Of a DNA stretch of 64,000 nucleotides, positions 1 to 64,000 are shown one piece after another; the first letter of the stretch is position 1, and each line of letters opens with the position of its first letter. The stretch comes from Candidatus Palibaumannia cicadellinicola (GTDB taxonomy: Bacteria; Pseudomonadota; Gammaproteobacteria; Enterobacterales; Enterobacteriaceae). Below the pieces are notes generated by a model that ran no database searches, was not told the DNA's origin, and saw nothing but the letters and a program-made list of their open reading frames with translations. Both the position numbers and the translations under genes were made by a program. Where the stretch lies: assembly GCF_000754265.1 (NCBI RefSeq), contig NZ_CP008985.1:682001-746000 (forward strand), written 5' to 3'.

Positions 1-1
1 T

Positions 2-2455
2 CAACGCATGGATACGATTGTTTCGCAGCAACGCCAGGTAGCATCACAGACTCAAAAAGTACGACAGGCACTAACTGCATTAATCGAGCAGGAACCGTGG
101 CTCAATGAATCACCAATACTTGGGGAGACCTTACGTACTCAAGTTTCTAATTTACCGGATCTACCCAAACCTCAGAAACTGGATAGCCAGATGGCGCAGC
201 GGCGAGTTAAGCGCTTGCAGTATGAAGAGTTAATCAATCAACTGCCACAGTTTGTGCAAGGCAAACAAGATGACGGCTCGCCGCTCAAACCAACACAAAA
301 GCGTATCTTAGCTGCCCAGTTGACAACTCAACGTAACCTACTCAATGCACTGCTAACCGGAGGCGACACAGAAATACTTGAGCTCACTAAACTGAAGGTT
401 GCTCACAGCCAGTTGGAAGACGCGATGAAGGAGCTCAGAGAAACAGCACATAGCTATCTTTTCTGGGTGGCTGATGTAACTCCTATTACCTTTGCTTATC
501 CTCTACTTGTTGGTCAAGATCTAAAGATGCTCCTAACGTTAGATACTTACCATCAACTTTTATGTGCACTTAAAATGATATTTACTAGACATGAAACTTT
601 GATTCAGCTTTTTGGTGCTCTAGTACTGATCGGATTCAGCTTAAGTTCACGCCGGCACTATCATACTTTTCTCGTACGTTCTAGCGGTAGAGTCGGTAAA
701 GTTAATCAAGATCATTTCACTCTAACATTACGTACAGTGTTCTGGTCATTACTGATCGCCTTACCGCTACCGGTATTATGGTCGGCTCTAGGTTACGGTT
801 TACGTCATGCTTGGCCTTATCCAGCGGCGGTAGCGATTGGCGAAGGTGTAAGCGCTACTGTTTTAATACTGTGGATATTTATGGTGAGCACTTGTTTCGC
901 TAAACAACAAGGGCTTTTTATTGTTCACTTTGGCTGGCCAGCACCACAAGTTAAGCGGGCGCAGCGCTATTATGCGTTTTTTATCGGTATTATTGTACCA
1001 TTGATGATGGTGTTAATTGCCTTAGATACTTACCGCGACCGTGAGTTTGCCGGCACACTAGGCAGGCTATGCTTTATATTGTTATGTACCTGCTTGGGAT
1101 TAGTTACTGTGAGTCTGAAACGCGCTGGATTACCGTTACATCTTGATCAACATGGTTCTAGCGATCATATTATAAACCGTTTTCTATGGAATACTCTGAT
1201 CTGTGCACCAGTAGTGGCAGCCATAGCTTCTTGCCTTGGTCATCTCGCAACAGCCCAAGCATTGCTATCGAGGTTAGAAACATCAGTTGCTATATGGTTC
1301 TTGCTGCTGATTATTTATTATATAATCCGGCGCTGGATGTTGATCCAGCGCCGGCGTATCGCTTTCGAGCGCGCCAAACAGCGCCGTGCAGAAATTTTAG
1401 CTCAGCGTGCACGTAATGAAGAGCATTTATCTCAGTTACAATTAAATGAGGCAGCTGCAGAAGTCGATGAAAAGGTACTAGATCTCGATACTATGAGCGC
1501 TCAGTCGCTGCAATTGGTACGATCTATTATCACCCTCATTGCTATCTTATCGATTATCCTGCTGTGGTCGGATATTTACTCAGCATTTGGCTTTTTAGAG
1601 AAAATAAAATTATGGGATGTCACATCTACTCTCCAGGGCGTAGATATCATTCAGCCTATTACGCTAGGCGCAGTATTAGTTGCTATTGTAGTTTTCCTCA
1701 TAACAACACAGCTGGTGCGCAACCTACCTGCACTACTGGAATTAGCGCTATTGCAACATTTAAATCTCACACCTGGTACTGGGTATGCTATTACGACACT
1801 TACTAAATACAGTCTGATGCTTTTAGGAGGGCTCATTGGATTTTCTTTCATAGGCATCGATTGGTCGAAGTTACAATGGTTAGTAGCGGCGTTAGGTGTG
1901 GGATTAGGGTTTGGTTTACAAGAAATTTTCGCTAACTTTATCTCTGGCCTAATTATCTTATTCGAAAAACCAATTAGGATCAGTGATACCGTTACTATCC
2001 GTAACCTGACTGGGAATATCACCCGTATTAATACTAGAGCTACAACGATTACCGACTGGGATCGTAAAGAAATAATCATGCCCAACAAAGCATTTATTAC
2101 CGAACAGTTTGTCAATTGGTCACTGTCTGATACGGTAACGCGTGTCGTTTTAAATGTTCCCGCACCACCTGGCGCGAACATCGAACAGGTAACCCATATT
2201 TTAGTACAGGCTGCACGTCGCTGTCCGCTAGTATTAGAAATTCCTGCACCGGAAGCGTATCTAGTAGATTTGCAGCAGGGTTTACCACTTTTTGAATTAC
2301 GTATGCACGTTGCTGAAATGGGTCACCGCATGCCTTTACGCCATCAGGTACATACACAGATTATCAACGAATACCGAGAACATGAGCTAGAATTACCATT
2401 TCCACCGTTTCAGTGGCGTACAGATCAGTTCCGCATCGATAAGTCAGTGTATTAA
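2..2455 (+). CDS. mscM: Mechanosensitive channel MscM (YjeP), C-terminal part, cut by window edge
   Basis: This is the C-terminal roughly 815 residues of a large MscS-superfamily channel of the inner membrane, which opens under membrane tension to relieve osmotic stress. The frame stays open to the first bases of the window, so the 5' end lies outside; the E. coli protein has about 1107 residues. A periplasmic helical region comes first, followed by many hydrophobic segments. The conserved MscS pore helix and beta domain lie about residues 620-680 of the visible part (GVGLGFGLQEIFANF, then FEKPIRISDTV). E. coli mscM lies close to efp and groEL, as here. The gene converges on efp with a 32-base gap. 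Family assignment is firm; whether the upstream part is intact cannot be seen. Confidence 0.9.
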   Translation, partial: QRMDTIVSQQRQVASQTQKVRQALTALIEQEPWLNESPILGETLRTQVSNLPDLPKPQKLDSQMAQRRVKRLQYEELINQLPQFVQGKQDDGSPLKPTQKRILAAQLTTQRNLLNALLTGGDTEILELTKLKVAHSQLEDAMKELRETAHSYLFWVADVTPITFAYPLLVGQDLKMLLTLDTYHQLLCALKMIFTRHETLIQLFGALVLIGFSLSSRRHYHTFLVRSSGRVGKVNQDHFTLTLRTVFWSLLIALPLPVLWSALGYGLRHAWPYPAAVAIGEGVSATVLILWIFMVSTCFAKQQGLFIVHFGWPAPQVKRAQRYYAFFIGIIVPLMMVLIALDTYRDREFAGTLGRLCFILLCTCLGLVTVSLKRAGLPLHLDQHGSSDHIINRFLWNTLICAPVVAAIASCLGHLATAQALLSRLETSVAIWFLLLIIYYIIRRWMLIQRRRIAFERAKQRRAEILAQRARNEEHLSQLQLNEAAAEVDEKVLDLDTMSAQSLQLVRSIITLIAILSIILLWSDIYSAFGFLEKIKLWDVTSTLQGVDIIQPITLGAVLVAIVVFLITTQLVRNLPALLELALLQHLNLTPGTGYAITTLTKYSLMLLGGLIGFSFIGIDWSKLQWLVAALGVGLGFGLQEIFANFISGLIILFEKPIRISDTVTIRNLTGNITRINTRATTITDWDRKEIIMPNKAFITEQFVNWSLSDTVTRVVLNVPAPPGANIEQVTHILVQAARRCPLVLEIPAPEAYLVDLQQGLPLFELRMHVAEMGHRMPLRHQVHTQIINEYREHELELPFPPFQWRTDQFRIDKSVY

Positions 2456-2487
2456 ACCAAAACTAAACTTAAGAGTGATATGTAATT

Positions 2488-3054
2488 TTATTTAACTCTA
2501 GATACATACTCACTAGAGCGGGTGTCTACTTTAATTATTTCACCGTTCTGGATAAATAAAGGAACTTTCACGATTGCTCCAGTAGTTAAGGTCGCTGGTT
2601 TATAGCTAGTACTAACGGTATCACCTTTGATACCAGGATTGGTAGAAATAACTTCTAATTCAACAAATTTTGGTGGGGTTACGATAATAGGCTGACCGTT
2701 CCATAGGGTGAGTACACAAGCTGCTTGTTTGACTAACCATTTAGCATGGTCGCCAACAGCTTTCGCATCCGCAGCTAGTTGTTCAAAGTTATTATTATTT
2801 ATAAAATACCATAAATAACTGTCCTTATATAGATAATTAAGGTGGAGATCTATTACATCAGCTGCTTCAACAGAATCACCAGACTTAAAAGTTTTTTCGA
2901 GCACCTTATCCGAAATAAGCTGACGTAGACGTACTCGGTTGAATGCCTGTCCTTTACCTGGTTTAACAAACTCATGATCGATAATCGCACAGGGTTCGCC
3001 ATCTAACATGATTTTAAGACCAGAACGGAATTCGTTAGTATTATAAGACGTCAT
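2488..3054 (-). CDS. efp: Translation elongation factor P
   Basis: EF-P binds the ribosome between the P and E sites and rescues stalling at polyproline. It has 188 residues, the E. coli length, with three beta-barrel domains. The start is set at the ATG at 3054 because it places the modifiable lysine of the loop VKPGKGQAF at position 34, exactly as in E. coli. A TTG seven codons upstream is also open but has no homology support. K34 is the site that EpmA/EpmB beta-lysylate. E. coli has epmB near efp, but here efp follows the groEL terminator directly and no epmB is in the window. It is probably transcribed from its own promoter in the short gap after that terminator. Confidence 0.96.
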
Positions 3055-3105
3055 ATCTATTTGATATTGCTGCAATAATGTATGAAGGATAGAAGGATAT
3101 AAGAT

Positions 3106-3134
3106 AAAAAACCCCAGCTAATACTCAGCTGGGG
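3106..3134 (-). terminator. Intrinsic terminator of groES-groEL
   Basis: Read on the - strand, an 8-bp perfect stem (CCCCAGCT at 3127-3134 pairing with 3112-3119, 7-nt loop) is followed at once by six T residues (3106-3111). It lies 50 bases past the groEL stop codon and before efp on the same strand, so it should end the groESL transcript. Confidence 0.88.
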
Positions 3135-3183
3135 GATTAACGCGATTAGTCGCTTGTTGATTTATTACTTTTTTATGGGCAAC

Positions 3184-4889
<1,706 letters not shown>

Positions 4890-4898
4890 ACGCGTGGA

Positions 4899-5192
4899 TT
4901 ACTTTTCAACAATGGCCAAAATGTCGCTTTCAGACATGATTAACACCTCATCATTATCTATTTTTTCTACCTTCACGCCATATCCGTCATTAAAAATTAT
5001 GGTGTCGCCAACTTTCACATCTAACGCTTTCACTTCACCATTTTCTAGGCTACGGCCACGACCCACTGCCAGTACTTCTCCACGGGTAGATTTGCCTGCT
5101 GCAGAACCTGTCAGCATAATGCCACCTGCTGATTTAGATTCAACTTCTTTACGCTTTACGATAACACGATCGTGTAATGGACGAATTTTCAT
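4899..5192 (-). CDS. groS: Co-chaperonin GroES (10 kDa)
   Basis: GroES forms the heptameric lid that closes the GroEL folding chamber. It has 97 residues, as in E. coli. The start [14 protein letters not shown] is canonical, and the mobile-loop region that contacts GroEL (around [18 protein letters not shown], residues 18-36) is present. A strong Shine-Dalgarno (AAGGGGAGCT) lies just upstream of the ATG. It is the first gene of the operon, with a sigma32-type promoter about 90 bases upstream. The fxsA gene that adjoins groES in E. coli is not detectable here. Confidence 0.98.
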
Positions 5193-5282
5193 TGATAGCT
5201 CCCCTTAAAGAAAATTCAGGTCAATTTTGTATAGGATGGATGAATGTTGGGCATTTAATTATGCCACCTTCATGCGTTAATG

Positions 5283-5309
5283 ATGGGGGCGTTAAAGAAC
5301 GCTTCAAGG
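5283..5309 (-). promoter_or_regulatory. Sigma32 heat-shock promoter of groES-groEL
   Basis: On the - strand the sequence reads CCTTGAA (5303-5309), 14 bases, then CCCCCAT (5283-5289). This fits the sigma32 consensus CTTGAAA-N14-CCCCAT closely. It lies 91 bases before the groES ATG, like the E. coli groE promoter. No other strong promoter was seen in the leader. Confidence 0.85.
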
Positions 5310-5672
5310 GTAAAAAAATAATTTTTTTTATTTTGCGTAATTTTTAGTCAAAATAATTACGATATTGAAATAAAATTTATCACTAAAATATAAGTGCTTA
5401 CTATCATTTTCATGATGTTTTGTTTAGTAACGACAATTAAGCCTAAATTTAGATTTGGATGACAATATTAGTAAATCAATTTAACTCCCAAAAATAATCA
5501 TAATAGCCACTACTTTCCTATTTAGCGAGGCTACACTCTCCTTCCTTAACCTTAAGTTTTAGGTTCATAATATATTTGTCATGTTCATAAGGCATTACAT
5601 ATTACATGTAGTAATTTATTAATTATAACAAAAAATATTTAAATGAATTATTTTATAAATTAAGGAAGTGAC
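5310..5672. other. AT-rich spacer between groES and aspA
   Basis: About 360 bases without a recognisable gene separate the divergent groES promoter and aspA. E. coli has fxsA in this place; I could not find a convincing remnant on either strand. A possible sigma70 promoter for aspA (TTGTCA at 5576-5581, 18-base spacer, TATTAC at 5600-5605) is weak. A small 5-bp hairpin (5548-5565) is probably chance. Confidence 0.5.
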
Positions 5673-7097
5673 ATGGCAATAGCAAATACGATCCGTATAG
5701 AAGAAGATCTACTTGGTACCCGTGAAGTTCCTGCTGCTGCCTATTATGGTATTCATACCTTACGTGCTAGCGAAAATTTTTATATTAGTACCGTACGTAT
5801 AAGCGATATACCTATATTAGTGCGCAGTATGGTGATGGTTAAAAAAGCAGCAGCTTTTGCTAATAAGGAATTAAAAACTATGCCATCGGGTATTGCTGAT
5901 ATTATTACTCGTGCTTGTGATGAGATGCTGGTCAAAGGCCGCTGTATGGATCAGTTTCCAGTTGATGTTTTTCAGGGTGGAGCAGGCACCTCTATTAATA
6001 TGAATATTAATGAAGTGCTAGCTAACATTGGTTTAGAATTAATGGGACATAAAAAAGGAGAATACCAATTTCTTAGTCCTAACGATCATCTCAATTTATC
6101 TCAGTCTACCAACGACTCTTACCCTACCGGTTTGAGATTAGCAGTATACAACGCTATCGAGCAGCTAATAGAAGGTGTTAATCATCTAGGTACCGGCTTT
6201 GAACAAAAAGCTCAGGCTTTTGCAACTACACTAAAAATGGGACGAACGCAATTACAAGATGCAGTGCCAATGACGCTAGGTCAAGAATTTCATGCGTTCA
6301 ACGTCCTGCTTAAGGAAGAGAATAAGAATCTATTGCGCAGCGCTGAGCTACTGTTAGAAGTTAATTTAGGTGCTACTGCTATCGGTACCCGTATCAATAC
6401 ACCGGAGGGTTATCAGGCTATCGTGGTAGACAAATTAGCGAAGATAAGTGGTTTACCCTGTTTTCCCGCGGAAGATTTGATCGAAGCAACTTCAGACTGC
6501 GGCGCCTATGTTATGGTACATAGTGCGCTGAAACGTCTTGCGGTAAAACTATCAAAGATTTGTAATGATTTACGCTTACTTTCTTCAGGGCCACGAACAG
6601 GCCTAAATGAAATTAACCTCCCGCAACTACAGGCAGGTTCATCGATTATGCCCGCTAAAGTTAATCCAGTAATTCCTGAGGTAGTGAATCAAGTATGTTT
6701 TAAGGTTATTGGTAATGATACTTGCATTACCATGGCGGCGGAGGCAGGCCAGCTGCAGTTAAATGTCATGGAACCTGTCATTAGTCAAGCAATGTTTGAA
6801 TCGATTTATCTTCTCACGAATGCTTGCTACAATTTGCAAGATAAGTGCATAGGAGGTATTAGTGCTAACCATTCTATCTGTGAACAATATGTTTTTAACT
6901 CAATTGGCATTATAACCTATCTTAATCCTTTTATTGGCCATCATAATGGCGATATAGTAGGTAAAATTTGTTTTGAAACCGGCAAGAGCGTACGTGAAGT
7001 TGTGTTAGAGCTCGGTCTTTTAACAGAGATGCAATTAGATGATATTTTTTCTCTACACAATTTAATGCGTCCGAGATATCAGGGACGGCGCTACTAA
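5673..7097 (+). CDS. aspA: Aspartate ammonia-lyase
   Basis: AspA converts L-aspartate to fumarate and ammonia. It has 474 residues (E. coli 478) and belongs to the fumarase/aspartase superfamily. The signature loop with the catalytic serine ([12 protein letters not shown]) and the substrate-binding segments ([30 protein letters not shown]) are intact. The text fits AspA rather than fumarase C, for example [17 protein letters not shown] good Shine-Dalgarno (AAGGAAG) precedes the ATG. E. coli has aspA close to groES and, further on, tRNA-Phe (pheU), and this order is kept with dcuA, cutA and dsbD missing. In an endosymbiont it may feed fumarate or recycle nitrogen (inferred). Confidence 0.97.
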
Positions 7098-7154
7098 CAA
7101 ATAACCCAAATATTATTTAATTAATTTGCGTTACCATATTATTCGATAAACTTA

Positions 7155-7194
7155 TTGACTAAATATTGACTAAATAGCGCTAATGGTATCTAAT
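7155..7194 (+). promoter_or_regulatory. Promoter of tRNA-Phe with duplicated -35 box
   Basis: TTGACT (7166-7171), a 17-base spacer and TCTAAT (7189-7194) make a good sigma70 promoter, with the expected start about 8 bases before the tRNA. The 11-mer TTGACTAAATA occurs twice in perfect tandem (7155-7165 and 7166-7176), giving a second -35-like hexamer 11 bases upstream. Confidence 0.7.
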
Positions 7195-7209
7195 ATATAT
7201 GCCTCCTCT

Positions 7210-7282
7210 GCCCGGATAGCTCAGTTGGTAGAGCAGGGGATTGAAAATCCCCGTGTCCTTGGTTCAATTCCGAGTCCGGGCA
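7210..7282 (+). tRNA. pheU: tRNA-Phe (GAA), no encoded CCA
   Basis: A complete cloverleaf: acceptor GCCCGGA pairs with TCCGGGC, the D arm is AGCTCAGTTGGTAGAGC, the anticodon stem-loop is GGGGATTGAAAATCCCC with anticodon GAA, and the T arm holds GGTTCAATTCC. The gene ends at discriminator A (7282) followed by TAATTC, so the CCA end must be added by the Cca enzyme encoded at 37190-38416. Its place beyond aspA matches pheU of E. coli. Confidence 0.96.
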
Positions 7283-7327
7283 TAATTCAGGCTAATAATA
7301 TAAAAAGCCATGTCTAACCTAAGGTGG

Positions 7328-7356
7328 TTGCATTTCACCAAGCAATCATTAATAAT
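7328..7356 (+). promoter_or_regulatory. Possible promoter of 4.5S RNA
   Basis: TTGCAT (7328-7333), a 17-base spacer and AATAAT (7351-7356) would start transcription near 7363, giving a 5' leader of about 28 bases before the mature RNA. E. coli 4.5S precursor has a leader of similar size removed by RNase P. Both boxes are imperfect, so this is a candidate only. Confidence 0.4.
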
Positions 7357-7390
7357 ACAAAAAAGCCTGTAGTGAACACGGGTAATCAAT

Positions 7391-7502
7391 GGAGGTCCTT
7401 TTAGTGCTCCCGCACAATGCTTACTTGTTAAATCGGTCAGGTCCGGAAGGAAGCAGTCGTCGCAAGTTACGTATGTGCCGGGATGTCGTTAGCTGGGCTT
7501 CC
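7391..7502 (+). ncRNA. ffs: 4.5S RNA of the signal recognition particle
   Basis: The Ffh-binding apical domain is nearly perfect: GGTCAGGTCCGGAAGGAAGC (7435-7454) followed by the return strand GTGCCGGGATG. The ends pair over 8 bp (GGAGGTCC with GGGCTTCC). The length of about 112 bases matches the 114-nt E. coli RNA. It works with Ffh and FtsY to target inner-membrane proteins cotranslationally. E. coli ffs lies a few kb from hha, which is the next gene here. Confidence 0.95.
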
Positions 7503-7522
7503 TACTAATAAAAATAAATAAT

Positions 7523-7726
7523 TTATCGTATATTTTTCCAAACGAAAATTGGCACTTTATCGTATAATTTATTCATAGTTAGCTCTGCTAGACGATGGTC
7601 TGCAGCTGAGTTGAATATTTCTAATTCATCATTAGATAGTGCATATTTATTTTTTTCAATCACGCGCTCAAGCGTTTCTATTGTTCTGCATTTTCTTAAG
7701 CGCATTAAATAATCAATTTTGGTCAT
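7523..7726 (-). CDS. hha: Hha, nucleoid-associated modulator (H-NS partner)
   Basis: Hha is a small all-helical protein that binds H-NS or StpA oligomers and modulates silencing. From the ATG at 7726 it has 67 residues (E. coli 72). The central block [15 protein letters not shown] and the segment [18 protein letters not shown] are almost identical to E. coli. The ATG at 7726 is chosen because CAAGGT sits 5-9 bases upstream and homology starts there; the frame extends 13 more codons upstream without similarity. The usual upstream partner tomB is absent. Keeping a nucleoid modulator in a reduced genome is uncommon; whether H-NS is present elsewhere cannot be seen. Confidence 0.93.
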
Positions 7727-7910
7727 TTTTACCTTGTGACATTTGATACCGTAGAGAAAAGACATTGCTTATCTCAACAGGTTAAAAACCTGAACTAAAT
7801 TAGGGTTTATAGTCCCTATATCACCATGATTTTTTTTGAAATAAAATATATATATTATTTTTGCTTGGCAGGTAATGATGAACATGTTGGTTAGCGTGCT
7901 ATTATACTAG

Positions 7911-7955
7911 AAAAAACAACCTGCAAACCCAACATTATAGGGTTGAGTGCAGGTT
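7911..7955 (-). terminator. Intrinsic terminator of the peroxiredoxin gene
   Basis: On the - strand an 8-bp outer stem (7948-7955 with 7918-7925) continues into a 5-bp inner stem (7940-7944 with 7926-7930) across a 3-base bulge. Six T residues follow (7911-7916). It lies 36 bases after the stop codon of the gene at 7991-8593. Confidence 0.85.
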
Positions 7956-7990
7956 AAAAATAATACATCAAGAGGTAACAGAGACTACAA

Positions 7991-8593
7991 CTACAGTGTT
8001 GTTAAGTGTTTAGAAAGATATTGAGCAACACCTTCCGGAGAGGCTTTCATACCATCCTCACCTTTCTGCCATTGAGCTGGGCAGACTTCTCCGTGCTCTT
8101 CGTGGAACTGCAGAGCGTCAACCATACGTATTATTTCATCGATATTTCTGCCAAGTGGCAGGTCATTGACTACCTGGTGGCGTACGATACCCTCTTTATC
8201 GATTAAAAAAGAACCGCGTAAGGCAACCCCAGCGTATGGATGTTCGATACCGTAGGCTTTGATTATTTCACGTTTAATGTCAGCAACCATAGGGTATTGT
8301 ACTTTACTAATGCCACCTTTATTAGTTTCAACTAAGCGCCAAGCGTTGTGCACGAACTCAGAGTCTAATGAAACACCAATAATGTTAACACCACGTTTCT
8401 GGAAATCAGCATAGCGTTTATCAAAAGCAATTAACTCAGATGGGCAAACAAAAGTAAAATCCATCGGCCAGAAAAAAACAATAGCCGGTTTACCTTGGAT
8501 GTAGCTTTTAAGATTGAAGTTGTTGACGATTTTACCGCTGCCTAATACCGCAGCGGCTGTAAAATCAGGTGCTTCACGAGTTACTAATACCAT
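7991..8593 (-). CDS. Typical 2-Cys peroxiredoxin (AhpC/TsaA family)
   Basis: This thiol peroxidase reduces hydrogen peroxide and organic hydroperoxides. It has 200 residues from the ATG at 8593, which has TAGGAGAA just upstream; eleven further open codons upstream have no support. The peroxidatic cysteine is C50 in MDFTFVCPSE and the resolving cysteine is C171 in GEVCPAQW, so it is a typical 2-Cys enzyme. It resembles the TsaA/peroxiredoxin-C group found near queA in Yersinia-like bacteria more than the 187-residue E. coli AhpC. No ahpF is adjacent, so the reductant is probably thioredoxin (inferred). It is transcribed alone, away from queA, with its own terminator. Confidence 0.93.
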   Translation of the reverse strand: MVLVTREAPDFTAAAVLGSGKIVNNFNLKSYIQGKPAIVFFWPMDFTFVCPSELIAFDKRYADFQKRGVNIIGVSLDSEFVHNAWRLVETNKGGISKVQYPMVADIKREIIKAYGIEHPYAGVALRGSFLIDKEGIVRHQVVNDLPLGRNIDEIIRMVDALQFHEEHGEVCPAQWQKGEDGMKASPEGVAQYLSKHLTTL

Positions 8594-8756
8594 ATATTCT
8601 CCTATAAATATAATAAATATTAACATAACATGGCATTATAAGACGATAACGTAAAAGAATAAAGCTAGTGGTTGCTAGCTGGTGGTTCAACGGAACTTAT
8701 GGTTTAATCTATTAATTTCCATAATTAGTTATGATGCTATGCATAAGTAGATCAGA

Positions 8757-9818
8757 ATGCGTGTTGCCGACTTTTCTTTTGATTTGCCAAAACATTTAAT
8801 TGCTCGTCATCCGCAGCAAGAACGTAGTGCTTGCCGTTTGCTGTCGCTGGATGGTCCTAGCGGGACTGTGAAGCACCAAGTTTTTACTGATATTATCGAT
8901 CTCTTATTCATCGGCGACCTACTGGTATTTAATAACACTCGTGTGATTCCCGCTAGGTTGTTCGGTCGCAAAATTAGTGGAGGTAAAGTCGAAGTTTTGG
9001 TAGAACGAGTGCTGGATAATAAGCGAGTATTTGCTTATGTCCGTACTTCCAAAACACCAAAAGTAGGAACATTGCTACTATTAGGTGACGATGAGAGTAT
9101 TTATGCAACCATTGTGGCACGCCATAATGTGCTGTTTGAGCTAATATTCGATGACCAACGTGATGTGCTTACCTTGCTGAATGATGCCGGTCACATCCCG
9201 CTACCCCCCTATATAGATCGTCCTGATGACGCCACGGACCGCGAGCTATATCAGACTGTCTATAGTAAACGTCCCGGCGCTATTGCAGCTCCTACAGCTG
9301 GTCTCCACTTTGATGAGCAGCTCTTATCCGCTCTCCGCGCAAAAGGAGTTGACATGGTTTTTCTTACTCTACACGTTGGCGCTGGTACACTTCAGCCCAT
9401 ACGAGTTGAAAATTTAAAACAACATCAAATGCACTCAGAGTATACTGAAGTATCGCGTACTGTAGTAGATGCTGTACTTGCCTGTAAAGCACGCGGCAAT
9501 CGGGTTGTAGCTGTAGGTACGACCTCGGTACGCTCACTAGAAAGCGCGATAGTGTCGAATGGCGCAAATGCCATCATAGCACCTTTTTTAGGTGATACCA
9601 GTATTTTTATTTATCCTGGCTATCACTTTCGTATTATTGACGCGCTAATTACTAATTTTCATTTCCCTAAATCCACTCCCATTATGCTAGTCTCTGCCTT
9701 CGCAGGTTACCACCATACCTTTGCTGCCTACCGGCAGGCTATTAATCTAGCGTATCGTTTTTTTAGTTATGGGGATGCTATGTTCATCACTCGTAATCCC
9801 TCTGCCTGTGACCAATGA
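8757..9818 (+). CDS. queA: S-adenosylmethionine:tRNA ribosyltransferase-isomerase QueA
   Basis: QueA transfers the ribosyl part of SAM to preQ1 at tRNA position 34, forming epoxyqueuosine. It has 353 residues (E. coli 356) and aligns throughout, with landmarks [36 protein letters not shown] and [10 protein letters not shown]. The start MRVADFSF matches E. coli MRVTDFSF. The Shine-Dalgarno is poor. It heads the queA-tgt-yajC-secD-secF gene run, the order seen in E. coli. Together with Tgt downstream it shows that queuosine modification is kept. Confidence 0.97.
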
Positions 9819-9821
9819 TAG

Positions 9822-10982
<1,161 letters not shown>

Positions 10983-11003
10983 ATTACTAATGAGGTAATA
11001 AAA

Positions 11004-11336
11004 ATGCTTTTTTTTATTTCTGATGCCATTGCTAGTACTAGCCTGTCATCTCAAGGAAGTTCTTACTCTCTTATAATTATGCTAATATTTTTTGGTCTAA
11101 TTTTTTACTTCATGATCTTGCGGCCGCAGCAAAAACGCACCAAAGTACATAAAGCATTAATCAATTCGATCTCCAAAGGAGATGAAGTGCTAACTACCGG
11201 CGGTTTGATCGGTAGAGTAGTGAAGGTAACTCAAACTGGTTATATTTACGTTGCACTGAATGAGACCAATGAAGTTTTGATCAAGAGTGATTTTGTAGCG
11301 GCAGTGTTACCTAAAAATACGATGAAAGCACTATAA
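11004..11336 (+). CDS. yajC: Sec translocase accessory subunit YajC
   Basis: YajC is a small single-span inner-membrane protein of the SecDF-YajC complex that assists SecYEG. It has 110 residues, as in E. coli. One membrane segment (about residues 20-40, LIIMLIFFGLIFYFMI) is followed by LRPQQKRTKVH and a small soluble domain with GDEVLTTGGLIGRV. The Shine-Dalgarno GAGGT is good. Its place just before secD is the standard arrangement. Confidence 0.97.
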   Translation: MLFFISDAIASTSLSSQGSSYSLIIMLIFFGLIFYFMILRPQQKRTKVHKALINSISKGDEVLTTGGLIGRVVKVTQTGYIYVALNETNEVLIKSDFVAAVLPKNTMKAL

Positions 11337-11384
11337 ATTTACATTTACCCTAAGTCAGGAGGGGGTATCAAGAGGACCACTATT

Positions 11385-13232
11385 GTGTTAAACCGCTATC
11401 CTTTATGGAAGTATATTATGCTCGTCTTGACTTTTATCTTCGGACTACTTTATGCACTTCCAAACATTTATGGCGAAGATCTAGCTATACAAATCACAGG
11501 CACTCGTGGTGCTACGATGAGTGAATCAACACTGCTCTATATACAAAAATATTTGACCCAAAATAATATTACGAGCAAATCTATTTCTTTAATTAATGGT
11601 GCCATCTTGGCCCGCTTTTCAAGTCAGGATATACAGTTGCGCGCCCATGATGTTTTATTAAACGTACTCGGCGATAATTATGTTGTTGCGCTTCACTTAG
11701 CACCAGCAACACCATCATGGTTAGCGATGATAGGGGCGAAGCCGATGAAATTAGGCCTTGATTTACGTGGCGGCGTACATTTTCTCATGGAAATCGATAT
11801 GAATACCGTATTAAGTAAGCTACAGGAGCAAACCATGAACATTTTGCTTCAAGAGCTGCGCGATAAAAACATTACTTATACATCAGTACATAAAAATGAT
11901 GACTATGGAAGCTATATTAGCTTCAGCGACGCTTCTATTCGAGATCAAGCGCTTTCCTGGCTTATTTCAAGCCACCGTGACATGGAGATCAACCGTAGTG
12001 GAAGCTATGGTATTAGTGCGCATTTATTAGATAATTATCTGCATGAAGCCCATGAATATGCGGTGCAACAGAACATCATGATTCTACGTAACCGTGTAAA
12101 CCAATTAGGAGTATCTGAACCACTAGTGCAGCGTCAGGGCTCTAGCCGGATTGTAGTTGAACTGCCCGGTCTTCAAGATACCGCTCGTGCTAAGGAAATT
12201 ATAAGCGCTACCGCGATGCTGGAGTTTCGCCTCGTCAATAATACAGTACATCAAACTACCCAAGCGCATAGTAGCATTCTAGACAATTCTGAAGTGAAAT
12301 TCACCCAAAAGGGTCAACCAGTAGTACTATATAAACAGGTCATTCTTACTGGCAACCATATTACGAATGCTACCGTTAGCGTCGATAAGTATAACCAGCC
12401 ACAGGTTAATATTTCTCTCGATAATCTAGGTGGGACTCTAATGTCCCAATTTACCAAGAATAATATAGGTAATTTGATAGCTACATTATTTGTTGAATAT
12501 AAAAACAGCGGTAAAAAAGACACTAAAAACAACCCTATATTAGTTAAGCAGGAAGAAGTGATCAACGTTGCTACTATCCAGTCACATATTAGTAATCTTT
12601 TTAGTATCACCGGTATCAATAATATAAAAGAAGCACGTCATCTTTCACTGTTACTACGTGCGGGAGCATTGATTGCACCGATCAAGATTGTCGAGGAGTG
12701 TACTATCGGGCCTACTCTAGGTATGCAGAACATCACCCAGGGTTTAGTAGCTTGCCTATGGGGACTAATAGCTTCTATACTATTTATGGTGATATGGTAT
12801 AGAAAATTTGGTCTAATTGCCACAACAGCACTAATTGCTAATCTAGTTCTGATTATTGGGATTATGTCGTTGTTACCAGATGCTACTCTGACAATGCCGG
12901 GTATCGCTGGTATTGTGCTCACGCTAGCGGTTGCGGTGGATGCTAACGTACTTATTTACGAGCGTATAAAAGAAGAGCTACGCAACGGTCGTACCGTACA
13001 ACAGGCTATCTATCAAGGGTATCATGGTACGTTTTCTAGTATAGTTGATGCTAATATGACAAATCTCATTACCGCTATTATTCTCTATGAGTTTGGTACT
13101 GGTTCTATCAAAGGCTTCGCTATAACAACCGCTATTGGAATAGCCACATCAATGTTTACCGCAATCTTAGGCACTCGTGCTATCATTAACCTGCTATACG
13201 GTGGAAAGTTTATAAAGAAACTTTCTATTTAG
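11385..13232 (+). CDS. secD: Protein translocase subunit SecD
   Basis: SecD, with SecF, uses the proton gradient to pull exported proteins through the Sec channel. It has 615 residues, identical in length to E. coli, and belongs to the RND superfamily. TM1 is at residues 8-28. The large periplasmic domain starts around MKLGLDLRGGVHFLMEID, and five more TM helices follow, with the conserved TM4 motif LAVAVDANVLIYERIKEEL. Translation starts at GTG (11385), supported by AGAGGA upstream and by the E. coli-like start MLNRYPLWKY. SecF follows after 9 bases. Confidence 0.98.
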   Translation: MLNRYPLWKYIMLVLTFIFGLLYALPNIYGEDLAIQITGTRGATMSESTLLYIQKYLTQNNITSKSISLINGAILARFSSQDIQLRAHDVLLNVLGDNYVVALHLAPATPSWLAMIGAKPMKLGLDLRGGVHFLMEIDMNTVLSKLQEQTMNILLQELRDKNITYTSVHKNDDYGSYISFSDASIRDQALSWLISSHRDMEINRSGSYGISAHLLDNYLHEAHEYAVQQNIMILRNRVNQLGVSEPLVQRQGSSRIVVELPGLQDTARAKEIISATAMLEFRLVNNTVHQTTQAHSSILDNSEVKFTQKGQPVVLYKQVILTGNHITNATVSVDKYNQPQVNISLDNLGGTLMSQFTKNNIGNLIATLFVEYKNSGKKDTKNNPILVKQEEVINVATIQSHISNLFSITGINNIKEARHLSLLLRAGALIAPIKIVEECTIGPTLGMQNITQGLVACLWGLIASILFMVIWYRKFGLIATTALIANLVLIIGIMSLLPDATLTMPGIAGIVLTLAVAVDANVLIYERIKEELRNGRTVQQAIYQGYHGTFSSIVDANMTNLITAIILYEFGTGSIKGFAITTAIGIATSMFTAILGTRAIINLLYGGKFIKKLSI

Positions 13233-13241
13233 GATCAGCCT

Positions 13242-14189
13242 ATGAATCGGCAAATAAAAAGTATTAAAGAATTAAATCATGGTTGTAAAGTATACAACTT
13301 TATGCGCTGGTCCTCTATAGCATTTAGTCTATCAGTTATATCTTTTATCACTTCTATTGCTATTATGGTTGTCTACGGCTTTAATTGGGGACTAGATTTC
13401 ACTGGTGGTACGGTTATTGAACTACACTTAAAGCAAGCAATAAATCTAGAACAAATGCGCGAAGCGATAGAGCAAGCAGGATTCAAAGATATTTTAGTGC
13501 AGAATTTAGGTAGTAGCCGAGACGTGATAATACGTATGCCGCCAGATGAGATTCAGCAAAAGCTAGGTGATAGAGTCCTTAAGATTGTGAATAAGGTGAA
13601 TAGCCAGAACGCTACGGTGAAACGAATAGAGTTTATTGGACCTAATGTTAGCAACGATCTCTTACAAGCAGGCAGCCTAGCACTACTACTCGCTTTCCTT
13701 TGTATTTTTATCTACGTGAGTTTCCGCTTTGAGTGGCGACTGGCTACTGGTACTGTGATCGCGTTAATCCATGACGTTATTATTACCCTAGGATTGCTAT
13801 CATTATTCCATATTGAGATTGAATTAACTATTATCGCTTCACTGATTTCAGTTATTGGTTATTCACTCAACGATAGTATAGTAGTTTCCGACCGAATTCG
13901 TGATAATTTCCGTCGAATGTGCTGCTACAATGCTTACGATATTTTTAATATTTCGCTGACCCAAACACTAAGTAGGACCATTATTACGTCAGCTATTACT
14001 ATGATGGTGGTACTAATACTTTTAATTTTTGGCGGCTCTATGCTACGTAGTTTTTCGATGACGCTGTTAATTGGCGTATTTATCGGCACTATTTCCTCCA
14101 TTTATGTTGCTTCTGCGTTAGCGCTTAAACTTGGTATCAAACACGAACATATCCTGCCACATAAATTAGAGAAAGAGGCAGTTGAATAA
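13242..14189 (+). CDS. secF: Protein translocase subunit SecF
   Basis: SecF is the partner of SecD in the inner membrane. It has 315 residues (E. coli 323). Six membrane segments are visible. The RND signatures [16 protein letters not shown], near the start of the periplasmic loop, and [18 protein letters not shown] in TM4 are intact. The loss of a few residues falls at the C-terminal tail. It ends the yajC-secD-secF unit; nrdR starts about 110 bases further on. Confidence 0.97.
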
Positions 14190-14298
14190 TCAAGATATAT
14201 TGTAGCTATTACAATAAGTGCTGCTTGCTTTCTCATAGGCTACGTTCGCGCTACACTTGTTTGATCTAAATTCATCAGCTAGCCAGGAAGCGCAATCC

Positions 14299-14715
14299 AT
14301 GCATTGCTTATTTTGTTTCGCGGTCGATACTAAAGTTATCGACTCCCGTCTCGTAGGAGAAGGAACACAAGTTCGCCGCCGCCGACAGTGTGTTATCTGT
14401 AATGAACGTTTTACCACCTTTGAAGTAGCAGAGTTTGTCTTACCTCGAGTTATAAAAAGTAATGAAATGCGTGAACCATTCAACGAAAATAAGCTACGGC
14501 GCAGTTTTCTCAAAGCTTTAGAGAAACGTCCTGTCAAATCCGATGATATCGATATGGCTATAAATAACATTAAATTTAATTTATGCGCTACCGGTGAGTG
14601 CGCAGTGCCTAGTAAAATGATAAGTAATTTAGTCATGGACGCTTTAAAAAAACTAGATAAGGTAGCCTATATACGCTTTGCTTCTGTCTATCGCCATTTC
14701 GAAGATATTAGCTAA
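14299..14715 (+). CDS. nrdR: Transcriptional repressor NrdR
   Basis: NrdR represses ribonucleotide reductase genes by binding NrdR boxes according to its ATP/dATP state. From the ATG at 14299 it has 138 residues; AGGAAG sits upstream and the product begins [18 protein letters not shown], as in E. coli. Fourteen open codons upstream are ignored. The zinc ribbon (CLFC...CVIC) and the ATP-cone core [20 protein letters not shown] are present. The protein stops after VYRHFEDIS, about 11 residues short of the 149-residue E. coli form. It heads the nrdR-ribD-ribH-nusB-thiL-pgpA run, conserved in E. coli. Confidence 0.95.
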
Positions 14716-14765
14716 TTTTGCAAAAAAATAGCTAGATGATAAGATTCAATTTCAAGGCTTATTGA

Positions 14766-15893
14766 ATGATATGTGATGAATTTTACCTGGCATTGGCATT
14801 TAAGTTAGCCCGTCGCGGACGGTTTACAACCGCGCCTAATCCCAATGTGGGTTGTGTGATCATCCGCGATCGTTGCATAGTTGGTAAAGGTTACCATGTA
14901 CGCGCTGGTGAACCTCATGCAGAAGTACATGCACTACGTATGGCTGGTACGGCGGCGCGCGGTGCTACTGCTTACATAACACTAGAACCTTGCAGCCACT
15001 ATGGACGAACCCCACCATGTACCGAAGCACTAATAGCAGCTGGCGTAGTACGGGTGGTAGCTGCTATGCTCGATCCGAATCCGCAAGTTAATGGCCGCGG
15101 CCTGTACCGTCTACAAGAGGCAGGCATAGAAGTCCGCCATAGTCTCATGCTGCTAGAGGCAGAGATGATTAATCAAGGTTTTATTAAACGTATGCGTACC
15201 GGTTTTCCTTGGATAAGAGTAAAATTAGCGGCGTCTTTGGATGGCCGTACAGCAATGGCATCAGGGGAGAGCAATTGGATTACTTCTGATCAAGCGCGTC
15301 AGGATGTACAGCGGTTCCGCGCCGAAAGCGACGCTATTCTTTCTACCTCAGCTACCGTGTTGGCAGATAATCCTGCACTTAATGTACGCTGGTTATCTCT
15401 TCCTGCTGACGTTCAGTGCTTATGCGAAGAGAAGTACCTACGCCAACCAGTAAGAGTGATTATCGATAGTGCTAATAAAGTAAATCCTATCCACCGTGTG
15501 ATACACGGTCAGGGGATAACCTGGCTGGCACGTCGAAAAAAGGACAATAATAGATGGCCAACATGGGTCGAGCAACTGGAATTACCATCATTTAATCAGC
15601 AGGGTCTAGTACGTATTGATATCATGGCGCTGATGATGCAACTAGGAAGCCGGCATATTAATAGTGTATGGGTAGAAGCTGGAGCAAGTCTCTCAGGATC
15701 TCTCTTTTCGGCAGGTCTAGTAGATGAGCTAATTCTTTATCTTTCACCGAAACTACTAGGTACCGCTACACGGCCGCTATGCTTACTACCTGGACTGGAA
15801 CGTCTCAGTGATGCGCTTACTTTTGACCTGCTAGATATGCGTCAAGTTGGTCCTGATATACGCCTACGTTTGAAACCGATCCGTGCAGTATAA
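14766..15893 (+). CDS. ribD: Riboflavin biosynthesis deaminase/reductase RibD
   Basis: This bifunctional enzyme deaminates the pyrimidine ring and then reduces the ribosyl side chain in riboflavin synthesis. It has 375 residues (E. coli 367). The N-terminal deaminase domain shows the zinc motif AGEPHAEVHAL and the PCSHYGRTPPC segment. The C-terminal reductase domain starts near IRVKLAASLDGRTAMASGES and contains NSVWVEAGASLSGSLF. The start at 14766 gives MICDEFYLALAFKLARRG, matching E. coli MQDEYYMARALKLAQRG. Riboflavin genes ribH (next) and ribB (39292) are also in the window. Confidence 0.97.
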   Translation: MICDEFYLALAFKLARRGRFTTAPNPNVGCVIIRDRCIVGKGYHVRAGEPHAEVHALRMAGTAARGATAYITLEPCSHYGRTPPCTEALIAAGVVRVVAAMLDPNPQVNGRGLYRLQEAGIEVRHSLMLLEAEMINQGFIKRMRTGFPWIRVKLAASLDGRTAMASGESNWITSDQARQDVQRFRAESDAILSTSATVLADNPALNVRWLSLPADVQCLCEEKYLRQPVRVIIDSANKVNPIHRVIHGQGITWLARRKKDNNRWPTWVEQLELPSFNQQGLVRIDIMALMMQLGSRHINSVWVEAGASLSGSLFSAGLVDELILYLSPKLLGTATRPLCLLPGLERLSDALTFDLLDMRQVGPDIRLRLKPIRAV

Positions 15894-15967
15894 TGAATTC
15901 GCTTCAAAAGCATGATGTGAAAATCTCCATCTACGTGTTAATATGTTAATATTAGGTTAGGAGACTT

Positions 15968-16441
15968 ATGAAAGTTATTAAAGGTATTGTTGCAGCACCT
16001 AATGCGCACGTTGCTATCGCTATTGCACGCTTTAACAACTTCGTCAATGATAGCTTGCTTGATGGTGCAATCGATGTCCTCATTCGTATTGGTCAAATCA
16101 AAGATGAAAATATCACCGTCGTATGGGTACCGGGCGCCTATGAGCTACCACTTACTGTTAGCATGTTAGCCAAAAGCCAGAAATACGACGCTATAATTGC
16201 GTTGGGTACTATTATACGTGGAGGGACCGCACATTTTGAATTTGTTGCTAGCGAATGTAGTTCAGGTCTATCAGCCGTAGCTATTAATAGTGCACATCCT
16301 GTAACGTTCGGGGTACTTACTACTGAAAGCCTCGAGCAAGCCATCGATCGCGCTGGCGTTAAGGGTGGTAATAAGGGCGCAGAAGCAGCACTAGCTACGC
16401 TAGAAATGATTAACGTATTACAAGCAATCAAAGCTTTGTAA
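15968..16441 (+). CDS. ribH: 6,7-dimethyl-8-ribityllumazine synthase
   Basis: Lumazine synthase condenses the ribityl-pyrimidinedione with dihydroxybutanone phosphate, the step before riboflavin. It has 157 residues (E. coli 156), with the substrate-binding segments [25 protein letters not shown] and [22 protein letters not shown] precedes the ATG. It lies between ribD and nusB, the usual enterobacterial position. Its two substrates come from RibD (plus a phosphatase) and RibB. In E. coli it is also called ribE. Confidence 0.97.
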
Positions 16442-16461
16442 ATCTAGTCAAGGAGAATTGT

Positions 16462-16881
16462 GTGAAACTAACGGCTCGTCGCCGTGCCCGTGAATGCGCT
16501 GTCCAAGCGCTTTACTCATGGCAGTTATCTCATAACAATATCGCAGATATAGAAGTACAGTTACTAGCTGAACAGGATATAACAGGTATTGATCTAGCTT
16601 ATTTTCACAAGCTATATTCTGGTACAGCAATCGCTGCTCATGCACTAGATCAATTAATGGCGCCATATCTATCCCGTCCACTAGAGAAACTTGGACACGT
16701 AGAGCGTGCTGTGTTACGTATTGCGCTATATGAACTAAGCAAGTGTCAGGACGTACCATATCGAGTAGCAATTAATGAAGCAATAGAGCTAGCTAAAACT
16801 TTTGGTGCCGAAGATAGTTATAAGTTTATCAATGGTGTTCTGGAGAAAACAGCACCTCAGGTTCGTCCTAACCGGAAATAA
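16462..16881 (+). CDS. nusB: Transcription antitermination factor NusB
   Basis: NusB binds boxA RNA with S10 and supports rRNA antitermination. It has 139 residues, exactly the E. coli length. The arginine-rich N-terminus [19 protein letters not shown] and the C-terminal core [18 protein letters not shown] are near identical to E. coli. Translation starts at GTG (16462), well placed after AAGGAGAA. It is 20 bases behind ribH and probably cotranscribed. Confidence 0.97.
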
Positions 16882-16957
16882 CATTCCTGTCAGCCCCTAT
16901 CCGTAGCTCGTTTAGCCAGTGATTTCATGTAATAGTCAAAGTTAATTGAGACATAGT

Positions 16958-17944
16958 ATGGCATGTGGTGAGTTTGAGTTAATTAACCGTTATTTCAACC
17001 AGATGCGTAATACACGCCAAGATGTTTTAGTTGGAATAGGTGATGACTGTGCGCTATTATCTGTGGTCGGTACAAAACTAATTGCGATTAGTACCGATAC
17101 ATTAGTTGCTGGTACGCATTTTCTGCCTGAAATAGATCCGATTGATCTAGGTTATAAGTCGCTAGCGGTGAACCTAAGTGATTTAGCAGCAATGGGTGCC
17201 GATCCCTCCTGGTTATCGCTATCTTTGACGCTACCATCAGTAGATGAAGCTTGGATAGCTGCTTATAGCCATAGCTTATTCCAGCAGCTGAATCATTACA
17301 ATATGCAGCTAATTGGTGGCGATACAACGAAAGGGCCACTAAGTATCACACTAACAGTTCATGGGCTTATTCCGGTAGGTCAAGCGTTAACTCGCTCCGG
17401 TGCCTGTATTAGCGACTTTGTTTATGTCACCGGTACGTTAGGAGATAGTGCCGCTGGACTAGCTATTTTACAAAATAAACTACCAGTAAATAATGAAAAA
17501 GATCGACAGTATCTGCTAGGCCGCCATCTTCGTCCTCAACCACGCATACTAGAGGGGCAAGTTCTGCGCGATATAGCTAGTGCCGCTATCGACCTCTCTG
17601 ATGGTATGATTAATGATTTGCGTCGTATCTTGATCGAGAGCGACTGTGGTGTACATATCAATTTAGAAAATATTCCCTGTTCATCGGCGCTGAAGCGGCA
17701 TACAACGCCGGACCAGGCTTTGCGCTGGGCGCTGAGTGGTGGGGAAGATTATGAACTTTGTTTTACTGTGCCACAGATCAACTGCGCAGCACTAGATGTA
17801 GCTATGAATTACATTGGTACTCAATTCACCTGTATCGGTCAAATTAAACCTAGCGGTGAAGGGATTAAATTTATGGTTCATAACCATCCCGTACAGTACA
17901 ACTGGTACGGTTATGACCACTTCAAATTAGATAAACTCTTATGA
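16958..17944 (+). CDS. thiL: Thiamine-monophosphate kinase
   Basis: ThiL phosphorylates thiamine monophosphate to the active cofactor thiamine diphosphate. From the ATG at 16958 it has 328 residues and starts [13 protein letters not shown], as in E. coli; four more open codons upstream begin with TTG and are not used. Landmarks are [10 protein letters not shown] (metal and nucleotide site), [22 protein letters not shown] and [11 protein letters not shown]. The stop overlaps the start of pgpA by four bases (ATGA), implying translational coupling. Whether the rest of thiamine synthesis is present cannot be seen from this window. Confidence 0.97.
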
Positions 17945-18468
17945 CTCTCAAGAGTCAGCACGCCAAAAAGCCCATTGAACTATCTAACCCCTTGCACTTA
18001 CTTGCTACTGGTTTCGGTAGTGGCATGTTTTATTGGATGCCTGGTACAGTGGGATCGCTTGTAGCTATTTTATTATGGTTTCTATTGCTATCCTTCTTAC
18101 CTTGGCCACTAGATTTACTAGTCGTAATCTTGAGTATTTTCCTGGGCATCTATGTTTGTCATCATACTGCATGTGATATAGGGGTGCATGACCATAGTTG
18201 TATTGTATGGGATGAATTTATCGGTATGTGGCTAACGTTAATAGCTTTGCCGAGGAATGATTGGCGCTGGGTTATAACTGGTTTTTTGTTGTTTCGTTTT
18301 TTAGATATTTGGAAACCTTGGCCAATTAGTTGGCTTGACCGTAAAGTGCAGGGAGGCATAGGTATAATTATCGACGATGTTGTAGCTAGCATGATAGCAG
18401 CAGGAATATTAATTCTACTCCATACGTCAGGCTGTTTTTTGAGCGAAACATTAACAAAAGACTTATAA
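17941..18468 (+). CDS. pgpA: Phosphatidylglycerophosphatase A
   Basis: PgpA removes phosphate from phosphatidylglycerophosphate to make phosphatidylglycerol in the inner membrane. It has 175 residues (E. coli 172). The conserved stretch [17 protein letters not shown], with likely metal-binding acidic residues, and [13 protein letters not shown] are present, among three or four membrane segments. Its ATG overlaps the thiL stop codon. It closes the nrdR-to-pgpA run; the following gene, tamA, belongs to a different E. coli chromosomal region, so a rearrangement joint lies near 18.5 kb. Confidence 0.95.
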
Positions 18469-18533
18469 AACACTTAGTAAGAACGTTTGTTTGTGGATGG
18501 GATAGATAAACTTTGCCAGGCAATAATATAAGC

Positions 18534-20252
18534 GTGAAAGTACGACATCACTGTAAATTATTACTACTCTATGTTTTATTTTATATGTCACCTACTTATG
18601 GTACGACTTGCTTAGAGTTTAAAGGACTCAGCGAAGACTTACAGAGCAACGTACGTACCCGTTTATCCACACTTGACGCAGATGATGTTCATGTTTATAG
18701 CAGTTGGCTTAATGACGTGGTGCGCGAAGAGCTGCGTGCTCTTGGTTATTACTCTCCTACCATAGATTTTGAATTACGACCTGCGTTAAATAGCGGGTGT
18801 GATGTTCTTATTACCAATGTAGATATTGGTAAACCTATTACGATAACAGGAGTGAACGTTGTTTTGCGTGGCGATGCATGCCTGGATATTGATTACCAGC
18901 AGTGGGTCAAACTTAGTAAGCCGGCATTAGGCTCGATTCTAAATCACCGTCAGTACGATAATTTCAAAAGTGGCTTCTCTAGCCTAGCACTACGTAAGGG
19001 TTACTTTAACGCTGCATTCTACAAAAGTCAGTTAAGTATCTCACCTATACGCTACCAGGCTTACTGGGATATTGATTTTGATAGCGGTAAGCGTTACCGA
19101 TTTGGAAAAGTGCGTTTTCATGGCACGCAAATCAGCGAAGATTACTTACAGAATATCGATTTAATTAATTTAGGTGCTTCTTATAGCCTAGAAGCGCTGG
19201 CAATCTTCTATAACAGCTTGGTCGCGAGCAACTTATTTAAATCAGTAATTATATCACCTGACTTTCAGGATAACACTTTGCTGCTAGACACTATGGTAAC
19301 GCAATGTCTCCGTAATAAGCTAGAAATAGGTCTAGGATATTCAAATGACTTAGGACTACGGTTAAAAACACTCTGGCATAAACCTTGGCTGAACTCGCGC
19401 GGTCATAGTATGAAAACAAGTATCAACTTGCCAGTACCAGAGCAAGTGATTGAGATAACATATAAAATTCCTTTGTTTCATCATTATCTGGAGCAATACT
19501 ATCTACTACAAGGGAGATTTAAGCTAGCTCATATCAATTATAATAAATCTGAGTTAACCACCCTAAATGTAATACGTTACTGGGATATATCTAACAGCTG
19601 GCAACGGGCAATACATCTACGCTGGAGCATGAATCATTTCACAGAAGCAAAAATAAATAATACTACTATGCTGATTTATCCAAGTATCAGCATGAACCGC
19701 ACCCGACAACGCGGTGGAATCATGTCAACCTGGGGTGATAGCCAGCGCTATTCGTTATCGGTATCTACTACTACCTGGGGTTCAAATGTAAATTTTCTGC
19801 TATTACAAGCACAAAATGTTTGGATCCGTACGCTAGCGGAAAAGTATCGCTTTGTAATGCGTAGTCATTTAGGCTGGATTGAGACTAATAATTTTGAAAA
19901 CATTCCTCCTACACTGCTTTTTTTTGCCGGCGGAGACCATAGTATACGGGGTTATAAATATCAATCCTTATCGCCACGGAATAACTACGGTAAGCTCACT
20001 GGCGCTTTAAAATTAGCAAGAGTATCACTAGAGTATCAGTACCATATGATAGGCAAATGGTGGGGTGCAGTCTTTATCGATAGCGGTGAAGCAGTAAATG
20101 ACATCACACAGAGTAATATTAGAACTGGTGCCGGTATTGGTATGCGTTGGCAATCGCCAGTTGGTTTGTTCGAATTAGATCTTGCTACACCGGTAGCAGA
20201 TAAGTGTGAGCATGGATTGCAGTTATACATCGGATTCGGGCCAGAACTGTGA
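18534..20252 (+). CDS. tamA: Outer-membrane translocation assembly protein TamA
   Basis: TamA is an Omp85-family barrel that, with TamB, helps assemble certain outer-membrane proteins and move lipids. From GTG at 18534 it has 572 residues (E. coli 577). The start is chosen because it gives a plausible signal peptide (VKVRHHCKLLLLYVLFYMS, then cleavage near TYG); an upstream in-frame TTG at 18513 adds seven non-hydrophobic residues. Three POTRA domains come first, then a 16-strand barrel with the lid-lock motif FFAGGDHSIRGYKYQSL and the C-terminal LQLYIGFGPEL. The stop overlaps the tamB start by four bases. Confidence 0.95.
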   Translation: MKVRHHCKLLLLYVLFYMSPTYGTTCLEFKGLSEDLQSNVRTRLSTLDADDVHVYSSWLNDVVREELRALGYYSPTIDFELRPALNSGCDVLITNVDIGKPITITGVNVVLRGDACLDIDYQQWVKLSKPALGSILNHRQYDNFKSGFSSLALRKGYFNAAFYKSQLSISPIRYQAYWDIDFDSGKRYRFGKVRFHGTQISEDYLQNIDLINLGASYSLEALAIFYNSLVASNLFKSVIISPDFQDNTLLLDTMVTQCLRNKLEIGLGYSNDLGLRLKTLWHKPWLNSRGHSMKTSINLPVPEQVIEITYKIPLFHHYLEQYYLLQGRFKLAHINYNKSELTTLNVIRYWDISNSWQRAIHLRWSMNHFTEAKINNTTMLIYPSISMNRTRQRGGIMSTWGDSQRYSLSVSTTTWGSNVNFLLLQAQNVWIRTLAEKYRFVMRSHLGWIETNNFENIPPTLLFFAGGDHSIRGYKYQSLSPRNNYGKLTGALKLARVSLEYQYHMIGKWWGAVFIDSGEAVNDITQSNIRTGAGIGMRWQSPVGLFELDLATPVADKCEHGLQLYIGFGPEL

Positions 20253-23200
20253 ACCTATTGAAGAAAAACCATTTAGGAATTTTACTGTTACTCTTGTTAC
20301 TAAGTACGCTAGCTTTTTTGCTTAGTACAACTACTGGTTTACATCTAGTACTAAACAGTGTCGTTAGCTGGGTACCAGGGCTAGAAATTTCTTCTGTTCA
20401 CGGTGATTGGAGTAATATTATTCTTAAACAAGTCCGATACCAAATACCAGGTGTTATAATTAAAGCAAGTGAATTTAACCTTGCGCTAGACTTTAGCAGT
20501 TTGGTGCACCGTAAGCTATGTATTCATACTGTCTATCTACGTGATGTCTCGGTCCAGGTCAAAATTAAACCACTAAGCTCACATACTACACAAGCTTGCT
20601 TGAGTAACTATGAGCCAAATAGTACAACTAGAATAATTCTCTCGACACCTTATCCACTTATTATACGCCGCCTGACACTACATAATATGCAGGTTAAGGT
20701 CAATCATACTAATATTAAACTTCATGAGTTAAGTACTGGACTGATATTCAGAGAACATCAATTATTGGTAAAGTCAACACGTATCTCAGGTCTATTCGTC
20801 GCACTGCCTAAAGCAGCACCAGTAGTAATAAACCAGTGGGTTGCAATGGCAATCAAACTCAAAAACCTCAGTCAATCTTCGCTGTTAAAAACTCTGCCAA
20901 ATATGTTTACCAAACCATTTAGATCCGTGTCATTACTACCAACGCTGCCGTTGAATATTACTATTGAAGATCTTAATGGTAATAATCTACATATCACGGG
21001 AAAAAATGATATATGGATTACTCGGCTACGCATGCAGGCAATAACTCACGATCAGTACGCAGAACTAATACTACTAGAGATAGAATCCTCCCAGGGGTTG
21101 TTAAATGCATCCGGCAATGCAGATTGGCGTTGTAGTAAATTACCAGTTCATTTGATAGTAAACAGTATACTGAATATCGATCCTATTAAAAAAGAAATAG
21201 TTCAGTTAAGCATCAGCGGTAGTTTACGTGATGAACTACATACAATGATTGATCTTTCTGGCTCTGTCAAAGCTAAACTCGCTATTAATATTAAGATGAT
21301 ACAGTTAGGAGCTCATAAGTTCGCGCTACCGCCGGAAGTTAATCATCAGCTTAGATTAAGTTCCGGCGGTAGCGCGCGTGGGAGTCTCAAACTCAGAGGT
21401 GATATAAGCATCAGCTCGCAGCAAGTACTAGTAGACTGTCACATTAGCTCGTTACGCTGGGCTGATTTAAACATTAGGGACATTACTTTACAAGGGATAA
21501 TATTATCAGGAGAAAGTCTTAGTGGTTACCTGCACTTGCAAATCGCTCAATTGCAGCAGAGGCAATGGTTATTACGTCAGCTAATTTTTACAGCTACCGG
21601 AGATGAGAAGCAGCATCAGCTAACATTGATCATGCTTGGTAAACCAAAGATAGCAGGTCAGTTACAAATACAAGGTCATTTCGATAGCACACATCAGCTA
21701 TGGCATGGTGTACTTAGCCAAACTAGTTTCACAACCACTATCGGAGAAATACTAAAACGATTGGTGCCTAAATTTCAATTTCAATCTAATATGCAGGCTA
21801 GCGGTTTTGTTACAGGTAGCGCAGAGGTTGGTTGGGAAGCTGGCAGTAAACTACCGCATGCCAAAGTTGGACTTTTCGGCCAGAATATCAAAATCAGTCA
21901 GATAGTACCAGTACCGGGAAAAACCTGGCAGGTATTATTAGATAGGCTCATATTAAATGCAGGATTCGATAAAGATCAGGCACACTTTAATTGGTTACTA
22001 AAAATAGCTAGTAACGGTCAGTGTAACGGGCAATTACAAGTAGTGCATACTAAAAAAAAGCATAATATTAACGGTAATATTAATATTCAAGATATCTCTC
22101 TAGCGCTACTGAAGCCCCTCTTCGGGCGTGGAGAGAGCGTAGAAGGTATGCTAAATGCAGCCTTATTGATCAGCGGCAATACTAAGTTACCACAGCTTGA
22201 CGGTCAGCTAAGATTAGAACAACTCATTATAAAACACACAGTAATACCTTGTTCTATGACAGAAAGCCGGTTAACACTGAATTTTTCAGGTACTAAATTA
22301 GATTTGCATGGATTGATTAGTACCAAACATGGACAAGTTAATATCATCGGCCACGCTAATTGGAACTGTGTTGATGTTTGGCAAGCGCGTATTGCCGCCT
22401 CGGGTAATAGAATGCGCATTACTATGCCGTCGATAGTACAGATAGTACAGTTAGATATATCTCCTAACATTGTTTTTGAAGCTACTCCGACGTTATTAAC
22501 CCTTAACGGTAAGATAGACATTCCCTGGATGCGCATTAAAGTGAAAGATATGTCGGAAAGTACCGGGAGCATTTCATCTGATGAGGTACTATTAGATGAG
22601 CAACTTAAATTAGTGACAATGCGAGCACATGATCAAAGTATTGTTATTCCTATCATCACTAACCTATTAGTCCATGTTGGGAATGACGTACAAATCAATG
22701 CCTTAGGTTTGAAAGCTAATCTTTCAGGTGACCTAAAAGTAACTCAAGATCAAAAAAGACTGGGTATTAGTGGGGAAATAGATATTCCATCCGGCTATTT
22801 CCAAGCTTATGGTCAGGACTTAATCATAACTCAAGGCCAACTGCTCTTCTCTGGACCCATAGATCAGCCTTATCTCAACATCCAAGCGATCCGTGATCCA
22901 GAGTATACTAAGGATAATGTAATAGCTGGCGTACAAGTTACTGGTCCAGTTTACCAACCGATACTAGATGTATTTTCTAATCCGATTAAATCCCAGCCAG
23001 AAGCGCTGTCTTATTTATTAAAAGGCCACGGTATTGATGAAATGAGTACTGATCGTAATATCATGGTAGCAATGTTAATTAGAATGGGAATGGTACAAAG
23101 CGAGCAATTTTTAGGTAAAATTGGAGATTTATTTGGGGTGACTGATCTAGCTTTAGATACCCAGGGTAGTGGAGATAGTTCCAAAGTAATTTTCAGCGGA

Positions 23201-23356
23201 TATATTGCTCCTAGATTACAGGTTAAATATAATCTTGATATTTTTGACTCACTAGCAACGTTAATCTTACATTACCGCTTAATGCCTCAACTTTATTTAG
23301 AAGTAGTATCTGGTCTTAACCAGGCACTGAACTTATTTTATAGATTTGATTTTTAA
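20249..23356 (+). CDS. tamB: Translocation assembly protein TamB
   Basis: TamB spans the periplasm from an inner-membrane anchor to TamA and carries a long hydrophobic beta groove; AsmA-like family. It has 1035 residues against about 1259 in E. coli, so the middle repeat region is shortened. An N-terminal signal anchor (residues 10-32, LGILLLLLLLSTLAFLLS) is followed by beta-rich text. The conserved C-terminal domain (DUF490) shows GEIDIPSGYFQAYGQDL, PEALSYLLKGHG and the terminal FYRFDF. It starts at GTG in a GTGA overlap with tamA, indicating coupling. No frameshift or internal stop is seen, so the shorter form is probably functional. Confidence 0.95.
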   Translation: MNLLKKNHLGILLLLLLLSTLAFLLSTTTGLHLVLNSVVSWVPGLEISSVHGDWSNIILKQVRYQIPGVIIKASEFNLALDFSSLVHRKLCIHTVYLRDVSVQVKIKPLSSHTTQACLSNYEPNSTTRIILSTPYPLIIRRLTLHNMQVKVNHTNIKLHELSTGLIFREHQLLVKSTRISGLFVALPKAAPVVINQWVAMAIKLKNLSQSSLLKTLPNMFTKPFRSVSLLPTLPLNITIEDLNGNNLHITGKNDIWITRLRMQAITHDQYAELILLEIESSQGLLNASGNADWRCSKLPVHLIVNSILNIDPIKKEIVQLSISGSLRDELHTMIDLSGSVKAKLAINIKMIQLGAHKFALPPEVNHQLRLSSGGSARGSLKLRGDISISSQQVLVDCHISSLRWADLNIRDITLQGIILSGESLSGYLHLQIAQLQQRQWLLRQLIFTATGDEKQHQLTLIMLGKPKIAGQLQIQGHFDSTHQLWHGVLSQTSFTTTIGEILKRLVPKFQFQSNMQASGFVTGSAEVGWEAGSKLPHAKVGLFGQNIKISQIVPVPGKTWQVLLDRLILNAGFDKDQAHFNWLLKIASNGQCNGQLQVVHTKKKHNINGNINIQDISLALLKPLFGRGESVEGMLNAALLISGNTKLPQLDGQLRLEQLIIKHTVIPCSMTESRLTLNFSGTKLDLHGLISTKHGQVNIIGHANWNCVDVWQARIAASGNRMRITMPSIVQIVQLDISPNIVFEATPTLLTLNGKIDIPWMRIKVKDMSESTGSISSDEVLLDEQLKLVTMRAHDQSIVIPIITNLLVHVGNDVQINALGLKANLSGDLKVTQDQKRLGISGEIDIPSGYFQAYGQDLIITQGQLLFSGPIDQPYLNIQAIRDPEYTKDNVIAGVQVTGPVYQPILDVFSNPIKSQPEALSYLLKGHGIDEMSTDRNIMVAMLIRMGMVQSEQFLGKIGDLFGVTDLALDTQGSGDSSKVIFSGYIAPRLQVKYNLDIFDSLATLILHYRLMPQLYLEVVSGLNQALNLFYRFDF

Positions 23357-23412
23357 ATACTTATGGTTGTAGTAAAGTATATTACTGAAACTTTATTATT
23401 TTTGATACCTAT

Positions 23413-23967
23413 TTATCTTCCTTCGTTATGAGCTAAGTTTTGCTTTGCTCGTGAGAAGGATAGCATAATCTCTCTTTTAGCATCTTGAGCGTTTTCCCAG
23501 CCGTCTACTTTAACCCATTTGCCAGCTTCTAGATCTTTGTAGTGCTCGAAGAAGTGGATAATCTGCGCCCGCAGTTTTTGTGGTAAGTCTTCAATATCTT
23601 TTATATTTTCATATTCATTCGATAACGTAGTGTGCGGCACTGCGATCAGCTTAGCATCTTCACCAGATTCGTCGGTCATTTTTAGCATACCAATTGGACG
23701 GCAGCGGATTACGGAACCTGGTTGTAGTGGATAAGGTGTTGGTACCAGCACATCTACTGGATCACCGTCTAGCGATAAGGTATGGTTTATGTAACCGTAG
23801 TTACAAGGATAAAACATCGCAGTGGACATAAAACGATCAATAAATAACACTCCTATTTCTTTATTTACTTCATATTTAATCGAAGCAGCCGTATTTGCTG
23901 GAATTTCTACCACCACGTAAATATCATCTGGTATATTTTGTCCTGCAGGTACCAAATTTAAGCTCAT
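23413..23967 (-). CDS. ppa: Inorganic pyrophosphatase
   Basis: Ppa hydrolyses pyrophosphate and so drives biosynthetic reactions. From the ATG at 23967 it has 184 residues (E. coli 176). GAAGGAAAG sits upstream; an in-frame TTG five codons earlier overlaps that site and is rejected. Active-site text is intact: [20 protein letters not shown] (aspartates for Mg2+) and [10 protein letters not shown]. It converges on tamB with 56 bases between; in E. coli ytfP lies between tamB and ppa and has been lost here. Confidence 0.98.
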
Positions 23968-24087
23968 GTAACTTTCCTTCAATATAATTTATCCGTAGTT
24001 AGCCTAAATAAGTGACAATAAAAAGCAGTTTTCCCTAAAGTAATTGATCTATTATAACATAGTGTAGTAATATGTGTACTAAAATTA

Positions 24088-24164
24088 CGGTGAGTGGCGC
24101 AGCCTGGTAGCGTAATACGTTCGGGACGTATTGGACGGAGGTTCAAATCCTCTCTCACCGACCA
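24088..24164 (+). tRNA. proK: tRNA-Pro (CGG), CCA encoded
   Basis: Acceptor CGGTGAG pairs with CTCACCG, the anticodon loop TTCGGGA gives anticodon CGG, and the T arm is GGTTCAAATCC. The gene ends ACCA. It closely resembles E. coli proK. It lies on the + strand between ppa and proS, both on the - strand. A CGG isoacceptor is normally dispensable when the TGG tRNA is present. Confidence 0.95.
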
Positions 24165-24192
24165 CAGAATAGGTACATAATACACAACATAT

Positions 24193-25920
24193 TCAACTCA
24201 TGCCCGTAGCTATCTCAGCAGTTAGAAACTCTACGATAGTACTAAGTTTCATGATCTTTTTTTCACCGCTACGGCGATTTTGGTATTCTATCTCTTCAGT
24301 ATCTAGATTACGATCGCCTATGACGATCGTATGTGGCACCCCAATCAGTTCAATATCAGCAAACATAACGCCCGGACGTTCTTGTCTATCGTCTAATAGT
24401 ACGTCGATGTGGTTAGTGCGTAGTAGATTATAAAGTTGTTCTGCGGTGTTTTTAACCCGAAAAGATTGATGCATATTTATCGGCAAAATAGCCACATTGA
24501 AAGGTGCTAGTGCTTCTGGCCATAAAATACCGCGCTCATCATGGTACTGCTCTATAACTGCGGCAACGACACGAGTAATACCGATGCCATAGCAGCCCAT
24601 CGTGACAATCTGATGATTGCCGTCTTTGCCTTGCACCGTAGCTTTTATAGCTTCGGAATATTTGCTTCCTAGCTGGAATATATGTCCTACTTCAATCCCG
24701 CTTTGTATTAGCAGAGTTCCCTGACCATCCGGACTAAGATCACCATGAATTACTTTTCTAAGATCTGCCACTTCTGGCAAACATAGATCTCGTTCCCAGT
24801 TAATACCGAAAAAGTATTTGCCATCAATATTAGCGCCGGCAACGAAATCGCTCATTAACGCAACACTATGATCAATCACCAATGGCAATGGCAAATTCAC
24901 CGGTCCTAGTGAACTGGAACTAGCGCCGATAGCTAAGCGGATCTCATCTTCAGTCGCAAAAACCAGAGGAGTTGCCACCTGAGGTAGTTTTTCTACCTTA
25001 GCGTCATTGAGATAATGATCGCCTCGTACCATCAGCGCTACCAACGGTAGATCCGCATCTTTTTTAGCACGAACAATAATCATCTTAATAGTTTTTTCTA
25101 TCGGTAAGCTAAATTGTTTCAATAATTCAGCAACAGTGGAAATACCAGACGTATCTACTAAATGCATTTTCATACTAGGTTGATCACATTTAGTAGATGA
25201 TACCACAGCTTCCGCAATTTCAATATTAGCAGCATAATCAGAAGTAGTAGAAAATACCATATGGTCTTCGCCATTACCGACTAGTACCTGGAACTCATGT
25301 GATACGATACCACCTATCGAGCCGGTATCCGCCTGTACCGTGCAAAAATCCAGACCCATACGGGTAAAAATTGCGCTGTAGGCACGATACATTGCGTCAT
25401 AAGTTACTTGCAGCGACTCTTGATTAGCATGAAAAGAGTAAGCATCTTTCATTACAAATTCACGCGAACGCATCACGCCAAAACGTGGACGAACTTCGTC
25501 ACGGAATTTTGTCTGAATCTGGAATAAATTCAGTGGGAGTTGTTTATAAGATCTAACTTCATTACGAATTAAATCAGTAATAACTTCTTCATGAGTCGGT
25601 CCTAGAAGAAACGCACGAGCGCTTCGATCGGTAAAACGTAGGAGTTCCTGACCATATTGTTCCCAGCGTCCACTCTTCTGCCACAAATCTGCTGGCTGTA
25701 CTATCGGCATGGATACTTCGATAGCTCCAGCATTGTTCATCTCTTCTCGCACGATGTTTTCTACCTTACGTAGTGTGCGTAGACCAGTAGGCAGCCAAGT
25801 ATAGAGACCTGATGCCAATTGACGAATCATTCCTGCGCGTAGCATCAATTGGTGGCTGACCACTTCTGCATCTACGGGAATTTCCTTAAGAGTAGAGAGT
25901 AAATATTGGCTAGTACGCAT
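24193..25920 (-). CDS. proS: Prolyl-tRNA synthetase
   Basis: ProS charges tRNA-Pro with proline. It has 575 residues (E. coli 572) and is the bacterial class II type with an inserted editing domain of YbaK type in the middle (about residues 230-390). Class II motifs are visible: motif 1 text [17 protein letters not shown], motif 2 [21 protein letters not shown] and motif 3 [22 protein letters not shown] precedes the ATG. The gene lies next to tRNA-Pro, which may be chance. Confidence 0.98.
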
Positions 25921-26006
25921 GCTTATCTCCTTCTAGTCTAGTCTTAGCCGACCTAATTAAATAGAGATGTAGATGCGCATAATATCTGAAACCTTTTGCA
26001 GTAGAA

Positions 26007-26088
26007 TGCCGAAGACCGGACTCGAACCGGTACACCTAAAGGTGGTTGATTTTGAATCAACTGCGTCTACCAATTTCGCCACTTCGGC
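26007..26088 (-). tRNA. leuX: tRNA-Leu (CAA), no encoded CCA
   Basis: On the - strand acceptor GCCGAAG pairs with CTTCGGC, the anticodon arm GTTGATTCAAAATCAAC gives anticodon CAA, a long variable arm follows, and the T arm is CGGTTCGAGTCCGG. The sequence is close to E. coli leuX. After discriminator A the gene reads TTCTAC, so CCA is not encoded. Confidence 0.95.
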
Positions 26089-26154
26089 CTTGAAAGATCT
26101 TCGTAAGTGAAGATAGATAAACTTACTATTTACATAAACTAATTTACTAGTATT

Positions 26155-26183
26155 AATACCCGTACTAATCAGCTACGGGTATT
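26155..26183. other. Perfect 10-bp inverted repeat after nadK
   Basis: AATACCCGTA (26155-26164) and TACGGGTATT (26174-26183) form a perfect 10-bp stem with a 9-base loop. It lies 103 bases past the nadK stop on the same transcript direction, so it may help end that transcript, but no clear T-run follows on either strand. Confidence 0.5.
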
Positions 26184-26285
26184 GGGTAGAGATAAAAATA
26201 CCATGAATTTATATTCTATCGTAACCTCATTTGCAAACCAAGTTTTTTATGTTATTACTTGATATTATTGATTTAATTACTGAGT

Positions 26286-27233
26286 TTAGATTGGCTTAAT
26301 AGCCTTATTTGAGCAAAAAATTTTTGACCAGCCTAGTTTACGGCTTAAAGTATGAAAATAATTATAATCATTCGGATGGATCAAATATAGGTAGTAATTG
26401 CTACGGCGGATTACAATTTCATCTCCATCATGGATGGGAAAGGTGATCTGACTATCGCAGCTAATTTCTACATCAGGCTTCCATTCAGCAAATTTAAGTC
26501 TGATAGTACTGCTACCATGGATAACTAACGGACGGGAAGAAAGAGTGTGCGGAAACATAGGTACAAGTGCTATCGTATCCACAGTAGGGGTAAGGATAGG
26601 ACCTCCAGCAGAAAGAGAGTAGGCAGTAGATCCGGTAGGAGTAGATATAATCAGTCCGTCGGCACGTTGTGAAAATGCGAAGTGATCATCGATATAAACA
26701 TCAAATTCAATCATATGTGCGACCTTACCAGAATGTAGCACAACTTCATTAATAGCGGTACTAGGTTGTCCGCATATGTTGTTACGACAAATACGCGCTT
26801 CTAGTAAGAAGCGTTTATCACTGTGATAATTACCTGCTAAAACATCGGATAACTGTGTTAACGCTGAGTCTGGGTCTAAATCAGTGAGAAAACCCACATT
26901 ACCACGGTTGATGCCAATAACTTTTATATAGTAGCGGGATAAAATCCGCGCTGCACCTAGCATATTACCGTCACCACCGATAACAATCGCTAGGTCTGCC
27001 TGCTGGCCTATATCTGCTAAACTACCGGTTATAGTATCGTATAATTCCAAATCACTAGCAATTTTATGTTCTATGATAACTTTTATACCCTTTTTTATTA
27101 ACCAATAATATAGCATTTCATGGGTAGCTAGTGCATTTGGATAGCCGGGATGGCCGACAATACCAATAGTTTTAAAAGTTGCCGTAATGTTCTTGGTGAT
27201 ATCTGCGTTTGTTTTGTCTTTTGCCAGTTTCAT
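26286..27233 (-). CDS. nadK: NAD kinase
   Basis: NadK phosphorylates NAD to NADP in the cytoplasm. It has 315 residues against 292 in E. coli. The core holds the family motifs [13 protein letters not shown] (GGDG) and [17 protein letters not shown], plus [16 protein letters not shown]. The extra length is at both ends: about 9 residues before [11 protein letters not shown] and about 13 beyond the usual C-terminus LGWSK. The ATG at 27233 has AAGGGACG upstream, and no better start lies inside. It is divergent from grpE, as in E. coli. Confidence 0.96.
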
Positions 27234-27245
27234 TATGTTTCGTCC

Positions 27246-27271
27246 CTTGAATCCTTACTATTTATCCCCAT
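27246..27271 (+). promoter_or_regulatory. Sigma32 heat-shock promoter of grpE
   Basis: CTTGAA (27246-27251), 14 bases, then CCCCAT (27266-27271) match the sigma32 consensus. The spacing is the same as for the groES promoter. The grpE ATG begins 45 bases downstream of the -10 element. Confidence 0.82.
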
Positions 27272-27316
27272 AATAACCGGACTCGTAAGAATAATGCTGA
27301 AGCGCGGAGAAAACGT

Positions 27317-27916
27317 ATGATGAGTCAAGAAATAAACACTCCTGACGAGCAAGTCTCACAAGATCACCAAAAAGATCAAGCACAAGCACAAGCACAAGTA
27401 GAAGTCGCGCCTGAAATGGTTGAAGAAGTGGTCGATCCTAGAGATGAGCGTATTGAAGAACTAGAAGTAGAACTAGCACAGTTGCAACAGCGCGAACGAG
27501 ATTGCCTACTACGTGCTAAAGCAGAAATAGAGAACATGCGCCGCCGCAGTCAGATAGAAGTAGAAAAAGCCTATAAATTTTCTCTAGAACGTTTTGTCAG
27601 TGAATTACTACCGGTGATTGATAATTTAGAGCGCGCATTGGAGATGTCAGATAAATCTAACAGCGATCTAACTTCTACCATTGAAGGCATTGAGCTCACG
27701 TTGAAATCTCTGCTAGATGCTGTACGTAAATTTGGGCTCGAAGTTATAAGTGAAATACACATTCCATTTAACCCAGACGTACATCAGGCAATTACCATAC
27801 TCGAATCTGAAGAGCATGAACCTAATAATGTCATAATCGTTATGCAGAAAGGCTATACTCTAAATGGTCGTCTTATTCGCCCGGCTATGGTTACAGTATC
27901 TAAAGCAAAAAGTTAA
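27317..27916 (+). CDS. grpE: Nucleotide exchange factor GrpE
   Basis: GrpE releases ADP from DnaK and also acts as a thermosensor. It has 199 residues (E. coli 197). The N-terminus is disordered and glutamine-rich, with a small repeat of GCACAA in the DNA giving AQAQAQ. A long coiled-coil (about residues 45-95, around [20 protein letters not shown]) follows, then the beta domain with [14 protein letters not shown] and [18 protein letters not shown]. Of two adjacent ATG codons the first fits GGAG spacing better. It is driven by a sigma32 promoter. dnaK and dnaJ are not in this window. Confidence 0.97.
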
Positions 27917-27945
27917 CTATTTAACATTGACTCGGTACTATACTA

Positions 27946-28665
27946 CTATATTTTGTTTATGTGGTTCACGTGATGCCACCCTATGGGTAGTTTTGGCTCC
28001 CAGTTTATGGTAGTTTTACCTTGTTCTTTTAGCAGAGTATTAACCTTTGAGAAATGATGGCAACCAATAAAGCCGCGATGCGCGGACAGCGGAGATGGGT
28101 GTGATGCTTTTAGAATGTAGTGGCGTCTCACGTCTATTATTTTGCTTTTTGTGTGCGCATGATTACCCCATAGAAGAAAGATAATGCCTTCACCTAGGCT
28201 ATTAACTAAAGTAATCACTTTATTGGTAAAAATTTCCCAACCTAAGTGGGCGTGGGAATGTGCTTTGCCTGCTTCTACGGTTAATACTGTATTGAGTAGC
28301 ATTATTCCCTGTGTTGCCCAACTATGTAAATAACCATGTGGTGGTATAATAAAGCCAGGTATATCGTTCTTTAGCTCTTTATAGATGTTTATCAGTGATG
28401 GTGGTATAGGTACACCAGGCGGTACAGAAAATGATAAACCATGGGCTTGCTTAGGCCCATGATAGGGATCTTGACCGAGGATAAGAACCTTAATAGTATT
28501 AAGTTCCGTCAGGCAAAAAGCTTTAAATATATCGTTCTGCGCTGGATAAATAGTAACGCCTGCTGCCCGTTCGCTAGCTATAAAAGCTAATATGTTCTTA
28601 AAATAAAGCTGTTTTTTTTCCTCCGAAATCATATGCAGCCAATTCATATTTTGTCCATTAATCAT
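27946..28665 (-). CDS. ung: Uracil-DNA glycosylase
   Basis: Ung removes uracil from DNA and starts base excision repair. It has 239 residues (E. coli 229). The water-activating motif GQDPYHGP (D66) and the minor-groove/leucine loop [11 protein letters not shown] are intact. The ATG at 28665 is used; an internal ATG at 28647 with GGACA upstream is also possible. The C-terminus carries a short His-rich extension ([11 protein letters not shown]). It converges on grpE with a 29-base gap and no obvious terminator. Confidence 0.96.
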
Positions 28666-28714
28666 CTGATTAAGTTTCTATTCTATTATTCACTAGTATG
28701 TTGATCTTTTACTT

Positions 28715-30373
28715 TTATCCTGATCCATAGTAATAAGCCTTCCTTCCTGGTTGTAGAATAGTTGGTTGCGGGTTGGGCTGCATAGTAGGATAATCCAGCG
28801 TATAATGTAACCCGCGGCTCTCTTTGCGTAAGAGGGCACTTTTAACAATCAGTCCCGCTACTTGAAGTAGGTTACGTACTTCTAGTGCAGCGTGAGATAT
28901 CCTAAAATTAGAGTAATACTCATTCATTTCTTTAGTAAGAAAGTTGATACGATATAGTGCACTCTCTAATCGTTTTGTTGTGCGCACAATACCAACATGA
29001 TCCCACATCAATAGCCGCAGTTCTTGCCAATGCTGCTGTAAGACTATCTCATCACCATAACCAGAGTTACTAATAGAGCTATGATTCCAAGAAGGTAACT
29101 GATGTTCTTGTTTTACGAAAGTTGGTAAGCGGTGCAAAATATCTACAGACGCAGTCCAGCCATAGACTAGGCACTCAAGCAAAGAGTTGGATGCCAGTCT
29201 ATTAGCACCGTGTAGGCCGGTATAACTTACTTCGCCGATAGCGTAAAGCCCGTCTAGATCGGTACGTCCATGTTTATCGACCATAACACCACCGCAGGTA
29301 TAGTGTGCTGCTGGAACTATAGGAATCGGTTGGCGAGTTAAATCGATATCTAGCGTACGTAACTTATCATAGATCGTAGGAAAATGATGGCGAATAAACT
29401 TCTCAGGCCTATAGCTGATATCTAAATACATACATTTTGCCCCTAAACGTCTCATTTCGTGATCGATAGCGCGCGCCACGATATCCCTAGGTGCTAGTTC
29501 AGCTCGTAAGTCAAAATCAGGCATAAAGCGGCTGCCATCCGGTCGATATAGGTAGGCGCCTTCGCCACGTAGCGCTTCTGTTAACAGAAAATTACGAGCT
29601 TGCGGATGGAATAATGAGGTGGGGTGGAACTGATTAAATTCAAGATTTGCAACTCGGCACCCAGCACGCCAGGCCATTGCAATACCGTCACCAGATGAGA
29701 TATCTGGGTTAGTGGTATATTGATAAACTTTGGAGGCTCCGCCTGTTGCTAGTACGACGGCGGCACAAGCATAGCACCGTTCCACTTTTTCCTGGGATCT
29801 ATTCCAGATATAGGTGCCAACCACCCTACTGGGGCCGCACAGACCTATTGTATTCGAGGTAACGAGATCTACGGCGTGACAGTGTTCTATTATATGAATA
29901 TTAGGATGCAGTGCCGCCTTGTGAATAAGAATTGTTTCTATTGCTTTACCAGTAGCATCAGCAGCATGTAATACGCGACGATAACTATGGCCTCCTTCTC
30001 GGGTAAGATGATAACGTGTGTTAAGCGGCACCGGTAAGGTCGCATTCTCTGCCTCTACATCGAATAGTACACCTTGCTGGACCAGCCACTCCACGCAATG
30101 GCGAGCATTACTAGCGATAAATTCTACCACATCGCGATTACAGAGTCCGGCACCGGCTTGTAACGTATCTTCTACATGAGAATTGATACTATCCATATCC
30201 TCAAAGACAGCAGCTATACCACCCTGTGCATACCAAGTGGAGCTCTCATTCAATAAATCTTTGCTAAGGATGATAACTTTGCAGTGTTCAGCTAGACGAA
30301 GCGCGAGCGATAAACCTGCCGCACCACTACCGATGATTAGTACGTCAGTGACATATTCAGTTAATGGTTGCAT
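28715..30373 (-). CDS. nadB: L-aspartate oxidase
   Basis: NadB oxidises aspartate to iminoaspartate, the first step of de novo NAD synthesis, with FAD. It has 552 residues (E. coli 540) and belongs to the succinate dehydrogenase/fumarate reductase flavoprotein family. The FAD-binding start [19 protein letters not shown], the [12 protein letters not shown] segment, the active-site region [10 protein letters not shown] and [15 protein letters not shown] are all present. Together with nadK this shows investment in NAD(P) synthesis; nadA and nadC would have to be elsewhere. Confidence 0.97.
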
Positions 30374-30514
30374 AACGAAAGAGTTACATTTGCTAATATA
30401 CTAATACTGATGTTAACACCCAATCTCCGCAGTATAAATATTTTTTAACCTTCTATTTAACTTATCAAATGACCTAAAATCGGGGAGATAAAAAAAGTAA
30501 ATTAGCATTTGGTA

Positions 30515-30590
30515 TGGTGGCCCCTGCTGGACTTGAACCAGCGATCAAACGATTATGAGTCGCCTGCTCTAACCACTGAGCTAAGGGGCC
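30515..30590 (-). tRNA. ileX: tRNA-Ile2 (CAT read as lysidine anticodon), CCA encoded
   Basis: The sequence is almost identical to E. coli ileX: acceptor GGCCCCT with AGGGGCC, D arm TTAGCTCAGTGGTTAGAGC, and anticodon loop CTCATAA, so CAT at 34-36. It is the isoleucine tRNA for AUA codons and needs TilS to make lysidine at C34; it is not a methionine tRNA. CCA is encoded. It lies 76 bases behind rpoD, the same neighbour as in E. coli. Confidence 0.95.
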
Positions 30591-30666
30591 AAACTAATAG
30601 TAAATTATAAATAGTACCGCTAAACTGGTCCATAGTTTTTTTGCTAGATTGATGATTTCTTCCTAT

Positions 30667-32508
30667 TTAATCATCCAAAAAGCTACGCAGAACCTCAGAG
30701 CGGCTTGGATGGCGTAATTTCCGCAATGCCTTAGCTTCAATTTGCCGGATACGTTCACGAGTTACGTCAAATTGTTTACCTACTTCTTCTAATGTATGAT
30801 CTGTATTCATATCTATCCCGAAACGCATACGTAGTACTTTAGCTTCACGAGCGGTCAGACCAGCCAGTACGTCATGGGTAGCAGAACGTAGGCTTTCAGA
30901 AGTAGCTGATTCTAAAGGAAGCTCTAAGGTCGTATCCTCGATAAAATCACCTAAATGTGAATCTTCATCATCCCCAATCGGTGTTTCCATAGATAAAGGT
31001 TCTTTAGCTATTTTCAGTACCTTACGAATTTTATCTTCTGGCATCAACATACGTTCTGCTAGCTCTTCTGGTGTCGGTTCTCGTCCCATTTCCTGTAGCA
31101 TCTGCCGGGAAATCCTATTTAGCTTATTAATAGTCTCAATCATATGTACTGGAATGCGTATAGTACGTGCCTGATCAGCAATAGAACGAGTAATAGCCTG
31201 GCGGATCCACCAGGTAGCATAAGTAGAGAACTTATAGCCACGGCGATATTCAAATTTATCTACCGCCTTCATCAGACCAATGTTGCCTTCCTGGATCAAA
31301 TCAAGAAATTGCAGACCGCGGTTAGTATATTTCTTGGCGATAGAAATAACCAACCGTAAGTTAGCTTCTACCATTTCTTTCTTGGCGCGACGAGCTTTCG
31401 CTTCACCAATTGACATGCGGCGGTTAATTTCTTTTACCTGTTCGATGCTTAGGTCAGTTTCTTCTTCTATTTGGCGTAGTTTTTGCAAGCTCTCACGTAC
31501 GTCTTCATCTACTTTATGCAGTTTTTCAGACCATGGCTTGTTCATAGTAAGTGCTGTTTTGAACCAGGTTTCACTAGTTTCATTACCAGCAAATAGCTTG
31601 ACAAAGTTTTTCTTCGGCATTTTGCTGATTTCGACACATAGCTTCATGATCAAACGTTCTTGAGTACGCACTCGATCCATCATAGCGCGCATGTTCTTGA
31701 CGAGATAGTCAAACTGTTTTGGCACCAAATGAAACTGCTTGAAGATCTCGGATAGCTTGATAATTTCTTCTATGGCTTTGGTATGACTGCGGCCTTTGGT
31801 CTGAATAATATTACGAGTTATTTCATATTGTTCGCGTAATTCGATAAATTTCTGGTGGGCAAGTTCAGTATCGATGCTACTATCTTCGTTAGTATGATCG
31901 TCATCAACGTCCTCTTCTTCTTCGTCATCGTTGATGTCTGAAGGTAGTTCTGAACTCATATGGCGAGAGGTCGACGCTATGTCGACTTCTTCCGCATGAG
32001 CATCGACAAAGTCTGTTATGAGATCTGCTAAACGAACTTCACCAGATTTGACGCGATCATACTGTTTAAGTAGATACGTGATAGCTTCAGGATACTCAGC
32101 AACAGAAGATTGCACCTGATTAATACCATCTTCTATACGTTTCGCAATATCAATTTCACCTTCGCGGGTCAGTAGCTCTACAGTGCCCATTTCGCGCATA
32201 TACATGCGAACAGGATCAGTAGTACGCCCGATTTCTGACTCTACGCTAGATAGTACCTGGGCGGCTGCTTCTACAGCATCTTCATCAGTATCGGAGGTCG
32301 TTTCAGCTAAAAGAAGGTCATCAGCGTCTGGTGCTTCTTCCATGACTTGGATGCCCATATCATTAATCATCTGGATGATATCTTCTATCTGATCAGAGTC
32401 AACAATATCTTCCGGTAAGTGGTCGTTGACCTCAGCAAAAGTCAAATAGCCTTGCTCTTTACCACGTGTGACAAGTAACTTTAGCTGTGAATGCTGGTTT
32501 TGTTCCAT
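30667..32508 (-). CDS. rpoD: RNA polymerase sigma factor 70 (RpoD)
   Basis: This is the housekeeping sigma factor. It has 613 residues, the same as E. coli. Region 1.1 is present, region 1.2 reads [20 protein letters not shown], and an acidic non-conserved insert lies around residues 185-215 ([11 protein letters not shown]). Region 2 has [19 protein letters not shown] and [19 protein letters not shown], and region 4.2 has [18 protein letters not shown]. The presence of sigma32-type promoters in the same window implies rpoH is also kept elsewhere. It is the last gene of rpsU-dnaG-rpoD, 35 bases behind dnaG. Confidence 0.99.
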
Positions 32509-32543
32509 AACAAGGTATCCACATATCAGAGTAACATGCTCTT

Positions 32544-34301
32544 TTATTGATCTTTTTTTGCTAATGCTTGATTAAGCGACCAAAGTTCTTTACGCTCTTC
32601 AGCAGTCAGACCATGCGTTCGGTCAAGAGCAATAAGGGCTTCTTGGCGTTGTTCAAGTATAGAGTCGTACAGACTCGTCAATGCATCGACAAACGTTGTT
32701 TCGATCATATCTTCTATGATCATGTGGTTCCAGGTTACTAAAGTTTCAAGTTGTGAGTAAAATTTATTATTACGATAAAACTCTAACAACTGTCCTGTAG
32801 TTAACCACGGCTGTGTTTGGCAAGTTTTCACTAAGTTAATAAACAGCATTACTCCTGGCTGTTTCGCTTGCTCTAGTCCCTGAATGATCGGAACCAAGGT
32901 GGAAAGCCATGGATTTTGCACTAGTAATCCTATCAGGATACGCATAGTTGTGCATTTCATCCGCGGCTGTCGCCAAATATATGCTTGCCTTACTTTTTTA
33001 TTAGGTAGCAGGAGTTTTTCCAGCTGGCTATCGTCAATAAGACCAAGTTTATGACCTAATTGCTGCCGAAGACATATACGTAGGATACTACCTGGTATTT
33101 GATGGATCAGGGGTAATGCCAGTGCACTCAGTTTAGCACGACCGTCTAGATTACTAAGGTCAACCTGTTGCATTAACGTTTCAAACAAAAATTTAGATAG
33201 TGGCTGTGCCTGTTCAATACATTGTTCGAATGCTGTTTGACCAATTTTACGTACTAGCGTATCAGGATCTTCCCCCTCAGACAAAAACATAAAGCGCAAT
33301 TGACGCCCGTCTATTAGGTAGGGTAGAGCGTTTTCTAGTGTCCTCCAGGCTGCCTCCTGTCCTGCACGATCTCCATCATAACAGCAAATGACTTGATCGG
33401 TGGTACGATATAGTAACTGAATATGTTCGGTAGTTGTTGCGGTGCCAAGGGATGCAACCGCATAATCTATACCAAACTGCGTCAAAGTCACTACATCCAT
33501 ATAGCCTTCTACAACTAATACCCGAGATAATTTAGTATGTTTCTGTTGTGCTTCATACAGGCCGTATAACTGGCGGCTTTTATGAAAAATATCAGTTTCT
33601 GGTGAATTTAGGTACTTAGGCTGACCTTCTCCGAGAATACGGCCGCCAAAGGCTATGATTCGCCCACGCTTGTCACGAAGAGGAAAAATAACTCGATTAC
33701 GAAAACGATCATAAGTATCGCCGTTATTATTTTGAATCACCATGCCGGCTGCTTTGAGCAAGGTTATTTCTTCAGCTGAACGACCGAAGTACTTGATCAT
33801 GTTGTTCCAGCCCGGCGGCGCAAAGCCGATCGCAAAATTATTGATGACGATTTCACTCAGACCGCGTTGTTGAAGATAGTTATGAACTAACATTGCCTGT
33901 TTATTTAGCGATTGCTGATAAAATTTACTGAGCTGATTCATAAGCTTATAAAGGCTCTGGCGCGAATGCAACTTCTGCTGCCAATTGGAACTAAAATGCG
34001 CTTCGTATGGGACATTTAAGCCACATATTGTGGCTAATTCTTCAATAGATTCTAGAAACTCTAGACGATCATAATTCATCAGAAAATCGATGGCGTTACC
34101 ATGAGAGCCGCAGCTGAAACAGTGATAAAATTGCTTTTCACTACTAACGTTAAACGAAGGGATTTTATCATGATGGAACGGACAGCAAGCAATAAAATGC
34201 TTACCCTGCTTTTTTAGCTTAACTCGTGCATCAATTAGGTCAACGATGTCAGTACGTGCCAATAAACTATTGATAAATGTACGTGGAATTCGTCCAGCCA
34301 T
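32544..34301 (-). CDS. dnaG: DNA primase
   Basis: DnaG lays RNA primers at the replication fork. From the ATG at 34301 it has 585 residues (E. coli 581) and begins [20 protein letters not shown]. The frame extends 22 codons upstream, but that part runs through a hairpin and has no similarity. The N-terminal zinc finger (CPFHHDK, then [11 protein letters not shown]), the toprim core ([14 protein letters not shown] and CYDGDRAG) and the C-terminal DnaB-interacting helical domain are present. It is the middle gene of the macromolecular synthesis operon. Confidence 0.98.
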
Positions 34302-34337
34302 AAGCTCTATAAAATTAGCTCTAAAACTTAAACAAGC

Positions 34338-34361
34338 TACTACATCTACACAGATGTAGTA
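34338..34361 (-). terminator. Hairpin in the rpsU-dnaG gap (candidate attenuator T1)
   Basis: TACTACATCT and AGATGTAGTA form a perfect 10-bp stem with a 4-base loop. It lies 36 bases before the dnaG start and after rpsU. E. coli has a partial terminator (T1) at this position that lets S21 be made in excess over primase. The T-run after the stem is weak (GCTTGTTT), consistent with partial termination. Confidence 0.6.
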
Positions 34362-34424
34362 ACACAATCTAGCGAAGGTATAACATGGCAGAAGTATACT
34401 CTTATCTAAAAAATGTTAATTAAC

Positions 34425-34691
<267 letters not shown>

Positions 34692-34838
34692 TTACTATTT
34701 CTTAAATCGTACTGAATTTTACTTTAAGTATGCTTCTTTTGTAAAGTAATGATATTTTTGACTTGGAATATTGCTGATTGATTTACCAATTTTAGTGTAA
34801 GTGCAAATATATTATATTTAATAGGAATGATAAAAATT

Positions 34839-35870
34839 ATGCCAGTATTAGGTATTGAGACTTCCTGTGATGAAACTGGCGTGGCAATTTATGATGATCA
34901 GCAAGGGCTACTAGCGAATCAAATTTACAGCCAGGTGAGACTACATGCAGATTATGGCGGTGTGGTACCTGAACTAGCGTCTCGTGATCACGTACGAAAA
35001 ACAGTGCCTTTAATTCAAGCAGCACTATTAGAGGCTGGACTACAGGCAAAAGATATCAACGGAGTTGCGTATACCGCTGGACCAGGACTAGTTAGCGCGC
35101 TGATGGTAGGAGCTACCGTAGGATGCGCGCTAGCCTATGCATGGAGGGTACCGGATATAGCTGTGCACCATATGGAAGGTCATTTGCTAGCACCGATGTT
35201 GGAGGCTAATCCTCCAGATTTTCCTTTTGCCGCGCTGTTAGTATCTGGTGCGCATACTCAACTTATAGCGGTAACAGGCATCGGTGAATATCAATTACTA
35301 GGTGAGTCTATAGATGATGCTGCAGGTGAGGTATTTGATAAGATAGCTAAGCTACTTGGTCTCGATTATCCAGGAGGACCTCTGTTATCACTAATAGCAC
35401 AACAAGGCGTTGCAGGACGCTATACTTTTCCGCGGCCTATGACTGACCGCCCTGGTCTGAATTTCAGTTTCTCTGGATTAAAAACCTTTGCTGCTAATAC
35501 AATAAATGCGGTCGCTAGGAATGCACAGACTGATGCCGATGTGGCGCGGGCATTCGAAGATGCGGTAGTAGATACGTTAGCAATTAAATGCCGCCGTGCG
35601 CTAGATCAAACTGGTTTACAAAGACTAGTAATTGCAGGCGGCGTTAGCGCTAACCAGACGCTACGTACGCGTATGAAGGAGATGATCGAACAACGGGGAA
35701 AGGGAGAGAAAGTATTTTACGCACGACCTGAGTTATGTACTGATAATGGTGCAATGATCGCATACGTTGGCATGGTACGGTTACCATCCTGTACCAAGAG
35801 AAAGAGTCAATTAGCAGTCACAGTACGCCCACGTTGGCCACTAGAAGAGTTAACAACCGTAAGAACCTAA
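34839..35870 (+). CDS. tsaD: tRNA N6-threonylcarbamoyladenosine transferase TsaD
   Basis: TsaD, with TsaB and TsaE, transfers the threonylcarbamoyl group to A37 of ANN-decoding tRNAs. From the ATG at 34839 it has 343 residues (E. coli 337) and starts [14 protein letters not shown]; an ATG four codons earlier (34827) is possible but sits directly on the AGGA. The metal-binding HHMEGH motif is intact (about residue 111), as are [14 protein letters not shown] and [11 protein letters not shown]. One oddity is SGAHTQ where E. coli has SGGHTQ. It is divergent from rpsU. Confidence 0.96.
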
Positions 35871-35923
35871 TCAATTTGTTCAGACAAAAAATTATATTTG
35901 TGACATATCATGGAATTTAACAC

Positions 35924-36280
35924 GTGGATATTATCTTTATTGAACAATTAACCGTAATGGCCTTCATTGGTGTTTATGACTGGGAGCAGCAATATTTGCA
36001 AAAGTTAGTTTTCGATTTAGAACTTGGCTGGGATAACCTACCAGCAGCGCGTAGCGACAATATATCTGATAGTCTGAGCTATACCGATGTTAGCGAAACT
36101 GTATTGTCTTTAGTTAGTAGTAATTGTTTTACACTGATAGAACGAGTGGCCGAAGAGGTAGCGGAACTACTAATCACTAAATTTTCTCTCACCTGGGTAC
36201 GCATTAAAGTAACTAAACCAGGAGCTGTGCCGCAGGCGGCAAGCGTCGGCGTCATTATTCAGCGTGGACAGAAAAAATGA
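35924..36280 (+). CDS. folB: Dihydroneopterin aldolase
   Basis: FolB cleaves dihydroneopterin to hydroxymethyl-dihydropterin in folate synthesis. It has 118 residues (E. coli 122). It starts at GTG with MDIIFIEQLTVMAFIGVYDWE, matching E. coli, after a GGAAT site. Conserved residues in SYTDVSETV, ERVAEEVAELL and VTKPGAVPQA are present. It lies between tsaD and uppP; E. coli has the same order with plsY (ygiH) in addition. With folP at 56705 it indicates a working folate route. Confidence 0.95.
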   Translation: MDIIFIEQLTVMAFIGVYDWEQQYLQKLVFDLELGWDNLPAARSDNISDSLSYTDVSETVLSLVSSNCFTLIERVAEEVAELLITKFSLTWVRIKVTKPGAVPQAASVGVIIQRGQKK

Positions 36281-36316
36281 CATCTTTTGATCGTTATGAT
36301 TTGAGGTAAATGTAAT

Positions 36317-37126
36317 ATGGCAGATATGCACTGGTTAGTAATTGCGTTGATACTTGGCCTAGTAGAAGGAGTAACAGAATTTTTACCTATCTCCTCTACC
36401 GGACATATGATATTAGTAAGTAATTTACTAGGATTAAATGACGATAAGACGAAGACCTTTGAGATTATGATCCAACTTGGCCCCATTTTAGCGGTAGTTG
36501 TCATTTTCTGGCGTCGGTTATTTAGTCTGATCGGCATCAACTTTAATAGTGTCAGTAGCGATCGTAGGTTGCATCTCAATCATATTATACTGGGCATAGT
36601 ACCATCTGTAGTATTTGGATTAATGTTTCACAAAAAAATCAAATCTCTTTTTGAACCAAAATACGTGATGTATGCGTTGGTTGTTGGTAGTCTGTTACTA
36701 CTAGCAGGTCAATGGCTGAATCCTAGAAAACCCCGCGCTACTAGTATTGACGATATTAGCTATCGACAAGCTTTTTTTATCGGCTGTTTTCAATGTTTTG
36801 CTTTATGGCCTGGTTTCTCACGTTCTGGTGCGACAATTAGTGGTGGCTTATTGGTAGGAGTAAGCCGTGATGCTGCGTTTGAGTTTTCCTTTATTCTAGC
36901 TGTGCCGATGATATTAGGAGCTACAATATTAGATGTATATAAAAGCTTACCTTGTTTATTCTGGCAAGATTGGCCAATGTTCATCGTTGGTTTGTTCACG
37001 GCGTTTATTGTAGCCCTGATTACTATTCAATTCTTCTGGCATATTATTAAGTCCATATCCTTAGTTCCTTTTGTTCTCTATCGCTTTCTACTTGTAACTC
37101 TTTTCTACTGGGTTTTAATATATTAG
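36317..37126 (+). CDS. uppP: Undecaprenyl-diphosphatase UppP (BacA)
   Basis: UppP dephosphorylates undecaprenyl diphosphate to recycle the lipid carrier for peptidoglycan. It has 269 residues (E. coli 273) with about eight membrane segments. The two catalytic motifs are intact: [15 protein letters not shown] near the N-terminus and [13 protein letters not shown] around residue 165. It supports continued wall synthesis together with dacB and glmM. The gene converges on cca; a 6-bp stem with a 3-base loop (37132-37146) in the gap is too weak to call as a terminator. Confidence 0.96.
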
Positions 37127-37189
37127 GGATTAGGATATCGTATCCTCTATCCGGTTTATGCTACTAAATTATCGTATAGTGAAGTAAAT

Positions 37190-38416
37190 TTAATACCTAC
37201 CCTGTTGCTTCCATCTTGCTATTGCACGCTGACGTTGCTGACGCAACTGTTCTCCAATTTGTTGGCCGGTAAAACCATTATCTACAACCTCGCGCGACGT
37301 AATAGAAGAGGCTATGCGGTAGGCTTCACGCAGTAATTCGCCCTGGGGATAGGGATGATTTTCAAACCCGGTGCGCCCACGGGCATCTGCTGTACTAATG
37401 AGGATCATCTGTTCTAGACGCTCAGGACGACGCCAGACATCGATAGCATAAAAAAATGTTATTAGCTTCTTCGGCGTTAGCTTTGCTACGCAGTGCAGCA
37501 AATCATGATACTTAGTAACTATTATAGCCAAATTACGTAGTGAATTTGGCACCCGTAGACGTTTGCACAAAGAATTAACTAACTTGACTCCAGCAGGTCC
37601 GTGCCCATGATGACTAGGCCACTTATCGCGTGGAGTCAATCCTTTACCAACATCATGACAGAGCGAAGCAAAACGGACCGCGATATTGTCGGATAACTGC
37701 GCCGTCATTGCTACGGTCATTAGAGTATGAATACCAGTATCGATTTCTGGATGCCATTTAGCAGGTGCTGGGATACCAAAAAGTGTATCTAATTCAGGAA
37801 AAAGCGTCTTAAGAGCACCACAATCACGTAGAACCTGAAAATATATTTGCGGATTACGTGTAACTAGTGCTTTTTCTGTTTCTTTCCATACTCGCTCTGG
37901 CGATAGCAGTGGTAACTCACCAGTCATATGCTGCATCATAACTAATGTATCCGGCACGATACGGAAATTTAGGTGAGCTAGCTGTGCTGCAAATCGTGCG
38001 ACCCTAAGTACACGTAACGGATCTTCGTAGAAAGCTTCTGAGACATGGCGTAGCCAGCGTTGGTGAATATCACGCTGACCATGATAGGGATCAATCAATA
38101 ATCCCTGTGCATCGCAAGCTATCGCATTTATAGTAAGATCACGGCGCCGAAGATCTTCTTCTAACGTTATTTCTGGTGAAGCATAATAGGTAAAGCCGGT
38201 ATAACCACCCATTACTGACTTTTTTTCAAAACGTGCAAGTGCATATTCTTCCCCACTTTCGGGATGTAGGAACACCGGAAAATCTTTTCCAACTTGTTGA
38301 TATCCGGCCATGAGCATTTCTTGCCGTGTTGCGCCGATGACAACCCAATCCCGTTCTGCTACCGGAAGCTGCAGTAACCTGTTACGTACGGCACCGCCCA
38401 CCAGATATTTTTCCAA
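37190..38416 (-). CDS. cca: CCA-adding tRNA nucleotidyltransferase
   Basis: Cca adds or repairs the 3' CCA of tRNAs. It has 408 residues (E. coli 412). The nucleotidyltransferase head shows GGAVRNRLL and the ERDWVVIG metal-site text, then [12 protein letters not shown] and the R/D motif [17 protein letters not shown]-terminal HD phosphohydrolase domain follows ([14 protein letters not shown]). In E. coli this enzyme is mainly a repair enzyme, but here tRNA-Phe, tRNA-Leu(CAA) and the initiator tRNA lack an encoded CCA, so it should be essential (inferred). Confidence 0.97.
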
Positions 38417-38654
38417 ATTGATCTCCCTTCGACGTGTAGACGTATAATAGGTAATAGAAAAATGAAACGTATCTAGTTGGATATTGCTTTAAACATACAT
38501 ACTCTTTCCTATTAAAGCTTCATTAATTATGTCCGTTATTTTTAATGTTAATCTGAATTTAAATAGGATATAATCTAATCTTACTGTAATAAAATTAGTA
38601 GATTATGTCTGGTGGTAATGTGGTCGTTAATATCTAACTTTTAATCAAAGTACT

Positions 38655-38990
38655 CTATTTATTATTTTCCATGTTTTTTAAGGAATGTTTGCCCAGCGAG
38701 CATTCTTGTGGTGTATCAGGCGTAGTTTTTTCATCGCTGTCTTTCTTCATCAGCATCATTTCCAGCGCCTTCAGACGTAATTCTAATTGGCTAAGTTTTT
38801 CGCGGGTACGTAGTAGTACCTGGGTTTGTACATCAAATTTTTCACAGCTAATTAAATTCATACGATTAAACTGGTTTTGCAAAACCTGACGGATCTTTTT
38901 TTCTATATCGTCTCCTAGGTTGCGAATACTTTTAGGTAACGAATCATGAACTTGGAGAACAAGTGCTTCTATTTTTTGGGGATCTATCAT
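38655..38990 (-). CDS. ubiK: Ubiquinone biosynthesis accessory factor UbiK (YqiC)
   Basis: UbiK assists the late steps of aerobic ubiquinone synthesis together with UbiJ. It has 111 residues (E. coli 96). The N-terminus [19 protein letters not shown] and the block [19 protein letters not shown] match E. coli closely; the second half forms a coiled coil. The C-terminal tail (after residue 80) is longer and unrelated to E. coli. It is divergent from ribB, as in E. coli. The protein forms trimers and can bind membranes in other species. Confidence 0.92.
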
Positions 38991-39291
38991 AGTTAGTTCT
39001 CTAAACTAGTTAGAATAGAATTGGTTAAATGTAATGCTAGTTAAATTCAAAGAAAAACACTATAAAATATAACCATATTTTGTTACTAATTTTTCTATTT
39101 TTAATGAAACTGTTTTATTACATGGGAGGCTTTCATCATCCGCTGTCATTTTTCATGAAGTTTTATTAAATAATTTTACTAACTAAAATTAACCAGTACT
39201 CAATTACTTTACTTATACTGGTAATTTTTTTTACGTTTAAGCCTACCTTTTAGTTCTAGTAACCTATAATAATTTAGAGGTTGATCTTACC
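38991..39291. other. ubiK-ribB divergent spacer without recognisable FMN riboswitch
   Basis: This 301-base AT-rich spacer should carry the promoters of ubiK (-) and ribB (+). In E. coli the ribB side holds an FMN riboswitch; I looked for its conserved segments and found none intact. The only structured element seen is the hairpin with T-run at 39192-39232. Confidence 0.6.
39192..39232 (+). terminator. Terminator-like hairpin in the ribB leader
   Basis: ACCAGTA (39192-39198) pairs with TACTGGT (39216-39222) over 7 bp with a 17-base loop. It is followed by AA and eight T residues (39225-39232). It ends 59 bases before the ribB ATG on the ribB strand. No + strand gene lies upstream within 2 kb, so it would act in the ribB leader. 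Confidence 0.6.
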
Positions 39292-39933
39292 ATGAATAAG
39301 ATACTTTTTTCCCAATTCGGTACACCCATAGAACGCGTAGAAATAGCGCTTGGTGCTTTACGTCATGGCCGTGGTGTATTAGTACTAGATGATGAAGATC
39401 GGGAAAATGAAGGCGATATGATTTTTGCAGCAGAAAATATGACTATTGAGCAAATGGCACTTGCTATTCGTTATGGCAGCGGTATCGTATGCCTGTGTCT
39501 TACTGAAGAACGCCGTCAACAACTAGAGCTACCGATGATGGTAGAGCGCAATACTAGCCACTATAAAACCGCCTTCACCGTAACCATAGAAGCTGCAGAA
39601 GGTGTGACTACTGGTGTTTCTGCGGCTGATAGAATCACTACGATTCACGCAGCTATCAACGATGATGCTATACCATCAGATCTCAATCGCCCTGGGCATG
39701 TCTTCCCACTACTAGCTCAGCTAGGCGGTGTACTGAATCGGGGAGGGCATACCGAGGCAGCCATTGATTTAACCTCACTTGCTGGTCTTAAGCCTGCTGG
39801 CGTATTATGCGAAGTAACTAATCAAGATGGTAGCATGGCGCGGACATCAGAAATAATTGCCTTTAGCCATCAGCACAATATGCCAGTGCTCACCATAGAC
39901 GATTTGGTAGCCTATCGTCTAGCTTTGCTCTAG
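39292..39933 (+). CDS. ribB: 3,4-dihydroxy-2-butanone 4-phosphate synthase
   Basis: RibB converts ribulose 5-phosphate to dihydroxybutanone phosphate for riboflavin. It has 213 residues (E. coli 217) and is the stand-alone form without a fused RibA domain. Active-site text [28 protein letters not shown] and RPGHVFPL is intact, as is the [11 protein letters not shown] region. With ribD and ribH it gives three riboflavin genes in the window; ribA and riboflavin synthase would be elsewhere. A candidate terminator hairpin precedes it. Confidence 0.97.
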
Positions 39934-40012
39934 CCAACTTTCATTATCAGGCTAAGTTATCGCTTTCAAGCACATTATGAGAAATTATAACTACAATAGA
40001 CAATGTTAATCT

Positions 40013-40840
40013 ATGGAAAGCCTGTTAAAACTTCCTGTAGCGTGTGGGGCTAATATCAGGATATTACAAATAACAGATACTCACTTGTTCGCAAGTAAGC
40101 ACGATACTTTACTTGGAGTAAAGACTTTCTATAGCTATAATGCAGTACTGGACGCAGTGCAAGCTACAGATGATCATTTTGATCTGGTAGTGGTAACCGG
40201 AGATCTGGCACAGGACTACTCACCTAATGCTTATCGTCACTTTGCTAGTGGTATGACGCGGCTGCCGGCACCATGTGTCTGGTTACCGGGTAATCACGAT
40301 TACCAACCGGTGATGGTGAATATTCTAGCTGAGTACGGGATTTCTCCGGCAAAACAAGTAATAATGGGTGAAAACTGGCAGCTTTTGCTACTTGATAGCC
40401 AGGTATATGGTGTACCATACGGCAAATTAAGCGACTACCAATTAAAATGGCTTGTCAAAATTTTAGTACAGCAGCCGCTGCGCCATACCATACTTTTGCT
40501 ACATCATCACCCTTGTCCTTCAGGATCTATCTGGCTAGACCAGCATCGCCTAGGTAATGCCCACAGATTGGCAGAGGTACTACAGCAGCATCCCTTAGTT
40601 CATACTCTGCTATGCGGTCATATTCATCAAGAGCTAGATGTAAACTGGCAAGGACGACGTGTGCTGGCTTCGCCCTCAACTTGCGTACAGTTCAAACCGC
40701 ATCATACTAGCTTCACTATCGATACAGTAGGTCCTGGCTGGCGTTATCTTGACCTTACTTTGGAGGGAGATGTTTATACTGAAGTGCGTCGATTGACGAG
40801 TCATGAGTACCTACCTGACATTAATAACGAAGGCTACTAA
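40013..40840 (+). CDS. cpdA: 3',5'-cyclic-AMP phosphodiesterase CpdA
   Basis: CpdA hydrolyses cAMP and belongs to the calcineurin-like metallophosphoesterases. It has 275 residues, the E. coli length. All metal-binding blocks are visible in order: ITDTHLF, VTGDLAQD, PGNHDYQP, LHHHPCP and CGHIHQELD. The start MESLLKLPVACG matches E. coli MESLLTLPLAG. Its retention suggests cAMP signalling, or a wider phosphoesterase role, remains; no crp or cyaA is in the window. Confidence 0.95.
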   Translation: MESLLKLPVACGANIRILQITDTHLFASKHDTLLGVKTFYSYNAVLDAVQATDDHFDLVVVTGDLAQDYSPNAYRHFASGMTRLPAPCVWLPGNHDYQPVMVNILAEYGISPAKQVIMGENWQLLLLDSQVYGVPYGKLSDYQLKWLVKILVQQPLRHTILLLHHHPCPSGSIWLDQHRLGNAHRLAEVLQQHPLVHTLLCGHIHQELDVNWQGRRVLASPSTCVQFKPHHTSFTIDTVGPGWRYLDLTLEGDVYTEVRRLTSHEYLPDINNEGY

Positions 40841-40877
40841 ATTATGCCTATCTTATCGTATTATTCTATGAACTTAC

Positions 40878-41615
40878 TTATATAACGTGAGACTCATATT
40901 TAGCAACTTCTGCGTTTAGTTCATCGATCTTGTTTTTCATTATTTCACGACAGTATTTAGTCAATCCTCGTACCTGTTTCCTACTATAGTCTTGGGTATC
41001 TATAGGTGGAAGAATTTCGATAATAACGATCCCATTAGACCAGCGGTTAAGCTTAATCTTATCGGTAGTATTGGAGACGCAAATTGGTACGATTGGCACT
41101 TCAGCTGCAATAGCAGTGTAAAAAGCACCAGTTTTGAACGGTAGCAGTCCGCGTCCGCGGTTGCGAGTTCCTTCTGGAAATATCCAAATAGATATGTTAC
41201 GTTTTTTCATACTATCGACAATCTGGCTTAGTATCTTATGGGCACGAGTGCCGTTATCACGATCAATAAGTAAATTACCGGTGAGCCAATAAAGTGGACC
41301 AAAAAGTGGGATCCACAGTAGGCTTTTTTTACCAACGGTAACCGTCCGCGGTTGTACTACATAGGCGGCGGTCACCATATCGTAATAGTTTTGATGATTA
41401 GCGATATAGATGCAATTTTGCGGTAAAGTTACTTTTTGAGGAAAACGTACCTCAATTTTGATTCCAAATAGGGGTGCCATACGCCCAAACCAACGGCCGA
41501 ATGCCGCAACATGACGAGGATTACGCGGGCTAAAGAGACAATAAATTAAGCCTAATATGCAGATCATAATAGAGAATAGTACCACCAAAAAGGCGCGAAC
41601 AATAGCTAGTAGCAT
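40878..41615 (-). CDS. plsC: 1-acyl-sn-glycerol-3-phosphate acyltransferase
   Basis: PlsC adds the second acyl chain to make phosphatidic acid in the inner membrane. It has 245 residues, as in E. coli. An N-terminal membrane segment (residues 5-27) is followed by the acyltransferase motifs NHQNYYD (HX4D, motif I), GNLLIDRDNGTRA (motif II), FPEGTRNRGRG (motif III) and VPIVPICVS (motif IV). It converges on cpdA with a 37-base gap. In E. coli plsC is next to parC, which is not in this window. Confidence 0.96.
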   Translation of the reverse strand: MLLAIVRAFLVVLFSIMICILGLIYCLFSPRNPRHVAAFGRWFGRMAPLFGIKIEVRFPQKVTLPQNCIYIANHQNYYDMVTAAYVVQPRTVTVGKKSLLWIPLFGPLYWLTGNLLIDRDNGTRAHKILSQIVDSMKKRNISIWIFPEGTRNRGRGLLPFKTGAFYTAIAAEVPIVPICVSNTTDKIKLNRWSNGIVIIEILPPIDTQDYSRKQVRGLTKYCREIMKNKIDELNAEVAKYESHVI

Positions 41616-41822
41616 GTTTACCTCTTAACTCTCTGATCTACTGTAACTAGAATATCGTACTCAAATTTTATACTAGTTAGGAATACTTTAGTCGGAAGCT
41701 GATAAAGCAGCTTACAGCGCATCTTTTAGATCAGTTAGCAGCTTAATTGATTGATGTTGAAAATCACAGTAAAAAATATAATATACTCGTTAGTAGTAAT
41801 ATTTTTATATTTTTCAGAGGAT

Positions 41823-43223
41823 TCAGATCTGTTCTAATATCGTGAGTGCATCAGTCAGTTTCTTCACACCGAATATTTGCATATTCTCTGGCACTTTTTT
41901 TGGCACATTAGCTTCAGGTAATATGGCATAGCGGAAACCATGTTTCGCGGCTTCAGTAATACGCTCTTGACCACTCTGAACTGGGCGAATTTCACCAGCA
42001 AGTCCTACTTCACCAAATACTACCAAGTCTCTTGGTAGCGGACGGTTATGTAAGCTAGATACTATAGCTAACATCAGTGCTAAGTCAGCGCTGGTTTCAC
42101 TAACTTTTACTCCACCAACTACATTTACGAACACATCCTGATTTGCCATCTGTAGCCCACCGTGGCGATGTAGCACCGCTAGCAATATTTCTAGCCTATT
42201 TTGTTCTAATCCCACCACGATCCTACGGCGCGGCTGTGCGATTATAGAATCATCTACCAGGGCCTGAATTTCTACTAAAAGCGGGCGAGTACCTTCCCAT
42301 ACTACCATAACACTACTGCCTGCGGTCATTTCTTCCCTTCGACGAAGGAAAATAGCTGACGGGTTATTTACCTCGTGCAACCCATGCTCGGTCATAGCAA
42401 AAACCCCCAGTTCATTCACAGCGCCAAAACGATTTTTATTACTGCGTAAAATTCCAAAATGGGAATCTGAGTCTACATTCAGCATAATCGAACAGTCAAC
42501 ACAGTGTTCAAGTACCTTAGGACCTGCCAATGAGCCGTCTTTGGTAACATGTCCAACCATAATTACTGCTACGCCCTCGTTTTTTGCAAAACGCGTAAGA
42601 CAAGCTGCGGCTTCACGCACCTGGGAAATACTACCAGGCGACGATGGTACATCCGTCATATACATTACTTGAATGGAGTCTATAACCATCAACTGCGGTT
42701 TTTCTTCTAAGGCAGTGAGGCAAATTTGCTCAATGTTAGTTTCTGGTAATATATTTAGCTCTGTGTTAGGTAGTAGTTTCAATCTATGAGCACGTATAGC
42801 TACTTGCTGCAGAGATTCCTCGCCACTTACGTATAAGGTTTTTATTTGCAGTTGGGTGGTTATTTGGCACAATGTTTGTAGTAATAACGTACTTTTTCCG
42901 GCTCCGGGGCTACCGCCTAGTAGAATCACGCTGCCTGGCACTATACCACCACCCAGCACGCGGTCGAACTCTTTAAAACCGGTAGAAAAACGTGGTAGTT
43001 TTTTGAGGCAAATATTTCTCAGTTTTTGTACTTTTTTTGTACTGACAATAGTTTGATTATCATAGCCGGCAAACCAAACTGGCCGTACCGCAACTCCGGT
43101 AGCCTCTCGGTAGCACTCAGTGATAGTATTCCAAGCCTGACAATTAGTACACTGCCCTTGCCAGTGAGGATATTCTAAACTGCACTTATTACATATAAAA
43201 AAACGTTTTACCGCTTTAACCAC
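41823..43223 (-). CDS. radA: DNA repair protein RadA
   Basis: RadA promotes branch migration in recombination. From GTG at 43223 it has 466 residues and begins VKAVKRFFICNKC after its first residue, in line with E. coli MAKAPKRAFVCNEC. GAGGT lies 6-10 bases upstream. A TTG five codons earlier is open but lies in that site. The zinc finger (CNKC, then CTNC), Walker A GGSPGAGKST, the KNRFGAVNELGVF motif and the Lon-like C-terminal domain are present. recA is not in the window, so whether it still serves recombination is unknown. Confidence 0.96.
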   Translation of the reverse strand: MVKAVKRFFICNKCSLEYPHWQGQCTNCQAWNTITECYREATGVAVRPVWFAGYDNQTIVSTKKVQKLRNICLKKLPRFSTGFKEFDRVLGGGIVPGSVILLGGSPGAGKSTLLLQTLCQITTQLQIKTLYVSGEESLQQVAIRAHRLKLLPNTELNILPETNIEQICLTALEEKPQLMVIDSIQVMYMTDVPSSPGSISQVREAAACLTRFAKNEGVAVIMVGHVTKDGSLAGPKVLEHCVDCSIMLNVDSDSHFGILRSNKNRFGAVNELGVFAMTEHGLHEVNNPSAIFLRRREEMTAGSSVMVVWEGTRPLLVEIQALVDDSIIAQPRRRIVVGLEQNRLEILLAVLHRHGGLQMANQDVFVNVVGGVKVSETSADLALMLAIVSSLHNRPLPRDLVVFGEVGLAGEIRPVQSGQERITEAAKHGFRYAILPEANVPKKVPENMQIFGVKKLTDALTILEQI

Positions 43224-43385
43224 AAATGACCTCGGCAATGGCTAATGCAAGTAGAACACTACAGAATACTACGTTTAGAGTCATTAGTCTTTATGATGGT
43301 AGCTTAGGAGACACAAAAATTACAAGATGTCGCACCTAGATCAGACCAATTAGTAGTATCTAGTAAACTAAACGAGTAAAATCTA

Positions 43386-43787
43386 TTAATGATTTTTTAT
43401 AGATATGATCTGACGCCATAGATCACGTTTAGCAGCAGCGTCATTCTCAAGTACCGATAATGGTGGAGTGACTAAAGAAATACCGTTTAAGTTGCGGATA
43501 GCTGTTAAACCTACCCACCAACAGTGAAAGCGTAAATGTTTTGGTAAGATCATTAATTGTTCAGGAGTAATATGCAGTAGTTGTTTCGTAATCAATGGTA
43601 TGCTACGTACCACATCTGCGACGAGAGGATGATCTGGAGGCGGCAGATGGTCTGCAATTGCAACAAATAAGAAATTGGTATGTGCCGGCAACGTTACTAC
43701 AACTTCGCCTTGTAGCAATTGTGGACGCCACAGCGTCCATTGTATGATGCCTAGTTGTTTTAACTGCCAGTCACGCCTTATAGTCAT
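43386..43787 (-). CDS. holD: DNA polymerase III psi subunit HolD
   Basis: Psi joins the clamp loader to chi (HolC) and single-strand binding protein. From the ATG at 43787 it has 133 residues (E. coli 137) and begins MTIRRDWQLKQLGIIQW, close to E. coli MTSRRDWQLQQLGITQW. An LQGEVVVTLPAH segment and the conserved C-terminal region RDLWRQI support the call. Similarity is lower in the middle, typical of this fast-evolving subunit. A TTG three codons upstream is also open. It is often missing in reduced genomes. Confidence 0.9.
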   Translation of the reverse strand: MTIRRDWQLKQLGIIQWTLWRPQLLQGEVVVTLPAHTNFLFVAIADHLPPPDHPLVADVVRSIPLITKQLLHITPEQLMILPKHLRFHCWWVGLTAIRNLNGISLVTPPLSVLENDAAAKRDLWRQIISIKNH

Positions 43788-43817
43788 AAGTAACAAGTAG
43801 AGTGAGTAAATACTTAT

Positions 43818-45581
43818 TTATTCACTATCACTACGCTGGGCACGCGAGCTCTGACGGCTGAAACGACGTTCGCAGCCAGCAGCAGTTCCAGCTGCACGGC
43901 GATCGTGGAAGTTACGACGAATACCATGGCGTTCAATACATCTAGCCGGAGCTTCACTAAAAAGTTGCATATTAATAGGTTTATTCATAATACGAGTACG
44001 GGTGAAATGAGAGAGCATATCACCCGGTATGCCTTTCGGTAGCTCTATAGTAGAATGTGATGCAAATAACCTAATATTACCAATGTAACTACTATTTATA
44101 TCCCCTTCATTGGCGATAGCCCCAACGATATGACGTACTTCTACACCATCATCACGACCTACTTCAATTCGGTATAAATCCATTTTACTAAAGTCTAAAC
44201 GTTCACGGTGAGTATGTCGACGAAACTCACTACGAGGGCGGCGTTCAACAATAGGATCTGGCGACATAATTAGTGGACGTTCACCCTGAGCCATTTTAAG
44301 TAGTACTGCGGCCAGCGTTTCCATATCGAGATCTAATTTTTCTGTCCGCTGCAGCCTAGCCAGCATGGCACGATACATACTTAGATCTCTATTTTTGAGT
44401 TGATTTTTTACTTTAGCAGCGAATTTTTCTAGACGACGGGTGCTCAGCACCTCGGCGGTTGGCAACTCCACTTCCGGAATCGTAAGTTTCATCAGGCGTT
44501 CAATATTACGCAACAAGCGACGTTCGCGGTGCTCTACGAACAGTAGAGCACGCCCAGCTCTACCGGCGCGCCCCGTACGACCTATGCGGTGTACATAGGA
44601 TTCAGAGTCCATAGGAATATCATAGTTCACTACAAAGCTGATGCGATCAACATCTAAACCGCGTGCGGCTACATCAGTTGCTATTAGAATATCTAGACGG
44701 CCATCTTTAAGACGGCTCAGCGTTTGCTCTCGTAGCGCTTGGTTCATATCACCGTTCAGCGCCGCGCTATTATAACCATTTTGTTCCAGCGATTGTGAGA
44801 CTTCTAACGTTGCATTTTTGGTACGGACAAAAATAATTGCCGCATCGAAATCTTCTGCTTCTAGGAAACGTACTAGCGCTTCATTTTTACACCTTCCGTG
44901 CACTGTCCAGTAGCTTTGACTGATATCTGGACGATTAGTAACACTAGATTCTATGTGCACTTCTTGTGGTTCATTCATAAAACGTCGGGTAATGCGACGA
45001 ATCGCTTCCGGCATAGTAGCTGAGAATAGCGCGGTCTGGTGTTTAGCTGGTATTTGCGCCAGAATATTTTCTACATCTTCGATAAAGCCCATACGCAGCA
45101 TTTCATCTGCTTCGTCCAATACCAGGCCGTTTAGATGGGATAAGTCTAATGTGCCACGTTTGAGATGATCCAGTAAGCGACCTGGAGTGCCTACTACGAC
45201 CTGGGAACCTTGACGTAAAAAACGTAACTGTACGTCATAGCGCTGGCCACCGTACAATGCAACAACATTTACGCCTTTCATATGTTTAGAAAAATCTGAA
45301 CATGCTTCTCCAACTTGAACGGCAAGCTCGCGAGTAGGTGCTAAGACAAGCACCTGCGGGGCATTTAACTTAGGATTTATCTTATGGAGTAATGGCAGAG
45401 CAAAAGCAGCGGTTTTACCGCTGCCTGTTTGAGCCATACCTAACACGTCACGACCAGCTAATAGGTACGGAATACACTCAACTTGAATCGGAGATGGTTT
45501 TTCATAACCAAGATCATTGAGAGCGTCAAGAATAGGAGCATTAAGTCCCATATTCGCAAAAGAGATATTAACTACAGACAT
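43818..45581 (-). CDS. deaD: ATP-dependent RNA helicase DeaD
   Basis: DeaD (CsdA) is a DEAD-box helicase acting in 50S assembly and RNA decay, especially in the cold. From the ATG at 45581 (GAGG upstream) it has 587 residues, shorter than the roughly 629 of E. coli. Motifs are intact: Q motif ([13 protein letters not shown]), [40 protein letters not shown] and [11 protein letters not shown]. The RNA-binding DbpA-like domain ([18 protein letters not shown]) is present. The loss is in the arginine/glycine-rich C-terminal tail. E. coli has pnp-nlpI-deaD; nlpI is missing here. Confidence 0.97.
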
Positions 45582-45930
45582 GTACACGTGCCTCATTTCT
45601 TCTAGTGGCCAGTCTACATACCTCGTAGTGAAAATTGTAATTCATTTTCATAAAAAGGGTGAACCTGATCACATTAAATTTAAAACTAAAAACAAGCAGT
45701 AACCCGATAAGATCAAGCATAATAAAATTAATTTAGTCGTTTTACTCTTATCCTCTTTACTCAGACCTATGCGGATGATTATCATCAGTTAGATTAAGTT
45801 AGAAGATAAGTAAATTATTTTATCAAGTATATGCTAATAGTGTGAATTACTTCCTGATACTGAATATCATGCTATTGTATCATACAGTACTCCACGTTCA
45901 TATAACATATGTTCTATCTCTGACTTTTAC
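45582..45930. other. Long deaD leader region where nlpI is absent
   Basis: This 349-base gap separates the end of pnp from the deaD start, both on the - strand. E. coli has nlpI in this interval; I could not recognise any remnant by reading both strands. A 7-bp inverted repeat (GATAAGA at 45706-45712 with TCTTATC at 45746-45752) and the 13-bp palindrome GATGATTATCATC (45774-45786) are the only structures seen. E. coli deaD also has a long leader. Confidence 0.5.
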
Positions 45931-48051
45931 TTATCTGAGTACCATCGCATCCTGATTATGATCATTAGTAATACTAGCTTCTTTCATGCTGAGACGAACG
46001 CGTCCATTACGGTCTACTTCCAGTACCTTAACTAACACTACCTGATCTAAGACTAAATAATCGGCAATTTTATCCACCCGCTTGTTAGATATTTGGGAAA
46101 TATGCACCAACCCCTCTTTACCACCACTAATAGCTATAAAAGCGCCAAAGTCAACGATACGGGTAACTTTACCATGATAGATACGACCTACTTCTATTTC
46201 TGCGGTAATCTCTTCGATACGGCAAATGGCTTGACGTGCTTTAGTACTATCAGTTGCGGCAATTTTCACGGTACCATCATCTTCAATTTCGATGATTGTT
46301 TTAGTCTCTTCGGTCAAAGCTCGGATCACAGATCCGCATTTTCCGATCACATCCTTAATTTTATCTGGATTAATTTTGATGGTGTGAATACGCGGCGCGA
46401 ATTTGGAAAGATCACTACAAGGCGCGCTGATCACCTGCTCCATCATACTCAAAATATGCATCCGCGCATCTTTTGCCTGATTTAACGCTAATTGTATAAT
46501 ATTGCTGGTTATACCTTCTATTTTTATGTCCATCTGTAATGCGGTAATTCCCTCTCTGCTACCAGCGACTTTCAAATCCATATCACCAAGATAATCTTCA
46601 TCACTTAGAATATCCGATAACACGACAAAGTTATCACCTTCCTTTACTAAACCCATAGCCACACCGGCAACTGCAGCTTTAATAGGCACTCCGGCATCCA
46701 TTAATGCTAGTGAGGCACCACATATCGAAGCCATAGAAGAGGATCCATTGGATTCGGTTATTTCTGAAACAACGCGTATGGTATAAGGAAATTCCTTTGC
46801 TTTCGGTATGACTGCTAGCATACCACGTTTTGCTAAACGACCGTGACCGATCTCACGACGTTTTGGTGAACCAACCATCCCGGTTTCACCGACGCAATAT
46901 GGAGGAAAATTATAGTGTAGTAAGAAACGGTCAGTACGTTCACCAGTAAGCTCATCGATATTCTGTGCGTCGCGTTCAGTTCCAAGAGTGACGGTCACCA
47001 AGGCCTGAGTTTCGCCGCGTATGAATAATGCGGAACCATGGGTACGTGGTAGTATGCCAGTACGCATGTCTAAACTTCTAATCATATCTTTGGTACGACC
47101 GTCAATGCGTGGCTCACCACGTAGGATACGGTTACGGACTATTTTTTTCTCCAGGTTGCTGAGGATATTTTTTATTTCTTCTTCTTCGATAGTTTCGTTT
47201 GACTGATTCAATGTGCTTACTATATCGGCCTTGAGAGATTCTATATAGGCGTAACGTTCTTGTTTTTCTCTAAGGCAAAACACGTTATTTAAGCTGGATT
47301 CAGCAAGTTTAGTAACCTGCGACTGTAGATGAGCATTGACTTTTGGTGCTTGCCAATGCCATTTTGGTTTACCAGCTTCAGCAACTATATTTTGAATATT
47401 TCGGATAACAATTTGCTGTTGTTCATGGCCGAAAACTACTGCGCCTAGCATTTGCTCTTCGCTTAACAATTGTGCTTCTGATTCAACCATTAGTACCGCG
47501 TTAGCCGTACTAGCAACTACTAAATCAAGGCGGCTTTCTACTAATTCTGTCATCGTTGGGTTCAGTATATATTGATTATTGATGTAACCCACGCGCGCTG
47601 CGCCAAACGGTCCGTTAAATGGGATACCAGATAGACTTAACGCTGCTGAAGCACCAATCATTGCGACGATATCTGGGCTCACCTGTGGGTTAACAGATAC
47701 AACTGTGGCTATCACTTGAACTTCATTTAAGAATTCTTCCGGAAACAAAGGACGGATCGGACGATCGATAAGACGAGAAATCAAGATTTCTCCTTCGCTA
47801 GGACGGCCTTCACGGCGGAAGAATCCACCAGGAAAACGGCCAGCTGCATAAGTTCTTTCCTGGTAGTTTACCGCCAGCGGAAAGAATTTTTGTTCTGGTT
47901 TTGTTTGTTTAACGCCTACTACGGTAACTAGTACTGCTGTATCGTCCATGCTTACCATAACTGCTGCAGTTGCCTGACGAGCTAGAATACCAGTTTCTAG
48001 CATTAGAGTATGCTTACCGTATTGAAAATGGTGAACAATAGGATTTAGCAA
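45931..48051 (-). CDS. pnp: Polynucleotide phosphorylase
   Basis: PNPase is a 3'-5' phosphorolytic exoribonuclease of the degradosome. It has 706 residues (E. coli 711). Two RNase PH domains come first ([12 protein letters not shown]; then [19 protein letters not shown]), followed by KH and S1 domains. Translation begins at TTG (48051), as in E. coli, after TAAGGATAT. In the KH domain the GXXG loop reads VIGKCGSVI where E. coli has VIGKGGSVI. It follows rpsO across a 262-base gap with a hairpin, and in E. coli PNPase controls its own leader there. Confidence 0.97.
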
Positions 48052-48222
48052 AATGATATCCTTAATTTCAGAGTGTGCAGCGCAAGCTTAACTTAACCGC
48101 CGACCACCATTGACTAACAATCTTCTCATTACATTAGCTGAAGTCGTCTAATAAAATGGAAGAATACTTTTAAAATTTCAAACAAGTAATTAATATAATT
48201 ATTCGTTTAACTTTATATATAA

Positions 48223-48250
48223 TATAAGAAAGGGGCCAAATTAGGCCCCT
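48223..48250 (-). terminator. rpsO terminator/attenuator before pnp
   Basis: On the - strand AGGGGCC (48244-48250) pairs with GGCCCCT (48231-48237), 7 bp with a 6-base loop, followed by TTCTTATATT. It is 64 bases past the rpsO stop. The equivalent E. coli terminator between rpsO and pnp is partial, allowing pnp readthrough. Confidence 0.75.
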
Positions 48251-48313
48251 ACGATACTAATCGATCAGATTTGTTGTTCCTGATTAATATTATCATCTAT
48301 ATCTAAATCTAGC

Positions 48314-48583
48314 TTAACGACGCAGGCTAAGACGTTCAATTAGGTTGGTATAACTAGCTATATCTTTATCCTTAAAGTAGGATAGCAGTTTACGACGTTG
48401 TGAAACCATACGTAGTAAACCACAGCGGCTATGGTAATCTTTTTTATGTTCTGTAAAATGACCCTGCAAGTGGCTAATCTGAGCTGTTAAAAGAGCAATT
48501 TGAACTTCTGTTGAACCGCTGTCGTGAGCATAACGGCCAAAATCAGAAACTATTTTTGCTTTTGCGTTGATACTTAGAGACAT
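48314..48583 (-). CDS. rpsO: 30S ribosomal protein S15
   Basis: S15 binds 16S rRNA early in assembly of the 30S platform. It has 89 residues, as in E. coli, and begins [21 protein letters not shown]. The rRNA-binding text [21 protein letters not shown] and the basic helix [17 protein letters not shown] are intact. It lies between truB and pnp, the E. coli order. In E. coli S15 represses its own translation through a leader pseudoknot; I did not test for this here. Confidence 0.98.
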
Positions 48584-48707
48584 TGTAACACTCCAAATTG
48601 AAGGTAAAATAGACAGGCATTAATCTATAATTTAGCCGCCAGCTTCACAAAGCATTATCATTTTACTCTGAGCCTATTTTTATCGCAAGGTTAAGGTGAT
48701 TGCATCA

Positions 48708-49652
48708 TCAAATAAGTGATTCAGTAATAAGGCGCCGAGGCTTCAGCCGTCCCGGCTCAGTAATTTCACCAATGCCGAAGAAGCGTAGAGTATCCGCTAT
48801 GCGTACTCGTACTAAGCCCCGTTGCCAAGCGGTATCAACTACCACTGTCTGGCCGAGTCGTACTCGGGCGGCAATGGTTGGAGGTAAGTTGATAGCTGGT
48901 AAATTAGCTAACGCACTATCTATTGGTAATAGTAGCGCATCTAGCTGCGCTAGATGCGTCTCGGTAACTTGTGGTACATCTATAGTTTTTTGCAACATCT
49001 GGAGTGTCACCATACGTGCTGCAGGATAGTGCGCTACTGCCAAACGACGCAATCTTGTAACGTGCGCACCGCAACCTAAGAACTCACCAAGATCATTAAT
49101 AATAGTACGGATATAAGTGCCTTTCGAGCAGTGAACTTCTAGTTCAATATTCGTATGATCCCAATAAAGTAACTGTAGATCGTATATATGAATCAACCGT
49201 GCTTCACGTGGAACTTCGATACCTTTGCGTGCATATTCATACAGTGGTCGACCTTGGTACTTTATAGTTGAAAACATTGGGGGAACCTGGTGGGTCTCAC
49301 CGTAGAACTGCGCTAGTGTCTGCTCAAGCATTACTTGATCTAGTATAACAGGACTAGTACTAATAATTTTACCTGTAGCATCGTAGGTATCAGTCCGCTC
49401 CCCTAGCTTTGCAGTAACACGGTAACGTTTGTCAGCATCTAGAAGATACTGGGAAAACTTGGTCGCTTCCCCTAGACAAATAGGTAACATACCAGTAGCT
49501 AGTTGATCTAGCACACCAGTATGCCCGGCTTTTTTTGCTCTGAATAATTGTTTTACTGTTTGTAATAAATTGTTCGACGACACACCACCTGGTTTATCTA
49601 GCAGAATAATGCCATCAATATTACGATAGCTGCAACTGAGACGATGGTCCAT
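48708..49652 (-). CDS. truB: tRNA pseudouridine(55) synthase
   Basis: TruB makes pseudouridine 55 in the T loop of tRNAs and acts as a tRNA chaperone. It has 314 residues, as in E. coli. The catalytic aspartate is D49 in [16 protein letters not shown]. The residue after it is Q, where E. coli and most homologues have [21 protein letters not shown] and [14 protein letters not shown] are conserved. The start follows the rbfA stop by one base. It forms part of the nusA-infB-rbfA-truB-rpsO-pnp run. Confidence 0.96.
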
Positions 49653-49653
49653 A

Positions 49654-50052
49654 TTAATCGGCTGTATCTTTTTCGTGATAACGTTGACGATCTTTTTCTA
49701 CAGCTTGACTAACAAGATTATATATGCGCATACCTTTTACCAATGAGTAGTCATAAGCGAAAGTTAGCTTCGGCACCACACGTAAGTGCATTGCTTTGCC
49801 GAGCAGGCTACGGATAAATCCCGAAGCAGCCTGCAGTGTCCGTATCGCTATGTTTACCTGATCATCGTTATTCTCATTCAGGAAGGTGAAGGTCACAAAA
49901 ACTGTTGCTGATGCTAAGTCACGGGATACATCAACTCCTGAAACAGTAGCCATACTAATACGAGGATCTCTAATTTCGCGTTGCAAACTAATGGCTATTG
50001 TTTTTTGCATCTCCTGAGCGAGACGTTGTGTACGGCTATACTCTTTGGCCAT
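49654..50052 (-). CDS. rbfA: Ribosome-binding factor A
   Basis: RbfA binds the 30S subunit and supports 16S rRNA 5'-end maturation, notably in the cold. From the ATG at 50052 (GGAGAATG upstream) it has 132 residues (E. coli 133) and begins [18 protein letters not shown]. Thirteen upstream open codons are ignored. The KH-like fold text [20 protein letters not shown] is conserved. With RimP lost (see 54304-54491), RbfA and the other factors carry 30S maturation. Confidence 0.96.
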
Positions 50053-50111
50053 AAGACATTCTCCAGATAGATAAGCCAAGGCGTTTCTCATATTTCTGTA
50101 CTTAACGATCG

Positions 50112-52769
50112 TTAGTTATCAAGCGCTAGTTTTTGTATTATCTGAATGAATTCGAATACTTCTATAACGTCGCCAGTATGAATATCAGTATAGTTTTTTA
50201 TACCAATACCACATTCCATACCGTTACGCACTTCATTAACATCATCTTTAAAGCGACGTAGCGAATCTAGCTCACCTTCGTAGATGACGATATTATCGCG
50301 TAGTACGCGAATTTTGTTATGGCGCTTAACTACACCTTCTGTTACTATACAACCAGCGATAGCGCCAAATTTAGGTGAACGAAAAACATCACGTACTTCT
50401 GCTAAACCAATAATTTCCTGTTTATACTCAGGTGCTAGCATACCATTAATTGCTTGTTTGACTTCATCAATCAAGTCGTAGATTACAGAATAATAACGTA
50501 TATCAATATTTTCAGTATCAATTATGCGACGAGCAGAGGCATCAGCACGAACGTTAAAACCTAGTACTATAGCATGAGAAGCAGCAGCAAGAGTAACGTC
50601 AGTTTCAGTAATACCACCAACACCAGAGCCGATGATATTCACTTTTATGTTATCGTTAGAAAGTTTCTTAAGTGCATCATGGATTGCTTCTGCTGAACCT
50701 TGTACGTCTGATTTGAGCACAATGTTCAACTCTAATATGTTGCCTTCGGTAACATTAGCGAACATATTTTCTAGTTTAGAACTATGCTGACGTGCTAATT
50801 TTACTTCACGAAACTTACCCTGACGATATAGGGCCACTTCACGAGCTTTTTTCTCATCACGGACTACAGTCACTTCGTCACCAGCAATAGGAACTCCGGA
50901 TAGACCGAGAATTTCTACTGGGATAGATGGACCAGCAGAATATAAAGTACGACCTCCTTCATCACGCATGGCACGTACACGACCATATTCTAGTCCGCAT
51001 AGCACAATATCACCACGATTCAGAGTACCTTCACGTACTAATATGGTTGCTACTGGACCTCTGCCTTTATCCAAGAAAGATTCGATCACAACACCGCTTG
51101 CCATACCATGATGAATGGCTTTAAGTTCTAGCACTTCCGCCTGTAGCAGGATAGCGTCTAGTAGATCTTCAATACCGGTACCATCTTTAGCAGAGACATT
51201 CACGAACTGATTTTCACCACCCCATTCTTCCGGAATAACACCGTACTTAGTTAGTTCATTTTTTATACGATCTGGATCAGCTTCTTGTTTATCAATTTTA
51301 TTGATAGCGACAACAATCGGTACTTTTGCAGCTTTAGCATGTTGTATCGCTTCTATTGTCTGCGGCATAGCGCCGTTGTCAGCCGCAACCACTAGCACAA
51401 CAATATCCGTTGTTCTAGCACCACGAGCACGCATGGCAGTAAAAGCTGCATGTCCAGGAGTATCCAGAAAGGTAATCATACCTCTCTCTGTTTCTACATG
51501 GTAAGCTCCAATATGCTGAGTAATACCGCCAGCTTCGCTAGCTGCGACCTTAGTTGAGCGGATATAGTCTAGTAATGAGGTTTTACCATGGTCTACGTGC
51601 CCCATGATGGTTACAACGGGAGCACGTAATTCAGCAGCAGCGTCGCTACCAATATCACGGTCGTTCATAATCGATGCTTCTAATTCGTTTTCACGAAGTA
51701 GGATAACCTTATGACCCATATCTTCTGCCACAATTTGCGCAGTTTCTTGATCAATTACTTGGTTAATAGTTACCATGGCACCTAATTTCATCATTTTTTT
51801 TATTATTTGTGAACCTTTTACTGCCATCTTATTAGCTAGTTCAGCAACCGTGATCATTTCTCCGATAACAACATCGCGGTTGATTACTTGCGAAGGTTTG
51901 TTGAAAACTTGCATCAGAACGCTAGATTTACGTTTGTTTTGACTTTTCCCACTACGTCCAACAGCGCGTGCTTCTTCGCGATCTGCTTTAAACTCAGATA
52001 AACGGTTAGTTCTTTTTTGTTTAGAAGTTTTACCTCCTCGGATTCGACGTTCGTTTTCTATCTTTCTATCATTATCGTCTTCTGCTACACGGGCGTGATG
52101 ACAAGTCGTAATATGGTAATCAGTTATATCTTCTTCGGTAGATTCGGACGTAGCAATCCAATTGCTACCATGATTTTCAGCAAGTTGAGAGACTTCTTCT
52201 GCAATTTGGCGAGCCTTTTCTTCGATCTTACGACGTGTTTCTTCTTCTACTTGATGTTTCAACCATGCTGCTTCTACTTGACGGTTGGCTTTTTCAGACG
52301 CCTGTTTTGACTTAGTCATAGGATTGGTCTGATTTATTATCAATTTATTACTTTCCGCTATCCTACATTTATTTTGTTTCTTAGGAACAGATTTAGTATT
52401 ATCTTCTGTCTGAAGTATTACTGTTTCGACAGTCATCTTTTTAGTCAGTTCTTCTACTTCATTCTGTTTCAAAGCCTGAGGTTCTCGTTGCACATATATG
52501 CGCTTTTTACGTACTTCTATTTGTACTGACTTACTTTTACCACTGGCACTAGGAATCTTTAAGGTGCAGCGCGTTTTACGTTGTAAGGTTAATTGATGTG
52601 GCGCGTTGCTAAGATCAGATTTTAGGTACGCGAGTAAGGTTTCTTTTTCCTGCGAAGTAACATAATCTACTGCGGTTTTATCAATACCAACATCAGTAAA
52701 CTGCTGTACTAGACGATCCACAGGAATTTGCATTTCTGCGGCAAGCGATTTTACTGTTACATTTGTCAT
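50112..52769 (-). CDS. infB: Translation initiation factor IF-2
   Basis: IF-2 is the GTPase that places initiator tRNA on the ribosome. It has 885 residues (E. coli 890). A small N-terminal domain ([20 protein letters not shown]) is followed by a long charged, coiled region, then the second IF2_N repeat ([19 protein letters not shown]). The GTPase domain starts near residue 385 ([31 protein letters not shown]). Domain II and the C-terminal fMet-tRNA binding domain follow. An internal start for the shorter IF-2 form may exist but was not assigned. It lies between nusA and rbfA. Confidence 0.98.
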
Positions 52770-52794
52770 GCTGTTTCTTCCATGCTACGTTTTA

Positions 52795-54282
52795 TTACAC
52801 CTTATTACCAAACCAGCAAATATTGCGCGCTGCCATAATTAGCTCTCCAGCTTCCTCACTGCTTAATCCTTCAATATTTGATAAGTCTTCGACACCTTGT
52901 TCGGCAAGATTTTCCAGCGTACACACCCCATGCGCGGCTAATTTGAAAGCTATATTGCGCTCAAGTTTCGATAATCCCAATAAGTCTTCAGCCGGCTTGA
53001 CTACTTTGCTATTATTTTCCATAGCTAAGGCAAGTTCCGTAAGAGCATGCTTAGCTTTTGTTCGCAGCTTTTCTACTGTATTTTCATCAAGTTTATCGAT
53101 GGCTAGTAATTCCTTTATTGGTACGTAGGCTAGCTCTTCCAGCGAAGAAAAGCCACCATCCACAAGTACTGTAGCTAAATTTTCATCGATCTTTAGATGT
53201 TTAATAAAAATTTTGATAGAAGCATAAGCTTCAGCTCTATGTTTTTCCTGTAGATCATATACTGTCATAACATTTAGCTCCCATCCGCTGAGCTGGGAAG
53301 CTAACCGGACGTTTTGTCCGTTGCGTCCTATAGCCTGAGCAAGGTTCCCAGCTTCTACCGCAATATCCATAGTATGTTTATCCTCATCTACTACTATGGA
53401 CGTTACGTCAGCGGGGGCCATAGCGTTAATAACAAATTGAACAGCGTTATCATCCCATAAAACAATATCAATACGTTCCCCGCCTAATTCGCTAGAAACT
53501 GCCTGTACGCGCGCACCGCGCATACCAACACACGCACCAACAGGATCAATTCTTTTATCATTAGTTTTCACTGCTATTTTGGCTCGTGAGCCTGGATCTC
53601 TGGCTACAGCCTTAATTTCAATTACTTCTTCGCCGATTTCTGGTACCTCAATACGAAACAGCTCAACTAACATTTCGGGACGAGCGCGGCTCACGAAAAG
53701 TTGCGGGCCACGTGCTTCCGGACGTATGGAGTAAAGCACTCCGCGGATACGGTCACCCAGGCGAAAATTCTCACGTGGTAACATATCTTCACGACTAATA
53801 AAAGCTTCAGCATTATTCCCGAGATCTAGATTTATACTGTCGCGATTAACTTTTTTTACCACACCGGTAAGGATTTCTCCTTCGTGATTACGAAATTGTT
53901 CTACTACCATAGCACGCTCTGCTTCGCGTACTTTTTGCACAATAACTTGTTTAGCGGTTTGAGTAGTGATACGGTCAAATATTACAGATTCAATTTCATC
54001 TTCAATATAACCGCCTATTTTAGCTTTTGAATTGTCAAATTTTGCTGCTTCCAGTGTGATCTCGCGAGTTGGCAGGGTGACTTCTTCTACAATAAGCCAA
54101 CGGCGGAATGTTTTAAAATCACCAGACTTACGATCAATGTTAATGCGAACTTCAATTTCTTGTTCGTATTTTTTCTTTGTTGCGGTAGCCAGAGCAGTCT
54201 CAAGCGCTTCGAAAATCTTTTCCCTTGGAATTGATTTTTCGTTGGAAACTGCCTCAACAACAGCAAGAATTTCTTTATTCAT
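52795..54282 (-). CDS. nusA: Transcription termination/antitermination factor NusA
   Basis: NusA binds RNA polymerase and modulates pausing, termination and antitermination. It has 495 residues, the E. coli length. In order come the N-terminal polymerase-binding domain ([20 protein letters not shown]), S1, two KH domains ([20 protein letters not shown] and [19 protein letters not shown]) and two acidic C-terminal repeats. It follows the rimP relic directly, so transcription that in E. coli passes through metY-rimP reaches it only past the hairpin at 54519-54541 or from a new promoter. Confidence 0.98.
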
Positions 54283-54303
54283 CCTAGTAGCCTCAGTAAA
54301 ATG

Positions 54304-54491
54304 TTAAAAGTCGGGTACAAAGCGAAAACTTTTACTTTTTTTCTTTCTACCGTCACCGTGATCATTTCACCGTCGACCGCTTTAAGAATGACCTACTACT
54401 TACCGCTACCGCCGTAGTTTGGCACTGCTATACCATAACCATCTTCTGCGCCGGTAAATAGCGCGAAATAGGCTGCGGTGAACTTTGATCT
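54304..54491 (-). pseudogene. rimP: rimP relic (ribosome maturation factor), decayed
   Basis: On the - strand the region translates to text that follows the second half of E. coli RimP in order. RSKFTAAYFALF is comparable to RPLFTAEHYARF. Two adjacent stop codons follow (TAGTAG, 54393-54398). Next comes ILKAVDGEMITVTVE, of which KAVDGEMITVTVE is identical to E. coli. Then VFAL, a frameshifting deletion, and VPDF with stop, comparable to VPHF with stop. The N-terminal half is gone, replaced by the tRNA terminator. RimP helps assemble the 30S head. Position between the initiator tRNA and nusA is exactly that of rimP in E. coli. No intact product is possible. Confidence 0.9.
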
Positions 54492-54518
54492 TATTATTTA
54501 ATAATAATATTTAATAAC

Positions 54519-54541
54519 AAAAAGCCCCGAAAAATCGGGGC
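54519..54541 (-). terminator. Intrinsic terminator of the initiator tRNA transcript
   Basis: GCCCCGA (54524-54530 on the + strand) and TCGGGGC (54535-54541) form a 7-bp stem with a 4-base loop. Five T residues follow on the - strand (54519-54523). It lies 86 bases past the tRNA and just before the rimP relic. Confidence 0.82.
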
Positions 54542-54626
54542 GTTAAGTTATTGTAACTTGTCAATCGCAAGCAAAAATGCAAATTATTAATAATATTTTA
54601 AAAAATACTATTAAAGAAAAAAGAGG

Positions 54627-54700
<74 letters not shown>

Positions 54701-54757
54701 TAATAAAATACTTTAATATACTTTGTTTACCGTAATAAATCAACTAATCAACGAAAT

Positions 54758-54844
54758 TGGTACCGAGAACGGGACTTGAACCCGTAAGCTTTATTAAGCA
54801 CTACCACCTCAAGGTAGCGTGTCTACCAATTCCACCACCTCGGC
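54758..54844 (-). tRNA. leuU: tRNA-Leu (GAG), CCA encoded
   Basis: The sequence is close to E. coli leuU: acceptor GCCGAGG, anticodon region CTACCTTGAGGTGGTAG with anticodon GAG, long variable arm, T arm GGGTTCAAGTCCC and ACCA end. It lies next to secG as in E. coli. Confidence 0.95.
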
Positions 54845-54891
54845 ACTAAACAACTATATTTATAAAATGAATTATTTTGTAAGTAAAGACT

Positions 54892-55224
54892 TTACTTTAA
54901 AATATCATTAGTAACTTTATCTGAAGATAAAGTACTACCTGTACTGATGCGCATATCTTTAACTAGATTTGAATCATGTATATCACTATTTTTATCATAA
55001 TCATGACTGCTTATATTCCCTAATATTAAACTCAGCAACAAAAACAGTGTTCCCATAACTGCAGTCATACGTGTTATAAAGTTACTAGAACCACTCGAAC
55101 CAAACAAGGTACTAGAGGCGCCGATACCGAAAGAAGTATCCATATAAGTACCTTGTTGCAGTATAATCAGTGTTATTAGACATACTGCCACTAATATAAA
55201 TATTACTAATATAGTTTGACACAT
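54892..55224 (-). CDS. secG: Protein translocase subunit SecG
   Basis: SecG is the small two-span subunit of the SecYEG channel. It has 110 residues, as in E. coli. TM1 is at residues 3-22 and TM2 about 54-70, joined by the conserved loop LQQGTYMDTSFGIGASSTLF, near E. coli LQQGKGADMGASFGAGAS with local changes. FGSSGSSNFITRMT is conserved. No clear Shine-Dalgarno is seen. It is upstream of tRNA-Leu(GAG) and downstream of glmM on the same strand, the E. coli arrangement. Confidence 0.94.
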   Translation of the reverse strand: MCQTILVIFILVAVCLITLIILQQGTYMDTSFGIGASSTLFGSSGSSNFITRMTAVMGTLFLLLSLILGNISSHDYDKNSDIHDSNLVKDMRISTGSTLSSDKVTNDILK

Positions 55225-55370
55225 AATATTTTTGATTATTATTTTGTATAATACTAATTATTGTTTCTCAAACTCTAACCTAAGTAATCAGTTAGTTTGA
55301 AGTTTAACCAAAGCATTCGTTACGCACAAGAAGCATTTTTCTGCTCGTTTATTTATTTAATTAATGTTCC

Positions 55371-56708
55371 TCAGTTCACAGCTTTTACAGCATCTGCTAT
55401 ATAATGTGCTAAGTGTGTGACCTTAGTTTCATCTTCACCTTCAACCATGACTCGGATAAGATGTTCGGTACCAGATTGACGTAATAATACTCGACCTTGC
55501 TCGGCTAATTTTCGCTCAACTTCTTCACACGCCTTAATAACGGTAATAGAATTTAGTGGATTATTTTTACCAGCAAAGCGTACATTAACTAATGTTTGGG
55601 GAAATAGCCGCATACCGTGGCACAGATCATGTAGTTTCATACTATTCCCCACCATTGCCGATAAAACCTGTAGTCCTGCAATAATACCATCACCCGTTGT
55701 AGTATGATCCAGTAGAATTACGTGACCAGAGTTTTCTGCTCCAATACGCCAACCTTTCTCCTGCATTTTTTCCAACACATAACGATCTCCTACACGGGTA
55801 CGTACAAAAGGAATACCCAACTTTTTAAGCGATAACTCGAGCCCCATATTACTCATTAGTGTGCCAACAACACCACCAGCTAACTGACCTTGTCGCATTT
55901 TCTCACGTGCTATAATATATATGATTTGATCACCATCTACCTTATGCCCTAAATGATCTACCAAGATCATTCGATCACCGTCACCGTCGTAAGCAATACC
56001 AATATGAGCATTTTCGGCCAGTACTCTACTTTGTAGCTGCCGGACATCGGTAGTACCGCACTCTTTATTAATATTCATACCGTCTGGTTGGCAACCGATA
56101 GCTACTACCTCAGCGCCTAATTCACGTAGCACGCTTGGCGCAATATGGTAAGTAGCCCCATTAGCACAATCAACTACAACTTTAAGACCCTTGAGACTGA
56201 GATTACGCGGGAATGTACCTTTACAAAATTCAATATAGCGGCTTGCCGCATCGCCTATTCGGCTAGCTTTTCCAAGTTCTGCTGACTCAACGCACATTAG
56301 TTTATTTCCTAGTTCTGCTTCGATCGCTTGCTCAACTTCGTCTGGAAGCTTAGTACCTTCAATAGAAAAAAATTTAATGCCGTTGTCATAAAATGGATTA
56401 TGTGAAGCTGAAATGACAATACCCGCCTCTGCACGAAAAGTTCTAGTTAAATAAGCAATCGCTGGCGTAGGCATCGGACCAGTAAAAGCAGTCGAAAGAC
56501 CGGCAGCGGCCAGTCCAGCTTCCAAAACAGACTCTAGCATGTAACCGGAGATCCGTGTATCTTTGCCAATAATAATTTTACGAGAGCCGTGACGTGCCAA
56601 TACCTTACCAGCTGCCCAGCCTAGCTTTAGCACAAAGTCAGGTGTGATCGGAGTATCACCTACCTTACCGCGGATACCATCGGTACCGAAATATTTATTG
56701 TGATTCAT
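55371..56708 (-). CDS. glmM: Phosphoglucosamine mutase
   Basis: GlmM interconverts glucosamine 6- and 1-phosphate for UDP-GlcNAc, peptidoglycan and lipopolysaccharide. It has 445 residues, the E. coli length. The phosphorylated serine is S102 in [13 protein letters not shown], the metal loop is [10 protein letters not shown], and the sugar-specificity loop GAENSGHVI and the phosphate-binding [12 protein letters not shown] are intact. Its ATG overlaps the folP stop by four bases. Confidence 0.98.
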
Positions 56709-57571
56709 ACAAAAAACTGTTCCTTTGCTAAAAGTGTAGCTTCTACTACACGTAGTGCTTCGATGGTCTGCTTGACATCATGAACACGAATGATCTGCAC
56801 CCCTTGCATAGCAGCAATTACTGCACAAGCAATGCTACCGGTTACTAGCTGCTCAGGCGGTCGATTAATTAGCTGTCCTATCATCGATTTACGCGACATA
56901 CCTACTAGTATAGGTAGGCTAAAGTGATGAAAATCTACTAGTCTAGCTAGTAAGCGATAATTGTGCGCTAAATTTTTGCCAAAACCAAAGCCTGGATCGA
57001 TAATTATTTTGTTTCTTTTGATTCCAGAGACTTCACAACGTGCAATCTGTTGTACAAAGTAATTTTGTACTTCGGTAAGTACATTATAGTAAGATGGCTT
57101 TTGTTGCATAGTGCGCGGTTCTCCCTGCATATGCATTAGGCATACTGGTAACTCACTGGCCGCTGCTGCTTCTAGTGCTCCAGGTTGACTCAACGAGCGG
57201 ATATCGTTAATTAAATGTACTCCAGCGGCAGCGCTTTCGCGTATCACCAAAGCCTTAGAAGTATCAACTGATATTAAAGTATCAAACCGCTGTACTAATG
57301 CAGTCACTACCGGGACTACCCGCGCCGCTTCTTCTTCATCATTAACAATATCAGCTCCCGGACGAGTAGATTCTCCACCGATATCGATAATACTTGCGCC
57401 GGCTTCGATCATAACAGCAGCATGATCGATAGCAGCAGCAATAGTATTGTATTTACCACCATCAGAAAAAGAATCCGGAGTAACATTCAAAATACCCATA
57501 ATTCTAGTTACTGAAAGGTCCAACGTACGTTTGTTAGAGACTATTTGTCTCATAGCTATATTTATCGGCAC
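56705..57571 (-). CDS. folP: Dihydropteroate synthase
   Basis: FolP joins p-aminobenzoate to hydroxymethyl-dihydropterin diphosphate in folate synthesis. It has 288 residues from GTG at 57571 (AAGG upstream) or 282 from an ATG at 57553, which equals the E. coli length. Both are possible and I prefer the first for its ribosome binding site. Motifs [39 protein letters not shown] and [10 protein letters not shown] are intact. It lies between ftsH and glmM as in E. coli. Confidence 0.97.
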
Positions 57572-57610
57572 TAAAAATACCTTATGATGCTGAATTATTT
57601 ATTGCCTAAT

Positions 57611-59527
57611 CTAATTGCTTTGACATAACATAGTATTATCTTGATTCGGTACCGGACTCTTCTCTCCCATATTCATGTCATGGCTACTACTGCTACTTCT
57701 ATCTAAATGATCATCCCATCCTGCCGGTGGTCGTATAGAAGATTGGCGTGTCATTAGATCATCGATCTGTGGGGCATCAATAGTTTCATATTTCATGAGC
57801 GCATCTTTCATAGCCTGTAAGATATCCATATTTTCTATCAATAACATGCGTGCGCGCAGGTAATTACGCTCAATTAGCAATTTCACTTCTTGGTCAATGA
57901 TACGTGCAGTTTCGTCTGACATATGTTTAGCTTTAGCGACGGAACGACCGAGAAACACCTCACCCTCCTCTTCTGCGTATAAAAGTGGGCCTAATTTATC
58001 TGAGAATCCCCACTGAGTCACCATATTACGAGCAATAGAAGTGGCTACTTTTATATCGTTGGATGCTCCGGTAGAAACTCTAGCTGAACCATAAATTATT
58101 TCTTCTGCCAAGCGTCCACCATATAGGGTAGAAATTTGGCTTTCCAGCTTTTGACGGCTAGAGCTAATCGTATCTCCTTCAGGTAAGAAGAAAGTCACTC
58201 CGAGAGCACGACCACGCGGGATAATAGTTACTTTATGCACCGGATCATGGTCTGGCACCAGACGACCAATAATCGCATGACCTGCTTCGTGATAGGCTGT
58301 CGACTCTTTCTGTGCTTCGGTCATAACCATGGAACGACGTTCGGCACCCATCATAATTTTATCTTTGGCTTTTTCAAACTCGATCATTGAGACAACATGT
58401 TTGCTACAGCGTGCCGCAAAAAGTGCTGCTTCGTTTACTAAATTAGCTAAATCTGCTCCGGAGAAGCCTGGTGTACCACGAGCAATAACTGAAGCGTCCA
58501 TATCTGCTGCTAGTGGAACGCGGCGCATATGTACTTTAAGAATCTGTTCACGCCCACGCACATCCGGTAAACCAACAACTACCTGCCGATCAAAACGTCC
58601 TGGTCGTAGCAACGCTGGGTCTAACACGTCCGGGCGATTGGTAGCCGCGATAATAATAATGCCTTCATTACCTTCAAAACCGTCCATTTCAACCAGCATT
58701 TGGTTCAAGGTTTGTTCGCGTTCATCGTGACCGCCGCCCAGGCCTGCTCCACGCTGCCGACCGACAGCGTCTATTTCATCTATAAATATAATGCATGGTG
58801 CTGCTTTTTTAGCCTGTTCAAACATATCCCGCACACGCGAGGCGCCTACACCTACAAACATTTCTACAAAATCAGAACCAGAGATCGTAAAGAATGGCAC
58901 TTTTGCCTCTCCAGCGATCGCTTTAGCTAGTAAGGTTTTACCAGTACCGGGTGGCCCAACCATTAAAACACCTTTTGGAATTTTACCACCTAGTTTTTGA
59001 AAACGACTCGGTTCTCGTAGATAATCTACCAGCTCGCTGACTTCTTCTTTAGCTTCATCGCAACCAGCAACGTCAGCAAAAGTAGTTTTAATTTGATCTT
59101 CTGTTAGCATACGTGCTTTACTTTTACCGAAAGAAATTGCCCCCTTACCGCCTCCTTGCATTTGCCGCATAAAAAAGACCCAAACGCCAATTAGCAACAA
59201 CATCGGGAACCAGGATATAAAGATTGACGCTAGCAGACTCGGTTCTTCCGGTGGTTCACCAACTACTTTCACATTTTTTGTTAAAAGAATATCTAGCAGT
59301 TTCGGGTCATTGATTGGAATAAAAGTAGTATAATGGTGATTATCTTTTTTGGTAACGGTAATCTCACGACCATTAATACGTGCTTCCCTAATTTGGTCTT
59401 GATTTAATTCGGATATAAAGGTGGAGTAATCTACTTTACGTCCATTTGATTCGCTGGGCCCGAAGCTCTGGAATAACGACATCAGCACTATTGCGATGAT
59501 TAACCAAAGAATTAGGTTCTTCGCCAT
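57611..59527 (-). CDS. ftsH: ATP-dependent zinc metalloprotease FtsH
   Basis: FtsH is the membrane-bound AAA+ protease that degrades LpxC, sigma32 and unassembled membrane proteins. From the ATG at 59527 it has 638 residues (E. coli 644). An in-frame TTG three codons earlier (59536) has better GAGG spacing and may be the real start. Two TM segments (residues 2-20 and about 97-118) flank a periplasmic domain. Walker A GPPGTGKT, the arginine-finger text RPGRFDRQ and the zinc motif HEAGH are present. The C-terminal tail is variable. Since sigma32 promoters persist, FtsH control of sigma32 may also persist (inferred). Confidence 0.98.
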
Positions 59528-59585
59528 ATCACTCAAGAGATTAACCTCATATTAAAACAACATGAACTATTTGCATAATAGGGTA

Positions 59586-60215
59586 TTATATTTTACGCCC
59601 CTTCGCTAGAAGGTATACTTCGCTGGAACGAGACAGCGAAGCATCTGGTTTAATAATTTTGACTTTCGTAAATAAGAAGCGTATGTTCCGTAAAGACTCA
59701 TCAAACCCATCTCCCTGAAATACTTTAACTATAAAACTACCACCTGGAATTAAAATATCTCGACATATTTTTAATGCATGTTCTACTAAAGACATAGATT
59801 TTGGAATATCTATCATTGGGATCCCACTCATATTAGGGGCCATATCTGATAAAATAACCTGAACTTTTGTTTGTCCTACTAATTTCAGTAGTATTCGTAA
59901 TACTTCCGGATCACAAAAATCCCCCTGCAAAAACTCTACGCCTAATAACGGAGACATAGAGAGGAGATCACAGGCAATCACACGTCCTTTTCTGCCTATT
60001 TGCGTCGCAGCATATTGCGACCAACCTCCAGGTGCCGCACCAAGATCTATTACTGTCATGCAAGGCTGAAACAGCTTATATTTTTTTTGTATTTCATCAA
60101 GTTTAAACCAAGCACGAGAACGTAGTCCCTTTTTTTGTGCTTGTATCACGTATTTATCTTTAAAGTGTTCTTGCAGCCAGCAGTGGGAGCTAGCTGAACG
60201 TTTTTGGGAAATCAT
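59586..60215 (-). CDS. rlmE: 23S rRNA 2'-O-ribose U2552 methyltransferase RlmE
   Basis: RlmE (FtsJ/RrmJ) methylates U2552 in the 50S A-loop, a late assembly step. It has 209 residues, as in E. coli. The catalytic lysine K38 is in [10 protein letters not shown], the SAM motif is [12 protein letters not shown], the catalytic aspartate is in [10 protein letters not shown], the second lysine is in [10 protein letters not shown], and the glutamate is in SSEVYLLA. It is upstream of ftsH, as in E. coli, where the pair is heat-inducible. I saw no convincing sigma32 promoter upstream. Confidence 0.97.
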
Positions 60216-60373
60216 ATTAATTTTTGAAATGATTTGAATAGAATACCGTCAGTAAACGGTGAAGAGATTTTGCCACTCATACGTCTAACATATCGCTGTT
60301 CAAAGCAATCTGATGTGTATGACATGACGGTAGAGGGCTTCGTTTTCAATCCCAAACGAAGCAAAAAAGATAA

Positions 60374-60553
60374 ATGAATCCAAAGCAAAATCAACAACAG
60401 CATCACCTAACCTAAAAACCTGGCCATACGTGGCAAATCAAATGGTAATTATAATCAACGAATAACAACAACTATGATTGAATATTTTTCGCTAAAATTG
60501 AATCGGTACTGGAAAGTTTTAATCTGATTAGTGAACAGCTGATTGCAAACTAA
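60374..60553 (+). pseudogene. yhbY: yhbY relic (CRM-domain ribosome-associated protein), decayed
   Basis: On the + strand an ATG at 60374 opens MNPKQNQQQHHLT, comparable to the E. coli YhbY start MNLSTKQKQHLKGLAHP. A stop follows at 60413, with at least three more in frame. Further on, 60491-60529 reads AKIESVLESFNLI, matching YhbY AEIEQALEHHELI at 7 of 13 positions. The text ends at a stop at 60551, and the C-terminal half is absent. YhbY is a small CRM-fold protein associated with pre-50S particles. Its place (rlmE-yhbY-greA, opposite strand) is exactly that in E. coli. The rest of the 414-base rlmE-greA gap holds only an AT-rich 8-bp hairpin (60574-60594) past greA. Confidence 0.8.
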
Positions 60554-60629
60554 CCAAGACACTATCTATTATAACTAAATATACTTTATTTAGTATATCA
60601 GCAAAGAGTATAACATTTTTAATAAAAAA

Positions 60630-61106
60630 TTATATATACTTAACTTTTAATATATGATACTTGACTTCTCCTCCAGGCGTTTGAATCACAACAATATCTC
60701 CCTCTTCCTTACCTACGAGTCCACGAGCAATGGGTGAATTTATAGAAATTAGATTCTGTTTAAAATCTGCTTCATCGTCACCAACTATGCGATAAGTTTG
60801 TTGTTCTTGGATATTAAGATTATCAACACTTACCGTAGCGCCAAAAATTACGCGAGAACTAGGAGATATTTTAGTTACATCAATAATCTGTGCATTAGAA
60901 AGTTTAGCTTCAATTTCCTGAATCCTACCTTCGCAAAAACCTTGCTGCTCGCGTGCAGCATGGTATTCAGAGTTTTCTTTTAGATCTCCGTATTCACGAG
61001 CTTCCACAATATCCCGGATAATTTCAGGGCGACGTACACTTTTTAAGTAACTTAGTTCTTCCCGTAGTTTTTCAGCGCCGCGTAGAGTCATGGGAGTTTG
61101 ATTCAT
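60630..61106 (-). CDS. greA: Transcription elongation factor GreA
   Basis: GreA stimulates transcript cleavage by RNA polymerase to rescue backtracked complexes. It has 158 residues, as in E. coli. The N-terminal coiled coil carries the tip acidic residues in [19 protein letters not shown], and the C-terminal FKBP-like domain has [26 protein letters not shown] precedes the ATG. It is divergent from dacB, and yhbY, its usual downstream neighbour, is a relic. Confidence 0.98.
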
Positions 61107-61350
61107 AATTATACCTTTACGTTAATTGATACTACATTGCGAAAGTAGTAGCTATCTAAAAGTGTAATGCTAATGCTACTTTAGCTTCGTTAGCCCTACT
61201 ATGAACTGCTTCCCAACCTAATCTAATTTTTAAATGATGATTTGAGAAGCATTTTACCGCAGAGTTTAGTATCGGTCATCGTTTACTTTCTCCATATTCG
61301 CACCGTAGTATGTACTATTAGAGTTAGTGATTTTTTTTTGACTCAATATT

Positions 61351-62790
61351 ATGTTTGTTTCAAAATTAATAAGATGCTGGACTAGTGTTTTAATACTATC
61401 CGCACAAGCAGTAGCGGTTGAAAACTACACCGCATATTTACCAGAAGGTGTTAACCTAGCGTTAATGGTACAAAAAGTAGGAGCGCCGCAGCCGATTATC
61501 GATTATCACAGTCAGCAGCTAGCGCTACCTGCTAGTACGATTAAGCTATTGACAGCACTAGCAGCACTACTACAACTAGGACCAACCTATCGTTTTCATA
61601 CTAGTTTTGAAGCAGTATTACCTGCTGTAGAGGGAGTATTGCACAGTGATCTGATCGCACATTTTGGCGGTGATCCAACATTTTCTCGTCAACGACTGCA
61701 TACAATGGTGACAACACTACGTAAGCAGCGTATAAGACAGATTACTGGTAACTTAATTATCGATACGTCAGTATTCGCTAGTTATGATAAAGCACCTGGT
61801 TGGCCATGGAATAATTTGACCCGATGCTTTAGTTCACCTCCAGGTGCTGCGATCATTGATCGTAACTGCTTTTCTCTTTCTCTTTATAGCGGGCAGACTG
61901 TAGGTGAAATAGCTTTTATTCATCTCTCTTCTTACTATCCTATACATATGTTCAGTCAGGTACGTACTCTTGCGCGTAGATCTCGAGATTACTGTGAGCT
62001 AGATATAATATCAGGCGAACTAAATCGTTTTACCTTAACAGGTTGTATTACTCAACGCTCTGAACCTCTATCACTTACATTTGCAGTACAGGATGGCGCT
62101 AGCTATGTCGGTGCCATTATAAAAGAAGCACTAAAGCAGGCAGATATAAAGCTGAATGGTACGATTATACGACAAAATTATCCTACTACAGTTACATCAC
62201 GTCAGGTTTTAGCGGAATCTACTTCTGCGCCATTACATGATTTATTACATGTTATGCTCAAAACATCAGATAATATGATTGCCGATACTATTTTTCGTAC
62301 CATCGGCCATGAACGCTTCAAAGTACCGGGCACCTGGCGTGCTGGTTCTGACGCAGTACGCCAAATTCTACACGAATATGCTAATATTAACTTAGGTAAC
62401 ACTATTCAAGTTGATGGATCTGGTCTATCACGCTATGATCTCATCTCGCCTGCAACTATGATGCGTGTCCTACAATATATCGGTCAGCATGATCAGGTAC
62501 TCAATTTCATCTCTATGCTACCATTAGCTGGTTATGACGGTACGCTGATGTTTCGTACTGGCCTGCATAAAGCAGGATTAGACGGTAAACTTTCAGCAAA
62601 AACTGGCTCATTACAAGGTGTCTATAATTTAGCTGGTTTTATGACGGTCTCTAGTGGTCAGCGTATAGCGTTTGTCCAGTATCTTTCTGGATATACAGTT
62701 TTGCATTCACCGGAAGATTCGTATGCATATAAAATACCGTTAGTTCGTTTTGAATACTGGCTATATAAAACTATTTATCTTCATAACTAA
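61351..62790 (+). CDS. dacB: D-alanyl-D-alanine carboxypeptidase/endopeptidase DacB (PBP4)
   Basis: DacB trims and cleaves peptidoglycan peptides in the periplasm. It has 479 residues (E. coli 477). A signal peptide covers roughly residues 1-22. The active-site motifs are intact: S62-TIK in LPASTIKLLTALAAL, SDN in MLKTSDNMIADT, and KTG in LSAKTGSLQGVYN. PGWPWNNLTRCF and VDGSGLSRYDL are also conserved. Start ATG (61351) has no obvious Shine-Dalgarno. It sits between greA and obgE, the E. coli order. Confidence 0.96.
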   Translation: MFVSKLIRCWTSVLILSAQAVAVENYTAYLPEGVNLALMVQKVGAPQPIIDYHSQQLALPASTIKLLTALAALLQLGPTYRFHTSFEAVLPAVEGVLHSDLIAHFGGDPTFSRQRLHTMVTTLRKQRIRQITGNLIIDTSVFASYDKAPGWPWNNLTRCFSSPPGAAIIDRNCFSLSLYSGQTVGEIAFIHLSSYYPIHMFSQVRTLARRSRDYCELDIISGELNRFTLTGCITQRSEPLSLTFAVQDGASYVGAIIKEALKQADIKLNGTIIRQNYPTTVTSRQVLAESTSAPLHDLLHVMLKTSDNMIADTIFRTIGHERFKVPGTWRAGSDAVRQILHEYANINLGNTIQVDGSGLSRYDLISPATMMRVLQYIGQHDQVLNFISMLPLAGYDGTLMFRTGLHKAGLDGKLSAKTGSLQGVYNLAGFMTVSSGQRIAFVQYLSGYTVLHSPEDSYAYKIPLVRFEYWLYKTIYLHN

Positions 62791-62879
62791 AAGTTACTCG
62801 GAATTCAAAGACAAAATTTATGAAGGATAATATATATGCTATAGTAAAATCTACAAAAGATAGTTTTATATGATCAAAT

Positions 62880-63989
<1,110 letters not shown>

Positions 63990-64000
63990 TTAGGTACTAT

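Follow-up and report, generated by a model that had tools for sequence, protein, structure and literature searches.

A decayed rimP upstream of nusA in Candidatus Palibaumannia cicadellinicola and a possible regulatory role for its surviving end

Does the DNA between the initiator tRNA gene metY and nusA, the place that rimP holds in E. coli, still do anything in a lineage that has dispensed with RimP? We addressed this question in a window of 64,000 nucleotides, positions 682,001-746,000 of the single 759,425-bp contig of Candidatus Palibaumannia cicadellinicola (genome G000; coordinates below are those of the window). A preliminary description of the sequence had seen a rimP relic in this segment and had taken it for a snapshot of gene loss that would usually pass as empty spacer. 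The features of the locus, in the direction of transcription, are as follows.

54758..54844, minus strand: tRNA-Leu(GAG), the upstream neighbour (ARAGORN)
54625..54700, minus strand: metY-type tRNA-Met(CAT) (ARAGORN; Rfam tRNA, 62.9 bits; E. coli metY has the same place)
54465..54577, minus strand: remnant of the rimP leader, RF01770 (cmscan 43.1 bits, E 2.2e-5, gathering score 47)
54524-54541, minus strand: intrinsic terminator hairpin with T tail, within the leader remnant (terminator scan)
54493..54520, minus strand: TTGTTA-16-AATAAT, a promoter-like pair adjoining the relic on its upstream side (by consensus match only)
54304..54491, minus strand: rimP relic, C-terminal ~40% (tblastn, profile search, alignment with Sodalis and E. 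coli)
54453..54482, minus strand: FTAAYFALFT block, resembling RimP (L)FTAEHYARF (translation, tblastn, alignment)
54393..54398, minus strand: two in-frame TAGs, at RimP Trp and Gln codons (the second one common to G003)
54345..54383, minus strand: KAVDGEMITVTVE codons (54349-54383 is a 35-nt identity run with Sodalis SoCistrobi rimP)
54329..54356, minus strand: weak candidate promoter-like pair GTGACG-16-TAAAAG in the place of E. coli P3 (picked by eye; absent from the consensus scan)
54317..54318, minus strand: junction of a 25-nt frameshifting deletion (also in G003)
52795..54282, minus strand: nusA (Pfam NusA_N, S1, KH)
50112..52769, minus strand: ORF in the infB place (named by size and by gene order, as in E. 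coli)
49654..50091, minus strand: rbfA (Pfam RBFA, 101 bits)

An inactivated rimP between metY and nusA

Read on the minus strand from 54626 to 54283, frame 1 contains FTAAYFALFTGAEDGYGIAVPNYGGSGK, two stops and then VILKAVDGEMITVTVERKKVKVFALYPTF, a series of RimP-like blocks that keep their order and are broken by the two TAGs. E. coli RimP (NC_000913) has LFTAEHYARF, KAVDGEMITVTVE, VFAL and LVPHF in the matching order, and the KAVDGEMITVTVE residues of the relic are identical to those of E. coli, so that the identity and the flanking matches claimed in the preliminary description hold. We then searched the 64-kb window by tblastn with intact RimPs encoded by ORFs upstream of nusA, which were present at all 82 loci fetched. 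The relic was matched by 81 of these 82 queries (best E 9.4e-7), while the 51 matches outside it, at E up to 10, reached 0.42 at best. A profile of the 82 RimPs likewise ranked the relic first among the six-frame pieces of the window (E 3.8e-5; next piece 7.7). The RimP C-terminal domain PF17384 scored 14.7 bits on the stop-free piece of the relic and 12.7 bits in a genome search, in which the relic was the sole chromosomal place reported at E up to 10; both scores lie below the cut-off of 26.3, and the relic could therefore not be called from Pfam alone. The relic was aligned with the rimP genes of Sodalis and E. coli, and ARAGORN, Pfam and gene order put it in the E. coli place between metY and nusA.

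The C-terminal ~40% of rimP remains at 54304-54491 (minus strand). The tblastn coordinates place the loss at codons 1-86 of 154, in agreement with the missing N-terminal half described earlier; since the 154 include four in-frame codons that precede the start annotated in E. coli, this equals 82 of the 150 codons of the E. coli gene. The in-frame TAGs lie at 54398-54396 and 54395-54393, 25 nt of Sodalis rimP are absent at ~54317 with a resulting frameshift, and the ancestral TAA, read from the sequence at 54306-54304, is out of frame; the two stops and the frameshifting deletion had thus been recognized correctly. With these stops, the frameshift and the domain scores, the relic is not a full rimP reading frame with RimP_N (PF02576) and PF17384. 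The chromosome (759,425 bp, a one-contig assembly that excludes the 6.5-kb plasmid described for the lineage) yielded neither a PF02576 match nor an intact rimP. Hence disabling mutations coincide with the lack of an intact chromosomal copy, as expected of a pseudogene. We conclude that 54304-54491 (minus strand) is almost certainly a dead rimP at its ancestral position, which the preliminary description read correctly and which, as gene loss, is ordinary.

Time of death and slow divergence of the relic

RimP_N was found in 30 of 40 genomes (G000 included) and in none of the four genomes of the genus Baumannia examined, so the claim that the lineage has dispensed with RimP holds more widely than it was made. 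Comparison with close relatives, which had been proposed as a check, gave no RimP_N match in any of three congeners. The relic recurs in the sister genome G003, where the RimP Gln codon is likewise TAG and the 25-nt deletion is shared; G003 has in addition an upstream stretch (VNRPLFT) that is missing in the window. In the congeners G001 and G002 most of the relic is deleted and alignable scraps are left: G001 has the TTTG/TACCCC junction as in G000 and little else, G002 scraps only. The 21 differences between the G000 and G003 relics in 208 aligned sites are distributed 4/10/7 over codon positions 1/2/3. A pattern like that of nusA, for which dS between these genomes is 0.46, would place 71% of them at position 3 (P 0.0004 for seven or fewer of 21), and no coding constraint is thus apparent after the death of the gene. 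Since the stop and the 25-nt deletion are shared and third positions show no excess, rimP was inactivated before G000 and G003 split; one or several deaths within the genus are both compatible with the data. The snapshot is therefore one of real loss, but not of a fresh one, as the death predates the split and the remnant has since changed more slowly than by free drift.

This slowness is newly found here. Between G000 and G003, 22 of 209 relic sites differ, compared with 1119 of 3395 four-fold sites in 23 window ORFs or ORF parts (Fisher P 2e-13) and 566 of 1951 sites in the 28 other spacers that could be mapped (P 8e-10; 20 further spacers were unmappable). The relic departs from the neutral rate of change, being about threefold slower than both yardsticks and lacking a coding pattern. 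The four-fold sites of adjoining nusA diverge at the ordinary rate (66/206), which gives no sign of a low mutation rate at this locus. Four-fold divergence in the operon genes is 0.26-0.37, except for a short rpsO-sized ORF (5/32), and every mapped spacer within the operon is rather slow (0-0.22). The spacer between nusA and the infB-place ORF (52770-52794) is identical at 25 of 25 bases; promoter P4 of E. coli is placed in the nusA-infB region by PMC6511841. Elsewhere in the window, some short spacers are as slow as the relic or slower, among them 4828-4898 (2/44) and 27234-27316, an 83-nt spacer between divergent ORFs that has three changes (3/83) and falls far under most spacers. The longer stretch 4828-5672 was rejected as a second slow spacer because it holds an ORF (4899-5192), groES-like by reading only.

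Could a plain pseudogene in neutral decay, without any role, owe its slow change to chance, to the local mutation rate or to an edge effect by nusA? We give this explanation about an even chance. It accords with the loss of nearly all of the relic in G001 and G002, with the spread of changes across codon positions, with the few other short spacers that are equally slow, and with an unremarkable RNA fold (folding z of -1.14 in G000 and -1.78 in G003, not persuasive as evidence of structure). Moreover, deletions cannot cross an essential gene, so segments that adjoin one last longer. Such an edge effect explains part of the retention but not the slow substitution. Neutral decay is further opposed by a divergence about one-third that of four-fold sites and other spacers, by the ordinary rate at the nusA four-fold sites next door, and by a genome of another genus (G016, see below) in which the gene body is unrecognizable while the last ~20 codons are near-pristine.

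Recent acquisition of the fragment from a Sodalis-like co-symbiont is very unlikely. It would account for the 35-nt run (54349-54383) identical to rimP of Sodalis SoCistrobi (L045), which exceeds the longest identical run between the two nusA genes (23 nt), for a 29-nt run shared with L046, and for a G+C content of 49% over 54355-54491 against 41% in the window. Closeness to Sodalis is, however, expected, since outside the genus the NusA of highest identity among the matches listed is that of Sodalis. The fragment also sits in the ancestral operon place, alignable scraps of it persist in two other congeners, and outside the 35-nt block the 30-nt bins are 0-77% identical to Sodalis, except for 90% beside nusA. 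Even less probable is that the region still has a product, whether the C-terminal domain of RimP in truncated form, a protein made by recoding or frameshifting, or a small ORF read in a different frame. In its favour, KAVDGEMITVTVE is intact in G000; against it, two stops lie side by side, the frame is shifted by a deletion, third positions have no excess of changes, and the frames of G000 and G003 are put out of step by an indel of 1 nt. A small ORF common to both genomes was sought on either strand and discarded, as the six-frame translations share no long frame. Nothing was found in favour of sequencing or assembly errors in a working gene, and they are scarcely credible, given that G003 has one of the stops and the 25-nt deletion, that half of rimP is absent and that PF02576 is missing from all four Baumannia genomes.

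Recurrent rimP loss and the other 30S factors

In a sample of the family, RimP_N was present in 141 of 198 genomes and missing in 57; of the latter, those listed are mostly small. Internal stops interrupt three of the 141 matches (G048, G065 and G101); in these genomes, which belong to other genera, rimP still scores over the RimP_N cut-off and resembles earlier stages of the same loss. A NusA search of 49 of the 57 genomes without RimP_N together with these three (52 in all) found nusA in 51. We assembled 39 nusA upstream regions, comprising those of the best 30 of the 51 NusA matches and of G000-G003, G008, G009, G010, G013 and G021. Pieces of rimP coding sequence were detected in 16 of the 39 at E 1e-3 or better, G000 and G003 among them; some queries extend without a break of frame into the leader, and leader-only matches such as that in G107 are left out of this count. 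Relics of rimP before nusA are thus recurrent and ordinary. No report of such relics appears in titles and the beginnings of abstracts on rimP, Baumannia and Buchnera, and we claim their absence no further than that. In G016 (L024, locus 1501), the near-pristine last ~20 rimP codons lie ~90 nt upstream of nusA, and the rest of the ~660-nt spacer, roughly of E. coli length, has no RimP match beyond the leader.

The lineage had also been said to keep RbfA and other 30S factors. This is correct for RbfA, which is encoded in the window, and for RimM and a KsgA-type methyltransferase, which were found in all seven genomes checked, but not for the GTPase RsgA, for which G000, G003 and G018 have no match over the cut-off. 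RsgA matches over the cut-off were obtained in G016 (174 bits, without stops) and in G011 (with five stops). In G001 the sole RsgA-like match over the cut-off, together with its frame neighbours, is C1:248913-249281 (minus strand); it contains two TAG and two TAA codons and is probably a decayed rsgA. The match in G002 (30.5 with its neighbours) lies in a 478-aa frame and is, at a guess, another GTPase. Judged from these matches, two late 30S factors, RimP and RsgA, seem to be gone from the lineage. Among Mollicutes, few species are reported to have RimM and RimP (PMC4014445).

The rimP 3' end as candidate regulatory DNA of nusA

Why might the end of a dead gene drift slowly? E. coli promoter P3 has been mapped to distal rimP, with a start 75 bp upstream of nusA, a -35 box ATCACA and a -10 box AAAGAT (PMC6511841). 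These boxes fall in the ITVTVEGKD codons, in and just after the block kept in the window. In 74 non-redundant intact enteric rimP genes (the best matches listed plus E. coli), mean excess codon identity was 0.356 over codons 138-154, compared with 0.05-0.11 in the bins of codons 61-137, and the synonymous signal begins at about codon 136. Between the -10 box of P3 and the stop codon, synonymous choice is strongly constrained at many positions, with AAA in 59/59, GAT in 65/74, GTG in 71/74 and TTC in 73/74, and GCG, CTG and CCC (codons 148, 150 and 152) in all 74; at codons 143-145, 147 and 151 a constraint is not clear. Such constraint is not confined to the 3' end, as codons 1-12 (0.50) and 41-60 (0.31) show it too. 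The stretch of codons 41-60 is not preferentially kept in relics and may be a different embedded constraint. A synonymous-site element at the KAVDGEMITVTVE codons themselves was considered and dropped, since living genes do not show it (0.45, the mean being 0.59).

Because an alignment-based decay profile can favour anchored ends, we scored the 39 upstream regions by position-free word matching with reversed decoys. Words of 24 nt recurred in 14.0 genomes on average for the last 124 nt before nusA, 13.5 for the leader and 6.6 for the gene body; the reversed-sequence decoys gave 0.7, 1.8 and 1.4, respectively, with a maximum of 9 of 39 genomes for any decoy word. The excess of the last 124 nt and the leader over the body held with one genome per genus (31 genomes: 12.3, 12.5 and 6.3) and without Baumannia (30 genomes: 11.7, 12.0 and 6.1), although word matching still favours sequence that the reference genes conserve well, and the genomes are only partly independent of one another.

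These patterns suggest how the relic may have come about. rimP lost its first half and took on two stops and the 25-nt deletion, RimP being presumably dispensable, while distal rimP would double as upstream regulatory DNA of nusA, comprising the P3 region and the leader of its transcript. The promoter/leader segment would then erode last and outlive the protein, and the surviving relic may not drift freely for this reason. With rimP behind the leader dead, only nusA and the genes onwards could be controlled. That the relic is kept as regulatory DNA of nusA, its slow drift being due to a promoter/leader role, is a serious possibility that in our judgement falls a little short of an even chance. 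More tentatively still, the rimP 3' end of the Enterobacterales may be a dual-use sequence, both coding and serving as a nusA-infB promoter/leader, that is kept with the metY/rimP leader when the body rots, such that the pattern of decay maps a hidden cis-element. The relic is not essential, since G001 and G002 deleted most of it, and in G000 and G003 the 25 nt lost come from the stretch that is most constrained in living rimP. The consensus scan of 54200-54900 gave four promoter-like sites (1.5 expected from shuffles) and no site within the relic; one of them, at 54520-54493 just upstream, scores better than the candidate picked by eye and could serve nusA instead of a relic-internal promoter. 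If the rimP end is regulatory, natural pseudogenes would help to reveal cis-elements embedded in coding DNA, and the nusA-infB promoter/leader at P3 would gain comparative support and a testable boundary (~codons 136-154 in the 154-codon numbering).

Three known systems bear on this locus. The first is the rimP leader RF01770 (PMC2965389), whose CCCG...CGGG terminator is still recognizable in the window between metY and the rimP place; the match scores 43.1 and does not reach the gathering score of 47, whereas the sister locus L021 scores 48.3, and the second hairpin described there, GGGc...gCCC beside rimP, has no visible counterpart in the alignment of the window. The second is P3 as described in PMC6511841, which occupies the same place relative to nusA as the relic. 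Of its -35 segment, ATCAC is kept (ATCACA in E. coli, ATCACG in the window), but its -10 AAAGAT is not, the window having AAAAAA at that spacing; the candidate substitute GTGACG-16-TAAAAG of G000, which has a 17-nt spacer in G003, is weak and was picked by eye. The third is the set of Baumannia pseudogenes described by Bennett et al. 2015 (PMC4758232), in the main text of which a term search found no mention of rimP. Like the relic, these pseudogenes decay in place in a syntenic, shrinking genome, and the relic differs from them in changing more slowly than the neutral yardsticks.
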